This document shows positions 1-64,000 of a stretch of 64,000 nucleotides of DNA, in pieces; the first letter of the stretch is position 1; the number at the start of each line of letters is the position of its first letter. The DNA is from Bacteroidales bacterium (GTDB taxonomy: Bacteria; Bacteroidota; Bacteroidia; Bacteroidales; Azobacteroidaceae). The translations under genes were made by a program, and so were the position numbers. The notes under the pieces are model-generated. The model searched no databases and had not been told where the DNA came from. It saw only the letters and a program-made list of their open reading frames with translations. The stretch is from assembly GCA_003851245.1 (NCBI GenBank), contig BHEP01000003.1, forward strand, positions 1 to 64,000. The letters are read 5' to 3'.

Positions 1-3
1 ACA

Positions 4-11
4 TATATTTG
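4..11 (+). promoter_or_regulatory. -7 promoter box before the mannan locus
   Basis: TATATTTG matches the Bacteroidota -7 consensus TAnnTTTG and lies about 40 nt before the first start codon of the mannan locus. The matching -33 TTTG element would fall outside the window, so this is a half-supported promoter. Confidence 0.5.
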
Positions 12-51
12 CACAATTATCATATGTTCATACATTAAATGAAAAACGAAT

Positions 52-900
52 ATGAAAAAGTCTAATTATGACAAATTTCATGCGACGAAGGTAGAAGGAA
101 ATATCCTAAAAGGATGGGCTGAAATTGTAAGTAAATTTAGTACAATACTAAAAAGCACATCTATCCTAGCAGTGGATATGTATGTTGGCGTTCATGAAGT
201 GGAGGTCTTATCGGCACTAAATGGGTTGAATGAAGACGTATTTATTAAAACAAGAGATTTATTTAAATCAGAATCAGAAATAGTGAATATGACTAACAGA
301 TTCGTCACTGACTATTCGCTGTTTGTATACATAACTCACCTGACTATGGCTGATTACTTTGATGATGAAAGACTAGCCATAGCTAAAAAAGAGATTGAGA
401 ATACAAAAGGTAAAGTAATCATTATGGGTAGCGGAGCATCAATTGTCGCTCCCCAAAACACCTACCTTGTTTTTGCTGATATGGCTAGATGGGAAATACA
501 ATTTAATGTTGAAAAATATTCAAATAAACTGAAAGCAAAGAAGCATGACCACTTTTTAATACCAGGTGGAACCGTTCATTGCTCGGGCCCATAAGGATTG
601 GTATTAGAAATAAGTTCGACTCCTAATAATTTTACATTCAAAATATGGGATTGGGGCAGACTAGGACTTGACGGCAAACCTCGCCCAATAAATGTGGAAG
701 GAGGATTGAAAGTTATAGAATGGGAAAGAGGTACAAAATACACCATGAGCAAAATGCAAACAAGGCTAAGTACTTATTCGGGACTATCATTTGATAGGCT
801 GCAAATGAAGATATATGACTTGAACAATTATATTGATAAGCAAATTATGCTTATGCTCTATCGTAATTGGATAAGTTTGACTAATAAAAACACAAATTAA
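52..900 (+). pseudogene. manA: Decayed class I mannose-6-phosphate isomerase
   Basis: This is the wreck of a Bacteroidota-type mannose-6-phosphate isomerase, which would interconvert mannose-6-P and fructose-6-P. The first ~150 codons (52 to about 500) resemble the N-terminal extension of the long Bacteroidota form. Translation then jumps within one reading frame to the isomerase C-terminal core, with KKHDHFLIPGGTVHCSG directly after the upstream part, so about 200 or more core codons appear deleted. A TAA at 592-594 interrupts the same frame. After it the frame continues with LVLEISSTPNNFTFKIWDWGR, where WDWGR is the usual isomerase signature. The last ~45 codons no longer resemble the family and the product ends early at 900. 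The deletion size is judged from memory of family members, not from an alignment. It sits 7 bp before susC in a mannan locus, where this enzyme makes biochemical sense. Two short functional proteins are possible but unlikely. Confidence 0.82.
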
Positions 901-907
901 ACTAAAT

Positions 908-3900
908 ATGAAAAAAACAATTAAACCAACAGCAAAAAAGAGTTATCCTTCGCTCATAATGAATATGAAAAATAGAGCATGGAAAACTATGTTATTACTG
1001 TGCATATTCTTAGGGAGTACGCATTTTGCAGTAGCGCAAACAAACAATATTGAGATCAGAGGAGTAATAATAGATTACAATGACAAAGAGCCAATTATAG
1101 GTGCAACTATTATTGAATCTGGATCTAAATTGAACGGAGTCATTAGTGATATAGACGGTAGGTTTTCACTAATGATTGATGCTAGCTCATCTATCGAAGT
1201 TACTTCGGTAGGTTATACTAAACAAACAATAGCGATAAAAGGAAAGACAAATATTCGTATCGAGTTGCAAAATTCAGATTATGAATTAACAGATGTCGTT
1301 GTAGTTGGGTATGGCGTTCAGAAGAAAGTAAATCTTATTGGAGCCGTATCTTCTATATCTATGAAAGACTTGGAAGACAAGCCAGTTGCTAGTGTTGTAG
1401 AAGCCTTGCAAGGTACAACTGCTGGCTTGACTATTCAGCAATTCAACTCACAACCAGGAAGCAAACTAGCAATCCAAATCCGCGGAACAAATACCCTAAA
1501 CAACAATGACCCAATGGTACTCATTGATGGTATCTTGGGTGAAATCCAAAATGTGAATCCTTCCGACATAGAAAGTATATCTGTTCTAAAAGATGCATCA
1601 TCTACAGCAATCTATGGATCACGTGCTTCTAATGGGGTTATTTTAATTACCACAAAAAGAGGGCGAATTGGAAAAACAGAAGTTACATATGATTTCAACT
1701 ATGGTATACAGGAATCCACTGCTTTCCCTAAGGTCGTGAAAAGTTGGGAATTTGCTGAATTAAGAAATGAAGCACTGAGAAACTCAGGAAAGTCAATACA
1801 ATTTACACCTTCACAAATCAGCGATTATAGAGAAAATGGTCCTAACTCAAATTGGATGAGAGATATTTTTAAAACAACTACTCCTATGCAAAGCCATAAT
1901 CTATCGGTGAGCGGAGGAAGTGAAAACACTACCTATCTAGCATCCTTAGGTTATTTAGATCAAACAAGTATGCTTGAAGGCCCTGATTATGGACTTCAAC
2001 GATACAATGCTCGTTTGGCTATCAATACTAAAGTAAGTGAGAGATTTAGGCTTGGTGCTACTGTTTCTTATGCACGCAACGAAATAAAAGATCATGCTTA
2101 TTGGACAGAATGGCTAATAGAGCAATCGTCACGTATGCCTCCTATCTATGCTATAAAAAATAACGATGGTGAATATAACTATCCAGGAGGTAGCAATACG
2201 AATGCACTAGCCCGATTGGAACAAGGCGGCTATCGTGCAAGCCAAAATGATGATTTGAATGGAGTATTGAATGCTGAATATAAAATTATAGAGGGGCTGA
2301 GCCTAAAGGGTATGATTGCAGGGCAACTTGTGAACAATAGACTACACGAAAATAGAAAGGCAATAGCAGGAACAGGTGATCAAGAAAATAGAATGACTGA
2401 AGAAGCAGGGCGCAGCCAAAATTTGTCTACAAACTTCATACTCGCTTATAATAAGACATTGAAAGAAAAGCATAGCATTGGTGGACTATTAGGATATTCG
2501 TATGAAGGTGGATGGACCAACTCTTTCTCAACATATAGACTCACAGATAGTTCTGATTTTGACGCTATGGCTGGATCTCAAGATGAAAAAGCAGGGAATA
2601 GTTCCTCTACAAATGATTGGTCCATCTATTCTGGATTCATGAGACTCAACTATAATTATGATGAAAGGTATCTCTTTGAATTTAATATTAGGGATGACAT
2701 TTCTTCTAAATTCAGAAAGGGGAAACGCTCGGGATGGTTTCCATCACTATCTGCTGGTTGGAGAATTTCGGAAGAAAGTTTTTATTCTGAAACTTTTAAA
2801 AATATCATGACATCGGTAAAATTAAGAGGCTCATGGGGAATAGTAGGAAACAACAGAGTAGCCGATTACTTGTATCAGGCAACAGTATCAATAGCTGATG
2901 GCTATAATTTTGGCGACAAAGTTGTAAGCTCGGCAAATTATGGTAGTGCCAATAGTAATCTTACATGGGAAAAAACAGAGATGCTCAATATTGGAGTAGA
3001 TCTTACATTTCTTAATAACGCTCTTACATTTACAGGTGAATTATATAATAATACTACCAGAGACATTCTTGTTGCAATTCCTGTACCAGGCACATATGGA
3101 GGAGGTTCTCCCACACAAAATGCAGGCAAAGTGCGCAACAGAGGTTGGGAAATATCGGCTTCGTATACTCTAAAAACAGGCGGTTTCAAGCATACATTAT
3201 CAGGTAATTTGTCAGACAGCCAAAATAAAGTAATAGATACAAAGGGGACAGAGTGGGTCAATGGTACCGACATAGTTACAATTGTAAGAGAAGGATACCC
3301 TATGAATTCATATTATGCTTATCGTTCGGATGGTTTTTTTCAGAATGAGCAAGAAGTTAAATATGGGCCACAGCTTGCTGGTATAACACCCAAACCTGGA
3401 GATATAAGATATATAAGCAAGAATGGCGACCCAATTGTAAATGATGAGGATGACCGTTTTATATTAACAAATCCAAATCCGAGATTGCTATACGGAATGA
3501 ATTATAACTTGCAATGGAGCGATTTTGATTTTGGTATGTTTTGGCAAGGTGTTGGTCAAAGGTCAGTTTGGATTCGTGGTGAAGCTGTAGAAGCATTTCA
3601 CAACAACAATGAAGGACCTGTGTTTGATTTTCATATGGACAGATGGACATCCGAGAATGCAGATGCAAAATACCCTCGGCTGACTGTTGGTACAGAGTCG
3701 CAAAACAATGCTGTTAATTCAGACTTTTGGATCCAAGATGCATCTTATCTACGTCTTAAAAATGTACAGATTGGATACACATTGCCAATAACATTAAGCA
3801 AAAGATTGTCAATACAAAAACTTAGAGTATACACCAGTATACAAAATGCACTCACGATCGACAACATGAAAGGCGGCTATGATCCCGAAACTGCAGGAGG

Positions 3901-3955
3901 CAGAACATATCCAGTTGCAAGAGTATATTCAGTGGGTTTAAACTTAAGATTCTAA
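908..3955 (+). CDS. susC: SusC-family TonB-dependent outer-membrane transporter
   Basis: Imports oligosaccharides, here most likely alpha-manno-oligosaccharides, across the outer membrane with energy from TonB. The 1015-residue protein has a signal peptide ending near FAVAQ (about residue 44), a carboxypeptidase-regulatory-like domain (about 48-125), the SusC-type segment DVVVVGYG (about 129-136), a plug domain (about 140-255, with IQIRGTNTLNNNDPMVLIDG and YGSRASNGVILITT), and a long beta-barrel ending in NLRF. Alternative ATG starts at 959 or 965 would give a shorter and more typical signal peptide, so the exact start is open. It is followed 6 bp later by susD, as is standard for this pair. 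The substrate is inferred from the GH76 and GH92 genes downstream. Confidence 0.95.
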   Translation: MKKTIKPTAKKSYPSLIMNMKNRAWKTMLLLCIFLGSTHFAVAQTNNIEIRGVIIDYNDKEPIIGATIIESGSKLNGVISDIDGRFSLMIDASSSIEVTSVGYTKQTIAIKGKTNIRIELQNSDYELTDVVVVGYGVQKKVNLIGAVSSISMKDLEDKPVASVVEALQGTTAGLTIQQFNSQPGSKLAIQIRGTNTLNNNDPMVLIDGILGEIQNVNPSDIESISVLKDASSTAIYGSRASNGVILITTKRGRIGKTEVTYDFNYGIQESTAFPKVVKSWEFAELRNEALRNSGKSIQFTPSQISDYRENGPNSNWMRDIFKTTTPMQSHNLSVSGGSENTTYLASLGYLDQTSMLEGPDYGLQRYNARLAINTKVSERFRLGATVSYARNEIKDHAYWTEWLIEQSSRMPPIYAIKNNDGEYNYPGGSNTNALARLEQGGYRASQNDDLNGVLNAEYKIIEGLSLKGMIAGQLVNNRLHENRKAIAGTGDQENRMTEEAGRSQNLSTNFILAYNKTLKEKHSIGGLLGYSYEGGWTNSFSTYRLTDSSDFDAMAGSQDEKAGNSSSTNDWSIYSGFMRLNYNYDERYLFEFNIRDDISSKFRKGKRSGWFPSLSAGWRISEESFYSETFKNIMTSVKLRGSWGIVGNNRVADYLYQATVSIADGYNFGDKVVSSANYGSANSNLTWEKTEMLNIGVDLTFLNNALTFTGELYNNTTRDILVAIPVPGTYGGGSPTQNAGKVRNRGWEISASYTLKTGGFKHTLSGNLSDSQNKVIDTKGTEWVNGTDIVTIVREGYPMNSYYAYRSDGFFQNEQEVKYGPQLAGITPKPGDIRYISKNGDPIVNDEDDRFILTNPNPRLLYGMNYNLQWSDFDFGMFWQGVGQRSVWIRGEAVEAFHNNNEGPVFDFHMDRWTSENADAKYPRLTVGTESQNNAVNSDFWIQDASYLRLKNVQIGYTLPITLSKRLSIQKLRVYTSIQNALTIDNMKGGYDPETAGGRTYPVARVYSVGLNLRF

Positions 3956-3961
3956 AAAAAT

Positions 3962-5566
3962 ATGATTATGAAAACAATTATAAAAATAATACTATTTACA
4001 GTGGTAATAGTCCTCTATAGTGCTACATCGTGTGTGAATTTAGATACAACGCCCAAAGATAAAGTGACGGATATAGAATTTTGGAAAAATAAAAATGCTG
4101 TGTTCAATATGATAAACTCATGTTATAGCTTAATTTCTAGTGCCAGTGAGATAGAATATGCTGACGCCATGTCGGACAATGCTTATGTAAAAGTAAGCAA
4201 TGATTTTAACCAAGCCCTAGCAAATGGCACTGCATCTACCGCAGATAAGTATGCCCATAAGATATGGAATAGTAGATATACTGGTATCAGGTATTCCAAT
4301 CTAGTGTTAGATAACATCCATTTGGCAACATACCTAAATGAAGAAATGGCGAGGAGATACACTGCCGAAGCTAAAACAATGAGAGCTTATCAATATTTTG
4401 AACTAGTTAGTAAATTTGGCGATGTTCCATTTTTCAAACATGCGGTTTCAATAGAAGAGTCACAAAAGGTAAAGCGAACAAATAGGAATACAATTATCAG
4501 TGAAATTCTGCAAGACTTACAAGATATTATTGACAACAAAAGCTTGCCAGAATCATATAGTGCAAATGACATAGGGCGTATTACACATTGGACAGCAATG
4601 GCTCTAAAAGCTCGAATTGATTTATTTGAAGGACACTACAGAGAAGTTAAAGACCTAACATCATCTATTATGAGCAAAAGCAAACATCGTTTGTTCCCTA
4701 GCTATAGTGGTCTGTTTACGATAGCAAATGAGAATAATGAAGAAGTTTTGTGGGATATTCAATACAAGCCAAACAGTCGCGAACATAGTATTCAATCTCA
4801 ATTTTTGCCACCTTCACGACTTGGTTATGCTCAACTTGTGCCATTACAATCACTAGTCTCAAATTATATTACACTTGATGGCTATGCCATAGAAGATGCA
4901 CCTGCAGGAAGCTATGATCCCAACAATATGTTTGACAATCGTGACCCACGTTTAGCGGCAACAATAGCATATACAGGAAATTCATATAAATTGAAAGATG
5001 GAACAGACCATGTAATCAACATAGATAAAGGAGCCAATCCAGATGGCTTTGGCTTTGCATCATCTTGTTCTCCATCAGGATATTATATCAAAAAATATTG
5101 GGACAATACATATAGTACAAATTTAAGATCTGGCTTGAACTATATTATTATCAGATATGCAGATGTATTGTTGATGCATGCTGAGGCACTTGTAGAACTC
5201 AATGAAATGAATGATGAAGGATGGAACACAACAATCAAACCGATTCGCCAGCGTGCTGGTTTTACTGAATCCTCAGCAATCGAATATCCAGGCAATACAA
5301 ATATCAAAGAGATTGTACGCAAAGAAAGACGATCGGAATTAGCGATGGAAGGATTGAGAACAAAAGATATTATCCGCTGGAGAATAGCCGAAAATGTACT
5401 CAATGGATGGGCTCTTGGTTTTTATACTGGAGATATTATTGGCACTCAAAATGGATTTGTGGAAGTTGAAAAACGCAAGTTTGATAAAAACAAAAACTAC
5501 CTATGGCCTATACCTCAATCAGAAAGAGATTTGAACTCTAATTTGAGTCAAAATCCTAATTGGTAA
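3962..5566 (+). CDS. susD: SusD-family glycan-binding lipoprotein
   Basis: Surface lipoprotein that caps the SusC barrel and hands it glycans. The 534-residue product has a lipoprotein signal with lipobox SATSC (Cys24). Typical SusD signatures follow: RAYQYFELVSKFGDVPFF near residues 144-161, RYADVLLMHAEAL near 398-410, and the C-terminal YLWPIPQSERDLN...NPNW. An alternative ATG lies two codons in, at 3968. It is coupled to susC upstream and to the susE-like gene downstream. Mannan specificity is inferred from the neighbours. Confidence 0.95.
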   Translation: MIMKTIIKIILFTVVIVLYSATSCVNLDTTPKDKVTDIEFWKNKNAVFNMINSCYSLISSASEIEYADAMSDNAYVKVSNDFNQALANGTASTADKYAHKIWNSRYTGIRYSNLVLDNIHLATYLNEEMARRYTAEAKTMRAYQYFELVSKFGDVPFFKHAVSIEESQKVKRTNRNTIISEILQDLQDIIDNKSLPESYSANDIGRITHWTAMALKARIDLFEGHYREVKDLTSSIMSKSKHRLFPSYSGLFTIANENNEEVLWDIQYKPNSREHSIQSQFLPPSRLGYAQLVPLQSLVSNYITLDGYAIEDAPAGSYDPNNMFDNRDPRLAATIAYTGNSYKLKDGTDHVINIDKGANPDGFGFASSCSPSGYYIKKYWDNTYSTNLRSGLNYIIIRYADVLLMHAEALVELNEMNDEGWNTTIKPIRQRAGFTESSAIEYPGNTNIKEIVRKERRSELAMEGLRTKDIIRWRIAENVLNGWALGFYTGDIIGTQNGFVEVEKRKFDKNKNYLWPIPQSERDLNSNLSQNPNW

Positions 5567-5595
5567 TGTTCGAAACAAAAATAAATAAATTTATT

Positions 5596-6741
5596 ATGAA
5601 GAATGTATGTATAATAATAACATCACTGATATTCTTTTTCAGTTGCAATGTCGATTATAAGCTATCTACCGAGTTTAGAACTCCGACTAAATTGGTTTCG
5701 CCAGAATTTATAAAACTAGATGTAAAGTCTCAAGAGTTAATAGTGTTTTCGTGGAGTGGTGGAGGAGCTAGCGATGGATCTTATGTAAGCTACGAAGTGT
5801 TATTTGACAAAAAAGGAGGAGACTTTTCCTCTCCTTTGGCCAAATTGCAAAGTACTTATGGGACAGATGAGAATATTAAAATAGAACATAAGATATTGAA
5901 CCGTATTGCAGGCAAAGCAGGAATATTGGCAGAGGAGGCAGGCGAAATAGTCTGGACGGTAACAGCTTCAAAAGGAGGAATCATAAGCCCTTCTGATATT
6001 ACCAAAACGATAGAAATAGAGAGACCTACAGGAATAGATCCTCCTGAGAATCTCTATTTATTGGGAAATGCCACAGAAAATGGAGGTAGCGAAGGCTTGC
6101 AATTCAGACTAGCAGAAGAAGGACTATTTATTATCTACACAAAAATAAATAATGCTGGCAACCTAAGGTTAAAAAGCGAAAAGGATGGTAACAATGAAGA
6201 TGGCATAAACTATTATGTATCAGGAGACCTACTGAAAGAAGGGAATGGTGATTTTGCAATAGAGCCTAGTGATGATAAGATATACAGAATAACTGTAGAC
6301 TTCAATACATTGAGTATGACTGCAGAGAAAATCGGAGAAGTTAGAGCTATTTGGGGTGCTACATTTGGCGCAATAGGCATTTTAGAATATACTGAAAATG
6401 GAATATTCAAAGCTGACAATTGTCTCATAGAATTTATAAGCCCTGATAGACTACATACCAATCCACCATCGTGGCTCGGATGGGTCGAAAATCGTTACTA
6501 CTTTATTGCCAATGTTGATGGAACAGATATCTGCTGGGGTAGAATTAACGGTATAAGTTCTGAGAGTCCTATTGGAAATGAATCGCTTTCATTCTATCAA
6601 TTAGGTGAATTTGTATGGGATCAATGGGAACATTTGTGGAAAATGTCAGGATCATTAGACGAAACAAGAGCAACCATTATCATCAACACAAACAAAAACA
6701 ATCTTAAAGTGCATGAGTTTACGAATGTAGTACCAATGTAA
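5596..6741 (+). CDS. SusE/SusF-like surface glycan-binding lipoprotein
   Basis: Third cell-surface component of the locus, expected to hold glycan near SusCD. Reading from the ATG at 5596 gives a compact lipoprotein signal with lipobox FFFSC; an upstream TTG at 5560 overlaps susD and would put extra residues before the signal, so 5596 is preferred. An N-terminal Ig-like SusE domain (TEFRTPTKLVSPEFIKLD, then FSWSGGGASDGSYVSYEVLFD) is followed by tandem beta-sandwich segments of SusF type (LYLLGNATENGG, then IWGATFGAIGILEYT). Sequence in this class diverges quickly, so the ligand cannot be read from it. Confidence 0.82.
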   Translation: MKNVCIIITSLIFFFSCNVDYKLSTEFRTPTKLVSPEFIKLDVKSQELIVFSWSGGGASDGSYVSYEVLFDKKGGDFSSPLAKLQSTYGTDENIKIEHKILNRIAGKAGILAEEAGEIVWTVTASKGGIISPSDITKTIEIERPTGIDPPENLYLLGNATENGGSEGLQFRLAEEGLFIIYTKINNAGNLRLKSEKDGNNEDGINYYVSGDLLKEGNGDFAIEPSDDKIYRITVDFNTLSMTAEKIGEVRAIWGATFGAIGILEYTENGIFKADNCLIEFISPDRLHTNPPSWLGWVENRYYFIANVDGTDICWGRINGISSESPIGNESLSFYQLGEFVWDQWEHLWKMSGSLDETRATIIINTNKNNLKVHEFTNVVPM

Positions 6742-6752
6742 AAACAAATATT

Positions 6753-7967
6753 ATGAAGAAAATAATTTATTCAATCATACCATTCTTATTCCTATTTGTG
6801 TCTTGCGATGATGGCTCCGAGTCATTTATACGTGTTCCTATAACTGACGACGAAGAAGAACCAGAAGTAGTAGATCACAAAGAAAGAGGCTACGAAATGT
6901 ATGACTTGGTCAAGACCAACTTTCAGACCAAAGATGGTTCTAATCTATTTAAAGAAAACTCTCCAGCACAAGCTGGAGATCAACCCTACTCTTACCTTTG
7001 GCCATATGATGCCGCGGTAAGTGGAGCCGCTGTACTCACAGAATTGGGTTGTGATGTAGACTATAAAGCAATGGTAAACAACTTCGAAAAATATTTTAGA
7101 CTAGGAGCCGAAGGCAATTCTATTGGAGGCTATGGTTCATCAACCAATGGCACAATAGGTGGCGGCACTAGGTTCTATGATGACAACTCTATTGTGGGAA
7201 TCAACCTGATAGATGCTTATCGTATAACAGGCGATGAGGTATATTTAGAAAGAGCTCAACGCATTGTTGGATTTCTCAAAAGTGGGATGGATAATGTGCT
7301 TGGTGGTGCTTTGTGGTGGAATGAGAGTGAGAAAAACATAGCTGGAAATCCAAATTCAAACAAACCTACTTGTTCGAATGGATACGCAACGCAGTTTTTG
7401 CTTAGATACTATGAAATAGCAAAAGACCCAGCAGAGAAAAAAGAAGTCTTAGATATGGCTAAAGATGTATATACATGGCTACGCGAAAATTTATACGACT
7501 CCTATACTAAGTGCTACTGGAACGATAAGAATATACTGGGAGAAATTAATAAAACAACTTGGACGTACAACACTGGAGTAATGATTCAAAACGGGGTGGT
7601 TCTGTATAGAATAACTGGAGAAAGTAAATATCTAGAAGAGGCCAAAATATCGGCAGATGGATCGTACGATTATTTTGTAAAAGTAAGGAATGGAGTTCTT
7701 TCTTATCCTGAGCATGACCCGTGGTTTAGTACCAAGCTATTAGGTGCTTATATAGATTTAAATCCATATCATGAATCTACCGACAAATACATCAATACCT
7801 TCAACGATTTTGCAAACTACGGATACGGCAATGCACGCACCAGTACTAATTTATTTTATGAAGACTGGACAGGAATCAATGAAGGAAGATATTATTCGCT
7901 GTTGATGCAATCATGCGTAGTAGAAACATACGGTTTGCTGGCACTATATTATTCAAATAAAGAATAG
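6753..7967 (+). CDS. GH76 endo-alpha-1,6-mannanase, lipoprotein 1
   Basis: Predicted to cleave the alpha-1,6-mannan backbone of yeast-type mannan. The 404-residue protein has a lipoprotein signal with Cys18 (LFVSC) followed by acidic residues DD, which fits the Bacteroidota surface-export pattern. An acidic linker (about 31-41) leads to an (alpha/alpha)6-type domain. The GH76 catalytic Asp pair is visible in RFYDDNSIVG (Asp143-Asp144). Other family-like segments are YLWPYDAAVSGA and TWTYNTGVMIQNGV. It lies 11 bp after the susE-like gene and 4 bp before a second GH76 gene. Confidence 0.9.
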   Translation: MKKIIYSIIPFLFLFVSCDDGSESFIRVPITDDEEEPEVVDHKERGYEMYDLVKTNFQTKDGSNLFKENSPAQAGDQPYSYLWPYDAAVSGAAVLTELGCDVDYKAMVNNFEKYFRLGAEGNSIGGYGSSTNGTIGGGTRFYDDNSIVGINLIDAYRITGDEVYLERAQRIVGFLKSGMDNVLGGALWWNESEKNIAGNPNSNKPTCSNGYATQFLLRYYEIAKDPAEKKEVLDMAKDVYTWLRENLYDSYTKCYWNDKNILGEINKTTWTYNTGVMIQNGVVLYRITGESKYLEEAKISADGSYDYFVKVRNGVLSYPEHDPWFSTKLLGAYIDLNPYHESTDKYINTFNDFANYGYGNARTSTNLFYEDWTGINEGRYYSLLMQSCVVETYGLLALYYSNKE

Positions 7968-7971
7968 AACT

Positions 7972-9162
7972 ATGAAAAATATAGCACTTATATTATTTAC
8001 CTCAATCTTCTTTATCGCTTGCAACAATAAAAGTGACAGGTCGGCAAGCCCTTATCTTGACAAAGCTGAGGAAATGTATAAACTAGTGTGGGAGAAGTAT
8101 CGTGTAAAAGAGTATGGATTGTTTTCGGAATATTATCCTAACAGCTACAAACCAAACTTGACATATATGCAAGGCGAAGATGTGAAACAAGCCAAAGAAG
8201 TATCCTATCTTTGGCCCATGAGTGGTGTGTTTTCGTCTACCACCATCTTGATGGAGTTTGATGATGAAAAATACAATCCGTATTTGGATTCTATTATTGT
8301 AGCAGTAGAGCAATATTATGACACTCTGCGTTCGCCTGCTGGTTATCAGGCTTATCCATCTAAATTCGAAAAAGTAGACAGATACTACGATGACAATGCT
8401 TTGGTGGGCATAGATTATATTGATTCCTACATGCTGACAAAGAAACCCCACTATCTGGACAAAGCCAAAGAAGTGATGACTTTCATTGAAAGTGGATGGA
8501 GCGAAGATTTTGGCGGTGGAGTGCCGTGGCTAGAAGGTGTAAGAGATCAAAAGCCTGCTTGCTCCAATGGCAAAGCTACGGTGCTTGCTATCAAATTGTA
8601 TCAGGCGTGTAGCGATACTCACTATCTAGATTATGGTATCAAATCGTATAATTGGATGATGGATGTATTGAGAGACGACTCGTTAAATATAGTATGGAAC
8701 TCGCTTATCACAACTAAGAATATGCCTCAAGGAGAAGTAGAAAAACATGCATATACCTACAACACAGGAACCATGATTCAGTCCGCAGTACGTTTATACA
8801 AGATAACGAACGAGCAAAAATATTTGGTTGATGCAAAAACATTAGCCGCTGGCAGTGCCAAGTATTATTTTGACAATACAGACATGGGCATACCTTATGT
8901 AAAAGATATGCCATGGTTTGTAGTTGTTCTCTTCAGAGCTTACCAAGAACTTTATGCAATTGACAACAATCAGGAATATGTAAATCTAGTAATAGAATTG
9001 GCAGATAGAGCCTGGGAAAAAGCAAGAGATCCAGAAGGGTTTATATTTAGCGATTGGACAGCCAGAGAAGACCAATCTAAACAGCCAAAATGGCTATTGG
9101 ATGAGTCGTGTATGTCAGAGTTATATGCTAGAATTGCGCAAGTAAAAAATGAAAAACGATAA
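7972..9162 (+). CDS. GH76 endo-alpha-1,6-mannanase, lipoprotein 2
   Basis: Second GH76 enzyme of 396 residues, with lipobox FIAC (Cys17). The Asp pair is Asp140-Asp141 in RYYDDNALVG, and YTYNTGTMIQSAVRLY matches the equivalent segment of the first copy. After the Cys the sequence is NNKSDRS, without the acidic run of copy 1, so this copy may sit on the periplasmic face; that location is inferred. Loci for alpha-mannan often pair a surface and a periplasmic GH76. It overlaps the start of the GH92 gene by 14 bp. Confidence 0.9.
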   Translation: MKNIALILFTSIFFIACNNKSDRSASPYLDKAEEMYKLVWEKYRVKEYGLFSEYYPNSYKPNLTYMQGEDVKQAKEVSYLWPMSGVFSSTTILMEFDDEKYNPYLDSIIVAVEQYYDTLRSPAGYQAYPSKFEKVDRYYDDNALVGIDYIDSYMLTKKPHYLDKAKEVMTFIESGWSEDFGGGVPWLEGVRDQKPACSNGKATVLAIKLYQACSDTHYLDYGIKSYNWMMDVLRDDSLNIVWNSLITTKNMPQGEVEKHAYTYNTGTMIQSAVRLYKITNEQKYLVDAKTLAAGSAKYYFDNTDMGIPYVKDMPWFVVVLFRAYQELYAIDNNQEYVNLVIELADRAWEKARDPEGFIFSDWTAREDQSKQPKWLLDESCMSELYARIAQVKNEKR

Positions 9163-11527
9163 AAAAATGAACATGATACCAACTATTTTAAAATGGACTT
9201 TATGCGGCATATTTATATGTTCTACAACAGTATATGCACAAGAACGAAAAACACTAAGAGATTATGTAAATCCCAATATAGGAACTACGCATAGCCGTTG
9301 GTTCTTTTACACACCAGCAGCATTGCCTTTTGGTATGGCAAAACTAAGTCCCTCTACTAATGGTAGCTATGCAAATGAGCAAGGATGGGAAGCTGTGGGT
9401 TACGAAGACATACATACTTCGATAGAGGGATTCGCTTGTCTACACGAATTTCAAGTAGGTGGGCTTATGCTTATGCCTACCGTAGGTGAGGTAAAAACCG
9501 TGCCAGGCTTGTTGGATAATGTGGAGGCAGGCTATCGCTCTACGTTTGACAAAAAGAATGAGTTAGCTACAGCAGGTTACTATTCTGTGTTGTTAGATAA
9601 ATACAATATAAAAGTTGAATTGACTGCTACCAAGCGTGTAGGCTTCCAGCGATATACATTTCCAGAATCAAAGGAGTCTGGGATTATATTTGACGTAGGA
9701 AATAAATTGGGAGAAAGTGGGAATGTGCGCGATGCCTATATCAAATTGATTGATAACAAAACCCTTGAAGGATATGTGGTAACGACACCCGAATACGTAA
9801 AAAAATATCAACCGGGAGCCGATGTGCGCATGTACTTTCATATAGAGTTGAGCAAGCCTGTGACAAGTAGTCTTGTGTTTTACAGAGGTGGGCAGCTATC
9901 GCCTAAAGATGAAATACGAGGACTTGGAGCTTCTATGGCTTTGAAATATAATACAAGCAAGGATGAGCAGATTACTGCTAAAATAGGAGTGTCTTATACC
10001 TCTATTGAGAATGCTAAGAACAATATGCGAGCAGAAGCTTCAGAACTAGACTTCGATGCAGCTAAGGCAAATGCATTTAAGGAATGGGATAAATATCTCG
10101 GCAGGATTAATGTTGAAGGAGGAACTGAAGATTCTAAAACCAAATTCTATACAGGTCTGTTTCATTCACTGTTAGGAAGAGGGTTGGCAAGTGATGTCAA
10201 TGGAGCATATCCAATGAATAATGGAGAAGTTGGTCATATTGCTCTAACAAAAGAGGGTACACCTATCCACCATCATTACAATACAGATGCTATCTGGGGT
10301 GCATTTTGGAATCTAACTCAACTTTGGGCTTTGGCTTATCCTGAGTATTATTCTGACTTTGTGCAAAGCCAACTATTACTGTATAAAGAAACGGGATGGC
10401 TGGGCGATGGTATTGCCAACAGTAAATATGTGTCGGGGGTAGGCACAAACTTTACAGGACTAGCTATTGCTGCGGCATACAATTGTGGCATCCGCGATTT
10501 TGATGTCAATATAGGCTATGAAGCTGCTTTGAAAAACGAAATAGATGGAAAAAACAGACTGGTTGGTGCAGGAAAACTTGATGTAGAACAATTTGTACAA
10601 AGAGGTTATTCCCCTTATACCCCTGAATTAGGATTTGATACCACACCCGAAGGTTCTGGTTTTGGAAGCTCGCATACTATGGAATATTCATTCAGTAGCT
10701 TTGCTGTGGGACAATTTGCAAAACAATTGGGCAAGGTAGATGATTGTGAGCAATTAGAAAAATTGTCGAAAGGTTGGGAAACACTTTTCGATACAGAAAC
10801 TAAACTCATAAGACCTAAAACAAAAGATGGAAATTTTATAGAAAATTTTGATCCTTTAGCTCCTTGGGTGGGTTTCCAAGAAGGGAATGCTGTACAATAT
10901 ACATTTTATGTGCCTCACGATGCTAAAAAACTGATAAGCTTTTGTGGACAAGAGAACTTCAATAATCGTCTCGATAGCATTTTTATTACCTCTCAAAAAG
11001 ACATCTTTGGAGGCGGCAAAACACTAAACGCCTTTTCGGGATTGCAAGCAGTGTATAATCATGGGAATCAACCAAACTTGCATATTTCATGGATGTTTAA
11101 TTTTTCGGGCAAACCCTATCTGTCTCAAAAATGGGTGCGTACAATATGTAACGAATTTTATGGCGTAGATGGCATTCATGGCTATGGCTATGGACAAGAC
11201 GAAGATCAAGGACAACTAGGAGCGTGGTATGTAATGTCTGCTATTGGATTGTTTGATGTGAAAGCACTTACCGAAATAAATCCAAAGTTTCAAATAGGTA
11301 GTCCCTTGTTCGACAAGGTTGAAATCCAATTGAATAAAAAGTATTATAAAGGAGATAAATTTGTAATCAATATTAAAAATAATTCTGAAGAAAATATTTA
11401 TTTACAAACAATATCAATGAATGGTAAAAAGAAAAAATCTATTTTCCTCCCATTCCTTGACATTGTAAACGGTGGAACTTTGAACCTGTCAATGGGTAAC
11501 AAACCAAACGTATATATTGTAGAATGA
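9149..11527 (+). CDS. GH92 exo-alpha-mannosidase
   Basis: Calcium-dependent exo-alpha-mannosidase that trims mannose from side chains or oligosaccharides. The 792-residue protein has a signal peptide ending near TTVYAQ (about residue 30) and no lipobox, so it is probably periplasmic. The N-terminal GH92 beta-sandwich start (YVNPNIGTTHSRW, PFGMAKLSP) is followed by the (alpha/alpha)6 domain and the late signature QDEDQGQLGAWYVMSAIG (Asp684 to Asp686 region). The usual NEPSHH segment reads NQPNLHISWMF here, placing it in a divergent GH92 subgroup, so linkage specificity is uncertain. Starts at 9167 or 9173 are possible alternatives. It is the last gene of the locus. Confidence 0.9.
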   Translation: MKNDKKMNMIPTILKWTLCGIFICSTTVYAQERKTLRDYVNPNIGTTHSRWFFYTPAALPFGMAKLSPSTNGSYANEQGWEAVGYEDIHTSIEGFACLHEFQVGGLMLMPTVGEVKTVPGLLDNVEAGYRSTFDKKNELATAGYYSVLLDKYNIKVELTATKRVGFQRYTFPESKESGIIFDVGNKLGESGNVRDAYIKLIDNKTLEGYVVTTPEYVKKYQPGADVRMYFHIELSKPVTSSLVFYRGGQLSPKDEIRGLGASMALKYNTSKDEQITAKIGVSYTSIENAKNNMRAEASELDFDAAKANAFKEWDKYLGRINVEGGTEDSKTKFYTGLFHSLLGRGLASDVNGAYPMNNGEVGHIALTKEGTPIHHHYNTDAIWGAFWNLTQLWALAYPEYYSDFVQSQLLLYKETGWLGDGIANSKYVSGVGTNFTGLAIAAAYNCGIRDFDVNIGYEAALKNEIDGKNRLVGAGKLDVEQFVQRGYSPYTPELGFDTTPEGSGFGSSHTMEYSFSSFAVGQFAKQLGKVDDCEQLEKLSKGWETLFDTETKLIRPKTKDGNFIENFDPLAPWVGFQEGNAVQYTFYVPHDAKKLISFCGQENFNNRLDSIFITSQKDIFGGGKTLNAFSGLQAVYNHGNQPNLHISWMFNFSGKPYLSQKWVRTICNEFYGVDGIHGYGYGQDEDQGQLGAWYVMSAIGLFDVKALTEINPKFQIGSPLFDKVEIQLNKKYYKGDKFVINIKNNSEENIYLQTISMNGKKKKSIFLPFLDIVNGGTLNLSMGNKPNVYIVE

Positions 11528-11556
11528 GATAGTATGATATATGATACTATCTCATT
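11523..11556. terminator. Hairpin at the end of the mannan locus
   Basis: A perfect 13-bp stem (11523-11535 paired with 11544-11556) around an 8-nt loop overlaps the GH92 stop codon. There is no strong T-run after it, so it is either a terminator of the weak Bacteroidota type or an mRNA 3'-end stabiliser. Confidence 0.6.
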
Positions 11557-11613
11557 GTCAAGACGTAAATATGCTCGACTTAAGATAGTTTTTATTTCCT
11601 CATTTGTCTAGGA

Positions 11614-11676
11614 ATAAATCGAGAATAAACTTTTGGCGCCGACCCTTCGAGCTCTAAAAATTTATTCTCGATTTAT
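11614..11676. repeat. 16-bp perfect inverted repeat with a 31-nt loop
   Basis: ATAAATCGAGAATAAA at 11614-11629 is exactly reverse-complemented at 11661-11676. The 31-nt spacer carries a GC-rich patch (GGCGCC, then CGAGCTC) unlike the AT-rich surroundings. The 293-bp gap 11528-11820 holds this structure and the preceding hairpin, and no gene was seen. It may be a terminator, an RNA structure or a site-specific recombination target; the sequence does not decide. Confidence 0.6.
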
Positions 11677-11820
11677 GCAATCCTGTTGTAATCTTCTTTA
11701 GGAGTCTTATAATGCAACTTTTTATCACTTGAACAAATGACACTAAAAATATCCTCAGTTTTGAACATTAATCCTAAAAAAAGAATATTTTTAATAAGTC
11801 AACTCCGATTTCATAGCCCC

Positions 11821-14673
11821 CTACTCAAATAGTGCTTCTATTTCCTCCATTTTTAGATCATTGGTAGGGATATTAGAAATTACAAAAGCATCCGATATTT
11901 TCTTCTTTGCCTCTTGCAATTTCAATATTTTCTCTTCTATGGTTTCGCTAGATATAAACCTATAAGCCATGACATTATTTTTTTGTCCCATTCTGTGCGA
12001 CCTACTGAGGGCTTGTTGTTCAGCCGCAGGATTCCACCAGGGATCAATTAAGAAAACATAGTCTGCCATAGTGAGGTTTAGACCGAGCCCTCCGGCTTTT
12101 AATGATATAAAGAAGCATTGTACATCATCATGCGAGGCAAATTTTTCAATTTCGGCTTCCCTATCGGGGGTTCCCCCAGAGAGCATTGCATATTTCCAGC
12201 CTTCTTGATCAAATCTATTTGCCAATAATTTGAGATGCCTTACAAAGGATGAAAAAATCAGCACCTTGTGTCCTGCTGCTTTTAGGGATTCGAAGCTAAG
12301 AATTATTTGATCAAACTTGCCAGAGTTTTCCGTGTAATCGGCTTCTATGAGTGCCGGGTGATTTGCCAATTGTCGGAGTCGGGTAAGCCCTTGTAGGGCA
12401 ATGAAATTTTTATTGGTTTCTCCATTTTCTTTCAAGAGCAGGAGGGTATTGCGAATTTTATTTTTTTCTACATCATAGCATTTTTGTTGAGCTGGACTCA
12501 TATCGCAGAGGATGAGTTCTTCAGAAAGAGGAGGGAGCTCAGGCATCACAGCCTCTTTTGTTCTTCGGAGCATGAAGGGAGATATGAGTTTCAGAAGAGC
12601 TTCTTCCTTTTTTTTATCTTGTTCTTTGATAATTTTTTGTATGTAGTTTCTTTTGAAAAACGAATAAGTACCCAATAATCCTTCGTTGATAAAGTTGAAT
12701 TGGGCCCATAGATCGTCGAGAGAGTTTTCTATAGGCGTGCCTGTAAGGGCAAGTCTATAGGAGCAATTCAATTTTTTAATGGCTTTGTATGCCAATGATT
12801 CCGAGTTTTTAATATTCTGACTTTCGTCGAGTATGAGATAATTAAAGGGATATTTTTTTAGTAGTTCAACATCTGTTCGTACAATGCCATAGGAGCTAAT
12901 AATTATTTGATAGGCATCAAATATGCTAGGTATATCATTCAAACTTTTGCGCTTGCTGCCTGAGTAAATAATAATTTTTAGCTCTGGTGCAAAGCGCAGT
13001 ATTTCATTTTTCCAGTTGTGAATAAGGGATGTGGGCACCACTATCAATGAAGGAGGTAGTGTGTTTGTAGATTTGCTGTATATATATTGCAATAGAGTGA
13101 TGGTTTGCAGGGTCTTTCCCAGCCCCATATCGTCGGCTAGGCATCCTCCGAGTCCTTCTGTATTTAGATTTTCCAGCCAATAGAATCCTTCTTTTTGATA
13201 AGGTCTGAGTAGTGAATTGAGTAGGGCAGAGGGCAGGGGTTTGGCATTATCAGACTTGTTGGTATATTCAAAAACAATCTCCTTATTGAAGTCTGTTTTT
13301 TCTCCAAATAAATTATCGACAATGCCTTGGTGCATTTTACGGAGTCGAAGTTTATTTCCTATGTCCTCGCTATGTAAGAACAATTCATAATATTTTTCAA
13401 ACCATTCTTGGGGTAGTATAAAAATGGATTTGTTGGGTAAGACATATTCGCAAGAGCCTTCGAGTATGTGTTTTCTGAATTTTGGAAAGGCTATTTTATA
13501 CTCCCCTATCGAGACCTCTTGGTTCATTTCAAACCAATCAATTTTGCGATTCACCGAGGATGTTATTTCAATGTCTCCAGCATAAATATTTGTATATAGG
13601 TTTTGTTCGACAACAAAATTGCTCAAAAAATCGCTGTGTCTGTTTATCCATTCGACGATAGAAAATCGGTTTTGTGAGTTCTTATCCTGCGGTAGTAAAT
13701 AAAATTGATTATTCTCTTTAGAGCTAAAGCCTTGATTTAGTAGGCTTTCTACGACCTCTTTTTCCCAAGCGCTGTCTCTTTCGAGCCAGAAAATAGGGGC
13801 AAGTTCATTGGACTCATCCATGCCAACTATTTTGTGCTTCCTTAAATTGGGATTAATGCGCTTGTTGTTGTATTCAAAGTACAGGCTTAAAACCAGTCGA
13901 CCAAAAAAATCCTCTTCTAAAGTGAGTATTGCTTGCTTGTGTATATCTTGAATCTGATATCCCAATCCCTCTATTGTGACCTCGTATTGCTGAATGGTTT
14001 TTAGGATAAATGTTTTGATATATACCTGTTCGGCACTTGCAGGAACGGCGATAAACTCTTTTTCCAAAAAGGGCTTTATCACCTTAGAATCAATATTTTC
14101 TATGCAGTGCAATTGATTGTTCATAATGACTATACTAGGCTTGCTAGACATAAATATAGCGTGTTTTTTTAGCAGGGATATATTTTCTTGCCCGTTTGTA
14201 AGAGAGATATGGTAACGCAGTCCGTCTTCGTCTTTGATGAAGCTGAATAGGCACTTGCTAGGACTTTGCAGGAGGTTTATTCTGTCTCTTTCATACATTA
14301 CCTTAGATTTCACATTGTCTCTAAGAAATATTGGCAAAGCACTATTTTTCAGCAATTCAACAATTTCGGCATTGCAACTTTCTATTGCTGGGCGCACAAA
14401 TGTTTTTAGTGTTTCTTCTGCTATTGTATCTTTAAACTGGATTGCATTTTTGCCTTTCCCGTAGAGTTTGGCAAGGTTTGCATCCGTAATTTTACTTATC
14501 AAGGCTGCTATTTGGCAAGCCTCATCGGTCTTGTCCCCTGTTTGGTCGCTATCCAAAGAGGGAGTTCCTAGTATTTCAAAACTTTGGTATCCACTATCTT
14601 GTGCAAGATACATATAAAATCTCCATCCATACACCTTGTGCTCGGATATAACTACAATTAATTTTTCGTTCAC
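11821..14673 (-). CDS. SNF2-family DEAD/DEAH-box helicase
   Basis: ATP-dependent DNA translocase of the SNF2/RapA-like class, cytoplasmic, with partners unknown. The 950-residue protein has a poorly conserved N-terminal half. Motif I is LADDMGLGKT (about 511-521), motif II is DESQ (about 617) where DEAH or DEAQ is more usual, motif III is LTGTPIENSLDDLW, and the C-terminal helicase part has GLGLNLTMADYVFLIDPWWNP and the terminal SRSHRMGQ. No SWIM zinc finger was recognised. The start is GTG at 14673, preceded on its strand by a purine-rich stretch that may act as ribosome-binding site. It lies 75 bp downstream of the PorW-like gene and probably shares its transcript. Confidence 0.92.
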   Translation of the reverse strand: MNEKLIVVISEHKVYGWRFYMYLAQDSGYQSFEILGTPSLDSDQTGDKTDEACQIAALISKITDANLAKLYGKGKNAIQFKDTIAEETLKTFVRPAIESCNAEIVELLKNSALPIFLRDNVKSKVMYERDRINLLQSPSKCLFSFIKDEDGLRYHISLTNGQENISLLKKHAIFMSSKPSIVIMNNQLHCIENIDSKVIKPFLEKEFIAVPASAEQVYIKTFILKTIQQYEVTIEGLGYQIQDIHKQAILTLEEDFFGRLVLSLYFEYNNKRINPNLRKHKIVGMDESNELAPIFWLERDSAWEKEVVESLLNQGFSSKENNQFYLLPQDKNSQNRFSIVEWINRHSDFLSNFVVEQNLYTNIYAGDIEITSSVNRKIDWFEMNQEVSIGEYKIAFPKFRKHILEGSCEYVLPNKSIFILPQEWFEKYYELFLHSEDIGNKLRLRKMHQGIVDNLFGEKTDFNKEIVFEYTNKSDNAKPLPSALLNSLLRPYQKEGFYWLENLNTEGLGGCLADDMGLGKTLQTITLLQYIYSKSTNTLPPSLIVVPTSLIHNWKNEILRFAPELKIIIYSGSKRKSLNDIPSIFDAYQIIISSYGIVRTDVELLKKYPFNYLILDESQNIKNSESLAYKAIKKLNCSYRLALTGTPIENSLDDLWAQFNFINEGLLGTYSFFKRNYIQKIIKEQDKKKEEALLKLISPFMLRRTKEAVMPELPPLSEELILCDMSPAQQKCYDVEKNKIRNTLLLLKENGETNKNFIALQGLTRLRQLANHPALIEADYTENSGKFDQIILSFESLKAAGHKVLIFSSFVRHLKLLANRFDQEGWKYAMLSGGTPDREAEIEKFASHDDVQCFFISLKAGGLGLNLTMADYVFLIDPWWNPAAEQQALSRSHRMGQKNNVMAYRFISSETIEEKILKLQEAKKKISDAFVISNIPTNDLKMEEIEALFE

Positions 14674-14680
14674 TTCTTAT

Positions 14681-14714
14681 TCTTCTTCTTTTCTTGTTCT
14701 TCTTCTTTTCTTGT
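14681..14714. repeat. Two perfect 17-bp tandem copies, pyrimidine/purine strand bias
   Basis: TCTTCTTCTTTTCTTGT occurs twice without mismatch and then partially a third time, between the PorW-like gene and the helicase. On the coding (minus) strand it reads as an AAGAAG-rich purine tract just before the helicase GTG start. The array could slip in replication and affect helicase translation. Confidence 0.75.
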
Positions 14715-14748
14715 TCTTGTTCAAAGGCTGGTTTGCGAAGCCTTCTTC

Positions 14749-17700
14749 TTATTTGGATTTGCGATTTTCTTTGCGCTGCTCCTGTTTTTTCTTTAGTTCG
14801 GCTTGTTTTTGCTTATTTTTTGCCGCTCTTTCTATTTCTCGTTCTTTTCTCAAGCGTTTCAAGTCGTCTTTCTTCTGTTTTCTCAGATCCTCTTTACTTT
14901 TGAGAGACTCCTTACGATCTTTTTCTTTTTGCACTTTCTCTTCAGCCTTGAGCTTCAGCAAGTTTTTTTCGTGTTGCTGTTTCTCTTTAAGGAGAGCTTT
15001 GTCGGCATTGTCTAGTTTTATTTTTTCTAGTTTTATGCTGTCGAGTTCAATTTTCTCTAGCCTCGCTGTCTCCTTTTTTATGTCAGCATTTTCTTTTTTT
15101 ACGAGTTTGTATTTTTCTTTCTCTTCTTTTTCTTGCTGTTTGGCAAATTTATCTATCTCGTTGTCTTTGCCTCGTCCCGAGAGGAGTTTTTTAATTCCTC
15201 GTATAGGATCGTTTGCAAATTCACTGTATGTCTCGTTGGCAGAATCTAATTTGTCTGAAATATTTCCGATTTCTTTACTTATAGGTTCTAATACATCCTC
15301 AGCTTTGTCAGCAGTGGCATCAGTTTTATTTGCAGTGAGTTCATTTGACTCAAGTCCGTCTTTGTTCGATATATTTTCAGCTTCAATTATTTCAGCTTCA
15401 ATTATTTCGCCTTCAATATTTCTGTCGGCCACTATATTTTCTTCTATTCCAGCATTTTGAATATTTTCGGAAGTTTGAGTGTTTTCTATAATATAGCTTG
15501 AATCAGGCTCCATCTCCTCTTCTCTGGCAGCATATATTTTCCGCTTGTGCCAATCGGCAAGAAGTTGGCTATTATTGTCAGCAAAATTTTGCTCAAAGAA
15601 GTTCATATACTCTTCCAGGCTTTTTCCCTTAGTCAGTATTTGGTAGTTTTCGGTAGAAATGGGTAGCATGATAACTGCAGAATCCAGTTTGCTCATATAG
15701 CCCGTTTCCTGATAAATCATCTTTATGTACTGTTGTATTTGTACGTAATGATTGAATCCCGATATTTGCAGTGTCCTAACATCTCCTAAATCGGAAAATT
15801 GCAGGTCAAAATCGTTGACGGTAAAATTTGTGAAGTTGAAAGCCGCAATATTGTATAGCATCAAATTTTCGTTGGCGCTTCCTTTTTTGTACAATATTGC
15901 AAGAGTATAGGGCACATTTATTTCCAAGGAGAAAGTGATAGCGGAATCCAATTGGGCAGCCTCTTCTTCAGAAAGTCCTAGGCGTATATTGAATAGAGAG
16001 CCCCTTGTGAGAGGCCCGTTCATGCCTGCAATACTCATTCCTTGTTGAAAACCCTTCATCATTTCTTGTGCCAGCACACTCACGTCGGCATCGGGATATT
16101 TGTCTATCAATTCTTTTAGTAGCACCTTGAAAGTATCGGGCTCATTGGTTTGTACGAAAGAAAGTGCATTGAGGAACATAAACTTAGGCATTAACTTAGA
16201 TTGAGCATATCGCGTGCTTGTCTGCTCATAATTTGTTCGCACCTGATCTGTATTGCCCTCAAGATAATCATTGTAGGCCTTTACGTATAGAGAATCCTGC
16301 ATCTTGTCCATGGTAAGCATATTGTATTCGTATTCGGGCTCTGCCATTGCTATTGCAAGTTTGCTTTCGGGGAATGCAGCAATAATTTTTGTTTTATAGG
16401 CCTCATACATTTCTACATCGTCCATTTTCAGGTAAATGAGATAGGTATTGTAGTAGGCATCCAATTGGTTTTCGTGTGTTGGGAAGCGTTTTTCTAGGGT
16501 TTGAAATGTTTCTAGCGACAGGGAATAATCTTCCAATTTGTCTTTGTATATGAGGGCCATATTGTATATACCATCTTGAATAATGATATTAGATGCTTCA
16601 ATGTCTTCTTCGGTAAGCGGAATTTGCTGTAGGTAAAATTCTGGCTTTTTATTGTCGGCAGTCATGTTTTCAGGCACTTGCGCGTCGTCTCCTTCTGAGG
16701 AAGTAGAGTCGGACGATGTTTCTGCCAGCGCTTCATTTTCCGGAAAAGTATTATCGTCATTAGCATCGGCAAGCTCCTCGTTCATGGGATTGTTTTTTGT
16801 CTTGCGTCGCCAGTCGTCTTCGAGTTTTCTTCTTCCCCATTTTTGTTGGAAGCTATTTTTTCCAGAGGCTACGGTCTGGGAGTTGTAGAAATAAAATTCG
16901 CCACTAATGGAATTACTGGGTCCTAGGTTGGCAGGTGTAGCAGAGGGTCTTGAGCCAGCCTGCAAATTGGGCATATTGTCTCTATTGCTCTCTTGAGCCT
17001 CCGCGAATTTGTCTTGCTCGATTTTCTCTTTCTCTTCTTTTTCTTTTTTAATTACTTCGGCAATTATTTTATCTATCACCGCCATTCTTTCATTCTCCGG
17101 CATTTGCGCCAAGTTTTGCAGGCTGTCTTGGAGATGTACGGCTTCGTAAAAGACAACAAATTCGTCGAGCATTTCTGAGCGCTTGGCTACTCTTTCGTAG
17201 TCTTTGTGCTCTTTTTTTAGTTGTCCCAACGCCCCAGAATATGCGGGTTGCGCTTTTACGTATGTTTTTTGTTCAAAAAAAATATCGCCCACCCTTATCT
17301 CACAAAGCGCCTTGTCCATTGCGTTGAGGGTGCTTTCTTCTATTCCTTTTTCATATGCTTCTATGGCTTTGAGGGTATCGGGAATTGTCATATAAAGATT
17401 TCCCATGGCATAATAAACCTGGTCCAGATAATCCTTATTTTTATTGTTTTTAGCCATTTTCCTCAATGTCTTATTGAGCTTTTCGGTGTTTCCTCCGGGG
17501 TATACCTCCGTTTGCCTTATGCGTGCGCTAAATTCGAGTATGTAGGGAGGGTTTGCCTTGGGCACTTCGCCAAAGGCCTTGTATGCCAATTCGTTTTGCT
17601 CGAGGCTGGTATATATTTGCCCAAGCAGGTATTTCATTCTGGTCTTTTGTATCTTGTTGGGCTCTGCTTTTATTGCCGTTTTTAGATAGGGAATAGCTTG

Positions 17701-18402
17701 GGGGTATTGCTCGTTTTTTATCAGGTAGTCGGCATAAATGCTAGCAAACAATTTCTGTTGCTTGCTGCTGAGTTGGGCCTGGTTTATTTTCGAGAGAATG
17801 TCTTCGGCCTCATAATACCACTCCATTTCCGAATAGCATCGGGCCTGCCATATTTTTGCTGTGTTGAAAACCTCGTTTTGTGTTGCATAGTGCCTGCTGA
17901 TATATGAAAAAGTGCTGGCGGCTTGCAAAAAATCGGCATTGTAAAATTGGGCTTGCGCCATCATCATCCACGACTTGTGGAGAAAGGGGTTGAACTCCTG
18001 CTGATTGTAGAATTGTTGGTACTTTGTGTCGTTGCGCTTGCCAGCTTTCTTTTGTGGCTTCGTTTTTATAGAATGTGTTTTTATAGATTTTACAGATTTT
18101 TCTATTGCAAAATCGAAGGCTCCTCCTTGGTTTTCCTTATCTTTGGGTAGGGCGCTGATGGGATACATTAAAATTGGCTCCGCATAGCTTTCTTTGTGGT
18201 TGGTTTCTTGGGCTCTTAGTGCTTCATTGAAGGATTCGCTGCCATTGAAATGTATGTTGTAGCGGGTATTGATACCGTGATACCACCTTGTCATACCTGT
18301 GTTTTTGGTAGATGTGCATGAGCTCAGCATCAAAAACACTGAGAGCAGGGAGAAGAAAAAGGAATATTTCTTTAACACTGAATAAAACACTGAATAAAAC
18401 AC
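14749..18402 (-). CDS. porW: PorW/SprE-like T9SS TPR lipoprotein
   Basis: Homologue of the outer-membrane-associated lipoprotein PorW (P. gingivalis) / SprE (gliding bacteria), needed for type IX secretion. The 1217-residue product has a lipoprotein signal with lipobox LSSC (Cys29) followed by STKNTGMTRWYHGINTRYN, characteristic of the family. TPR-like helical repeats cover about residues 130-480 and 590-800. The last ~170 residues are a Lys/Glu-rich coiled coil, preceded by a duplicated EIIEA unit encoded by a perfect 15-bp tandem (15376-15405). The start is uncertain: a 12-bp tandem at 18376-18402 offers three in-frame GTG codons (18402, 18390, 18378). The 18378 start gives the most typical signal peptide. 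Its upstream neighbour on the same strand is the ABC permease, 62 bp away. Confidence 0.85.
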   Translation of the reverse strand: MFYSVFYSVLKKYSFFFSLLSVFLMLSSCTSTKNTGMTRWYHGINTRYNIHFNGSESFNEALRAQETNHKESYAEPILMYPISALPKDKENQGGAFDFAIEKSVKSIKTHSIKTKPQKKAGKRNDTKYQQFYNQQEFNPFLHKSWMMMAQAQFYNADFLQAASTFSYISRHYATQNEVFNTAKIWQARCYSEMEWYYEAEDILSKINQAQLSSKQQKLFASIYADYLIKNEQYPQAIPYLKTAIKAEPNKIQKTRMKYLLGQIYTSLEQNELAYKAFGEVPKANPPYILEFSARIRQTEVYPGGNTEKLNKTLRKMAKNNKNKDYLDQVYYAMGNLYMTIPDTLKAIEAYEKGIEESTLNAMDKALCEIRVGDIFFEQKTYVKAQPAYSGALGQLKKEHKDYERVAKRSEMLDEFVVFYEAVHLQDSLQNLAQMPENERMAVIDKIIAEVIKKEKEEKEKIEQDKFAEAQESNRDNMPNLQAGSRPSATPANLGPSNSISGEFYFYNSQTVASGKNSFQQKWGRRKLEDDWRRKTKNNPMNEELADANDDNTFPENEALAETSSDSTSSEGDDAQVPENMTADNKKPEFYLQQIPLTEEDIEASNIIIQDGIYNMALIYKDKLEDYSLSLETFQTLEKRFPTHENQLDAYYNTYLIYLKMDDVEMYEAYKTKIIAAFPESKLAIAMAEPEYEYNMLTMDKMQDSLYVKAYNDYLEGNTDQVRTNYEQTSTRYAQSKLMPKFMFLNALSFVQTNEPDTFKVLLKELIDKYPDADVSVLAQEMMKGFQQGMSIAGMNGPLTRGSLFNIRLGLSEEEAAQLDSAITFSLEINVPYTLAILYKKGSANENLMLYNIAAFNFTNFTVNDFDLQFSDLGDVRTLQISGFNHYVQIQQYIKMIYQETGYMSKLDSAVIMLPISTENYQILTKGKSLEEYMNFFEQNFADNNSQLLADWHKRKIYAAREEEMEPDSSYIIENTQTSENIQNAGIEENIVADRNIEGEIIEAEIIEAENISNKDGLESNELTANKTDATADKAEDVLEPISKEIGNISDKLDSANETYSEFANDPIRGIKKLLSGRGKDNEIDKFAKQQEKEEKEKYKLVKKENADIKKETARLEKIELDSIKLEKIKLDNADKALLKEKQQHEKNLLKLKAEEKVQKEKDRKESLKSKEDLRKQKKDDLKRLRKEREIERAAKNKQKQAELKKKQEQRKENRKSK
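18376..18402. repeat. 12-bp tandem repeat over the porW start codons
   Basis: CACTGAATAAAA is repeated twice and partly a third time. On the minus strand each unit supplies a GTG in frame with porW, giving the repeated FYSV in the longest reading. Gain or loss of a unit would keep the frame but change the leader length. Confidence 0.75.
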
Positions 18403-18464
18403 ATAATAAAAAGGATGATGAAAATTTTAAAAAACTTACAAGAGATCTAAGATTTTAAACAGAA

Positions 18465-19283
18465 TTAAGTCTTCTTTATTGCCTTCTGATATGCAAATAG
18501 ATACATTTTGCATATAAAAAAGATGATTACCTGCAAAAAGATGATAGCAGCTCCTGAGGGTACGTTCAAATAGGAGGAGAGGAAGAGTCCAGCAAAATTG
18601 CCAGCAATGCCTAAAAGAACCGAGAGTATTACTATTGTCTGAAACTTTGAAGAGAAAATATTTGCGGTCATTTGTGGAATGGTAAGGGCCGACATTAGCA
18701 GCATAATGCCAATGAGCCTTATTGAAGCTACTATTGTTATAGCTATTGCCAGCATCATAAGGTGCTCTATGAGTACTACTGGCAGTCCCTTTGTTTGGGC
18801 AAATTCCCTATCGAAGGCACTATAGAGAATGGGTTTTAAAAACAGGGAAAATACTACGAGCAATACCAATGCAAGAAGTCCTATTGTCCATAGGTCTGTT
18901 TGGGTGATGGTGAGGATGTTGCCAAATAGATAGGCGGAAATATTTGGAGCGTATCCAGGACTTAAGAAAATGCAGATTACCCCCAGTGCCATTCCTAGCG
19001 ACCACATGGCTGCTATGGCGGAATCTTCTCTTACTCCCTGTTTTTTTGAGAGCCATTCGACACTGAAGGCGGAGGCTATGGAGAATATCAAGGCCGAGAT
19101 GATGGGGTTTGTTCCTAAGTAAAATCCTAATCCCAGACCCCCCCAGGAGGCGTGAGTGATGCCGCCACTGATAAAAACCAATCGCCGAGCTACCACATAG
19201 CTACCCACAATGCCGCAGGCTATGGCCGTAAAGAGGCTCCCTAAAAGGGCATGTTGAAAAAAGGTATATTGAATTATCTCCAT
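18465..19283 (-). CDS. ABC-3 family metal transport permease
   Basis: Inner-membrane permease of the ABC-3 family (ZnuB/MntB/TroC type) that moves zinc, manganese or iron with an ATPase and a binding protein. The 272 residues form about eight hydrophobic segments, with the family segments GSYVVARRLVFISGGITHAS near residues 27-46 and IRLIGIMLLMSALTIPQMTA near 187-206. No partner ATPase or solute-binding gene is in the window, so those would be encoded elsewhere. It starts 12 bp after aroA ends on the same strand. Metal identity cannot be read from the sequence. Confidence 0.88.
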   Translation of the reverse strand: MEIIQYTFFQHALLGSLFTAIACGIVGSYVVARRLVFISGGITHASWGGLGLGFYLGTNPIISALIFSIASAFSVEWLSKKQGVREDSAIAAMWSLGMALGVICIFLSPGYAPNISAYLFGNILTITQTDLWTIGLLALVLLVVFSLFLKPILYSAFDREFAQTKGLPVVLIEHLMMLAIAITIVASIRLIGIMLLMSALTIPQMTANIFSSKFQTIVILSVLLGIAGNFAGLFLSSYLNVPSGAAIIFLQVIIFFICKMYLFAYQKAIKKT

Positions 19284-19295
19284 TTTTTTATTTAC

Positions 19296-20576
19296 TTACG
19301 CGGGGTTTATATCAAACTCATTGAGTATTACAGTAAAACCTGCAGACCTTAGATCTACCCAAAAATTGGGATATGATTTTGTTACTACTTCGGGATCTTC
19401 TATGAGTATTTCTGATAATATCTGACAAGCGGGGGCAAAGGCCATTGCCATTCGGTGGTCTTCGTAGGTTGCTATTGCCTCTTTTGAGATATTGCATGTG
19501 TCGCCTTTCCACTCCAATTGGCAGTTGTTGATATCGTGAATTAGGAAACCTATTTTTTTCAACTCATTTTTTAATGCCAATATTCTATCAGTTTCTTTTA
19601 TTTTTAGGCTTTGCAGCCCATAAAAATCGAAGTGTATGCCCTTTAGGCATGCCGTGATGGCAAATGTTTGAGCCAAATCGGGTTGATCTACAAAATCGTA
19701 GGAGAATGTTTTTTCTACGATTTCTTTTTTCGACAATTCTACTCCCCTGCTTGTAAATTGGGTGTGAACGCCGAAATGATTATCAAAAAGATAAGCCGTT
19801 TTGGAATCTCCTTGAGGGCTGTTTGCCTGAAGTCCAAGGAGTTCTATTGAGCTATTTGCATCCTTGCTTAGGGCAAGAATTTCGTACCAGTAAGAGGCTG
19901 CCGACCAATCGCTTTCTATTGTATAAGGAATGGCTTTGTAGGCCTGTGGCGCAATATTTATTTCCCTGTCTTCCCACTGGCTTTGTATTCCAAAATCGCT
20001 CATCATCTTTATTGTGAGTTCTATATAGGGCTTTGAAATAAGCTCGCCTTTTAATTTTATTAGCAGTCCTTTTTTTAGAGAGGGTCCTATCATCATCAGG
20101 GCGGATATGTATTGCGAACTAATGCTGCCATCAAGGCTAATAGATCCGCCTTCTAGCTTAGTGCCCTTGATTTTGAGGGGGGGGAATCCCTCTTTTTCGA
20201 GATATTCTATTTGTGCTCCAAGGCTTCTTAGTGCGTCTACAAGAATGCCAATAGGCCTATTTTTCATCCTTTGGGTGCCATTGATGGTAAATTCGCCATC
20301 AGCTTGTGCACAATAGGCGGTAAGAAAACGCATGGCGGTGCCCGCAGCCTTGATGTCGAAATTATTTGCAAGGGCATTGTCGGCTTCTATCTCAAAGGCA
20401 TTTATCATAACCCCAGTATCGTCGCAGTTGGACAAATTGCTTAGGGGGAAAGGGCTTTTACTCAAGGCCTTGAGTATAAGAGCCCGATTGCTAATACTTT
20501 TGGACGATGGCAGTTGTATACAGGCATTGATGGTGCTAGGAGCTGTGATATGATAAATTGTAGGATTTTGTTGCAT
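19296..20576 (-). CDS. aroA: 3-phosphoshikimate 1-carboxyvinyltransferase (EPSP synthase)
   Basis: Transfers enolpyruvyl from PEP to shikimate-3-phosphate in the chorismate pathway. The 426 residues have normal family length. Diagnostic segments are LPSSKSISNRALIL near the N terminus, GTAMRFLTAY and RPIGILVDALRSLGA, SSQYISALMM, and DHRMAMAFAPA near the C terminus. It is the first gene of a minus-strand run continuing with the metal permease and porW. Confidence 0.96.
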   Translation of the reverse strand: MQQNPTIYHITAPSTINACIQLPSSKSISNRALILKALSKSPFPLSNLSNCDDTGVMINAFEIEADNALANNFDIKAAGTAMRFLTAYCAQADGEFTINGTQRMKNRPIGILVDALRSLGAQIEYLEKEGFPPLKIKGTKLEGGSISLDGSISSQYISALMMIGPSLKKGLLIKLKGELISKPYIELTIKMMSDFGIQSQWEDREINIAPQAYKAIPYTIESDWSAASYWYEILALSKDANSSIELLGLQANSPQGDSKTAYLFDNHFGVHTQFTSRGVELSKKEIVEKTFSYDFVDQPDLAQTFAITACLKGIHFDFYGLQSLKIKETDRILALKNELKKIGFLIHDINNCQLEWKGDTCNISKEAIATYEDHRMAMAFAPACQILSEILIEDPEVVTKSYPNFWVDLRSAGFTVILNEFDINPA

Positions 20577-20642
20577 CGTTTTTTATAAAATTGTTTTATC
20601 GAGTTTGCGACAAGTTATTTCTTGACGTTTTAATTTTTTCTA

Positions 20643-20650
20643 CAAAATTA
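20643..20650 (-). promoter_or_regulatory. -7 box for aroA
   Basis: On the minus strand this reads TAATTTTG (TAnnTTTG) 67 nt before the aroA start. No -33 TTTG at the usual distance was found, so support is partial. Confidence 0.35.
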
Positions 20651-20670
20651 CATAAATATAAGAAAAGTAC

Positions 20671-20678
20671 TACCTTTG
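20671..20678 (+). promoter_or_regulatory. -7 box for ribF
   Basis: TACCTTTG matches TAnnTTTG and lies 19 nt before the ATG at 20697. It places transcription after the in-frame upstream ATG at 20676, which supports 20697 as the ribF start. No clear -33 element was seen. Confidence 0.5.
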
Positions 20679-20696
20679 TTTTCAAAAAATATATTT

Positions 20697-21638
20697 ATGC
20701 GCATAATATATGTAGATGAGGCTTACGAATTTATACCAGCACAAGGGCGGCAGATAGCTGCTACCATAGGTTTTTTTGATGGAGTACATAAGGGACATAG
20801 GTTTCTTATTGATCAATTAAAAGAAATTGCTAAGGCTGCAAATCAACTTACGGCTATCATTACCTTTGGCATACATCCTCGTTTGGTTTTGGATGCCTAT
20901 GCGGGGGTGGAACTTCTTAACAGTTTTGATGAAAAATTGCGCCTCTTGTCTGATACCGGCATTGATTATTGTTTTGTTTTAGATTTTACGAAGTCTTTCT
21001 CTCAACTTTCTGCAGGCGATTTTATTGAGCAATATTTGTATAGTAAAATTCATGTAAGGTCTTTGCTGATTGGCTTCGACCACCATTTTGGGAAAGGGGC
21101 TATAGATGATTTTTCTACATACCGTCTTTTGGGAGAGCAGCATGGAATATCAATGACTAGGGCTGAGGCTTTATCGGCTATAGAGCTAAGTTCGAGTGCC
21201 ATTCGCCAATATCTCAAACAGGGAAAGGTGAGAGAGGCGCAGGAAATGCTTTCTTACAATTATATATTGGAAGGACTTGTCATTGAGGGCAATAAGATGG
21301 GTCGAAAATTTGGATTCCCCACAGCCAACATATCGCTTTTGGAAAAAAACAAGCTTGTACCTGGCGACGGAATTTATGCTGTATGGGTTTATATAGGAGA
21401 GCAAAAGCTAAGGGGAATGTGTTATTTGGGAGCGCGCCCCACGCTCTTTGATCATGGAGAAGCACGCATAGAAGTCAATATCCTGGATTTTGAGGGCGAT
21501 ATTTATGGGGTAAAGCTTTGTATAGAATTTATTGCTTTTGTTCGTGGCGATATAAAATTTGCTAAAACAGAGGGGCTGATACAGCAGTTGGCAAAGGACG
21601 AATTGGCGGTGAGAGAAATTTTTACCAGACTTTTATAA
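20697..21638 (+). CDS. ribF: Bifunctional riboflavin kinase / FMN adenylyltransferase
   Basis: Makes FMN from riboflavin and then FAD. From 20697 the protein is 313 residues. The N-terminal nucleotidyltransferase domain shows TIGFFDGVHKGHRFLI (near residues 24-39) and LLIGFDHHFGKG; the C-terminal kinase domain shows GRKFGFPTANI and DGIYAVWVYI. The longer reading from 20676 would add MFSKNIF, which overlaps the promoter. Its last 6 bp overlap the convergent GNAT gene. Confidence 0.95.
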   Translation: MRIIYVDEAYEFIPAQGRQIAATIGFFDGVHKGHRFLIDQLKEIAKAANQLTAIITFGIHPRLVLDAYAGVELLNSFDEKLRLLSDTGIDYCFVLDFTKSFSQLSAGDFIEQYLYSKIHVRSLLIGFDHHFGKGAIDDFSTYRLLGEQHGISMTRAEALSAIELSSSAIRQYLKQGKVREAQEMLSYNYILEGLVIEGNKMGRKFGFPTANISLLEKNKLVPGDGIYAVWVYIGEQKLRGMCYLGARPTLFDHGEARIEVNILDFEGDIYGVKLCIEFIAFVRGDIKFAKTEGLIQQLAKDELAVREIFTRLL

Positions 21639-22175
21639 TTTATAGACTTCTTTGTGTAGTTTGTTTTTAACCCTCTCGAAGTCCGAATTTAGGTCTATTG
21701 CTCCATAAGTCATAAGAAACATGGGTACTGCTTTTTTTTCAGGGGCATAAGCTGGCTGAATATATGGAATTTGCCAACAATGAAAGCCCATTTTTTGGTA
21801 AAACACTATTCTTTTGTGGCTAATATCATCTTCGGGGAGCTCCACCTCCAGCACCACGGGGAGCTCCGATTTAGCAATCCACGCACTTAGCGCCTTTTTA
21901 CCCAAGCCTTTGCCTCTAAGATTGGATGCTATGGCAAAATGTTCGATATACCTAAAGTTATCAAACATCCATGAGCTGATAAAGCCCTTTGTTTGGCCTT
22001 CATCTTTTATGACATCGACAAAAAAAGATTTCTCATTTTCAAGTAAATCTAAAAACAAGACAAAATCTCGCCGCTCATCTTCACAAAACGAGTTTGTATA
22101 GATGTCTTGGATGATATTGAGGTCCTCGGCATCGCTTGTTGTGCCTGTTTGTAATTGATTAATATAAAATTTCAT
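21633..22175 (-). CDS. GNAT-family acetyltransferase
   Basis: Acyl-CoA-dependent N-acetyltransferase of unknown substrate. The 180 residues contain the acetyl-CoA-binding motif RGKGLGKKAL (near 86-95) after IEHFAIAS, and FYQKMGF near 125-131, the usual late strand-helix. It is the last gene of a minus-strand set with the HAD and LMW phosphatases, starting 8 bp after the HAD gene ends. Confidence 0.85.
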   Translation of the reverse strand: MKFYINQLQTGTTSDAEDLNIIQDIYTNSFCEDERRDFVLFLDLLENEKSFFVDVIKDEGQTKGFISSWMFDNFRYIEHFAIASNLRGKGLGKKALSAWIAKSELPVVLEVELPEDDISHKRIVFYQKMGFHCWQIPYIQPAYAPEKKAVPMFLMTYGAIDLNSDFERVKNKLHKEVYKL

Positions 22176-22183
22176 TTATAGAA

Positions 22184-22792
22184 TTAAAATATGTGTCTGA
22201 AATCTTCTCCGTTTTTGGGTAGGTATGTTTTCATACCAAATTTCTCGCCAGCGATGATATTTGCTGGGCCATCGTCGATGAATAATGTTTCGCTAGGGAT
22301 TAGTCCTGAATCCTGAATCATAAATTCATAAATTTTGTCGTGAGGTTTGGTATATCCTATTTCGTACGATAAGTACAACTTGTCAAAATATTGGTCAAGG
22401 CTTTTTCCTTTTTCTGAAAATTGAGGAGTCCTAGCCCACGACATAATCACAGGATTGGTATTGCTCAGCAGGTATAGCTTGTATTTTTTAGCCAGCTCTT
22501 CCAGCATTTCTAATTTGTAGGCAGGGGTTTCTTTGATAAAACCAAACCATGCGTAATCAATTTTTTCTGCCGCGATGTCTTTTCCCGCAATTTGTCGTAG
22601 CTGTTCATAAAAATTTTCTTTAGATATTTTCCCTTCTTCTAGTTCGAGAAATATTCCCTTTTGATGATAAGCATCCAGAAGATCTTCGGCACTGTCTACA
22701 CCAATTTCTATAAATCGTCTTACAGCCTCGTCTCTATCCAAGGTGATGATGACTCCTCCTAAGTCAAATACTATGTTTTTAATGTTGTCCAT
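22184..22792 (-). CDS. HAD-superfamily phosphatase (YihX-like)
   Basis: Cytoplasmic phosphatase acting on a small phosphorylated metabolite. The 202 residues have motif I VFDLGGVIITLD (Asp10), motif II LLSNTNP, and motif III-IV SLIPSETLFIDDGPANIIAG. The second motif I Asp is replaced by Gly (DLGGV), as in the YihX sugar-phosphatase branch, so this is not evidence of inactivity. Substrate unknown. Confidence 0.88.
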   Translation of the reverse strand: MDNIKNIVFDLGGVIITLDRDEAVRRFIEIGVDSAEDLLDAYHQKGIFLELEEGKISKENFYEQLRQIAGKDIAAEKIDYAWFGFIKETPAYKLEMLEELAKKYKLYLLSNTNPVIMSWARTPQFSEKGKSLDQYFDKLYLSYEIGYTKPHDKIYEFMIQDSGLIPSETLFIDDGPANIIAGEKFGMKTYLPKNGEDFRHIF

Positions 22793-22846
22793 TTATTTTT
22801 TATTGTTGTATGTGTTGTATTTTTTATTGTTTCTGTTCAGATAGGT

Positions 22847-22966
22847 ACTTCTATAAATTGCTTTTTCTTCCTTGTCTACGGGTTTCTAAATGATCATTTG
22901 CAAAGGCAAACTCCCTTCCTTATCACCCTTGACAGCGTCGAAAAATATAATTTTTAGAACCCCTCT
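22847..22966 (-). repeat. 120-bp dispersed repeat, copy A
   Basis: This 120-bp block matches copy B (30524-30643) in inverted orientation with three mismatches. It begins on the last base of the LMW-phosphatase stop codon and runs downstream of that gene, in the same gene-relative orientation as copy B. A conserved short frame on the plus strand (from 22890, about 26 codons, ICKGKLPSLSPL...) is open in both copies; one difference is synonymous and one is Ile/Val. No terminal inverted repeats or transposase were seen. Confidence 0.9.
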
Positions 22967-23439
22967 TATATTTTGGTGCTTTCTAAAAGACCTTGGCAGG
23001 CATCTTCAAGCAGATCAAGCACCAATTCAAATCCTTGGGCTCCTCCATAATACGGATCAGGAATATGATCGCAGGAGTGCTTACTGCAATATTCCGACAT
23101 TCGTCTAATTTTTTTCTTGCTTTCCAAGTCTGGCGCTTTTTGTTCCAGTGCCTCTATATTGTTGTCGTCCATACCAATAATGAGGTCGAAATCAAAAAAA
23201 TCTTGGTATACCACAGCCCTAGAGCGAGAGTTTAGATCGTAATTTCTTCTCTTTCCATGTGCCCGCATCCTGCTGTCGGGCAGTTGTCCCTCATGTATTC
23301 CCAATATGCCTGCCGAATCAATACAGAAGTCGTTTTGGAGTCCCTTGTCAAGCACCATCTTTTTCATTATGGCCTCAGCACTTGGCGATCTACATATATT
23401 TCCTAAGCAAACGAATAATATTTTTTTCTGTTCCATCAT
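22966..23439 (-). CDS. Low-molecular-weight protein-tyrosine phosphatase
   Basis: Dephosphorylates phosphotyrosine; in Bacteroidota it is often tied to envelope or capsule control, which is an inference here. The 157 residues begin with the catalytic loop CLGNICRS (Cys11, Arg17) and have the general-acid DPYYGG near residue 130. Start could be at either of two adjacent ATGs (23439 or 23436). Its stop codon abuts the dispersed repeat copy A. Confidence 0.95.
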   Translation of the reverse strand: MMEQKKILFVCLGNICRSPSAEAIMKKMVLDKGLQNDFCIDSAGILGIHEGQLPDSRMRAHGKRRNYDLNSRSRAVVYQDFFDFDLIIGMDDNNIEALEQKAPDLESKKKIRRMSEYCSKHSCDHIPDPYYGGAQGFELVLDLLEDACQGLLESTKI

Positions 23440-23521
23440 TGCAATAATTAGTATGATGCTTTTGTGCGTATTTCAGATTTTCATCTGGCATTTTGGCAGC
23501 AAGCGCATACTTTTGATCATG

Positions 23522-23529
23522 CAAATATA
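23522..23529 (-). promoter_or_regulatory. -7 box for the phosphatase/GNAT set
   Basis: On the minus strand this reads TATATTTG, 83 nt before the LMW-phosphatase start. No -33 TTTG at about 20 nt was found. Confidence 0.4.
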
Positions 23530-23654
23530 CAAAATATTTGTCTATAGGTCTTCTTTGAAAAGTATTATTAGTTTTTATTTTTTAAATAATGCGCCTGTAA
23601 TCAGAAGATAGCCACTTTTAATTTATGCTAAAATATAGTGTTTGTAGGTAATAA

Positions 23655-23677
23655 TTGACAATTAGTTTTTAACTTTG
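23655..23677 (+). promoter_or_regulatory. Promoter-like TTGACA-N9-TAACTTTG before the rhomboid
   Basis: A TTGACA element is followed after 9 nt by the -7 box TAACTTTG (23670-23677). The box ends only 5 nt before the ATG at 23683, so a transcript from it would have almost no leader. Confidence 0.45.
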
Positions 23678-23682
23678 TGGGT

Positions 23683-24342
23683 ATGAAATTTGAAACAAAG
23701 AGGATGTTTTATGCTGTTTTTTTTCCTTTGCTTTTTGTACTCCTGCTGTGGGGAGCTAAGAGCTTGGAGTGGCTTTGCGATGGCAGCTGGTATCATTTGG
23801 GTATTTATCCTCGAGAATTTTGGGGTCTTGGGGGCATTTTTACGTCGCCACTTATCCATGCCGATCTAAAGCATTTATTGTCAAATAGCATTCCAATATT
23901 TTTGTTGTCATGGTGTTTGTGTTATTTCTACAAAGATTTGGGCTATCTTGCATTTCTACTGATATGGATTTCCTCAGGTTTTTTTACCTGGCTTCTTGGC
24001 AGACCTTCTTGGCATATTGGAGCTAGTGGGCTGATTTATGGATTGTCTTTTTTTCTTTTTTTTAGTGGTGTTTTGCGTCGTCACATTCCTCTTTTGGCAA
24101 TAGCTATGTTGGTAGTCTTTCTTTATGGAAGTACCGTTTGGAATATGTTTCCCATTTCGGAATTGCTGCAAGAGAATGTTTCCTGGGAGGGGCATTTGGC
24201 AGGCGCTATTGCCGGCTTTGCCTTGGCTATTATTTTAAGAAAATATGGGCCCCAAAAAGACCCTATTCCATTAGAGGAGGAAGAGGAGGAAGAGGAGGAA
24301 GAGGATGAAAATACGAATAAGGATGATACAGAGCACTTATAA
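23683..24342 (+). CDS. Rhomboid-family intramembrane protease with acidic tail
   Basis: Predicted serine protease that cuts within the inner membrane. From the ATG at 23683 it has 219 residues and about six hydrophobic segments. The catalytic Ser is in IGASGLIYG (Ser116) and the His in WEGHLAGAIAG (His171). The tail carries ten consecutive Glu (about 198-207) then DENTNKDD, encoded by a GAGGAA-type microsatellite prone to slippage. A GTG at 23677 is in frame but overlaps the promoter box. It stands alone, facing tRNA-Lys across a strong hairpin. Confidence 0.88.
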   Translation: MKFETKRMFYAVFFPLLFVLLLWGAKSLEWLCDGSWYHLGIYPREFWGLGGIFTSPLIHADLKHLLSNSIPIFLLSWCLCYFYKDLGYLAFLLIWISSGFFTWLLGRPSWHIGASGLIYGLSFFLFFSGVLRRHIPLLAIAMLVVFLYGSTVWNMFPISELLQENVSWEGHLAGAIAGFALAIILRKYGPQKDPIPLEEEEEEEEEEDENTNKDDTEHL

Positions 24343-24480
24343 AAGTGATGGACCTGAATAAAAAAGGGCAAGAGCATCGTATCTATTAGATCCAGTGTAA
24401 GCATTTTGAACAAATCTTCTGTGGTATCATTATCAATGTCTGTGAAAGAGGGGGGGTAGTTATATTATATTCCTTGAATT

Positions 24481-24534
24481 AAGAAGTAAAAAGAGTCATC
24501 TAAAAATTAATTTAGATGACTCTTTTTACTTCTT
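24481..24534. terminator. Bidirectional terminator, 24-bp perfect stem
   Basis: AAGAAGTAAAAAGAGTCATC and four further bases (24481-24504) pair perfectly with 24511-24534 around a 6-nt loop. A and T tracts flank both sides, so it can stop transcription of the rhomboid (plus) and of tRNA-Lys (minus). The rest of 24343-24558 shows no gene. Confidence 0.85.
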
Positions 24535-24558
24535 TTATGCAATGTGCTTCTTTAGAAG

Positions 24559-24631
24559 TGTCCCCGCAGGGATTCGAACCCTGGACCCAATGATTAAGAG
24601 TCATTTGCTCTACCAGCTGAGCTACGAAGAC
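24559..24631 (-). tRNA. tRNA-Lys, anticodon CTT
   Basis: A complete cloverleaf on the minus strand. The 7-bp acceptor pairs GTCTTCG with CGGGGAC (two G-U pairs), the D arm contains AGCTGGTA, the anticodon loop CTCTTAA gives CTT for AAG codons, and the T arm is CAGGG-TTCGAAT-CCCTG. The discriminator is A and CCA is not encoded. Total 73 nt. Confidence 0.97.
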
Positions 24632-24755
24632 ATAAAACAACAGCCTTTTTGTCTATTGCGGTGCAAATTTAGGAATATATAATATACATTCCAAATTTTA
24701 GAGCCTATTTTTAATAAAAATTTTTCACTTAAATAAATACCCTAAATAAATACCT

Positions 24756-24763
24756 TACCTTTG
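24756..24763 (+). promoter_or_regulatory. -7 box for panB
   Basis: TACCTTTG matches TAnnTTTG and lies 26 nt before the panB ATG. No TTTG at the -33 position was found. Confidence 0.45.
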
Positions 24764-24789
24764 TCGTCTTATTATAAAAAACAAATTTG

Positions 24790-25608
24790 ATGTCAACATA
24801 TACTGAAGATAAAAGGAAAGTTACTACCCACAGACTGGTAGAAATGAAACAGAGAGGGGAAAAAATCTCCATGCTCACTGCCTACGATTATTCTATGGCT
24901 TCCATAATTGATCAAGCTGGAATGGATGTGATACTTGTTGGCGATTCGGCTTCCAATGTAATGGCTGGCAATATTACAACTCTTCCTATGACTTTGGATC
25001 AAATGATATATCATGGAAAATCGGTGATGAGAGCTGTAAAAAGAGCTCTGGTAGTTGTTGATATGCCCTTTGGGTCTTACCAGGGAAACTCTAAAGAAGC
25101 TCTTTATTCGGCCATAAGAATAATGAAAGAAACCGATGCTGACTGTGTGAAAGTGGAGGGTGGTGCCGAAATAAAAGAATCCATTATAAGAATACTCAGT
25201 GCTGGGATTCCCATTATGGGGCATCTTGGACTTACTCCTCAGTCTATAAACAAATTTGGTACCTACGCCGTAAGAGCCAAAGACGATATTGAAGCTGAAA
25301 AATTAATTCAAGACGCTCTCTTACTAGAAGAGCTTGGATGCTTCGCCATAGTATTGGAAAAAATACCCGCTTCATTGGCAGCAAAGGTCTCCAAAAAACT
25401 CAACATTCCCATCATTGGGATAGGTGCTGGTGCTGAGGTCGATGGGCAAGTATTGGTTATGCATGATATGTTGGGTATCAACAAGGAGTTCTCTCCGCGA
25501 TTTTTGCGCAGGTATGCCAATTTGTATGAGGTAATACATGGAGCCGTACAATCTTATATCGAAGACGTGAAGAGCCAGGATTTCCCCAACTCCAAGGAAT
25601 GGTATTGA
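24790..25608 (+). CDS. panB: 3-methyl-2-oxobutanoate hydroxymethyltransferase
   Basis: Adds a hydroxymethyl group to 2-oxoisovalerate to make ketopantoate for pantothenate and CoA. From the ATG at 24790 the protein has 272 residues, normal for the family; a TTG three bases earlier is an unlikely start. Signatures are [33 protein letters not shown] and [15 protein letters not shown], with the metal-binding Asp and the catalytic Glu region LEKIPASLA. The asparaginase gene begins 30 bp downstream and may be cotranscribed. Confidence 0.96.
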
Positions 25609-25638
25609 GAGATGCTGGTGATGTAATAAACAAAATTT

Positions 25639-26688
25639 ATGGACAATAAACAAGCGGCCCTGCTTCTAATTTATACTGGAGGAACCATAGGAATGATGGA
25701 AAATCCTGCCACTGGTGCCTTAGAAACTTTCAACTTCAAGCATCTGAGAGATCAAGTGCCCGAACTCAAACAATTTGCATTTAGAATAGACAACATACAG
25801 TTTGATCCGCTAATAGATTCTTCCGACATGCAGTTGGATGGTTGGTGTAAGTTGGTAAAAATTATTGAAACAAACTACGACAAATACGATGGTTTTGTGA
25901 TTCTACATGGCACAGATACAATGGCATACACGGCTTCGGCACTGAGTTTTATGTTGGAAAATCTCAGCAAGCCTGTCATTCTCACAGGTTCGCAATTGCC
26001 TATTGGCAAACTTCGTACCGACGGAAAAGAAAATCTAATAACTGCCTTAGAAATTGCTGGAGACAAAAATGATAAGGGCAAGCCTATTGTCAGCGAGGTA
26101 TGTATATTTTTTCAAAACCAGTTGATGAGGGGCAACAGAACGACCAAAATAAATGCCGAAAATTTCAAGGCCTTCCATTCTTTCAATTATCCCATTTTGG
26201 CGCAGGCGGGATTGCACATAAAATATGAACATCATTTTATCAATGAGGTCAAGCAAAGACCGCTCATATTTCATTACCTCTTAGACCCTAATGTGATGAT
26301 AATGAAAATATTTCCTGGAATTTCCGAAAAAGTTCTTCATGCTGTAATATCTATTGAGGGCTTGAAAGGCATTGTATTAGAGACTTATGGTGCCGGCAAT
26401 GCCCCCAACCACGCTTGGTTCATTGACTTAATAAAGGCTGCAGTTGCAAGAGGTATTGTGATTCTCAATGTCACTCAATGTGCCTCAGGAACTGTAGAAA
26501 TGCACCGCTACCAGACAGGGCAAATATTGCTTGATGCTGGCGTGCTCTCAGCTCACGATATGACTACCGAAGCCGCCATCACCAAACTTATGTTCCTCTT
26601 TGGACATGGCATGAGCAAGCAGCAAGTCCAGGCTTATTTGTCCTGTTCGCTAAGTGGAGAATTTAGCTCCGAAGAGGGCGAAAATTAA
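25639..26688 (+). CDS. ansA: Type I L-asparaginase
   Basis: Hydrolyses L-asparagine to aspartate and ammonia in the cytoplasm. The 349 residues lack a signal peptide, which fits the type I enzyme. The nucleophile Thr is in IYTGGTIGMM (Thr13), and the second active-site triad is in ILHGTDTMAYTASAL (Thr92, Asp93). SQLPIGKLRTDGKENL contains the catalytic Lys region. It follows panB by 30 bp. Confidence 0.93.
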   Translation: MDNKQAALLLIYTGGTIGMMENPATGALETFNFKHLRDQVPELKQFAFRIDNIQFDPLIDSSDMQLDGWCKLVKIIETNYDKYDGFVILHGTDTMAYTASALSFMLENLSKPVILTGSQLPIGKLRTDGKENLITALEIAGDKNDKGKPIVSEVCIFFQNQLMRGNRTTKINAENFKAFHSFNYPILAQAGLHIKYEHHFINEVKQRPLIFHYLLDPNVMIMKIFPGISEKVLHAVISIEGLKGIVLETYGAGNAPNHAWFIDLIKAAVARGIVILNVTQCASGTVEMHRYQTGQILLDAGVLSAHDMTTEAAITKLMFLFGHGMSKQQVQAYLSCSLSGEFSSEEGEN

Positions 26689-26731
26689 TCTTAATAGCCT
26701 ATAATCATAGGGGTGGTTTTACCATCCTAAG

Positions 26732-26756
26732 CCTGCTGTCTTTAATGTTCAGCAGG
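26732..26756. terminator. Small hairpin between convergent genes
   Basis: CCTGCTG (26732-26738) pairs with CAGCAGG (26750-26756) over an 11-nt loop in the gap between asparaginase and the Gfo/Idh gene. A 19-bp imperfect tandem pair (26753-26771 and 26772-26790, two mismatches) follows. A weak terminator is plausible. Confidence 0.4.
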
Positions 26757-26804
26757 GGCAAAGCACAAGTTCAGGGGCAACACACAAGTTCTTATTAAAA
26801 CTAC

Positions 26805-28151
26805 CTACAATTCAGGGAATGTCCAAGGGCTGCTATAAATAGGTTTTATCAATCTATTAGCCTCCTCTTGATCAAAGCGTTGAGTGATAGGATTCCAGTT
26901 TACGGGCTGCTTAATGCGGCAGGATATATTTGCCAAATGAGTCAATTTAGCTACCTTGGCACTCAATTCAATGTTGGCATTGGGCTTCTCTCTAGTGACC
27001 ATACAATCAAGAAAATTGCCAACGTGAAGTTTTAATCCACCATCGGCTACTCCCTGTCCTTCGGTAGCTTGTCCAGAAGTTTTCAGGGCTACGGCTTCCA
27101 TTCGTGGGGCACTATCTACCTCAGGAATAACCTCCCAGCCATTGCGATCGAGTACTAAGGTTCCGTTTTCTCCAATAAAGGCCAATCCATGTTCGCGTCC
27201 GTAAGGGCCATCTTGAACTCCACAGGCATGATCCCAGGTAATGTTGAAATCGTCGTACTCAAAAGCCGCAATTAGCGTATCGGGGGTCTCCGAAGCATCA
27301 TTGGGATAGGCATACTTACCTCCTGCTGTCATTATATTTTTGGGTAAATCGGCATTCATACCCAGCAAGGCATAGTCGAGCAAATGCACTCCCCAGTCCG
27401 ACATAAGTCCCCCAGCATAATCCCAGTAGTTTCTAAAATTGTAGTGAAAACGATTGGGATTGAAAGGGCGATGGGGAGCCGGTCCCAGCCACATGTTATA
27501 GTCCACACCTGCGGGCACGGGGCCATCAGGCTGAACGGGAAGTTCTTTTTTCCATATCATATATGCCCATACCTTCACTGTGCGAATGCGCCCCAGCTTG
27601 CCCGAATGAACAAACGCCATAGCTTCTTGCCAGTGAGGATCGCTGCGCTGCCATTGTCCCGACTGCACAACGGTTTTGTAGCGTAGAGCCGCTTTAACCA
27701 TAGCGTCGCATTCGGCAATAGAGTTGCCCAAAGGTTTTTCGCAATACACATCCTTGCCAGATTGGCAGGCTCCTACAGTTTGCAAGCAATGCCAATGGTC
27801 GGGAGTGGCAACAATAACTGCATCAACATCCTTATTATCCATCACTCGCTGCCAATCTTTGTAAAGGAAAGGTGGTTTCTTGCCTTTTATATTCTTCACA
27901 TCATCAGCTCTTTTGTTGAGCCAATGGTCGTCAATATCACAAATAGAAACACATTCCACTTGAGGAAACTTGAGGAAAGTCTCCAAATTAGACCAGCCCA
28001 TATTTCTGCCCCCAATCAGGGCTACTTTTATTTTGTCGGAAGCTTTAAGTGCAGAATTTCCTCCCTTGGCAATGCTAGGAAAAGCAAAAGATGCCCCCAA
28101 ACCTGCTCCTGCCACAAAGGCATTTTTAATAAATTCTCTTCTGTTTGACAT
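26805..28151 (-). CDS. Tat-exported Gfo/Idh/MocA-family oxidoreductase
   Basis: NAD(P)-dependent oxidoreductase acting on a sugar or sugar derivative, probably in the periplasm. The 448 residues begin with a twin-arginine signal (SNRREFIKNAF, then AGAGLGASFAFPS). The Rossmann fold starts at IKVALIGGRNMG (near 43-54), and the family motif EKPLG lies near residue 138. WDYAGGLMSDWGVHLLDYAL is the conserved substrate-domain segment. Related proteins include GH109-type enzymes, so a glycosidase reaction cannot be excluded. It has its own well-formed promoter upstream. Confidence 0.88.
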   Translation of the reverse strand: MSNRREFIKNAFVAGAGLGASFAFPSIAKGGNSALKASDKIKVALIGGRNMGWSNLETFLKFPQVECVSICDIDDHWLNKRADDVKNIKGKKPPFLYKDWQRVMDNKDVDAVIVATPDHWHCLQTVGACQSGKDVYCEKPLGNSIAECDAMVKAALRYKTVVQSGQWQRSDPHWQEAMAFVHSGKLGRIRTVKVWAYMIWKKELPVQPDGPVPAGVDYNMWLGPAPHRPFNPNRFHYNFRNYWDYAGGLMSDWGVHLLDYALLGMNADLPKNIMTAGGKYAYPNDASETPDTLIAAFEYDDFNITWDHACGVQDGPYGREHGLAFIGENGTLVLDRNGWEVIPEVDSAPRMEAVALKTSGQATEGQGVADGGLKLHVGNFLDCMVTREKPNANIELSAKVAKLTHLANISCRIKQPVNWNPITQRFDQEEANRLIKPIYSSPWTFPEL

Positions 28152-28251
28152 ATTTTGGTAATTATAGATAATGAATAATAAAGAGCTTTGTAATTGAAAT
28201 ATCAGTTATGGTGTGCGTACACAGGGCAAGCTTTTGATTGCTAAAACCTGT

Positions 28252-28283
28252 CAAATGTAAATAAATAAAACGAAAGATGCAAA
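28252..28283 (-). promoter_or_regulatory. Canonical promoter for the Gfo/Idh gene
   Basis: On the minus strand TTTG (28283-28280) is followed after exactly 20 nt by TACATTTG (28259-28252), the standard Bacteroidota arrangement. The leader to the start codon at 28151 would be about 95 nt. Confidence 0.75.
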
Positions 28284-28315
28284 TATTATTCAAAAAGATG
28301 AAGGATTTCTTATTC

Positions 28316-28349
28316 TTGACTCATAATTGGCAATTAACTCATACCTTTG
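28316..28349 (+). promoter_or_regulatory. Promoter for agmatine deiminase
   Basis: TTG at 28316-28318 precedes the -7 box TACCTTTG (28342-28349) by 23 nt, at the edge of the accepted range. A second TTGGCA at 28327 stands 9 nt before the box. The gene starts 26 nt downstream. Confidence 0.5.
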
Positions 28350-28374
28350 TGCTCTTTAGATAAAAAGATATTCA

Positions 28375-29433
28375 ATGATTCAAAAACAATTTGATATTCG
28401 CTTCCCTGCCGAATGGGAAGAGCAAAGTGGGGCAATGCTTACATGGCCCCATGTAGATAGCGACTGGAGGGAAATTATGGTAGAGGTGATTCCCTGTTTT
28501 GTGAGCATAGCCCAAGAGATAATAAAACGTGAGAAGCTATTGATTGTTTGCCGCAATATTGCTGAGGTCAAGCGAGATTTGGGAAATGTAGACCTCAAGC
28601 AAATTGTATTTAGAGAAATAGAAAGTAACGACTCCTGGGCGCGTGATCATGGGCCAATAAGCATTACGGTAAATGGCAATCCTTTCATCTGTGACTACGC
28701 CTTCAATGGCTGGGGCATGAAATTTGCTGCAAACTTAGACAATCAAATAAACAAGAAACTATATGCAAGTAAGGCATTTGACCCTAGCATAGCTTATCAA
28801 AGCATGCTCCACTGTGTGCTTGAAGGAGGGAGTATAGAGTCCGACGGTTGTGGCACATTACTTACAAGCACTGAATGCTTGCTGTCGGACAATAGAAATG
28901 AATACAAATCAAAAGAAGAGATAGGCGATTATCTTAAACTGATGCTCGGTATTGAGCGCATTTTATGGCTTAATCATGGATATTTGGAAGGCGATGATAC
29001 CGACAGTCATATCGATACCTTGGCTCGTTTTTGCACGCCACAGACCATTGCTTATGTGCAATGCCTTGATATGCACGACCCGCATTTTGAGGCGCTACAC
29101 GCAATGGAAAAAGAGCTAAAGAGTTTCCTAACAATAGATAATAAGCCATACCAACTTATTGCCCTACCAATGGCAGATGTGGTAATGGACAATCACTGCA
29201 GACTTCCTGCCACCTATGCCAATTTTTTAATCATCAATAAGGCTGTATTGATGCCCTTCTACAATTCTCCAAAAGATGCTATTGCACAAGAGTGTCTGCA
29301 GAAAGCATTTCCCGACAGGGAGATTGTCGGTATCAACTGCCTGCCTTTAATCAAGCAGCATGGCTCCCTACATTGCGTCACCATGCAGTTTCCCAAAAGT
29401 ATTAAGTTTGCTGCTGCCGACTCTACCGCATAA
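28375..29433 (+). CDS. aguA: Agmatine deiminase
   Basis: Converts agmatine to N-carbamoylputrescine and ammonia, the first step of putrescine formation by this route. The 352 residues show peptidyl-arginine-deiminase-family segments: FPAEWEEQSGAMLTWPH at the N terminus, SNDSWARDHGPISI near 83-96, and LEGGSIESDGCGTLLTS. The catalytic Cys is in KQHGSLHCVTMQFP near the C terminus. No N-carbamoylputrescine amidase gene is adjacent in the window. Confidence 0.92.
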   Translation: MIQKQFDIRFPAEWEEQSGAMLTWPHVDSDWREIMVEVIPCFVSIAQEIIKREKLLIVCRNIAEVKRDLGNVDLKQIVFREIESNDSWARDHGPISITVNGNPFICDYAFNGWGMKFAANLDNQINKKLYASKAFDPSIAYQSMLHCVLEGGSIESDGCGTLLTSTECLLSDNRNEYKSKEEIGDYLKLMLGIERILWLNHGYLEGDDTDSHIDTLARFCTPQTIAYVQCLDMHDPHFEALHAMEKELKSFLTIDNKPYQLIALPMADVVMDNHCRLPATYANFLIINKAVLMPFYNSPKDAIAQECLQKAFPDREIVGINCLPLIKQHGSLHCVTMQFPKSIKFAAADSTA

Positions 29434-29549
29434 GTGCAATACCGTCGCAATTGGGCCATTGTTTTAGATTGTTTTAGAGAGCTATATGCGTAGCTATAGG
29501 CTGTTTCATATAAAATTTTAAAATTTAATGTGCGAAATAGGCTATTAAT

Positions 29550-29572
29550 TTGTCATATTTTTTATATATTTG
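29550..29572 (+). promoter_or_regulatory. Promoter-like TTGTCA-N9-TATATTTG
   Basis: The -7 box TATATTTG (29565-29572) lies 29 nt before the ATG at 29602. A TTGTCA element stands 9 nt upstream of it, as at two other sites in the window, while a TTTG at the normal 20-nt spacing is absent. Confidence 0.45.
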
Positions 29573-29601
29573 CAGAAGTTTCAAATTGAATGTAAAGTAC
29601 A

Positions 29602-30495
29602 ATGGAGTTCAAGAAAATATTTTTAATAAGTCTTTTATTCTCATTCTTATCTTTCTTCTCGTGTATAGAGAATGAGGTATATGTGGATTTAGCAGGTTAT
29701 GAAATGCCCTATTTCCAAGTAGAAGAGGTGAATGTTGAGAAAGAGATATCGTCTATTTACTTCAATACAGATGTGCATGAGGATACTGTATTCGTTCATT
29801 TTAGGTATCTGCGCTATGAGTTGAAGATTCCTGACGGCTTAAAATGTAGGGTTGAGGTATATTTCAACGACGATGTTCGTGATTATTCTGCTTTTACCTC
29901 ATATATAAATATTCCCCTAGATTCTGGCACACATACTATGCGTGTAGAGTTGATAATGAGTTTCGATTCCTCAAAATCACAAGATATCAATTGGGGCCAA
30001 GAGGAGGTGTATCGAGAGATTCATGAATGGGTTGTTGTGGTTCAGCCTCGGTCTACGGTTCTAAATGTTAGAACTTCAAGAACCTACGAAGGAGAGGTAG
30101 TTTTCTTTTGGGATAAACCCGATCCATATTATGGAGAATTAGACTATTTTCTTGTTTCCAGCTTAGGATCAAGAACACCCGTGCGCACGGAGAATCAATT
30201 TTTCACTCTCAAAGATTTTTCCAACAGAGAGCAGCAATATGTTGTTACAGCGCGTTTTAAAGAGGGCTTCCTCAAGGACTGGGAGGAATTGGTTGGGCTC
30301 AAGCAGAAGCACACAGGTCTTCCTTCTGGTTTGCTGCAGGCGCAGCCAGTGAATGGTGCGATGGTAGATAGCCTTGTTTCCAGACGTGAGCAAGATGCTA
30401 GATCCAAATATGAAAGAGAGGGCAGTGACAACAAGATTCAGTTTAATAGCAAAGGAGTTTCGGTATTTAGAATATATCCTAAAAACAGAAATTAA
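29602..30495 (+). CDS. Unknown lipoprotein, Ig-like
   Basis: I do not recognise a named family. The 297-residue protein has a clear lipoprotein signal with lipobox FFSC (Cys21), then IENEVYVDLAGYEMPYFQVEEV. It looks beta-rich, and the middle part (about 145-225: VVVVQPRSTVLNVRTSRTY, then VVFFWDKPDPYYGELDYFLV) resembles a fibronectin/Ig-like domain such as those of DUF4998-like surface proteins; this is an impression only. The C-terminal third is polar, ending RIYPKNRN. It has its own promoter-like element and is followed by the 120-bp repeat copy B. No function is assigned. Confidence 0.7.
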   Translation: MEFKKIFLISLLFSFLSFFSCIENEVYVDLAGYEMPYFQVEEVNVEKEISSIYFNTDVHEDTVFVHFRYLRYELKIPDGLKCRVEVYFNDDVRDYSAFTSYINIPLDSGTHTMRVELIMSFDSSKSQDINWGQEEVYREIHEWVVVVQPRSTVLNVRTSRTYEGEVVFFWDKPDPYYGELDYFLVSSLGSRTPVRTENQFFTLKDFSNREQQYVVTARFKEGFLKDWEELVGLKQKHTGLPSGLLQAQPVNGAMVDSLVSRREQDARSKYEREGSDNKIQFNSKGVSVFRIYPKNRN

Positions 30496-30523
30496 TTTTT
30501 TAGAATGCAATAAAAATTTATAG

Positions 30524-30643
30524 AGAGGGGTTCTAAAAATTATATTTTTCGACGCTGTCAAGGGTGATAAGGAAGGGAGCTTGCCTTTGCAAATGACCAT
30601 TTAGAATCCCGTAGACAAGGAAGAAAAAGCAATTTATAGAAGT
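30524..30643 (+). repeat. 120-bp dispersed repeat, copy B
   Basis: Reverse complement of copy A with three mismatches over 120 bp. It starts 28 nt after the stop codon of the lipoprotein gene and is oriented away from it exactly as copy A is from its own upstream gene. The strong hairpin terminator at 30656 follows immediately. The short open frame seen in copy A is also open here on the minus strand. Confidence 0.9.
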
Positions 30644-30655
30644 CTCGTAGATTTT

Positions 30656-30690
30656 AAAAAGGGTAATATAGAGACTATATTACCCTTTTT
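30656..30690. terminator. Bidirectional terminator
   Basis: AAAAAGGGTAATATA (30656-30670) pairs perfectly with 30676-30690 around a 5-nt loop that can add one more G-C pair, with A- and T-tracts at the ends. It separates the lipoprotein gene (plus) from serA (minus). The remaining gap, 30496-30738, holds only repeat copy B and this hairpin. Confidence 0.85.
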
Positions 30691-30738
30691 TAGTATCTTT
30701 ACTAATAGGAGTATAATTTTTGAAATTAAATTATCATT

Positions 30739-31659
30739 TTACTTATTTACTCTAAAAGTTTGATCCTTGTTTATCAAGAAATTAATTGTTTGCTTGGCGG
30801 CAGCGATTCCGGCATTCATATTTGCCTCTTCCGTTTGTGCCCCTGCTTTCTTTGGCGTAGCGAAATATTGCTTAGGAAATTTGGCTTTTAAGTCGCTATC
30901 ATTGCTTGGTTTTACGTCGCTAAGATAGCTAAAATCGCCTCTTTCTTGCATTACTTGTTCCAATTCTTTTTCGTTGATTACCTCCTTGCGAGCAGTGTTT
31001 ATGAGCACTGCATTTTTGGGCATTCTATTTAGTAGGGCGTAATTTATAGAATTTCTTGTAGCATCGGTTGCAGGTATATGCAAGGAAACAAATTGGCATT
31101 TTGAGTATAAGTCTTCAACAGAAGTAGTGTGTATAACCCCCTCGCTTTCGATTTGCTCTTTCGTACAAAAAGGATCGAAGGCATATACTTCCATTCCAAA
31201 GCCTTTGGCTATGCGCGCAACATTTCGCGCAACATTTCCAAAAGCGTGCAATCCTATTTTTTTTCCTAGGAGTTCTCTTCCTGAAGACCCATCAAAAGCA
31301 TTGCGCAGTGAAAATATGCAGAGTCCAAAAACTAGTTCCGCAACGGCATTTGCATTTTGACCAGGAGTATTCATCACACAGATATTTTTCTCCGTGGCAG
31401 TTTTCAAATCAACATTGTCGTAGCCCGCACCCGCCCTGACAATAAGTTTGAGGTTTTTTGCGGCATTCATCACCTCTGCATCTATAATATCGCTGCGTAT
31501 AATGATGGCATCAATATTCTCAACAGCCTTGAGTAGTGATTGTTTTTCAGTATAATTTTCTAACAGAGCAAATTCCTGATTCGCATCTTCAATAGTACTT
31601 TTTATACTTTGAACAGCTTCAGTAGAAAAAGATTTTTCTGTTGCAATTAAAATTTTCAT
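30739..31659 (-). CDS. serA: D-3-phosphoglycerate dehydrogenase, short Lys-type
   Basis: Oxidises 3-phosphoglycerate to 3-phosphohydroxypyruvate, the first step of serine synthesis; serC for the second step is 10 kb away at 41293. The 306 residues are short, with no ACT regulatory domain. The substrate domain has VRAGAGYDNVD, the cofactor domain GKKIGLHAFGNVA, and the catalytic Arg is in NTARKEV. At the usual catalytic His position there is Lys (ATPKKAGAQT), which matches the recognised type IIIK class, so it is not a defect. It starts 35 bp after the histidine kinase ends and may be read from the same transcript. Confidence 0.93.
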   Translation of the reverse strand: MKILIATEKSFSTEAVQSIKSTIEDANQEFALLENYTEKQSLLKAVENIDAIIIRSDIIDAEVMNAAKNLKLIVRAGAGYDNVDLKTATEKNICVMNTPGQNANAVAELVFGLCIFSLRNAFDGSSGRELLGKKIGLHAFGNVARNVARIAKGFGMEVYAFDPFCTKEQIESEGVIHTTSVEDLYSKCQFVSLHIPATDATRNSINYALLNRMPKNAVLINTARKEVINEKELEQVMQERGDFSYLSDVKPSNDSDLKAKFPKQYFATPKKAGAQTEEANMNAGIAAAKQTINFLINKDQTFRVNK

Positions 31660-31694
31660 ATTTTTTAACTTTTATTATTACAGTATTTTTTTAC

Positions 31695-34193
31695 TTAATT
31701 ATATGATTTGGAAATATAGTTCTCACCATCTTTTAGCAAATTGTTTATTAAAATTATAAGTTCTTCTAAGCCTTTCTTGTCTTTACTGCCTGTTTCAAAT
31801 TCAAATAACAATTGCGTAAGCCTTTCATTTGCAACCATACGCATCAGAGGCAGCATGCGGTGAGATGTTTGTTTTAGGAGGTCCCATTTTTCATTTAGGA
31901 AAGCTTCTTCCAATATGCTCACATTTTTCTTGTTTTCGGAGAGGAAAGATTCTACGATTCTAATTCCGGCATCTTTGTCTTCTCCTGCAAATTTTATCAG
32001 TTCATTGAAGCCCTTGCCAGTGGATGTAGCTGCATTTTTAATTTTACTGAAGCGTCCATTTCCCAAGTGTGTCCTTACAACGTCCATAATTTGGTTTACA
32101 CCAAAAGGTTTGGATAGAAATCCAGAAAATCCAGCAGCAATAAATTTGCGTTCTGATATGTTGGAGTTGGCAGATAGTGCAATAATTGGAAGAGCTTTTG
32201 AATCGTTGAAATTTGCATTTCTTATGCGTTCTACCAATTCAAAACCATTCATTTCGGGCATCTGAATATCGGTAAAAATCATGTCGTAGCTATTTGCCTC
32301 TATAAGGAAGAGGGCTTTCAAGGAGTTGGAACATACGGTAAGGTCAAAGCCCTCTTGTCTGAATATTTCTGAATATAGGTTTAATTGAACAATGTCGTCA
32401 TCAATAAACAATATTTTTTTGTCATTGTAATTTGTTTTATCATACAGCTCGATATTTTCATCATCATCATCATCATCATTTGTTTTATTGATAATAGGAT
32501 CTTTTTTTTCTAGTGGTATGCTTACTATGAATTCTGCCCCATGCCCATATTCGGATACAAGTTTTATTTGTCCTTTCAAAAGCTCTATTAGCTTGACAGT
32601 TATGGCAAGACCTAGTCCCGAACCTTCTATATGGGAGTGGGCATCCAAGCGGATAAAAGCATGAAATATGCTTTCTTGATCTTCCTTTTTTATACCCATG
32701 CCATTGTCTTTGATGCTGATTTTTAAGATGTCGTCTTTTTTTTCCTTTCCTAGAATAATCGATTCAGAAACAACGATTAAGCCACCTTCAGGGGTAAATT
32801 TCACCGCATTTGCCAATAGGTTGTTGGCTATTTGTCGTATTCTGTAGGGATCACCTTGATAGTTGGGAATATTTTTTATATCACAATTGAATTCAAGTTT
32901 TATATTTTTCTTTTTTGCTATTGGCATAAAACTGCTACAAATATCATTCATCAATCTACAAGGAAAGAAAACCATTTTTTCGGTTTCATTATCATTGCAA
33001 TCCAATGCGTGGTATTCAAGTAAGTTTTTCACCAATTGCAGTATATGTTCTGCCGAATTTTGCATATTTTCAATATAGTACTTCTCCTTCTCAGGTAGGT
33101 TCTTCTTATAGAGCAATTCTATAAATCCAATGATGGAGCTTATTGGTGCTTTGATGTCGTGAGTTATGGAAAGAATAAGTATTTCTCTGGCTTTAAGTAA
33201 GCTTTCCACATGTTTTTTTTCTTTTTCTATTTCTCGCCTATACTTTTGCGACTTAGAAAGCGATCTCCAAGCCAATATAATGAATAGAATGGTGCTAAAT
33301 ATGGCGAGAATGCCAATATTAGAGAGAATTTTTGAAGATTTACTGAGGGCTTCTTCTTTTTTATGAAGGTTTGTTAGTGTGTTTATATAAATCTTATTCT
33401 CTATATCGTTGAGTATTTTATTTATTTGTATTGTCAATTCATTATTGACTCTTTGCATTGCATTTTGCCTATATACTAGCTCTTTGGTAAACTTTGCATT
33501 TTTGATAGAATTGTCTTGAATAATTGTACTTACGTATTGTTTTATGGGATCAAGCATGGTAGGAATATATGCACTGTCTATTTTTGTAGTTTGATTTTTT
33601 GAGATATTTATGATACTATCGCTTGTCTGGTCTTTGAAAACAGCTTTTACTCTTTTGAAAAATGATTTTTTATCACTCACAATTATGGATGTGTCTTCTT
33701 TGCTTTCTACTGACCTCGTAAAGAGCTGTTCCAAATCATCAAAAGTTTTGTGTTGAGTAATGTTTGTTTCGGTACTTACAATTGTATTATTATTGATAGA
33801 ATCCAGCAGTTGATGCATTTGAAAGATATTGTTCCTTTTTAATAGAACTAAATCAGTTATGCTATCTAAATGAAGAAACAGCACACTGTCTTGAGCGCTT
33901 TGTTTTAGATAATCTATTTGGGAACATACATCTCCAATGATTGAGTCGTATCTTGCTTCTGTCTTTTCCGTGTCTGTTCCCATCAGCAAACTCCCTGTGG
34001 CCTCAGTCTCGTATAAGCTAGCCAAAATATTGCTAATCATTACCAGTTCCTTTCCTTCAGTTTCGGAGTTGCTTGTTTTGGACAGGCTTACTAACTCATT
34101 GTATATCAGTGTAAATCCTAGTATTGAAAGGCTTATAACAATTAAAAAACCTGCTGCGATAATGAACTTTGTATGTGGTTTGTTTTTTGACAT
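31695..34193 (-). CDS. Hybrid sensor histidine kinase with receiver and HPt
   Basis: Membrane sensor kinase and phosphorelay protein of 832 residues. TM1 (about 11-31) and TM2 (about 291-309) bound a periplasmic, mostly helical sensor region with no recognised fold. The HisKA motif ITHDIKAP places phospho-His at 345. The ATPase domain has NLLANAVKFTPEGG, DNGMG (about 496-500) and GSGLGLA. A poly-Asp linker (about 573-578, CATCAT microsatellite) leads to a receiver with Asp642 (FTDIQMPEMNG), and an HPt domain with His778 (SHRMLPL) ends the protein. The regulator gene lies 3 bp upstream, so they form a pair. Confidence 0.93.
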   Translation of the reverse strand: MSKNKPHTKFIIAAGFLIVISLSILGFTLIYNELVSLSKTSNSETEGKELVMISNILASLYETEATGSLLMGTDTEKTEARYDSIIGDVCSQIDYLKQSAQDSVLFLHLDSITDLVLLKRNNIFQMHQLLDSINNNTIVSTETNITQHKTFDDLEQLFTRSVESKEDTSIIVSDKKSFFKRVKAVFKDQTSDSIINISKNQTTKIDSAYIPTMLDPIKQYVSTIIQDNSIKNAKFTKELVYRQNAMQRVNNELTIQINKILNDIENKIYINTLTNLHKKEEALSKSSKILSNIGILAIFSTILFIILAWRSLSKSQKYRREIEKEKKHVESLLKAREILILSITHDIKAPISSIIGFIELLYKKNLPEKEKYYIENMQNSAEHILQLVKNLLEYHALDCNDNETEKMVFFPCRLMNDICSSFMPIAKKKNIKLEFNCDIKNIPNYQGDPYRIRQIANNLLANAVKFTPEGGLIVVSESIILGKEKKDDILKISIKDNGMGIKKEDQESIFHAFIRLDAHSHIEGSGLGLAITVKLIELLKGQIKLVSEYGHGAEFIVSIPLEKKDPIINKTNDDDDDDENIELYDKTNYNDKKILFIDDDIVQLNLYSEIFRQEGFDLTVCSNSLKALFLIEANSYDMIFTDIQMPEMNGFELVERIRNANFNDSKALPIIALSANSNISERKFIAAGFSGFLSKPFGVNQIMDVVRTHLGNGRFSKIKNAATSTGKGFNELIKFAGEDKDAGIRIVESFLSENKKNVSILEEAFLNEKWDLLKQTSHRMLPLMRMVANERLTQLLFEFETGSKDKKGLEELIILINNLLKDGENYISKSYN

Positions 34194-34196
34194 TAC

Positions 34197-35519
34197 TTAG
34201 ATTTCTATATTGTAAAGTTTAATTTTATGGTACAAAGTTTTTCTATCTATACTTAAAATTGAAGCAGCCTTGGATTTATTGTTATTGGTAAATTTCAAAG
34301 CTTCCTCTATTCTTTCTTTTTCGTTAAAGTTTTTTAGGCTTAAGTCCTTTGCCATTGAGTTATCATTCCTTATATTTTCGGGCAGCAGGTCTTGGGTAAT
34401 GTATGCGCCAGGCGCTATCAATACAATGCGACTGATGATATTTTTTAGTTCCCTGATATTGCCAGGCCAAGAATAATTTCTCAATAAATTTAGGGTTTCG
34501 GGCTTGAATCCAATAATTTTTTTGTTTAGTTGCTGGTTTGATATTTCTAAGAAATAATGGGCGAAAAGCGATATGTCGTCTTTGCACTCTTTTAATGTGG
34601 GTATATATAATAAAAACTCATTAATCCTGTGGTATAGATCCATTCTAAATAAGCCCTTAGATAATACCTCTTCTATATCTTCATTGGTAGCAGAAATTAT
34701 CCTTACATCTACCTCTATTTCTTTGTTGCTACCCACGGGTTTTATACATTTTTCTTGCAAAGCTCTTAGCAGTTGCACTTGAATATCCATGGATAGGTTG
34801 CCAATTTCGTCAAGGAATAAGGTGCCCCCATTGGCTTCAAGAAAGCTACCATTTTTGTTCATAATAGCCCCGGTGAATGCTCCTTTGACGTGTCCAAAAA
34901 GTTCGGAAGCTGCCAATTCTCTTCCCAAAACCCCACAATCAAGGGCAACGAAAGCTTTTTTAGACCTATCGCTTTTTTCATGTATGAGGCGTGCCACATG
35001 CTCTTTACCTACGCCACTATTGCCTCTAATGAGTACCGCCAGTTTGGTTGGGGCAACCAAATCAATATAGTCGTAGAGTTGCTTGTATTCTATAGATTTT
35101 CCTCTTATAAATTCTGCTTGGCTTGATACTTTTTTGGTAGGAGTATTTTTCTCTAATGCTTTTTGGGCAGAGACTAGTTCTATTTTTTTCAATAACTCAT
35201 CGGGATTCAATGGCTTTGCAATGTAATCGAAAGCTCCAGACTTTATTGACTCTACTGCCGTTTGAATGTCGGCATATCCCGTCATCATTATGAAAACAAC
35301 TTCAGGATGGGATTCTTTCATCCATTTTAGAAAAGAAATACCGCTATCGTCAGGCAAACGCAAATCGGAGAGGACTAAGTCAGGAATCTCCTCTGCAACA
35401 GCTTTTTTTGCTTCCGAAATCCTCAAGGCTGATCTTACTACAAATCCTTTTTTTGTAAGCCAAGTTTTGAGCATCAGACTTAGGGTGATGTCATCCTCTA
35501 TGATAAGTATATTTTTCAT
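34197..35519 (-). CDS. NtrC-type sigma54 response regulator
   Basis: Two-component activator of sigma54 promoters, 440 residues. The receiver has Asp9-Asp10 and phospho-acceptor Asp52 (LSDLRLPDDSG). The AAA+ domain has Walker A GNSGVGKE (167-173) and the sigma54-contact loop GAFTGA (213-218). The C-terminal Fis-type helix-turn-helix is NNKSKAASILSIDRKTLYHK. It is the likely target of the hybrid kinase through that protein's HPt. It is transcribed away from the fucose genes; no convincing sigma54 site (TGGC-N8-TTGC) was seen in the intergenic gap, so a link to fucose is open. Confidence 0.94.
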   Translation of the reverse strand: MKNILIIEDDITLSLMLKTWLTKKGFVVRSALRISEAKKAVAEEIPDLVLSDLRLPDDSGISFLKWMKESHPEVVFIMMTGYADIQTAVESIKSGAFDYIAKPLNPDELLKKIELVSAQKALEKNTPTKKVSSQAEFIRGKSIEYKQLYDYIDLVAPTKLAVLIRGNSGVGKEHVARLIHEKSDRSKKAFVALDCGVLGRELAASELFGHVKGAFTGAIMNKNGSFLEANGGTLFLDEIGNLSMDIQVQLLRALQEKCIKPVGSNKEIEVDVRIISATNEDIEEVLSKGLFRMDLYHRINEFLLYIPTLKECKDDISLFAHYFLEISNQQLNKKIIGFKPETLNLLRNYSWPGNIRELKNIISRIVLIAPGAYITQDLLPENIRNDNSMAKDLSLKNFNEKERIEEALKFTNNNKSKAASILSIDRKTLYHKIKLYNIEI

Positions 35520-35871
35520 CTAACAACTATATTTTTTTTAAACTTAATCACTCCATTTTTATTGGAATGTTTTTTTATTTACCCTAATGCTAGCCAAACT
35601 AAGTAATCGAAAATTACTAATTGCTGACCTCCCAGTTTTGAGGTAGTTAAATACAAAAGTACTTATTTTCTTCGAGAATTTACATTTTTTTTTGAAATAT
35701 TTTCCGTTAAATTAGGTACTTGCCAAATGAGATCTCTCTGCCATTATAATAGACAAAGGATTCTTCTTAATATTTGGCTTGATATGATCCTATTCTCATA
35801 AAAATAGCTTACTTTTGGCTATTCTAAATAATATATCAGCAAAATAGTAACATAATTTAAATACCTAGCAG
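35520..35871. other. Divergent intergenic region, regulator / fucI
   Basis: 352 bp without a gene. It holds TAnnTTTG boxes facing both ways: minus-strand TACTTTTG at 35661-35654 for the regulator and plus-strand TACTTTTG at 35810-35817, about 55 nt before fucI. Neither has a TTTG 20 nt upstream, so both may need an activator. No clear operator palindrome was recognised. Confidence 0.45.
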
Positions 35872-37632
35872 ATGAAAATTTATCCAAAAATTGGCATTAG
35901 ACCTACCATAGATGCCCGACAAGGAGGCGTAAGAGAAAGCCTCGAAGAAAAAACTATGAATTTGGCAAGGGCTGTTGCGGAGCTCATTTCTTCCAACTTA
36001 AAAAATGGTGATGGCTCACCAATAGAATGTGTGATTGCCGATACCACCATAGGGAGGGTTAGCCAAAGTGCAGCCTGTGCCACCAAGTTTCAGAGAGAAG
36101 GAGTGGGCGCAAGTATCACCGTCACTTCTTGCTGGTGCTATGGCGCCGAAACTATGGACATGAATCCCGATTATCCCAAGGCTGTTTGGGGCTTTAATGG
36201 TACAGAGCGCCCTGGAGCGGTCTATCTTGCCGCCGTATTGGCAGCCCATGCTCAAAAAGGTCTGCCTGCTTTTGGCATTTATGGTCGCGATGTACAAGAG
36301 CTCACCGACAATAGCATTCCCGACGATGTTTCGGAAAAACTTCTTCGTTTTGCCCGATCGGCACAGGCAGTAGCCACCATGAAGGGAAAATCATACCTTT
36401 CCATAGGGGGCGTGTCAATGGGTATTGCTGGATCAATTGTCGATACCGATTTCTTTCAAGACTATCTTGGCATGCGCAATGAGGCCGTAGATATGACCGA
36501 AATCATTAGGCGTGTCAATGAAGAAATATACGACAAAGAAGAATTTAAAAAAGCAATGGCATGGACAGAAAAATATTGCAAAGCCAGGGAAGGCAATGAT
36601 TTCAATGCCTCCAATAAAATAAAAACCCGCGCTGAGAAAGATGCCGACTGGGAGTTTGTGGTTAAAATGACCATAATAATTCGCGACCTTATGGAGGGCA
36701 ATTCCAAGCTCAAAGATATGGGCTTTGCCGAAGAGAGCCTCGGACACAACGCCATTGCTGCAGGTTTCCAAGGGCAGCGCCAATGGACTGATTTTATGCC
36801 CAATGGCGATTTTGCAGAAGCCATACTCAACAGCTCCTTCGACTGGAATGGCATAAGAGAAGCTTATGTGGTAGCTACCGAAAATGATGCTTGCAATGGC
36901 GTTGCCATGCTTTTTGGTCACCTATTAACAAATACTGCCCAGCTATTTTCTGATGTTCGCACATTTTGGAGTCCTGCAGCCGTAGAAAGAGTTACGGGAC
37001 AAAAACTCTCGGGAATGGCTCAAAATGGAATTATACACCTCATAAACTCTGGATCAACTACCCTCGATGGCACAGGATGCCAGAATAAAGACGGTAAACC
37101 AGCATTAAAACCCTACTGGAAAGTCTCTGAGAATGAGGTAGAGCAATGCCTTAGTGCCACCACCTGGTTTCCCGCCAATAGGGACTACTTTAGAGGCGGC
37201 GGATATTCATCTAACTTCCTATCCAAAGGGGGAATGCCCATCACTATGTCGCGTCTAAACTTGGTCAAAGGTTTGGGTCCTGTACTGCAAATTGCCGAAG
37301 GATGGACTGTAGAAATAGATCCTAGCATACATAAAACTCTCGATGAACGCACAGACAAAACATGGCCTACAACCTGGTTCGTGCCTAGACTAAACGACAA
37401 ACCGGCCTTTAAGGATGTTTATTCGGTGATGAACAACTGGGGAGCCAACCATGCAGCCATAAGCTATGGGCATATAGGACAAGACCTTATCACCCTAGCT
37501 TCAATATTATGTATACCCGTATGTATGCACAATGTAGATGAAAACGAAATATTCCGCCCTGCGGTATGGAATGCCTTCGGAATGGACAAGGAAGCCGCCG
37601 ACTACCGTGCTTGTGCAAATTTTAAAAAATAA
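35872..37632 (+). CDS. fucI: L-fucose isomerase
   Basis: Converts L-fucose to L-fuculose (and can act on D-arabinose), manganese-dependent, cytoplasmic. The 586 residues are close to the usual 591. Metal and catalytic positions are conserved, with Glu337 in [10 protein letters not shown] and Asp361 in LFSDVRTF matching the E. coli numbering, and a His at 527 in [10 protein letters not shown] where E. coli has His528. First gene of fucI-fucA-fucP. Confidence 0.97.
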
Positions 37633-37677
37633 ACACCTATACGACATTTATTATTCATTACTCATTTAATTATTATC

Positions 37678-38316
37678 ATGACAAAAGAAAAAGAATTAGA
37701 AGAATTTATCAATAACGCACACCGCTATGGCAGGGAGGGTTTTGTGCCCTGTAGCAGTGGCAATCTATCAGCAAGGGCTGGCGAAAACATCATTATTTCG
37801 GGAACAGGATCATGGCTTTCTAGTCTCAGGAAGGAACAAGTGTCTGTATGCAAGCTAGAAACGGGAGCTTTTGTAAATGGCATAAAGCCTTCTATGGAAA
37901 ATGGATTTCACCTAGGCGTGTTCCGCAATCGCCCCGATGTAAATGTGGTACTTCATTTTCAGTCGCACTATGCCACAGCTGTATCCTGTATGAAGAATGT
38001 AGGAGAGCTCGATTTCAATGTGACGGCAGAAATCCCCTGCCATGTAGGCAAAGAAATTCCCCTAATACCCTACCTCAGACCAGGCTCCAAAGAGCTAGCA
38101 AATGCTGTAAGCGAAACACTAAAGACGCACAATGCCTGCCTCTTGATAAATCATGGGCAGGTAGTTTGCGGAAAATCTTACGATGAGGTTTTTGAAAAAG
38201 CCAGTTTCTTTGAAATGGCTTGCCGCATCATCGTACAATCGGGCATGAATTACAACACATTGTCGGATCAGCAGATAGAAGACCTAGAAGTATATGTACT
38301 GGGAAAAAAAATATAA
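37678..38316 (+). CDS. fucA: Class II L-fuculose-phosphate aldolase
   Basis: Splits L-fuculose-1-phosphate into dihydroxyacetone phosphate and L-lactaldehyde. The 212 residues show the phosphate loop SSGNLSAR (27-33), the catalytic Glu region PSMENGFH (Glu74), and zinc ligands His93 and His159 (LINHGQVVCG). The third ligand, His94 of E. coli, is Gln95 here (LHFQSHYAT). A different ligand geometry or specificity is possible. It starts 45 bp after fucI. Confidence 0.9.
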   Translation: MTKEKELEEFINNAHRYGREGFVPCSSGNLSARAGENIIISGTGSWLSSLRKEQVSVCKLETGAFVNGIKPSMENGFHLGVFRNRPDVNVVLHFQSHYATAVSCMKNVGELDFNVTAEIPCHVGKEIPLIPYLRPGSKELANAVSETLKTHNACLLINHGQVVCGKSYDEVFEKASFFEMACRIIVQSGMNYNTLSDQQIEDLEVYVLGKKI

Positions 38317-38387
38317 TTTTTAGGAAGCCTCTCATTAATATACATTTTGACAATTAAACCGTATTTTATAAGCGATATCTATAAGCT

Positions 38388-39698
38388 ATGAAAACTATAA
38401 GCGACTCATTATTTTCAAAAAACGGGGTTTCCTACCTCATTCCCTTTATCATCATCACCTCCTGCTTTGCGCTTTGGGGCTTTGCCAACGATATTACCAA
38501 TCCTATGGTAAGGGCATTTTCCAAGATCTTTCGTATGAGTGAGTTCGATGGGGCCATGATACAAGTAGCCTTTTATGGGGGCTACTTTGCCATGGCCTTT
38601 CCTGCAGCTGTATTTATACGTAAGTATTCCTACAAGGCAGGTATTTTGGTCGGCTTAGGTCTGTATGCCCTGGGAGCCCTACTCTTTCTGCCAGCACAAA
38701 TGATGGGAGAGTACTATCCCTTCTTGCTTGCCTACTTTATTCTTACCTGTGGCTTATCTTTTCTCGAAACAAGTGCCAATCCATATATTCTGAGCATGGG
38801 AAGCGAGGAAACGGCCACCCGCAGGCTAAATTTTGCCCAGTCCTTCAATCCCATAGGCTCGCTCACAGGAATGTTTGTGGCAATGACTTTTATACAATCT
38901 CGCCTCAATCCCATGGATAGTGAAAGTAGGGCACAGCTTAATGATGCTGATTTTGAGGCACTTAAAAATGCCGATCTTGCCGTATTGATAGCTCCCTACC
39001 TTATTTTGGGACTCATTATTTTGGGAATGTTTTTCCTCATATATTTTGTTAAAATGCCCAAAAATGCCGACAAATCTTCGGCGATAAATTTTGGATCTAC
39101 CATGAAACGATTATTGTCTATCAGATCTTACCGCGAGGGAGTAATAGCTCAATTTTTTTATGTGGGTGCGCAAATAATGTGCTGGACCTTTGTAATACAA
39201 TATGGTACGCGGGTGTTTATGGCACAGGGCATGAGTGAGATAGATAGTGAAATTCTTTCTCAAAGGTATAATATTGCTGCTATGATCTTATTTTGTTGCA
39301 GTCGTTTTGTATGTACTTTTTTACTTCAAAGGCTCAATGCCGCACTACTAATGATGATACTATCAATACTCGCCATTGCTTTAACTATGGGGGTTATCTT
39401 CCTTCAAAACATATATGGATTATATTGCCTAGTAGGTATTTCGGCATGTATGTCCCTTATGTTTCCCACCATTTATGGTATTGCCCTAAAAAACTTGGGA
39501 GACGATGCTAAGTTTGGTGCTGCAGGCTTGATCATGGCTATCTTGGGAGGCTCTATACTTCCCCCACTTCAGGCATTAATTATTGACAAGGAGGTGATAG
39601 GCAGCATGCCCGCTGTGAATTTGTCGTTTATACTTCCCCTAATTTGTTTTGTAGTAATCATGGGCTATGCTTTTAGATCAATAAATAAAACTAGCTAA
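38388..39698 (+). CDS. fucP: L-fucose:proton symporter (MFS)
   Basis: Inner-membrane importer of L-fucose driven by protons. The 436 residues form about twelve hydrophobic segments. FucP hallmarks are visible: FALWGFANDITNPM (Asp35, the counterpart of E. coli Asp46) and CGLSFLETSANPY with the conserved Glu (E. coli Glu135). It is 71 bp downstream of fucA. No fuculokinase gene is found in the run. Confidence 0.95.
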   Translation: MKTISDSLFSKNGVSYLIPFIIITSCFALWGFANDITNPMVRAFSKIFRMSEFDGAMIQVAFYGGYFAMAFPAAVFIRKYSYKAGILVGLGLYALGALLFLPAQMMGEYYPFLLAYFILTCGLSFLETSANPYILSMGSEETATRRLNFAQSFNPIGSLTGMFVAMTFIQSRLNPMDSESRAQLNDADFEALKNADLAVLIAPYLILGLIILGMFFLIYFVKMPKNADKSSAINFGSTMKRLLSIRSYREGVIAQFFYVGAQIMCWTFVIQYGTRVFMAQGMSEIDSEILSQRYNIAAMILFCCSRFVCTFLLQRLNAALLMMILSILAIALTMGVIFLQNIYGLYCLVGISACMSLMFPTIYGIALKNLGDDAKFGAAGLIMAILGGSILPPLQALIIDKEVIGSMPAVNLSFILPLICFVVIMGYAFRSINKTS

Positions 39699-39784
39699 CA
39701 TTTATTTTAGTCTCAATAAGCCTGTGGAAGAGTATCTTAAAGTAAAATCAAAATTTATTAGTTTAGGTTTAGTAAAAATAAAGA

Positions 39785-41059
39785 ATGATGAATAAACCTT
39801 TGGCGGAGCGTATGCGTCCAAATACTCTGGAAAATTATATTGGACAAGAGCATTTGCTAGGAGAGGCTGGTGTATTGCGTCGAATGATTGCGTCAAAACA
39901 TATACCCTCATTTATCTTGTGGGGCCCTCCAGGAGTAGGAAAAACTACCTTGGCTCAAATTGTGGCGAAGGAGCTAGATGCCAGTTTCTATACCTTGAGT
40001 GCCATCAATGCTGGAGTAAAAGATGTAAGAGAAGTCATTGATAGGGTTAAAAACACGCATTTTTTTAATGCTCAACGTCCTATTCTTTTTATTGATGAAA
40101 TTCATCGCTTTAGCAAATCACAACAAGACTCCCTGCTCTCTGCTGTAGAGACAGGGATTATAACGCTCATAGGAGCTACAACAGAGAATCCATCCTTCGA
40201 GATTATCCGGCCATTGCTGTCAAGATGTCAGGTATACGTGCTCAAAAGTTTGGAAGAAAAAGATCTTTTGCATCTGGTGGATTTGGCCTTGGCTAACGAC
40301 CTTGTTTTGAAACAAAAAAAAGTAGATTTGCGAGAAACGAGTGCCCTTATTCGTTTTGCGGGAGGCGATGCACGCAAGTTGCTAAACATACTCGAGCTTG
40401 TGATTACTTCTGAGGATGCACAGGAAGACTTGGTTTTTACAGATGAAAAAGTAGTAGAGAAATTGCAAGAAAATCCTGCCGCTTACGACAAGGGGGGAGA
40501 AATGCACTACGACATTATCTCAGCTTTCATAAAGTCGATAAGAGGCAGCGACCCCGATGCTGCTATTTATTGGCTGGCACGCATGGTTGCTGGAGGGGAG
40601 GACCCCACTTTTATTGCTAGACGATTGCTTATCTCTGCTGCCGAAGACATAGGTCTTGCCAATCCTAATGCCCTCTTATTGGCGAATGCCTGTTTTGATG
40701 CCGTCAAGAAAATTGGCTGGCCCGAAGGGCGTATCATATTGTCGCAGACAACAATCTATTTGGCTACTAGTGCCAAGAGTAATTCTGCTTATTTGGCTAT
40801 TGATGAGGCTTTAGCATTGGTAGAAAGGACAGGCAATTTGCCCATACCCCTGCATCTGAGAAATGCGCCAAGCAAGCTAATGAAAGAATTGGATTATGGA
40901 AAAAATTACAAGTATGCCCATAATTTTGACAACAATTTCGTTGATCAAGAGTATTTACCCAAAATGCTGCTGCAGCAAAAAATATGGAAACCTCAGAAAA
41001 ATCCTGCCGAATCTAAACTTGTAGAATATCTCAAATTGCTTTGGAAAAATCGATTTTGA
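39785..41059 (+). CDS. rarA: Replication-associated recombination AAA ATPase
   Basis: RarA/MgsA-type clamp-loader-like ATPase acting at stalled replication forks. The 424 residues show MRPNTLENYIGQEHLL, Walker A WGPPGVGKTT (near 45-54), Walker B LFIDEIHRFSK, GATTENPSFE with sensor 1, and the C-terminal RGSDPDAAIYWLARM region typical of the family. Two adjacent ATGs (39785, 39788) can start it. Confidence 0.96.
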   Translation: MMNKPLAERMRPNTLENYIGQEHLLGEAGVLRRMIASKHIPSFILWGPPGVGKTTLAQIVAKELDASFYTLSAINAGVKDVREVIDRVKNTHFFNAQRPILFIDEIHRFSKSQQDSLLSAVETGIITLIGATTENPSFEIIRPLLSRCQVYVLKSLEEKDLLHLVDLALANDLVLKQKKVDLRETSALIRFAGGDARKLLNILELVITSEDAQEDLVFTDEKVVEKLQENPAAYDKGGEMHYDIISAFIKSIRGSDPDAAIYWLARMVAGGEDPTFIARRLLISAAEDIGLANPNALLLANACFDAVKKIGWPEGRIILSQTTIYLATSAKSNSAYLAIDEALALVERTGNLPIPLHLRNAPSKLMKELDYGKNYKYAHNFDNNFVDQEYLPKMLLQQKIWKPQKNPAESKLVEYLKLLWKNRF

Positions 41060-41192
41060 AGGATTTTTTCAATGTAAATATTTAAAACTTTGACAGAAAA
41101 CAATTAAACTAAAAAATATGTCGTAATTTCGTCACGGAATTACGGAATTACATAATTACATAATTTCCTAAATTAAGACATACGCTAAGATA

Positions 41193-41280
41193 TTCATAAA
41201 ATATTCACAAACATAATTCACAAACATAATTCACAAACATAATTGATAAATATAATTCACAAACATAATTCATAACATAA
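41193..41280. repeat. 13-bp tandem array before serC
   Basis: TTCACAAACATAA is repeated with a 13-bp period: exact units at 41204, 41217, 41230 and 41256, a variant at 41243 (TTGATAAATATAA), and shortened units at both ends. The array stops 12 nt before the serC ATG, so it lies in the promoter or leader. The 233-bp gap 41060-41292 also holds a hairpin-like CGTAATTTCG/CGGAATTACG pair (one mismatch) near 41122-41144 and no gene. Confidence 0.9.
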
Positions 41281-41292
41281 TTATCTAAAAGC

Positions 41293-42366
41293 ATGAAAAA
41301 ATATAATTTTAACGCTGGACCTTCTATTCTTCCGCAAGTAACGATTGATCAAACGGCTAAGGCTATTATTGATATTAATGGTTCTGGCATGTCGATTATG
41401 GAAATCAGTCATAGGTCAAAAGATTTTGAAGCTATTTTGGATGAGGCAGTTTCCTTGTTTAAAGAAATTCTCAATATTCCTCAAGGCTATTCGGTATTGT
41501 TTTTGGGAGGTGGAGCTAGCATGCAATTTTGCATGGTGCCTTTCAATTTATTTGAAAAAAAAGCAGCCTATCTAAATACTGGTACTTGGGCTAGTAAGGC
41601 CATTAAAGAGGCTAAATTGTTTGGAGAGACTATCGAAGTAGCCTCTTCTAAGGATGCCAATTTTTCTTATATTCCCAAGGATTATGTGGTGCCTGCTGAT
41701 GCAGACTATTTTCATATTACCACCAACAACACCATTTTTGGGACAGAAATTCATACAGACTTAGACTCTTCAGTTCCCTTGGTGGCTGATATGTCTTCGG
41801 ATATATTTTCTCGTCCTATAGATGTTTCAAAATATGCCTTGATCTATGGGGGAGCTCAAAAAAATCTGGCTCCTGCGGGTCTAGCCTTCGTTATTGTGAA
41901 AGACGAATTGCTAGGAAAGGTGAGCCGACAAATTCCCAGCATGCTCGATTATAGAACGCATATTAAGGAAGGTTCTATGTTTAATACGCCTCCAGTTGTT
42001 CCTATATTTGCTGCTTTGCAGACCCTCAAATGGCTCAAGCAAATGGGTGGTTTGAAGGTTATGGAGAAAATAAATAAGGAAAAGGCCGCCTTGCTTTATG
42101 ATGAGATTGATAGAAATAAATTGTTCAAAGGCACGGCTGCTATTGAAGACAGATCTTTGATGAATATCTGCTTTGTGATGAATGAGAAATATATATCTCT
42201 AGAAGCCGAATTTCAAGCTTTGGCAGATTCAAAAGGTATTGTAGGCATAAAAGGGCATCGCTCAGTAGGTGGCTTTAGAGCCTCTACTTACAATGCTCTT
42301 CCCAAAGAAAGTGTTCAGGTATTGGTAGATGCAATGAAGGAATTTGAGCAGAAACACTTAGTTTAA
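41293..42366 (+). CDS. serC: Phosphoserine aminotransferase
   Basis: PLP enzyme converting 3-phosphohydroxypyruvate to phosphoserine, with a role in pyridoxal phosphate synthesis in some bacteria. The 357 residues begin [11 protein letters not shown]. The PLP-binding Lys is in [12 protein letters not shown] (near 196), and [16 protein letters not shown] near the end binds substrate phosphate. It works with serA at 30739. The preceding tandem array may influence its expression. Confidence 0.97.
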
Positions 42367-42398
42367 GGGCTGTTTTTTTTAGCTCCCAAACTACGATA

Positions 42399-42477
42399 AT
42401 TACCCACAAAATTATTACTAAAACAAATTAATAATTTTGTGGGTAATAATTTTATGGGTAATAATTTTGTGGGTAAT
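42399..42477. terminator. Hairpin with triplicated arm between serC and the membrane cassette
   Basis: A perfect 19-bp stem (42399-42417 with 42429-42447) closes an 11-nt loop between convergent genes. The right arm is then repeated in tandem: AATTTTGTGGGTAAT at 42433, AATTTTATGGGTAAT at 42448 and again AATTTTGTGGGTAAT at 42463. Any of the three could pair with the single left arm. Confidence 0.75.
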
Positions 42478-42493
42478 TGTTTTCTTAGGGCTC

Positions 42494-42901
42494 TTATTTG
42501 CGCTTCGAAAACATGCCCTTCGCCTTGCTCATAAGCATACTTATCAATATGGGTTTTACCTCTTCTATAATTATGGGCAAAATAACTATGGCCTGCTTCT
42601 TTATCTTGTTGAAAAAGCCATTGTCGGAATCATTGTCTTCAATAATAATATTTCCGTCACCATAATTTTGTCTGCCATTGTCGGTAGTAGAAAATAGTGA
42701 CTGGACAAAGGGAGGCAATGCGGATTGAATAGCTTTGGCCGAAAATCTGAGCAATAAGGATGCCATATTTTCTTGCAAATAATCAAAATTATTGTCCAAA
42801 GACGATATACATTCATCGGCCTCACATTGATATTTAGATCTTCTCAATTCTAATCTTTCTAGTGCTGTTGGCTTATTGTTGGTCTTCATCTTCATTATCA
42901 T
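42494..42901 (-). CDS. Unknown protein, third gene of membrane cassette
   Basis: I do not recognise a family. The 135 residues are mostly helical: an N-terminal charged segment (LERLELRRSKYQCEADEC), an amphipathic middle (LQENMASLLLRFSAKAIQSALPP), an acidic linker (EDNDSDNG) and a C-terminal hydrophobic stretch VILPIIIEEVKPILISMLMS followed by basic KAKGMFSKRK. It may be membrane-associated. The frame overlaps the preceding gene by up to 29 bp; ATGs at 42901, 42895 and 42889 are possible. The tight overlap suggests translational coupling with the holin-like gene. Confidence 0.6.
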   Translation of the reverse strand: MIMKMKTNNKPTALERLELRRSKYQCEADECISSLDNNFDYLQENMASLLLRFSAKAIQSALPPFVQSLFSTTDNGRQNYGDGNIIIEDNDSDNGFFNKIKKQAIVILPIIIEEVKPILISMLMSKAKGMFSKRK

Positions 42902-43238
42902 TTATTAGTTCTTCAATAAATAAGTTTACCATTTTCGTTTGTAGGGCTTGTTTGTTTAGGATTATCACAAACATTGCTACGAGATAAAGAAGGGCAACAC
43001 AGATCATTCCTAGTCCATAGCTATTGAATAATTCGCCCAAATACAAGCCAAGAGAAATACCTAGGAATAGCACAAAAAAGAATAGCAAGAGTATCAAAAT
43101 CAGACCAATAAAAAAAAGGGAGGATAGTTTGCCCAGTTTTTCGGAGAAGTCTAATTGAAAAATCTTTAGCTTGAGATTTATAAAAGACGAAAAATCGTTT
43201 TTTATATTCAAAAATAATGTTTCTAAATCTTTGTTCAT
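42873..43238 (-). CDS. Phage-holin-superfamily-like (Holin_3_6/DUF1469-type) membrane protein
   Basis: Small inner-membrane protein, 121 residues, with two adjacent hydrophobic segments (about 40-65 and 75-93) after an amphipathic N terminus and with an acidic tail (NDNEDEDQQ). This is the layout of the Phage_holin_3_6/DUF1469 family that commonly follows a YtxH gene in bacterial chromosomes. There is no sign of a prophage here, so a lysis role is not suggested. Family call is by architecture and gene order. Confidence 0.65.
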   Translation of the reverse strand: MNKDLETLFLNIKNDFSSFINLKLKIFQLDFSEKLGKLSSLFFIGLILILLLFFFVLFLGISLGLYLGELFNSYGLGMICVALLYLVAMFVIILNKQALQTKMVNLFIEELINDNEDEDQQ

Positions 43239-43253
43239 AAGTTTTTGCGGAGC

Positions 43254-43484
43254 TTAAATATCTAAATCTTCTTTTCTATTTATCCTATCAACGGCATTAT
43301 CCAATTTATCCATGCCCTTGTTGATCACTTCATTTAGTCTGCGCTTTGCCTTATCTACTACGGTTTCTACAATTTCATCGAGGAGCTCATCTTTTTTGTC
43401 TGATTGTAAAAAATGAGTGATGGCGGCACCCAAGGAAGCACCTACGATTAAACCTAAAACTAACTTCGAATTGTCTGACTTCAT
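43254..43484 (-). CDS. YtxH-domain protein
   Basis: Short membrane-anchored protein of the YtxH type, seen in general stress regulons. The 76 residues begin with a glycine-rich membrane segment (LVLGLIVGASLGAAITHFL) and continue as a charged helix (DEIVETVVDKAKRRLNEVINK). First gene of a three-gene minus-strand set. A -7 box on the minus strand (TACTTTTG, 43606-43599) lies about 115 nt upstream. Confidence 0.8.
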   Translation of the reverse strand: MKSDNSKLVLGLIVGASLGAAITHFLQSDKKDELLDEIVETVVDKAKRRLNEVINKGMDKLDNAVDRINRKEDLDI

Positions 43485-43598
43485 ATTTTTTATTTTTTAG
43501 TGATTAATGTATGTCCTTAGGAGTCCAATTGTGCCTCATACAATTTTGCATAAGTCTTTTTGACTTTAATTATTTATCTTCTTTACTTTATTGTTCTT

Positions 43599-43606
43599 CA
43601 AAAGTA
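43599..43606 (-). promoter_or_regulatory. -7 box for the YtxH cassette
   Basis: On the minus strand this reads TACTTTTG. No -33 TTTG was found at the standard distance. A plus-strand TAATTTTG at 43630-43637 could serve guaA. The gap 43485-43698 shows no gene. Confidence 0.35.
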
Positions 43607-43698
43607 GTCATTTTTTAAATTGATTTGCTTAATTTTGCAATAAATTTTTTAATTGGCAGTATCTAAGGCCAGATTTTTTAATCAACAACACAAAAAAT

Positions 43699-45219
43699 AT
43701 GCACGAAAAGATTGTTATTCTTGATTTTGGTTCACAAACAACTCAGCTTATTGGTCGTAGACTAAGGGAGTTAAATACTTATTGCGAGATCATTCCCTAC
43801 AATAAATTTCCCTTTGAAGATCCAACAGTTAAGGGCGTAATTCTTTCAGGAAGTCCTTACTCTGTAAATGATCCCCAGGCCTTCAAGCCCGATTTGTCGG
43901 GAATCATAGGTAAGTATCCTCTTTTGGGCATTTGCTACGGAGCTCAATATTTGGCTTTTTGTGCATCAGGAAAGGTAGAAAGGGGCGGTAGCCGAGAATA
44001 TGGAAGGGCACATCTTTCCTCTCTCCGTTCGGAGGATTTTCTTTTGAAAGGAGTAAAAAATGATTCCCAAGTGTGGATGTCGCATGGCGATACCATTACT
44101 GCCATACCCGCCAATTTCCAAAATATTGCCAGCACATCGGATGTAGCATTGGCAGCTTTTAAGGTGGAGGGAGAGCAAACTTGGGGAGTGCAATTTCATC
44201 CAGAGGTGTTTCATACCGAACAAGGCACACTTATTCTCGATAACTTTTTGTCTATCTGTGGTGTAAAAAAAGACTGGTCTCCAGCTTCTTTTATAGATTC
44301 TACAGTGGCTGAATTGAAGCAACAATTGGGCGACGACAAGGTTATTTTGGCTCTTTCGGGGGGAGTAGACTCTTCTGTTACTGCCGTTTTGCTGCATAGG
44401 GCAATTGGTAAAAACCTGACTTGTATATTTGTTGATCATGGACTGTTGAGAAAAAATGAGTTTGAAAACGTTCAGCGTGATTACGAGCATTTGGGACTTA
44501 ATGTGCATGGCATTGATGCCAAAGATAGGTTTTATGCAGCTTTGGAAGGAGTGAGCGATCCAGAAACAAAGCGCAAAATTATTGGCAAAGGATTTATTGA
44601 TGTGTTTGATGAGGAAGCTAAAAAATTGAATGATGTCAAATGGCTGGGTCAGGGCACAATATATCCAGATATTATTGAGTCTTTATCCATCACTGGCACA
44701 GTTATAAAGTCGCATCACAATGTGGGAGGCTTACCAGAAAAAATGAACCTCAAGCTTGTAGAGCCTCTTAAGCTATTGTTTAAAGATGAGGTAAGAAGGG
44801 TGGGGCGCAAGCTCGGTATGATGCCGCACCTTATAGAAAGGCATCCTTTTCCAGGTCCGGGCTTGGGTATTCGTGTTTTGGGAGATATTACTCCCGATAA
44901 GATTCGCATAGTCCAAGAGGCCGACGACATTTATATCTCATTGATGCGAGAAGCTGGTCTTTACGACAAGGTATGGCAGGCTGGTGCTATTCTATTGCCT
45001 GTGCGCTCTGTGGGAGTGATGGGCGATGAGAGAACCTACGAAAATACTATTGCTTTGCGTGCCGTAACTTCTACCGATGCCATGACTGCCGATTGGGCAC
45101 ATCTTCCTTATGAGTTCTTGGCTAAGGTGTCGAACGAGATTATAAATAAGGTGAGGGGCGTAAATAGGGTGGTGTATGATATTAGTTCTAAGCCTCCTGC
45201 AACCATAGAGTGGGAGTAA
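43699..45219 (+). CDS. guaA: GMP synthase (glutamine-hydrolysing)
   Basis: Aminates XMP to GMP. The N-terminal class I amidotransferase has the triad Cys79 (LGICYGAQ), His167 and Glu169 (FHPEV). The synthetase half has the PP-loop [13 protein letters not shown], and the C-terminal dimerisation domain ends KPPATIEWE. The 506 residues are slightly shorter than E. coli. It is convergent with pssA, 14 bp apart. Confidence 0.97.
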
Positions 45220-45233
45220 AATGAATTTTATAC

Positions 45234-45941
45234 TTATTTAGTCTTCTTACAAATCAAATTAGAGAGCAAAGAAATGAGGATGTAAGTGCAGATACATAGA
45301 CTAATTCCCCAATATATATTGCTTATAGACAATATTAGAATGCACATGCAAACGAAAACGATGGCAATCTCGTTTCCTTTCCATGTGCATTTGCTTATTT
45401 TAAGTGAGAACATTGGAATGTTTGATACCAAGAGCCAAGAGAAAATGAATACCAATGCAATGCAAATAAATGGCAGAAAGGTATATTTGTCCGACAATTG
45501 AATGAGGGCAGGAATTAAAGAAGCCCAAAAAAGTGCGTTTGCAGGCACTGGAAGTCCAATGAATGAGCTTGTTTGCCTGTCGTCTATATTGAATTTTGCT
45601 AGGCGCAGGGCTGAAAAAACAGGTATGAAAAACCCCAAATATGGCAGATAACTAGCAATCTCACTAGTTATGCCTATTTCACTTATAGATAGATATTTAA
45701 ATACTATAAGTCCTGGAGCCATGCCAAAGCTAATAAGGTCGGCCAACGAATCAAGTTCCTTGCCCATAGCAGAATAAGCTTTTAGGATGCGTGCTGCAAA
45801 GCCATCAAAAAAATCAAAGACTGCCGAAAGAATAATAAACCAAAGAGCCCATAAGAAGTTCCCTTCAAACGCCATAAGGCAGGCCAAGCATCCAGAGAGA
45901 AGATTGAGGCAGGTTATAAAATTAGGAATGTAAGCCCTCAT
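45234..45941 (-). CDS. pssA: CDP-diacylglycerol-serine O-phosphatidyltransferase
   Basis: Makes phosphatidylserine from CDP-diacylglycerol and serine in the inner membrane. The 235-residue protein has about seven hydrophobic segments and the CDP-alcohol phosphotransferase signature DFFDGFAAR followed by GKELDSLAD. Its start overlaps the psd stop by 4 bp (ATGA-type), so the two successive enzymes are made together. Confidence 0.95.
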   Translation of the reverse strand: MRAYIPNFITCLNLLSGCLACLMAFEGNFLWALWFIILSAVFDFFDGFAARILKAYSAMGKELDSLADLISFGMAPGLIVFKYLSISEIGITSEIASYLPYLGFFIPVFSALRLAKFNIDDRQTSSFIGLPVPANALFWASLIPALIQLSDKYTFLPFICIALVFIFSWLLVSNIPMFSLKISKCTWKGNEIAIVFVCMCILILSISNIYWGISLCICTYILISLLSNLICKKTK

Positions 45942-46597
45942 GACAAACGAGCTATGGCAGTAATATTCCCTCTTACTTTCTGCTCCATTTCTACCAATAT
46001 CTCTGAGCCTAAGGGTAGATAAATATCCACTCTCGATCCAAATTTTATAAAACCCATCTGTTGATTAATTTGACATTCTTGCCCCTCTTTGGGGTAGGTT
46101 ACTATGCGTTTGGCGAGAGCTCCAGCTACTTGTCTTGCCAAAATTTGTATGCCATCAGGAGTCTCTATAACAACTGTAGACCTCTCATTTTCAGTGCTGG
46201 ACTTTGGTAGGTATGCGGCCATAAAGCGTCCTTTTTGGTGCGAGGAATGAAGAATTTTTCCACTTATAGGCATCCAATTGATATGAACGTTAAAAACATT
46301 CATGAATATAGATACTTGTAGTCGCTTATCATGAAAATACTCATTTTCCATTACCTCTTCTATCACCACAATTGTGCCATCGGCAGGGCAGGACACAATC
46401 CCTTTCTCCATATGTGGGAAAACGCGCTTGGGGCTCCTAAAAAAGTTGAGTATCAGCAGAAATAAACTTAGCAATAAGAGGCTTAGTGGATAAAATATAA
46501 GTGCGTTTCCCAATAGCAGATACAAAACTACATTGAGAAGGCATAAGACAGTGAATGATATGACAAGTATTTTGTATCCTTCTTTGTGGATCTTCAT
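45938..46597 (-). CDS. psd: Phosphatidylserine decarboxylase, short type
   Basis: Decarboxylates phosphatidylserine to phosphatidylethanolamine. Reading from the ATG at 46597 gives 219 residues (a TTG at 46606 is less likely). Two N-terminal hydrophobic segments (about 13-50) precede the catalytic part with CPADGTIVVIEEV and FMNVFNVHINWMPI. The self-cleaving site that forms the pyruvoyl group is the Gly-Ser in FIKFGSRVDIY. The length fits the short archaeal-like Psd form common in Bacteroidota. Confidence 0.94.
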   Translation of the reverse strand: MKIHKEGYKILVISFTVLCLLNVVLYLLLGNALIFYPLSLLLLSLFLLILNFFRSPKRVFPHMEKGIVSCPADGTIVVIEEVMENEYFHDKRLQVSIFMNVFNVHINWMPISGKILHSSHQKGRFMAAYLPKSSTENERSTVVIETPDGIQILARQVAGALAKRIVTYPKEGQECQINQQMGFIKFGSRVDIYLPLGSEILVEMEQKVRGNITAIARLS

Positions 46598-46637
46598 TGT
46601 AAACAATTAAATGATAAAATTTCTATTCATACAAGCG

Positions 46638-46669
46638 CAAAGATATATTGATTTTGCAAACTATGCAAA
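46638..46669 (-). promoter_or_regulatory. Canonical promoter for psd-pssA
   Basis: On the minus strand TTTG (46669-46666) is followed after exactly 20 nt by TATCTTTG (46645-46638). The leader to the psd ATG would be about 35 nt, which supports 46597 as the start. Confidence 0.78.
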
Positions 46670-46720
46670 TATTTTTTTGGCCACTCCTACATTTTACTTA
46701 ATTATGGGAGCTATGGGACC

Positions 46721-46750
46721 TCTATAAATTGCTTTTTTTTAGAAGCCCTC
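46721..46750 (-). repeat. 30-bp deletion derivative of the dispersed repeat (copy C)
   Basis: The left 17 bp match one end of the 120-bp repeat (TCTATAAATTGCTTTTT) and the right 15 bp match the other end with one mismatch (TTTTTAGAAGCCCTC), joined through a shared T-run as if the middle had been deleted. It lies 1 nt after the stop codon of the SUI1 gene, in the same gene-relative orientation as copies A and B. Confidence 0.6.
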
Positions 46751-46751
46751 G

Positions 46752-47096
46752 CTAGATGATTCGACTTTTAAGATAGGATTCTTTAAGCAAAATATCTAAA
46801 ACTCTTTTTCGTAAATCTCCTTGGATGATAATTTGTTGGTCTTTGGCAGATCCTCCCACACCACATTTAGCCTTTAGTAGCTTGCCCAAAACTTGCAGGT
46901 CGTGGTCGCAGCCCACAAAGCCTGTGATGAGAGTTACCGCCTTGCCCGCCCTGTTTTTTTTATCTAAGGAGATCCTTAAACACTGCTTTTCCTTATTCAG
47001 AGTCTCCTCTTCCCTTACCTCTTCTTTCTCATATTCAAAGCTAGAATTTGTAGAATATACAATATTGAGCCTCTCTTTCCAGTCGTCTTTTTTCAT
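46752..47096 (-). CDS. SUI1/eIF1-family translation factor (YciH-like)
   Basis: Bacterial homologue of eukaryotic initiation factor eIF1, thought to affect start-site fidelity. The 114 residues have a variable charged N-terminal part (YEKEEVREEETLNKEK) and the SUI1 core NRAGKAVTLITGFVG, GKLLKAKCGVGGSAKD and IIIQGDLRKRVLDIL. It is transcribed divergently from rex, with 150 bp between them; a TAATTTTG on the minus strand (47157-47150) is a possible -7 box. Confidence 0.92.
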   Translation of the reverse strand: MKKDDWKERLNIVYSTNSSFEYEKEEVREEETLNKEKQCLRISLDKKNRAGKAVTLITGFVGCDHDLQVLGKLLKAKCGVGGSAKDQQIIIQGDLRKRVLDILLKESYLKSRII

Positions 47097-47211
47097 TTTT
47101 ATTATGTACTTTGTAATTTATTATTCAAAAACATTTCTTAAAAGCATAGCAAAATTAATTCTTTTAAGCTAATTTCACACTGATTGGTCTTATAATTTTG
47201 TATTTTCATCG

Positions 47212-47219
47212 TATATTTG
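47212..47219 (+). promoter_or_regulatory. -7 box for rex
   Basis: TATATTTG matches TAnnTTTG and lies 27 nt before the rex ATG. TTTG elements stand 11 nt upstream and a TTG 25 nt upstream, neither at the usual spacing. Confidence 0.5.
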
Positions 47220-47246
47220 CAAGATTATAAAATGTAAATTCGTCTA

Positions 47247-47897
47247 ATGTCAAGAACTAAAAATAATATTCAATGGAAAGTTCCAGAACCTACCTTGCGT
47301 AGGCTGCCTTGGTATTTGGCTTTTGTTAAGTTGTTGAAGAAAAAAGAACAAAGTATTGTTTCGTCAACTCAAATAGCCAAAGAAATCAATGTCGATGCCT
47401 CACAAGTAGCAAAAGATCTTTCTTATGTGGATGTGGTAGGCAAGACACGTGTGGGCTACAATATAGATTCTTTAATACTGGTGCTAGAAAACTTTTTGGG
47501 ATTTACTAGTCAGCACAAGGCCTTCCTCTTTGGTGTAGGTCGCTTGGGAGCTGCATTACTGCACGACTCGGGTCTTAATGAATATGGCTTGGAGGTAGTT
47601 GCAGGTTTTGATGTAGATCCGGATTTGTGTGGTACGTCTATTCAAGGGATTCCTATTTTTCATATCTCCGAACTGCCAAGCTTGCAGGCCAAGCTACATG
47701 CTGTTATCGGAATTTTGACAGTGCCAGTGGAAGCGGCGCAGCCCGTTGCCGAAATGATGATTCTACATGGGCTAAAAGGCGTTTGGAACTTTACCCCCTT
47801 TAGAATAAGAGTGCCCCAAAATATTGTTGTCCAAAACACCTCAATATACGCACACCTCGCCGTGATGTTCAATAGGCTATCTTCGGTTTCTATATAA
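47247..47897 (+). CDS. rex: Redox-sensing transcriptional repressor
   Basis: DNA-binding repressor that senses the NADH/NAD+ ratio and controls fermentation genes. The 216 residues begin with a winged helix (VPEPTLRRLPWYLAF, STQIAKEINVDASQVAKDLSYV), then a Rossmann fold with FGVGRLGAALL (near 95-105) and a C-terminal domain-swap helix (TSIYAHLAVMFNRL). No full Rex palindrome was seen in its own promoter. Confidence 0.96.
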   Translation: MSRTKNNIQWKVPEPTLRRLPWYLAFVKLLKKKEQSIVSSTQIAKEINVDASQVAKDLSYVDVVGKTRVGYNIDSLILVLENFLGFTSQHKAFLFGVGRLGAALLHDSGLNEYGLEVVAGFDVDPDLCGTSIQGIPIFHISELPSLQAKLHAVIGILTVPVEAAQPVAEMMILHGLKGVWNFTPFRIRVPQNIVVQNTSIYAHLAVMFNRLSSVSI

Positions 47898-47922
47898 ATC
47901 TTCCTAATTTTAATTAATCTCT

Positions 47923-48540
47923 ATGAAAATTATTGCCATTGGCATGAATTATGCGTCTCACAATAAAGAGATGCTTAATTCGTTTAATAATCAGGACCCT
48001 ACTGTTTTTATGAAGTCAGACTCCTCTCTTCTGAAGGATAACAAGCCTTTTTTTATTCCTGATTTCTCCTCGGAGATTCATTATGAAACAGAGATAGTAG
48101 TCAAAATAGATAGGCTAGGCAAAAACATTGCTCGCCGCTTTGCCCATCGCTATTATTCTCAAGTGACTGTAGGTATTGATTTTACTGCTAGGGATCTGCA
48201 GCGAAAGCTCAGAGAACAAGGATTGCCTTGGGAAATAAGTAAGGCTTTTGATGGTTCGGCAGTAGTGGGTGAGTTTGTAGAGCTTAATGAGCTTGATGAA
48301 GGCATTCAGAATTTGCCCTTTCATTTAGAGCTCAATGAGGGGATGGTGCAAGAAGCAAATACGGCCGATCAATTATTTTCGGTCGATGAGATAATAGAGT
48401 ACGTAAGTCGCTTTTTTACACTGAAGATAGGCGATCTTATTTTTACTGGAACTCCTGCTGGAGTTGGGGCTGTAAAAGTTGGAGACCACTTGCAGGCTTA
48501 TATCCAAAAGCGCAAATTGCTGGATTTTTATGTCCGATAG
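47923..48540 (+). CDS. Fumarylacetoacetate hydrolase-family protein
   Basis: FAH-fold enzyme of the small single-domain type, acting as hydrolase, isomerase or decarboxylase on a beta-keto acid. The 205 residues contain the metal ligands in HYETEIVVKID (near 57-67), VTVGIDFTARDLQ, and the late FTGTPAGVGAVKVGD. The reaction cannot be specified. It is 25 bp after rex and 23 bp before porU, so cotranscription is possible. Confidence 0.9.
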   Translation: MKIIAIGMNYASHNKEMLNSFNNQDPTVFMKSDSSLLKDNKPFFIPDFSSEIHYETEIVVKIDRLGKNIARRFAHRYYSQVTVGIDFTARDLQRKLREQGLPWEISKAFDGSAVVGEFVELNELDEGIQNLPFHLELNEGMVQEANTADQLFSVDEIIEYVSRFFTLKIGDLIFTGTPAGVGAVKVGDHLQAYIQKRKLLDFYVR

Positions 48541-48563
48541 CAAAGAAATGTAAAAAGAACTAA

Positions 48564-51500
48564 ATGTGTATGAAAAATTATAAACTAAGGTTCAGTGTTT
48601 TGTGTTCCGTCTTATTTCTATCCCTCACTTTTGTGCTGTTCGCACAAAATGATCCGGCTCTGAGATATACGCAAAACTCTAAGCTAGCAACAGGAAAATG
48701 GATTAAGATAGAAGTCACCCAAAATGGTATCTATAAACTTAGCTACGAAGAAATAAAACAAATGGGTATTGACGATCCCACAAAGGTCAATCTTCATGGC
48801 TATGGAGGATGGATTTTAGAGGCCGATTTCTTACAATACCCTTACTTAGATGATCTTCCTGAAGTGTCTGTGTGGATTAATAAGGGGACTGATGGCATTT
48901 TTGGCCCTGGTGATTTCCTATTGTTTTATGCCAGAGGTCACATAAAGTGGGAGTATAATAGTGTCAGCGATGAGTATGTGCATCAAAACAATCCTTATTC
49001 TACTTCTGGGGCCTATTTTCTTACACAGGGCAGTAGGGGACCTAGAGAAATGGAAGCCTTTGTTTCAGAGGTAAATACAGTACAAAATATCACTGTTTTT
49101 GATGATTATGCCTTAGCCGAAAAAGATTTGACACCAGCAGCAAAAGCCCATACAGGGAGAGAGCTTTTTGGAGAGTCTTTTATAGGAAAAAATACGCAAG
49201 ATTTTGAGTTCAACATTCCTGGCATTATAGATTCGGAAGGTAAACTTAGGTATACCTTTGCCGCATCTGCAAATAGGGTAACGCCACTATCTGTTTATGT
49301 CGATGGCAAATTAATATCTACCCAATCAATGAACACTCATGACCCTCAGTATACTAGGGGAGTAATGATAAATAAGATGGAGAGGTGGACTGAATCCAAG
49401 AGTGAAAAAATCGTAGTTAGGATAAATTATCCTGCCGCCAATCAGCCTTTTGCTAGCTTGAACTACATTCGCCTCAATATGGAAAGGCAGCTGAAAGGCT
49501 ATGGGGAAGATTTCACTTTTTTTAGGAGTAAGAAAAGTATCAACAAGGCTACTCGTTTTGAAATAGAGAGGGCCCAGTCCAACTTTTTGATTTTTGATGT
49601 TAGCAGCAATACCACTCCACTTTTGGTAACTAGCACTTTTGATCAAGGAGTCCTGCATTTTGGTATACCTGCAAGCGATTCACTTCGTGAGTTTGTATTG
49701 GTAGATCCGACTAAGAGTTTCTTAAAAACAAAGCTGCTAGGAGAGATTAAAAATCAAAATTTACATGCTCTTAGCCAAGCCGACATGCTTATTATAGCTC
49801 CCTCAATATTCTTAGAGCCTGCAGCAAAATTGGCAAGCGAACACGAAAAACGCGATGGGCTAAAAGTTCATGTAGTCGATGCCGCACTTATTTACAATGA
49901 GTTTTCTTCCGGCGTAAGTGACGTTACGGCTTACCGTCGCTTTATGAAAATGTTTTATGATAGGGCAGCCAGCGAAAGTGAAAAGCCACAATATTTGTTA
50001 ATGTTTGGGGATTCCTTTTTCGACAACAGATTTATTATTCCTGATGCCAAGGGTCTTAATAAAGCCAATTTTTTGATGTCTTATCAGGTCGAAGAGTCTT
50101 TGAATGAAAGTAACTCCTATGGAACTGACGATTATATTGGTTTCTTAGATGACAATGAAGGCGTGAGAATTGCGTCCGACAGGCTAGATCTGGGAATAGG
50201 AAGGTTTCCGGTACGGACAATAGAAGATGCTCGTAATGTAGTAGACAAGGTAATTGCCTATATGAACAATGCCAATCAGAGTGCGTGGAAAAATAGACTG
50301 CTCTTTGCTGCCGACGACTCTGATCCTGGCGGCACCTATTGTTCGCACGCTCTCGAGGCCGATCAATCGGCCCTCATTGTTGAAAATGTTTATCCCGACT
50401 ATATGGTAAGCAAGGTATATATGGATGCTTTTAAACAAGTGCTGGTCAATGGTAAAAAGACATACCCCGATGCAAATAAAAAGCTAAATGAGGCATTTAA
50501 AAATGGAATCCTTGTTTTTAACTATACCGGACACGGCAGTACAACAGCTCTATCGGGCGAAAATCTGATCGACATAAAGGCTATTAATCAGATGAACTTC
50601 CCCAACCTTCCTCTTTGGATTACTGCAACCTGCGATTTTAGTTGGTATGATGGTGTCACCACTTCTGCAGGAGAAGCCGTCTTGCGGCATAAAAATAGTG
50701 CTGGTATTGCCCTGTTTTCTACAACCAGACCTGTCACTTCCTACAATAATTTTATGTTAAATAAGGAATTAACAACAAATTTGTTTCTTAAAAAAGATGG
50801 CAAGTACCCTCGCTTGGGCGATGTGATAAGACAGAGCAAGCTTGCCCTGAATGTAAATGCCAATAAATTAAATTACATGCTTATTGGTGATCCTGCATTA
50901 AGGCTCAATTATCCTAAAAGCGAATTGATTGTAAAGACTATCAATGGTAAAGAACTAGGGGATGAAACAGTAAATTTCAAGGCAATGGATCATATTGAGC
51001 TCAAGGGGGTGGTTTTAAATCCGCTTGGAGAAATTGACACCGAATTTGATGGACTTCTTTATACCAGCCTCTTTGATTCACAGCAAGAAATGTCGTCAGT
51101 ATTGGCAAGGGACAATAAATATTTCACTTATAACGACTATCCATATACCGTGTTTGCCGGTACAGATTCTGTAAAAAAAGGAGAGTTTACGGTAAAATTT
51201 ATGGTTCCCCTAGATATTTCTTATGATGCTAATAATTTGGGAAAAATAAATTTCTATGCCAGCAACTCTAATACAAGGGAAGAGGCAAAGGGAAGTTTTA
51301 AAAATTTTAGATTCTTTGGAACCAATGAAGATGGCAATATAAGTGATAAGGGACCCGAAATTTTGTCGGTATATTTGAATACTCCTCAGTTTAAGGATGG
51401 CGATAAGGTAAATGCCAGACCCTATTTTGTCGCTGAAGTATCGGATATAAATGGGATAAATATTGCTGGTTCCAGCCTAGGTCACGACCTCATGATATGT

Positions 51501-52010
51501 ATAGACAACAATCCTTTATGGACCTATTCATTGAATAATTATTTTGTCTCCAAACCAGGAGCAATAGGAAAGGGGCAGATTTATTTTTCAATTCCTGAGC
51601 TACCAGCAGGCTCGCACGAACTTGTTTTTAGGGTTTGGAACTTACTGAATATTTCCAGCACCAAATCCCTTAATTTTATTGTAGATCCCAGCCTTAGCCC
51701 GCAATTGTTTGATCTAAGAGCCACGAGTAATCCGGCAAAGGAAAGCACATCGTTTCTACTTAGTCACGATAGGCCCGAAACAGATCTTGAGCTCGAAGTA
51801 TTTGTCTTCGATGTGTCGGGCAAACGTGTGTGGAGTACAAAGGAAAATATTGTAGGAGCATACTCAGAATTTTCTCCTATAGAATGGGATTTGCGTACAA
51901 ATCAAGGATCTAGGGTAAAACCAGGAGTGTATATTTATAGGGCTTCCATAAAAACAAAAAATAGTAATGAGGCAACAAAATCTAAAAAAATTATCATTTT
52001 AGGACAATAA
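48564..52010 (+). CDS. porU: Type IX secretion sortase PorU
   Basis: Gingipain-like (peptidase C25) transpeptidase of the outer membrane that removes the T9SS C-terminal signal and attaches cargo. The 1148 residues have a signal peptide ending near VLFAQ (about 28), an N-terminal region starting with KWIKIEVTQNGIYKLSYEE, and the C25 domain. The catalytic His657 is in NYTGHGSTTALSG and Cys690 in ITATCDFSWYDG. Ig-like domains follow, and the end (VKPGVYIYRASI, then KSKKIIILGQ) resembles a T9SS C-terminal domain. ATG at 48570 is an alternative start. Gene order porU-porV-ispF matches that known from P. gingivalis. Confidence 0.96.
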   Translation: MCMKNYKLRFSVLCSVLFLSLTFVLFAQNDPALRYTQNSKLATGKWIKIEVTQNGIYKLSYEEIKQMGIDDPTKVNLHGYGGWILEADFLQYPYLDDLPEVSVWINKGTDGIFGPGDFLLFYARGHIKWEYNSVSDEYVHQNNPYSTSGAYFLTQGSRGPREMEAFVSEVNTVQNITVFDDYALAEKDLTPAAKAHTGRELFGESFIGKNTQDFEFNIPGIIDSEGKLRYTFAASANRVTPLSVYVDGKLISTQSMNTHDPQYTRGVMINKMERWTESKSEKIVVRINYPAANQPFASLNYIRLNMERQLKGYGEDFTFFRSKKSINKATRFEIERAQSNFLIFDVSSNTTPLLVTSTFDQGVLHFGIPASDSLREFVLVDPTKSFLKTKLLGEIKNQNLHALSQADMLIIAPSIFLEPAAKLASEHEKRDGLKVHVVDAALIYNEFSSGVSDVTAYRRFMKMFYDRAASESEKPQYLLMFGDSFFDNRFIIPDAKGLNKANFLMSYQVEESLNESNSYGTDDYIGFLDDNEGVRIASDRLDLGIGRFPVRTIEDARNVVDKVIAYMNNANQSAWKNRLLFAADDSDPGGTYCSHALEADQSALIVENVYPDYMVSKVYMDAFKQVLVNGKKTYPDANKKLNEAFKNGILVFNYTGHGSTTALSGENLIDIKAINQMNFPNLPLWITATCDFSWYDGVTTSAGEAVLRHKNSAGIALFSTTRPVTSYNNFMLNKELTTNLFLKKDGKYPRLGDVIRQSKLALNVNANKLNYMLIGDPALRLNYPKSELIVKTINGKELGDETVNFKAMDHIELKGVVLNPLGEIDTEFDGLLYTSLFDSQQEMSSVLARDNKYFTYNDYPYTVFAGTDSVKKGEFTVKFMVPLDISYDANNLGKINFYASNSNTREEAKGSFKNFRFFGTNEDGNISDKGPEILSVYLNTPQFKDGDKVNARPYFVAEVSDINGINIAGSSLGHDLMICIDNNPLWTYSLNNYFVSKPGAIGKGQIYFSIPELPAGSHELVFRVWNLLNISSTKSLNFIVDPSLSPQLFDLRATSNPAKESTSFLLSHDRPETDLELEVFVFDVSGKRVWSTKENIVGAYSEFSPIEWDLRTNQGSRVKPGVYIYRASIKTKNSNEATKSKKIIILGQ

Positions 52011-52085
52011 AGCCATATAAAATTGAGTTTATCAAGCATTGTGAACAAGAAGAAAAATAATCCTAAAAATATTAAGTGATAAAGA

Positions 52086-53273
52086 ATGAAAATAAGTAAA
52101 TTTATATCAATTTTGCTGCTTGCCTTGAGCCTACAAACCCTTGTTTTTGCTCAAAGCCAATCCGACAATTTGAAAAATCAGTTCAATCCACTCATAGTAG
52201 GGGTGCCCTCATTGATGATAGCCCCCGATGCTAGAGGAGGAGGTATGGGCGACGTGGGGGCAGCCACCGACCCAGATATTGCCTCGCAGCACTGGAACCC
52301 TGCCAAATATGCCTTCGCATACAGCAAGGCTGGAGTAGGATTGTCCTACACTCCTTGGTTGCGAAGTATTGTCGACGATATTGATTTGGCCTATTTGTCG
52401 GGCTATTATAAGATAGGCGATTCCGATAGGCAGGCCGTAGGTGCTTCTTTACGTTATTTTTCTTTAGGGCAAATAACTCTAAACGATGTTATGGGAGGAT
52501 CTATGGGGGAAGCCAATCCATACGAAATGGCATTAGATTTGAGCTATTCGCTAAAATTCTCAGAGACCTTTGCTGGAGCTGCAACCTTTCGCTATATTTA
52601 TTCTGATTTGGGAGTAACAACAAGCGAGGATGGCCTGAGGCCAGGGTCGGCTTTTGCTGCCGACATTGCCGGTTATTATTCCAACTACTTGATGCTAGGA
52701 AATAGTGAGTGCCTGCTGGGTTTGGGTTTCAATATTTCTAATATAGGAACTAAAATTTCTTTTGATGAAGGAAGTACCAACGCCTTTATTCCCACCAATT
52801 TGCGGATAGGAGGCTCTCTCTTAATGCCATTGGACGACTACAACACCATATCTTTCAATCTTGATGCAAGCAAATTATTGATTCCTACACCTCCCGATTA
52901 TAAGAGTATGGCTACCGAAGAAGAAAAAAATGATGCTAGGGATATATATAACGACATATCGTCGATTTCAGGAATTTTCAAATCTTTTTCAGATGCTCCC
53001 GGAGGGATGAAGGAGGAGTTTAAAGAAGTTATGTGGTCTATGGGAGTAGAATATGCCTATGACCGTCAATTTATGGTAAGGGGAGGTTATTTCTATGAAA
53101 GCCCCGATAAGGGAAATCGTCAGTATTTCTCTGTGGGCGCAGGTTTTAAGATGAACGTTTTTCAACTCGATGCAGCCTATCTGATATCTACAGTACCTTC
53201 CAATCCTTTGGACAAAACACTTAGATTTAGTTTGAGTTTTGATATGGATGGCTTAAGAAGTTTAATGCGATAA
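52086..53273 (+). CDS. porV: T9SS outer-membrane protein PorV (LptO)
   Basis: FadL-like beta-barrel that shuttles T9SS cargo from the translocon to the PorU attachment complex. The 395 residues have a signal peptide ending LVFAQ (about 23), the family start NPLIVGVPSLMIAPDARGGG, GAATDPDIASQHWNPAK, and a barrel end DKTLRFSLSFDM. It follows porU by 75 bp and is 2 bp from ispF. Confidence 0.96.
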   Translation: MKISKFISILLLALSLQTLVFAQSQSDNLKNQFNPLIVGVPSLMIAPDARGGGMGDVGAATDPDIASQHWNPAKYAFAYSKAGVGLSYTPWLRSIVDDIDLAYLSGYYKIGDSDRQAVGASLRYFSLGQITLNDVMGGSMGEANPYEMALDLSYSLKFSETFAGAATFRYIYSDLGVTTSEDGLRPGSAFAADIAGYYSNYLMLGNSECLLGLGFNISNIGTKISFDEGSTNAFIPTNLRIGGSLLMPLDDYNTISFNLDASKLLIPTPPDYKSMATEEEKNDARDIYNDISSISGIFKSFSDAPGGMKEEFKEVMWSMGVEYAYDRQFMVRGGYFYESPDKGNRQYFSVGAGFKMNVFQLDAAYLISTVPSNPLDKTLRFSLSFDMDGLRSLMR

Positions 53274-53275
53274 TA

Positions 53276-53758
53276 ATGAATAAGATACGTATAGGCTTTG
53301 GCTATGATGTTCATAGATTGGTAGGCGGTAGAGAGCTGTGGCTAGGCGGCATTCGTTTGCCATATCATATGGGTCTTGAAGGGCATTCAGATGCCGATGT
53401 TCTGATTCATGCTCTTTGTGATGGCATATTGGGAGCAGCAAATTTGCGAGATATAGGCTTTCATTTTCCTGATAAAGATGCAGAGTATAAAAATATAGAC
53501 AGCAAAATTTTGCTAGCTCAAACAATGGAACTTTTAAGAACTGAGGGTTTTGAACTCGGAAATGTTGATATAACAGTCATTGCCGAAGCACCCAAACTAA
53601 ACCCTTATATACCTCAAATGAAAACCTGCTTGGCAGAAGTAATGAGGGTAAAAGAGGCTGATATTTCTATAAAGGCAACAACCTCCGAAAAAATAGGCTT
53701 TGTAGGTCGAGAAGAAGGTTTGGCAGCTTATGCCTCGGTTCTAATATACAAGGATTAA
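53276..53758 (+). CDS. ispF: 2-C-methyl-D-erythritol 2,4-cyclodiphosphate synthase
   Basis: Forms the cyclic diphosphate of the MEP isoprenoid pathway. The 160 residues have the zinc site Asp11-x-His13 (GYDVHRL) with His45 (DVLIHALCDG), GFHFPDKDAEYKNIDS, and the C-terminal TTSEKIGFVGREEGLAAYA. It starts 2 bp after the porV stop codon. Confidence 0.97.
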   Translation: MNKIRIGFGYDVHRLVGGRELWLGGIRLPYHMGLEGHSDADVLIHALCDGILGAANLRDIGFHFPDKDAEYKNIDSKILLAQTMELLRTEGFELGNVDITVIAEAPKLNPYIPQMKTCLAEVMRVKEADISIKATTSEKIGFVGREEGLAAYASVLIYKD

Positions 53759-53774
53759 TTATCATTTAAGAAGT

Positions 53775-55454
53775 ATGAAAACACATTATACATCAAAAAT
53801 ATTTTGTTTTGCGGCTTGTTTCTTTTGTGTTTTCACTTCTCTTTTTTCTCAAAACACCCCCTTGTATAGAATTATTCTAAAAGACAAGGGAACTTCTCAA
53901 TTTCAAATAGATAAGCCTCAAGACTATCTTTCGCCAAAAGCTATTTTGCGAAGGACAAATCAGGGTATTGCCATTGATAGCACAGACTTACCTATTGATA
54001 GCTTGTATTTGTCGCAGATAGAAGACAGAGGTGGCATAATAAGGTCAAAAAGCAAGTGGGTAAAAACAGTGGTCGTGGCCTGTGTCGATTCATCTGTTGT
54101 AGAGGATATAGGCTCCCTGCCCTTCGTGGAGGACATAGTTTTGGTGTGGTTAAATAAATCAGGCATAGCCGAGGATTACTATTTTGAACTAGCTGAAGAT
54201 GCTCAACAAGATACAGAGCAAGACAAAGGCATTATACCGTTTGATTCAGCTACAGATATTCCTAAAGATATAAATTATTATGGTACAGCATTCCATCAAA
54301 TAAATATGTTGCAAGGGCATTATTTGCACGAAGCAGGTTTTAGAGGCGAAGGAATGACAGTGGCTATTATTGATGGTGGATTTGGTGGAGTTGACAAAAT
54401 AAGTCAGCTGTCAAAAGATAGGATTTTAGGGGTAAAAAACTTTACCCATATAAGAAAACACCCTTATAATTGGGATAATAGTCATGGTACGCATGTGCTT
54501 TCTACCATGCTAGCCAATGCGCCAGGACAAATAGTTGGGACGGCACCCAATGCCAATTACTATCTTTTGTCGACAGAAGTTACCGACGACGAGTTTCCTG
54601 TAGAGGAAGATTATTGGATTGCTGCCATTGAGTATGCCGATAGCATTGGGGTGGATGTCTGCAATACCTCTCTGGGGTATACTAGCTTCGATATACCTCA
54701 AATGAATCACCAAACAGCAGAATTAGATGGACATACCGTCTTGATAAGTCGTGCCGCAGGAATGGCAGCTCAAAAGGGAATGCTTCTCTTCAATGCTGCA
54801 GGCAATGAGGGAAATAAATTATGGAAAAAGATTAGTTTTCCGGCAGATGCCAAAAATATCGTTACCGTAGGTTCTGTTGACGCTCAGGGCATTGTTTCCT
54901 CTTTTTCTTCGCGAGGAATGAGTGCCGACGGGAGAGTTAAGCCCAACCTAATGGCGCAGGGAACACGGGCTGCTTATATTGATAGAAATGGAGGCCTTAC
55001 CTTTGGTAATGGAACTTCTATAGCCTCTCCCATACTTGCAGGAATGGGAGCCTGTATTTGGCAGGCTCTGCCAAATTTGACAAATATGGAGATTATAGAT
55101 CTCTTGCATAAGTCAGCAAGTCAATGGCAGTATGCCGATTCTACTTATGGCTATGGAATACCCAATATTTATGCGGCATACTCCTCCGAAGTTCCTACAG
55201 GATTGAGTATGATAGACAAGGATTTATCAAAAGTTTTATTTTTTGATACTGTAAGTAACCTGCTTTATATAAAGCTGAATGCAGAGGATCTTTTAAGAGC
55301 TAGATGCACAATATATAATACTTTGGGGCGTATTGTCTTGGACGATTCGCAATTTGATGCCGCCATAAACTTATCGTTCTTATCTAGGGGTATTTATTTG
55401 GTATCACTAAGAGTAGGCGCCGAGCGTGTAGTCGTAAAAATAGCAAAAGCTTAA
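53775..55454 (+). CDS. Subtilisin-like S8 peptidase with T9SS-type tail
   Basis: Secreted serine protease, 559 residues. The signal peptide ends near SLFSQ (about 26). A region to about 130 looks like an I9-type propeptide. The catalytic triad is Asp200 (AIIDGGFGG), His237 (SHGTHVLSTM) and Ser415 (NGTSIASPILAGMG), with the oxyanion Asn in NAAGNEGN. The last ~80 residues (VSNLLYIKLNAEDLLRARC, IYNTLGRIVL, LSRGIYLVSLRVGAERVVVKI) match a T9SS type A sorting domain, so it should be exported by the PorU/PorV system encoded next to it. It is 16 bp after ispF. Confidence 0.9.
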   Translation: MKTHYTSKIFCFAACFFCVFTSLFSQNTPLYRIILKDKGTSQFQIDKPQDYLSPKAILRRTNQGIAIDSTDLPIDSLYLSQIEDRGGIIRSKSKWVKTVVVACVDSSVVEDIGSLPFVEDIVLVWLNKSGIAEDYYFELAEDAQQDTEQDKGIIPFDSATDIPKDINYYGTAFHQINMLQGHYLHEAGFRGEGMTVAIIDGGFGGVDKISQLSKDRILGVKNFTHIRKHPYNWDNSHGTHVLSTMLANAPGQIVGTAPNANYYLLSTEVTDDEFPVEEDYWIAAIEYADSIGVDVCNTSLGYTSFDIPQMNHQTAELDGHTVLISRAAGMAAQKGMLLFNAAGNEGNKLWKKISFPADAKNIVTVGSVDAQGIVSSFSSRGMSADGRVKPNLMAQGTRAAYIDRNGGLTFGNGTSIASPILAGMGACIWQALPNLTNMEIIDLLHKSASQWQYADSTYGYGIPNIYAAYSSEVPTGLSMIDKDLSKVLFFDTVSNLLYIKLNAEDLLRARCTIYNTLGRIVLDDSQFDAAINLSFLSRGIYLVSLRVGAERVVVKIAKA

Positions 55455-55456
55455 AA

Positions 55457-56689
55457 ATGGAGTTTCTCAAACTTTCGGAGTTAAATTCTTTGCTTGCCAA
55501 GACTATCAAAGAAAATTTCTTATCCTACTATTGGATTGTGGCCGAAATAAGCGATTTACGAGTCAATCAGACCAGTGGTCACTGTTATTTAGAACTTATA
55601 GAAAAAAACGAAAAAACAGGAGCCTTATTCGCCAAGGCACGGGCAAATATATGGAATAGCACCTTTCAGGTTATTAAACCTTATTTTAAATCTGCTACCG
55701 GGCAAGAATTGGTGTCGGGTATTAAGGTTCTCGTAAAAGTTGGTTTGGAGTTACATATTCTTTATGGTTATAGTCTTACCATATATGATATTGATCCTAG
55801 CTATACCTTGGGCGACCAAGAAAGAAAGCGCAAAGAAATCATTGACCAGCTAGAAGAAGAGGGTGTTTTGAACTTAAATAAGGAATTAGAATTGGCAATT
55901 TTGCCTCAAAGGATTGCCATTATAAGCTCTTCAACAGCTGCTGGTTTTGAAGATTTTATGGCACACCTGCAAGAAAACAAAGAGGGCTTAGTGTTTTACA
56001 CCCATCTTTTTCCCGCTTTAATGCAGGGTCAGCAAACGGAACCTTCTATTATTGAGGCTCTCGACAAGATATATCTTCATAAAGACGATTTCGACCTTGT
56101 AGTAATTATTAGAGGAGGTGGAGCTAGCACCGATTTATCGGCTTTCGATTCTTATTTGCTTGCTGCCAATTGTGCGCAATTTCCCCTACCTATCATCACC
56201 GGTATTGGGCATCAAAGAGATGAAACAGTTTTAGATATTGTGTCTTATAAGCGAGCCAAAACACCTACTGCTGCGGCTGATTTCCTAATTGGCATCTTAT
56301 TGGAGCGTCTTGATGATCAGACAAAACTTCAAAATAGCATTATTGGTAGGATAGAAGCCTTATTGACAGGGCATAATTCGGATCTTAACAATAAGAGCTT
56401 TAAAATTCAAGGAGGTTTCAGCGAACTCTTGAATAAACACAGCAACAATATAAACACAATGGCTCACCAATTGATAAGAGCCTCGGAGCACTTGCTGCAT
56501 AACAATAAAAGCAAATTGGAAGGCGTAGAGAAATATATACAAATGTCTTCCCCCGAATATATACTTTCTAAGGGATATTCTATAACAAGAATTAAAGGCA
56601 AGGCTATTTTTGATGTGGGAGAACTTAAAAAAGGGGACAAAATAGAAACTACTTTCAAAAAAGGAAGAGTAAGTAGTCGAGTAGAATGA
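55457..56689 (+). CDS. xseA: Exodeoxyribonuclease VII large subunit
   Basis: Catalytic subunit of a nuclease that degrades single-stranded DNA. The 410 residues have an N-terminal OB fold (YYWIVAEISDLRVNQTSGHCYLEL), the nuclease core with IISSSTAAGFEDF, VVIIRGGGASTDLSAFD and PIITGIGHQRDETVLDIVS, a coiled-coil region (about 280-355) and a C-terminal beta segment SPEYILSKGYSITR. It begins 2 bp after the protease stop. No xseB follows, since a convergent gene ends only 45 bp away. Confidence 0.95.
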   Translation: MEFLKLSELNSLLAKTIKENFLSYYWIVAEISDLRVNQTSGHCYLELIEKNEKTGALFAKARANIWNSTFQVIKPYFKSATGQELVSGIKVLVKVGLELHILYGYSLTIYDIDPSYTLGDQERKRKEIIDQLEEEGVLNLNKELELAILPQRIAIISSSTAAGFEDFMAHLQENKEGLVFYTHLFPALMQGQQTEPSIIEALDKIYLHKDDFDLVVIIRGGGASTDLSAFDSYLLAANCAQFPLPIITGIGHQRDETVLDIVSYKRAKTPTAAADFLIGILLERLDDQTKLQNSIIGRIEALLTGHNSDLNNKSFKIQGGFSELLNKHSNNINTMAHQLIRASEHLLHNNKSKLEGVEKYIQMSSPEYILSKGYSITRIKGKAIFDVGELKKGDKIETTFKKGRVSSRVE

Positions 56690-56734
56690 GCTCTATATAA
56701 TAAAATGTAATACAATCCTTGCAGGGTAGGGGGC

Positions 56735-57841
56735 TTAGTCAAGCAATTGCAGGTAGGAGGAAACGGGATAATGATCAGAATTAAGTATCTTGTCTACCCT
56801 TGTTTTATACGATTTAATATTGCTACTGTGCATAATATAATCTATCCTAAAATAAAAATTATTTCTATTATAGGTAGTGCCCAATCCAAAGCCTGAATTG
56901 GCAAAAGCATCTTCGAGTTTTTTAGATATTGTATGTCGCACATACGATACAGGAGTGTCGTTGAAATCGCCGCAAACGACGATATATTTATTATTATTTT
57001 GGGCAATCTTGGAGGCAATTTCTTCTGCCTGTTTTGCACGTAATTTATAGGCAGGCGTAAGCTTATCCATCATTTTCCAGGTAAACTCATCAAATTTTTC
57101 GGGATTAAATTCGGAGATTATATTGGCATATTCATGCCTGTCTTCCATCGATAATTTGCTAGATTCCAGGTGGCAGTTTATGAGTGTTAGCCTTTCCCCA
57201 TCAATGTCTAATTCCGCAATAAAGGCACCATTGTAAAGGCTTTCGAAGTCCATATTTTCAAAAGACAGTATAGGGAATTTGGAAAAGATGGCAAGCCCAT
57301 AGGTCTCTTCTTTATTTATCCATTTTAATTTTTGCACTCTTTGATGCGGATATTTCTTAAGAGCCTGGCGTATCGTTTTGTTGCTTAGATGATTGTTGGA
57401 GTCTTGAGCTCCGTATTCTTGTACGCAAACGATGTCCGCCTCACTATCTATAATATATTTGAGTATAGGATTTGGATTTTTTTCAGTATGTTGCCTTTGG
57501 TGTTCAAATTGCATTACATTGTAGGTCAATATTTTTATGCTTTCTTCGGGAGGATTGGCTTGAGCTATATTGACGGGAAAATATGATTTGACAGCTCCAA
57601 GGGAGAAAAAAATCGCGGCAAGAGGAATGGCAATTTTTGTCCATTTCCAAGCAATGATCCACCCAAATAAAAATAGGATGTTGAGTGCCAATATAAAGGG
57701 AAAGGATAGGCCCAAAAAAGTGCAGGCAGGCGACAGGTTTGGTGAGATTCTATCGGAAAATGCGGAAGCTATTAAAAAAATGGCAGCAAGGACTGTTACT
57801 ATAAATATTAGGGATTGAAAAATTTTTCTTAATAGTTTCAT
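56735..57841 (-). CDS. Endonuclease/exonuclease/phosphatase-fold membrane protein
   Basis: EEP-superfamily phosphodiesterase or phosphatase anchored by three N-terminal hydrophobic segments (about 8-30, 38-62, 66-88), with the catalytic domain probably periplasmic. The 368 residues show ILTYNVMQFEHQ, DIVCVQEYG (metal Glu), VVCGDFNDTPVSY and a final DYIMHSSNI with LNSDHYPVSSYL. Substrate unknown; DNA, lipid or sugar phosphates are all possible. It is the last gene of the minus-strand set with two rhomboids. Confidence 0.9.
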   Translation of the reverse strand: MKLLRKIFQSLIFIVTVLAAIFLIASAFSDRISPNLSPACTFLGLSFPFILALNILFLFGWIIAWKWTKIAIPLAAIFFSLGAVKSYFPVNIAQANPPEESIKILTYNVMQFEHQRQHTEKNPNPILKYIIDSEADIVCVQEYGAQDSNNHLSNKTIRQALKKYPHQRVQKLKWINKEETYGLAIFSKFPILSFENMDFESLYNGAFIAELDIDGERLTLINCHLESSKLSMEDRHEYANIISEFNPEKFDEFTWKMMDKLTPAYKLRAKQAEEIASKIAQNNNKYIVVCGDFNDTPVSYVRHTISKKLEDAFANSGFGLGTTYNRNNFYFRIDYIMHSSNIKSYKTRVDKILNSDHYPVSSYLQLLD

Positions 57842-57862
57842 ATATGACTATTTATTTTCAAT

Positions 57863-58747
57863 TTATTTTTCATTGCTGGCATCAAAGAGTTGTTTTTTTT
57901 CGGAAGCTGTGAGGCTGTCGTAACCAGAGATTTTTATTTTATCCAAAATTTTGTCTACCGATTCCTTATCTTTATTTTTTTTAGAATTATATTCGTAATC
58001 CGATTCAAATCGCTTGTGATGGCTGACTTTCATTACAACTTTTTTTTTCTTAAATAAATTGGCAATAAGGTCAATCATCTTGTTGATGCCCTTGGTTAAA
58101 TCATGACCTTTTATAGCAAGCTGCGCATAAGTTATTCCACAAAAGGCTCCCCCCAAATGTGCAATGTGTCCACCTGCGTTTGTAGAAGTCATGGCAAAAA
58201 TATCTATCAATAGACTAAAAATAGCTATGTAAATGATTTTAATTTCCCCCAAAAAAAGTAGGTGTATACTGCGACTCTTATTATAAAATGCGCTGGCAAA
58301 AACTATAGCCATCACTGAAGCAGAAGCTCCTATGAGGGAAGAAAAATGCTCTTGCGCTTTAAAATAGGGGATAAAGAGGTATGCCAGCAAAAAGAAAGAG
58401 GCTCCTGCTATGCCCCCAATAAGATACAATCCTCCTAGTTGTTTGGAATTAAAATAGCTCAAAAATATTTGCCCAAACCAATATAGCCACAGCATATTGA
58501 ATAGGAGGTGCAAAAAATCTAGGTGCACAAACATGTAGCTTACAATGGACCAGGGTCTTGCAAATAATAGTTCGAGATTGGACGAAAGTTCTAAAAACAT
58601 GCTAATATCAATGTCAATATTAAACAAGGTTTTCAGTACCAGTCCTAATCTAAGAATTATGAAAACAAGAATGTTGGCAAATATAAGATTTGACAGAACG
58701 CTTTTTTGCTTGAAAAAATATTCTATTCTACCCGTGATGTTTCCCAT
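57863..58747 (-). CDS. Rhomboid-family intramembrane protease
   Basis: Predicted serine protease of the inner membrane, 294 residues from the ATG at 58747; longer readings from 58837 run far into the upstream rhomboid gene. The catalytic Ser142 is in LIGASASVMA and His197 in HIAHLGGAFCG. A soluble, strongly charged C-terminal tail (about 220-294) is rich in Lys, Asp and Glu. It overlaps the previous rhomboid gene by 20 bp and precedes the EEP gene by 21 bp. Confidence 0.9.
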   Translation of the reverse strand: MGNITGRIEYFFKQKSVLSNLIFANILVFIILRLGLVLKTLFNIDIDISMFLELSSNLELLFARPWSIVSYMFVHLDFLHLLFNMLWLYWFGQIFLSYFNSKQLGGLYLIGGIAGASFFLLAYLFIPYFKAQEHFSSLIGASASVMAIVFASAFYNKSRSIHLLFLGEIKIIYIAIFSLLIDIFAMTSTNAGGHIAHLGGAFCGITYAQLAIKGHDLTKGINKMIDLIANLFKKKKVVMKVSHHKRFESDYEYNSKKNKDKESVDKILDKIKISGYDSLTASEKKQLFDASNEK

Positions 58748-59396
58748 TTCTCTTGTCTTTTCTTCTCCAATAAAGAATAAAAATAATTCCAAATAACATG
58801 CCTCCCAAATGTGCAAAATGTGCAACATTGTCGCCATTGCGTTGGGCTACTCCAAAATATAACTCCAGCAAGCCATAGCCTATCACAAAATATTTAGCCT
58901 TGATAGGTATGGGTATAAACATAATGTATAGGGGAGTGTTGGGAAACATCATTCCGAAGGCCAACAAGATGCCAAATACAGCACCCGAAGCTCCTATGGT
59001 GATTGGCAGATTGAAATATGTGGGGTCTAGTGATTGGTACTCAAAAAACCACACCAATTCTTGTATCAAACCAGCACCTATGCCTGTAAAAGCATAGTAA
59101 ATAAGAAATCTTTTCGACCCCCAGCTTGTTTCGATGACACGTCCGAACATAAAAACGGCAAACATGTTAAAGAACACATGAGAAAGAGAGGAAGTATCGT
59201 GTAGAAATAGGTAACTTACCAGTTGGTAGACTCTAAAATCTTCGGCAAGAAAATAGTGTAGGCCAAATATATTTATCAAATCAATGCCTCGTGTGCTTAA
59301 TGCCAGTGTAGCCATCCAAGCAATAAAATTGATGATGATGATATTCTTTGTCACAGGGGGAATAGAACTTAGAAAGCCATTTTGTGATGTAGTCAT
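58728..59396 (-). CDS. Rhomboid-family intramembrane protease
   Basis: Compact rhomboid of 222 residues with six hydrophobic segments. The catalytic Ser137 is in TIGASGAVFGI and His196 in HFAHLGGMLFG; LSHVFFNMFAVFMFG is the conserved TM2 segment. First gene of a minus-strand set rhomboid-rhomboid-EEP, with its own canonical promoter upstream. Confidence 0.93.
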   Translation of the reverse strand: MTTSQNGFLSSIPPVTKNIIIINFIAWMATLALSTRGIDLINIFGLHYFLAEDFRVYQLVSYLFLHDTSSLSHVFFNMFAVFMFGRVIETSWGSKRFLIYYAFTGIGAGLIQELVWFFEYQSLDPTYFNLPITIGASGAVFGILLAFGMMFPNTPLYIMFIPIPIKAKYFVIGYGLLELYFGVAQRNGDNVAHFAHLGGMLFGIIFILYWRRKDKRNGKHHG

Positions 59397-59421
59397 TTTT
59401 ATTTTTTAGTGAATTTGAGTA

Positions 59422-59453
59422 CAAACGTACGCAAAAATCCTTTTTTCTACAAA
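59422..59453 (-). promoter_or_regulatory. Canonical promoter for the rhomboid operon
   Basis: On the minus strand TTTG (59453-59450) is followed after exactly 20 nt by TACGTTTG (59429-59422), 26 nt before the start codon. The remaining DNA to the HU promoter, about 59454-59662, shows no gene or recognised RNA. Confidence 0.78.
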
Positions 59454-59662
59454 TCCTTTGCTAGGATATTGACATTTTATTTTTTCCATCTAGTTTTTTA
59501 TGCTCTACTTGCCTATTTGTCTACTTGCTGTTTTCTATCTTATTTTTGTTTTTAATTCCCTTGTCTAATCTGTTGATTAAGTGCGTAAACTTGTCTGCCA
59601 GTGTAGAATAATTCCCCAAAAAGCTATCAAAAGAGTTTTTTTAGCATTATGTTGATAATATA

Positions 59663-59694
59663 TTTGAATCTAATTATAAGATGTATTATATTTG
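59663..59694 (+). promoter_or_regulatory. Canonical promoter for HU
   Basis: TTTG (59663-59666) is followed after exactly 20 nt by TATATTTG (59687-59694). The leader to the HU ATG would be about 50 nt. Confidence 0.78.
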
Positions 59695-59750
59695 GTACTT
59701 TAAATTACTTCAAAATAATATTTTTCAAAATCAACAAATAATTTAATGTT

Positions 59751-60023
59751 ATGAACAAAACAGAATTAATTAGTGCTATTTCAGAAGAGTCTGGACTTTC
59801 TAAATTAGATTCAAAAAAAGCCTTGGAAGGCTTTATTTCCGCCGTCTCTAACGAGCTTAAAACGGGAGGCAAAATTGCCTTGGTAGGTTTTGGAACTTTT
59901 TCTATTACTGAAAAAAGTGCAAGACAAGGAATTAATCCAAGAACGAAAGAGCCAATCACAATTAAAGCTAAAAAAGTAGCCAAGTTTAAGCCTGGTGCTG
60001 AGCTGGCAGATCTTGTAAAGTGA
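59751..60023 (+). CDS. hup: HU-family DNA-binding protein
   Basis: Small nucleoid protein that bends DNA without sequence preference. The 90 residues have the standard layout: MNKTELISAISEESGLSK, GKIALVGFGTFSI, and the beta-arm with INPRTKEPITIKAKKVAKFKPG. It is monocistronic, bounded by a canonical promoter and an intrinsic terminator. Confidence 0.96.
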   Translation: MNKTELISAISEESGLSKLDSKKALEGFISAVSNELKTGGKIALVGFGTFSITEKSARQGINPRTKEPITIKAKKVAKFKPGAELADLVK

Positions 60024-60062
60024 GTTTCAGTAATTTTTGATTCGTGGTCGAACAAAAAAGGG

Positions 60063-60092
60063 CATCTATTAATTTAATAGGTGTTTTTTTTT
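60063..60092 (+). terminator. Intrinsic terminator of HU
   Basis: A 9-bp stem (60063-60071 with 60075-60083, one G-U pair) with a 3-nt loop is followed by nine T residues (60084-60092). This is the clearest Rho-independent terminator in the window. Confidence 0.85.
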
Positions 60093-60105
60093 CATTCATT
60101 TGTAT

Positions 60106-60113
60106 TACCTTTG
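60106..60113 (+). promoter_or_regulatory. -7 box for argS
   Basis: TACCTTTG matches TAnnTTTG and lies 39 nt before the argS ATG at 60153. A long T-run lies at the -33 position instead of TTTG. Confidence 0.5.
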
Positions 60114-60152
60114 CGCAATATTTATGGTAAAACTCTTGATAATTCAAAAAAC

Positions 60153-61934
60153 ATGACAATTCAGCAAATATTCCATCATTCTATTGAAAAATATTATGGT
60201 CAAGCTATAGATTGCAGCTTGATACAATTGCAAAAAACTAAGAGAGAATTTGAAGGGCACCTTACATTGGTAGTGTTTCCCTTATTGAAAATATCCAAAA
60301 AAAATCCAGAGCAAACAGCACAAGATTTAGGAGCACATTTTATGGAAGATACCTCCTTACTTGTGGCATTTAATGTTGTAAAAGGTTTCTTAAATTTGAC
60401 AATAAGGTCTTCTCATTGGATTGGTGTCTTGAATAAAATTAATGACGAGGAGCATTTTGGAATACAAAAAGCTACAGATTCCTCCCCTCTGGTAATGATT
60501 GAATATTCTTCTCCAAACACCAATAAGCCCCTGCATCTGGGGCATGTGCGCAATAATCTTTTGGGGTATAGCTTGGCAGAAATAATGAAAGCTAATGCTT
60601 ATAGGGTTGTCAAAACCAATATTGTAAATGATAGGGGAATACACATATGTAAGTCTATGCTTGCCTGGCAAAAATGGGGGGATGGAATTACACCTCTCAA
60701 GGCAGGAAAAAAAGGCGATCATCTGGTAGGCGATTTCTATGTGAGGTTTGATCAGGAGTACAAAAAGGAGTTGCATGATTTGCAGGCAGCAGGCATCAGC
60801 AAAGAAGAGTCTGAAAAGCAATCAACATTGATGGCAGAGGCAAGAGATTTGCTCTTGCGCTGGGAATCGGGCGACGAGGCAGCTCTTGACTTATGGAAGA
60901 TGATGAACGACTGGGTGTATGCTGGCTTTGACATCACCTATAAAAAGCTAGGAGTAGATTTCGATAAAATATATTACGAGTCAGAAACTTATTTGGTAGG
61001 TAAGGATAAAGTTTTGGACGGACTTTCTAAAAATATCTTGTATCAGCAAGAAGATGGCTCTGTATGGGCCGATCTCACCGATAAGGGCTTGGATCAAAAA
61101 TTGCTTTTGAGAGCCGACGGAACCTCCGTATATATGACCCAAGATATAGGTACGGCAAAGCTACGATACGACGACTATGCCATCGACAAGATGATTTACG
61201 TTGTTGGAAATGAGCAAAATTATCATTTTCAAGTGCTGGCAATCTTGTTGGATAAGCTAGGTTTTGAATGGGGCAAAGATATGGTTCATTTTTCTTATGG
61301 CATGGTAGAATTGCCCCAAGGGAAGATGAAATCTCGAGAGGGCACTGTTGTCGATGCCGATGATTTGCTCGAAGAGATGGTCAATACAGCAGAGGCAACC
61401 TCCAAGGAACTTGGTAAGCTGGATACTTGTAGTGCCGAAGAAGCGCGAGAAATTTCTAAAATGGTTGGTTTAGGAGCTCTTAAGTACTTTATATTAAAAG
61501 TCGATCCGCGCAAGAATATGGTTTTCAACCCTTCAGAATCCATTGATTTTAATGGGAATACCGGCCCTTTTATACAATATACCTACGCTCGCATACAGTC
61601 CATATTGCGAAAGGCTGGGGAGCAGAGCATACCTTTGTCCCCACTTGTAGATACTTCCTTGGTGATAAGCGAAAAAGAAACAAGTCTTATTCAACATTTG
61701 GAGGCTTTTGCACTAGCTGTTAAAGAAGCAGGGGCGGCTTATAGTCCCGCCATTATAGCAAATTTTATTTATGAGCTTGTCAAGGAATACAATCAGTTTT
61801 ATCATGAATATCCCATTCTAAAGGAAAAAAACGAGGCCTTGCGCTTGTTTAGAATAGTGCTGTCGGACAATGTTGGAAAAGTTATTAAATCTGGTTTCTC
61901 CTTGCTGGGAATAGATGTCCCTCAGCGCATGTAG
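60153..61934 (+). CDS. argS: Arginyl-tRNA synthetase
   Basis: Charges tRNA-Arg. The ATG at 60153 gives 593 residues; an upstream in-frame ATG at 60081 lies inside the HU terminator and is rejected. Class I motifs are HLGH in SPNTNKPLHLGHVRNN (near 116-131) and the KMSKS equivalent GKMKSREGTVV (near 391-401). The C-terminal DALR domain ends GIDVPQRM. Confidence 0.97.
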   Translation: MTIQQIFHHSIEKYYGQAIDCSLIQLQKTKREFEGHLTLVVFPLLKISKKNPEQTAQDLGAHFMEDTSLLVAFNVVKGFLNLTIRSSHWIGVLNKINDEEHFGIQKATDSSPLVMIEYSSPNTNKPLHLGHVRNNLLGYSLAEIMKANAYRVVKTNIVNDRGIHICKSMLAWQKWGDGITPLKAGKKGDHLVGDFYVRFDQEYKKELHDLQAAGISKEESEKQSTLMAEARDLLLRWESGDEAALDLWKMMNDWVYAGFDITYKKLGVDFDKIYYESETYLVGKDKVLDGLSKNILYQQEDGSVWADLTDKGLDQKLLLRADGTSVYMTQDIGTAKLRYDDYAIDKMIYVVGNEQNYHFQVLAILLDKLGFEWGKDMVHFSYGMVELPQGKMKSREGTVVDADDLLEEMVNTAEATSKELGKLDTCSAEEAREISKMVGLGALKYFILKVDPRKNMVFNPSESIDFNGNTGPFIQYTYARIQSILRKAGEQSIPLSPLVDTSLVISEKETSLIQHLEAFALAVKEAGAAYSPAIIANFIYELVKEYNQFYHEYPILKEKNEALRLFRIVLSDNVGKVIKSGFSLLGIDVPQRM

Positions 61935-61945
61935 ATCTTGGAATA

Positions 61946-62848
61946 ATGAAAATAAGATATGTAAAAAATCAAGATATAGATAAAAAAATCTGGGATGAGC
62001 TTATAGACACTGCTCCTATGGGGCGTATTTATGCCTATTCGTGGTTTTTGGATGCCCTGTGTAAGCATTGGGATGCCTTGATTTTTGGTGATTATAAGTT
62101 TGTTATGCCATTGCCTTGGAGCACAAAATGTGGGGTGCGCTACTGTTTCACCCCATTTTTTATACAGCAGCTAGGTGTTTATTCTCAAGAAGAAGTGTCG
62201 GAGGAGGTTTACAACTTATTTTTAGCCTCTATACCCTCGAGAATACGGTATATAGATCTTCAGATAAATGCGGATATGCAACTTAAGGGCTCAGGTAGCA
62301 CGCAAAGGCGGACTAATTATACCTTGAATATAAATAGACCATACCCCGAAATAGCAGGGGCTTATGAGAGAGGAGTAAGGCAGGTTTTGCGCAAACCAAT
62401 AGCTTACAAATTTGTAGAAACTTTCGATATTGATCGCTTGGTGTATGCCTACAAAGAAATGAATGGATATAAATTTTCTCAAGTTAATGATTCGCATTAC
62501 GAAAGGTTAATTCATTTGGCACAAGAAGCTAAAAAAAGAGGGCAATTGTTGTGTTTCGATTTAAAAAATTTAGAAGACGATATCTTGGCGTCCCATTTAT
62601 TTTTTTTAAGCCATGGCAGAGCCTATTTTATTGCAGGAGCTCAAACGGCTAAGGGAAAAGAATGCAATGCCAATCATTTTTTTATTGATGCCTTTATTCA
62701 ATTGCATGCTCAAAAGACACATTATTTTGATTTTGAGGGTTCAGATATTCCGGGAGTAGCAGCTTTTTTTAAAAAGTGGGGAGCCATGCCCGAATATTAT
62801 TCTCAAATTAAGATAGGAAAATTTCCATTTAATTATATCAAAATATAA
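61946..62848 (+). CDS. FemAB/GNAT-like acyltransferase-fold protein
   Basis: Function unknown. The 300 residues fit the FemAB-like (Acetyltransf_6) half of the GNAT superfamily: MGRIYAYSWFLDALCKHWDAL at the N terminus, TNYTLNINRPYPEIAGAYERG near 122-142, and the acceptor-side end HLFFLSHGRAYFIAGAQTAKG and YFDFEGSDIPGVAAFFKKWG. Relatives transfer amino acids in peptidoglycan bridge synthesis or sugars in envelope building, but nothing here fixes the substrate. It follows argS by 11 bp and is probably cotranscribed. Confidence 0.75.
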   Translation: MKIRYVKNQDIDKKIWDELIDTAPMGRIYAYSWFLDALCKHWDALIFGDYKFVMPLPWSTKCGVRYCFTPFFIQQLGVYSQEEVSEEVYNLFLASIPSRIRYIDLQINADMQLKGSGSTQRRTNYTLNINRPYPEIAGAYERGVRQVLRKPIAYKFVETFDIDRLVYAYKEMNGYKFSQVNDSHYERLIHLAQEAKKRGQLLCFDLKNLEDDILASHLFFLSHGRAYFIAGAQTAKGKECNANHFFIDAFIQLHAQKTHYFDFEGSDIPGVAAFFKKWGAMPEYYSQIKIGKFPFNYIKI

Positions 62849-63012
62849 AAAATATATATCAGTAAAAAACAATTTGTTATTTTCTTATTCTCAGTTATTT
62901 AGCACTATTTTTTAAAGGAAAACAATAAAAAATGCAGCCAATAAATAAGTTATCATTAAATAGGAATAAAATAATTTCATGTAATTTTAGCTATTCAAAG
63001 AGAAAAAAAACA

Positions 63013-63020
63013 TATATTTG
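63013..63020 (+). promoter_or_regulatory. -7 box for secDF
   Basis: TATATTTG matches TAnnTTTG and lies 55 nt before the secDF ATG. No TTTG was found 20 nt upstream. The rest of the 227-bp gap 62849-63075 shows no gene. Confidence 0.5.
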
Positions 63021-63075
63021 CACACTGGTAAGACTTTTTTGTAAATTAACGTCAAAAAAATAAAATAAATTTCAA

Positions 63076-64000
63076 ATGCAAAACAAAGGATTTGTTAGGG
63101 TTTTTGCTGTATTACTGACTTTGGTATGTGCTTTCTATTTGTCATTTTCTTTCGTGACAAATAGCTATTACAACAAGGCTAAAGAATATGCAGCGGGAGA
63201 CCCATTAAAAGAGAGTCACTATTTAGACTCATTGTCTACAGAAAAAGTATGGTTGGGTTATACCCTCAAAAAATGCCGTACGATGGAGCTTAATTTAGGG
63301 TTAGACCTTAAAGGTGGCATGAACGTGATATTGGAAATCAATGTTGCCGACGTGTTGAAATCTCTTTCAAACGACAACCCCGATCCAAATTTCAATCAAG
63401 CATTGGCTAATGCAAGAGAGCGTCAGGCAAAGAGTAAAAAAGATTTTGTTTCTCTTTTTGTTGAAGAGTATCACAAGCTAGATCCTGGGGCAAGGCTCTC
63501 AGTGATTTTTGGTACTTTTGAATTGAAAGACAAAATTACAACACAAACCTCGGATGCAGCTGTTGAGAGTATTCTCAGAGAAGAGATAAAGAGTGCCATG
63601 GACAATTCTTTCAACGTTCTTCGCACACGTATTGATAGATTTGGTGTTGTTGCTCCAAACATTAAGCAACTGGACACCGATGGAAGAATACTAATAGAGC
63701 TTCCTGGAATTAAAGACCCTGCACGTGTAAGAAAACTATTGCAGGGAAGTGCAAATCTGGAGTTTTGGGGAACTAAGAACTTCACAGAAATTTATCAGGA
63801 TATTGATAGGGTAAATAAGAAATTGGCTGAAATCGCAAAGGTGGATGCTAAAGGCGCTTCGGAGAGTATTGATCCTCAGGAGGTAGTTGCTGATGATGCT
63901 TTGGCAGAATCCAAAGGAGAAAGCATTGCGGAAAAAACCTCTACAGATTTGCTAGTAGAAAATGCAGAAGAGGAGCATATTGAAGGATTGACCCAAACAA
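63076..64000 (+). CDS. secDF: SecDF fused protein translocase subunit, N-terminal part
   Basis: The open frame runs off the window end. It begins MQNKGFVRVFAVLLTLVCAF, with the first membrane segment at about 8-28, then the SecD signature ELNLGLDLKGGMNVILEI (near 74-91), and the periplasmic P1 region with NVLRTRIDRFGVVAPNIKQL and RILIELPGI. A Bacteroidota-type insertion rich in Asp, Glu and Ser follows (about 250-308). The fused SecD-SecF form is inferred from the phylum; the SecF part lies beyond the window. Confidence 0.93.
   Translation, partial: MQNKGFVRVFAVLLTLVCAFYLSFSFVTNSYYNKAKEYAAGDPLKESHYLDSLSTEKVWLGYTLKKCRTMELNLGLDLKGGMNVILEINVADVLKSLSNDNPDPNFNQALANARERQAKSKKDFVSLFVEEYHKLDPGARLSVIFGTFELKDKITTQTSDAAVESILREEIKSAMDNSFNVLRTRIDRFGVVAPNIKQLDTDGRILIELPGIKDPARVRKLLQGSANLEFWGTKNFTEIYQDIDRVNKKLAEIAKVDAKGASESIDPQEVVADDALAESKGESIAEKTSTDLLVENAEEEHIEGLTQT

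Follow-up and report, generated by a model that had tools for sequence, protein, structure and literature searches.

The 120-bp repeat found in the analysed stretch of 64,000 nucleotides (hereafter the window) is very probably a non-autonomous MITE with the ends of IS5-family insertion sequences (ISs; NCBIfam IS5_4). The repeat is short and multi-copy, holds no conserved reading frame, and displays terminal inverted repeats (TIRs), a target site duplication (TSD) fixed at 4 bp, an empty site, and ends common to IS5-family elements which likewise produce a 4-bp duplication; on these features, the criteria for a MITE, the assignment is based. MITEs derived from parents of a familiar type are themselves familiar. 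Its folded core, which crosses phylum boundaries and is probably present also in ERIC, is undescribed in the searchable literature. The following features were located in the window:

22843..22965, plus strand: copy A, full-length, 123 bp; left end mutated (AGGTAC instead of CGGGAC), without TSD
22862..22933, minus strand: folded core of copy A, match of model R3 (see below; built without the window copies), E 6.8e-4
30521..30524: target duplication of copy B, low-coordinate side, TAGA on the plus strand, TCTA in element orientation
30525..30647, minus strand: copy B, full-length, 123 bp
30557..30628, plus strand: folded core of copy B, match of model R3, E 0.043
30648..30651: target duplication of copy B, high-coordinate side
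about 38304..38335, plus strand: right-end remnant, the fourth in the window, covering the last codons and the stop of gene 37678-38316
46710..46713: target duplication GCTA of copy C
46714..46750, plus strand: copy C, 37-bp internal-deletion derivative with both ends kept; junction inside a TTTTT run found in both arms
46751..46754: target duplication GCTA of copy C; the CTA of this right GCTA is the SUI1 stop codon (TAG on the minus strand)

Copies A and B differ from each other at 3 of 120 aligned positions. Copy A adjoins the stop codon of gene 22966-23439(-), a low-molecular-weight tyrosine phosphatase judging by its sequence, and lies at the same time 5' of gene 22184-22792(-). Copy B begins 29 nt past the stop of the lipoprotein gene 29602-30495(+), with convergent genes on both sides. 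Copy C, whose existence had been proposed correctly but with a slightly smaller extent, is also located 5' of gene 45938-46606(-). In the aldolase-like gene 37678-38316, the final codons and the stop are supplied by the right-end remnant of the element.

Chance does not account for the repeat: the source genome, 118 contigs with 2.94 Mb in total, gave 41 matches to a 131-base query at E <= 10, and in 17 cases nearly the whole query was covered, at E-values no worse than about 1e-33. About a dozen matches represented fragments or deletion derivatives. The multi-copy repeat of the original prediction is therefore real, and the family extends well beyond the window copies, to about 17 near-complete copies plus fragments. 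The shortest form noted was a 26-bp end-to-end derivative (L043, G000:C106:2931) between SusC-like and SusD-like genes, flanked by TAATAA repeats. The right flank of one copy occurs on two contigs (G000:C35:1210 and G000:C52:20080); C52 terminates inside the element, likely an assembly break at a duplicated region. It had also been suggested that the repeat encodes a tiny gene of about 26 codons, and stop-free frames of 25-41 codons do exist in the copies. However, frames this long are expected by chance, indels of 1-2 bases between copies of the same genome shift them, and the reading frames are not kept between copies, so that the probability of a coding role is next to nil.

Outside of the source genome, the element was detected at equal length by blastn in 12 others among 295 sampled genomes of the order, some of these 12 being represented by fragments only. 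Named Bacteroidales assemblies, among them Marinifilum, Draconibacterium, Paludibacter and 'Acetofilamentum', carry it in at least 111 stretches, and full-length relatives are 71-79% identical to the source-genome consensus. Several genera contain long forms of ~165-178 bp (L210, L155, L234, L193), in which one arm bears a shared insertion TTATTCACAAG...CGCTTCGCTAAGTT. The 24 searched genomes of the same family gave no match to the MITE, and some of the family's tested genomes have the IS. Searches of phages and viral contigs yielded no match to the full element, and in the plasmid collection the core alone was matched, not the whole element.

The boundaries of the element were derived from aligned copies and run from CGGGACTTCTATAAATTGCTTTTTC ... 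to GAAAAATCTAATTTTTAGAACCCCTC, with a length of 121-125 bp (115 unique elements, peaking at 121-123). Read inward, the termini are imperfect inverted repeats, CGGGACTTCTATAAATTGC-TTTTTC and GAGGGGTTCTAAAAATTAGATTTTTC; the terminal arms form 17 pairs, and 94-95% of cells are paired across 36 elements. The earlier statement that terminal inverted repeats are missing was thus wrong; they were overlooked probably because the repeat is imperfect and contains one inserted base. An exact 4-bp direct repeat borders 10 of the 14 unique source-genome copies that pass the boundary rule (shuffled mean 1.1). When all loci were considered, an exact 4-bp TSD was found in 74 of 115 unique elements, as against a mean of 12.1 and a maximum of 22 in 1000 shuffles, and other repeat lengths at the same boundaries were rare (3 bp in 7, 5 bp in 3 and 6 bp in 0 elements). 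The target sites were TTAA (19), TTTA (12), TATA (9), TAAA (8), ATAA (6), TTAT (5) and a few others. In one case an empty site was recovered: the contig of locus L236 also holds a 95% identical paralogous stretch that lacks the element and has a single TTAT.

As for the source of transposition activity, the best candidate is P0001, a 353-aa IS5-family transposase (NCBIfam IS5_4, E 3.9e-78; Pfam DDE_Tnp_1 and DUF772) whose element terminates in GGGGGTTCTATAATTT and GGTGGGTTCTAAAAATTCA. Other DDE transposases of MITE-rich genomes were considered as parents as well, and the ends were found only with the P0001 type. Relatives of P0001 with 50-80% identity often, not always, possess a GGGGACTTCTAAAAATTA-type left end and a GGTGGGTTCTAAAAATT right end, and two of them are flanked on both sides by target duplications (TTAA at L365, AATA at L364); among IS5_4 relatives at about 30% identity, MITE-type ends were not found. 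Two genomes of the window's own family, G011 and G316, contain such ISs with GGGGACTTCTAAAAATTA on the left and right, in several copies in G011. A TIR search of viral contigs for a parent IS returned chance matches only. The original prediction saw no transposase, and this holds for the entire assembled source genome, in which neither a PF01609 gene above cut-off nor a relative of the candidate transposase was detected. This absence, the lack of MITE matches in the same-family genomes, the missing TSD of copy A and the want of visible similarity between IS and MITE further inside count against the proposed explanation.

The IS5-family ISs (NCBIfam NF033581, IS5_4) resemble the MITE in their terminal 16-18 bp and in the 4-bp target duplication, whereas they are about 1.3-1.4 kb long, encode the 353-aa transposase and have no palindromic core; past about 26 bp, no shared sequence is visible. 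Genome G152 harbours a second palindromic MITE, GGCAGTTCTAAAAATTCAAAAAAAATAGTTTCCCGCAGATTT... (L248, L252, L259 and others), whose 16-bp ends are almost identical to those of the first and whose target sites are similar, but whose interior is different. From this, it follows that the relation to the transposase is defined by the ends and not by the interior. Judging from the sequences, the MITE would be moved in trans by an IS5_4 transposase: the enzyme supplied by the IS would cut at the GGG..TTCTAWAAATT ends, and the element would then enter AT-rich 4-bp sites (the six named above) and duplicate them. With TIRs, the 4-bp TSD, an empty site and a parent IS, the small mobile element suspected at the outset is borne out.

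Comparable elements are known from the same phylum. Porphyromonas gingivalis harbours the IS5-derived MITE239, MITE464/MITEPgRS, MITE700 and BrickBuilt, whose TIRs are common to IS5-family ISs of that phylum (PMC4596501). They share with the present MITE the short, non-coding, intergenic nature and the IS5-family TIRs (PMC4596501). However, their TIRs (GAGACC..TGCA, ACGT..TCGA) are unrelated to the CGGGACTTCTATAAATTG described here, and the present MITE differs from them by a fold-back interior conserved across families and phyla.

The full element forms one imperfect palindrome with about 58 bp per arm and a loop of 4-5 nt. Inside it lies a hairpin core whose stems co-vary and whose two internal loops, AAGGC/AACG and GGAG/TGA, are conserved. 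In a hand-drawn hairpin of 37 pairs, 91.9% of cells were paired across 36 elements, a percentage that leans towards the hairpin since it was drawn on these same sequences; stronger evidence comes from the double changes, which numbered 55 cells versus 17.9 in shuffles, with none of 500 shuffles reaching 55. When one strand was slid along the other, pairing fell to 33-58%. The arms co-vary between genera, for example from TTTAC/GTAAA to TTTGC/GCAAA, or from GGAC/GTCC to GAAC/GTTC and GCAC/GTGC. Folding, which had been proposed as a check, showed that the whole interior folds back stably (z -2.1 to -3.8). Among the mismatches of the inner arms, G-T (21) and A-C (15) were about equal and did not point to selection acting on a single RNA strand, and the co-variation of arms could have arisen in DNA, by template switching within palindromes. 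The recurrence of the fold suggests that the fold itself matters. It would be retained because the element needs its folded DNA or its transcript, and for the core too we infer a requirement for folded DNA or RNA.

Next, the placement of copies relative to genes was analyzed in 93 unique elements with flanks, using simple longest-frame gene calls and open frames of >=70 codons. Co-directional gaps contained 53 elements, divergent gaps 16 and convergent gaps 13, while 11 elements lay inside open frames; by length, the intergenic background is 64, 24 and 13% in the same order of gap types. In co-directional gaps, the median distance to the upstream stop was 14 nt, compared to 51 at random sites drawn from the same gaps and weighted by target preference. 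Elements lay within 10 nt of the stop in 26 of 53 cases versus 11 expected (maximum 21 in 1000 draws). Relative to genes with a 3' end within 30 nt, orientation was 20:20. The supposed targeting of 3' ends therefore stands insofar as copies in co-directional gaps are nearer to stop codons than by chance, but not as a rule of placement, since copies occur also in divergent gaps, in open frames and in either orientation.

Such a distribution bears on the idea that the repeat is a structured 3'-UTR RNA (a terminator, a stabiliser or a sRNA) which was multiplied by duplication and exerts its effect on the gene before it. The enrichment just behind stop codons, the stable fold, the conserved internal loops and the co-varying stems would all suit this reading. 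However, the balanced orientation, the gap types that track the background and the 11 elements within open frames argue against an oriented 3'-end RNA element. Moreover, the TSDs indicate insertion, the end of the element lacks a T-run, and no Rfam family corresponds to it: neither the elements in the window nor related palindromes gave a gathering-score match, and around copy A there was none up to E 1. We consider a 3'-UTR RNA quite improbable. Under the transposition reading, we ascribe the closeness to 3' ends to the loss of insertions near gene starts and to an overlap of the AT-rich target sites with stop codons; the transposition machinery might, in addition, genuinely prefer such places. 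Insertions in or just behind a stop codon would be harmless and kept, those near starts or promoters would be lost, and copies would consequently appear attached to 3' ends. Placement on the 3' side of genes was described also for QMITE2 of Coxiella burnetii and for ERIC copies (PMC10969869), and their likeness to the present MITE concerns this reported placement.

The core is found well beyond Bacteroidales. In a blastn search of a 7.3-Gb plasmid collection, a 42-base apex query matched 40 bases of a Staphylococcus aureus record at 97.5% identity (E 3e-10), at a position which Rfam identifies as the 16S-23S rRNA spacer. The record in question, NZ_CP077935.1, is filed as a plasmid and contains the core at several places (L419, L425, L430), one of them in the rRNA spacer; it looks chromosomal, given that rRNA genes are present along with murT, glmM and other core genes. 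Weaker matches came from Halomonas, Haliscomenobacter and Pseudomonas veronii, each at the apex of a long palindrome with unrelated ends. Covariance model R1, made from 21 Bacteroidales cores only, recovered the same groups in 232 kb (Staphylococcus spacer 2.7e-10, Halomonas 3.1e-8, P. veronii 2.1e-7, Haliscomenobacter 4.5e-6; by the tool's own statement, all model E-values are rough). Model R2 (14 cores, ERIC left out) was applied to 296 genomes of the phylum and matched 33 at E <= 1e-3; most of these belong to family f136, in which up to 23 or more core copies per genome occur. The elements of this family (L437-L462) are palindromes of about 142-153 bp with visible 4-bp duplications (TTAT, TTGT, TCAA) and ends GGGCACCTCTAWAAA that resemble IS5-type ends; some of the genomes hold >20 copies of the palindrome. 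Model R3 was composed of 16 cores from f136, f142, Gammaproteobacteria, Haliscomenobacter and Bacteroidales, without ERIC, the window copies and Staphylococcus, and it matched the Staphylococcus spacer (E 3.6e-9) along with both window copies (E-values in the list above). The kept letters, AAGGC, GGAG, TTAC..GTAA, TGA and AACG, occupy mainly unpaired loop positions. There is strong support for a core common to Bacteroidota, Halomonas, Pseudomonas, Haliscomenobacter and the Staphylococcus spacer. Literature searches by sequence and subject, with most subscription journals outside their scope, retrieved no description of the cross-phylum core or of this MITE.

Strain typing with ERIC is long established, and the repeat is not known to have a transposase. 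When 90 kb of E. coli were searched with R2, ERIC ranked first (E 0.078, 17.1 bits; next match E 2.7), and with R3, whose alignment to ERIC spans the full 79 positions (E 0.013, rough calibration), nothing else was matched up to E 10. With R1, the ERIC apex was the best E. coli match, far weaker than the other cores found with this model (E 0.66, 16.1 bits). A loop signature, drawn up after ERIC had been seen, had no hit among Markov controls of 3.6 Mb and a single hit, ERIC, in the 90 kb. ERIC (also IRU or RU-1, 127 bp) resembles the MITE in being nearly of the same length, palindromic, intergenic and present in many genera, and its core loops AAGGC, GGAG, TTAC..GTAA, TGA and AACGCAG align with the MITE core over the 79 positions, while its arms differ. 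ERIC has TA at its termini and a short TIR of its own, unlike the MITE with its 4-bp TTAA-type TSD and GGG..TTCTAWAAATT ends (PMC2229807). Such alignments are suggestive of the same core in ERIC.

The core might alternatively have arisen repeatedly, with palindromes converging on similar apices and ERIC resembling them by chance. The modest ERIC match (E 0.013, rough; 17.1 bits with R2, 16.1 with R1) and palindromy itself, which cuts the number of independent positions, would be compatible with convergence. Nevertheless, we regard it as unlikely: the Bacteroidales-only model, run on 232 kb, reaches four other groups with E-values between 3e-10 and 5e-6, blastn over 7.3 Gb matches the Staphylococcus spacer at E 3e-10, and the conserved letters reside in unpaired loops, where palindromy does not explain them. 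Furthermore, ERIC is the sole match in its 90 kb along the entire alignment, and the loop signature is absent from the Markov controls, with the proviso that it was written with ERIC in view. To common descent we give about an even chance, that is, to a single pan-bacterial superfamily of fold-back mobile elements, ERIC included, which kept the core with its two loops and swapped the ends. In such a superfamily the same core would have been kept while the ends recognised by transposases changed, so the core would have to do something of its own; for instance, as folded DNA or RNA, it may be a substrate for binding or processing.

The MITE is thus widespread in Bacteroidales, apparently without a name so far, and its mode of insertion and retention would explain the seeming attachment to gene ends. 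If ERIC and a MITE with IS5-type ends have a common ancestral core, the nature of such palindromes and the reason for their persistence would become testable, as the Bacteroidota members come with an identified candidate transposase and with core loops open to mutation.
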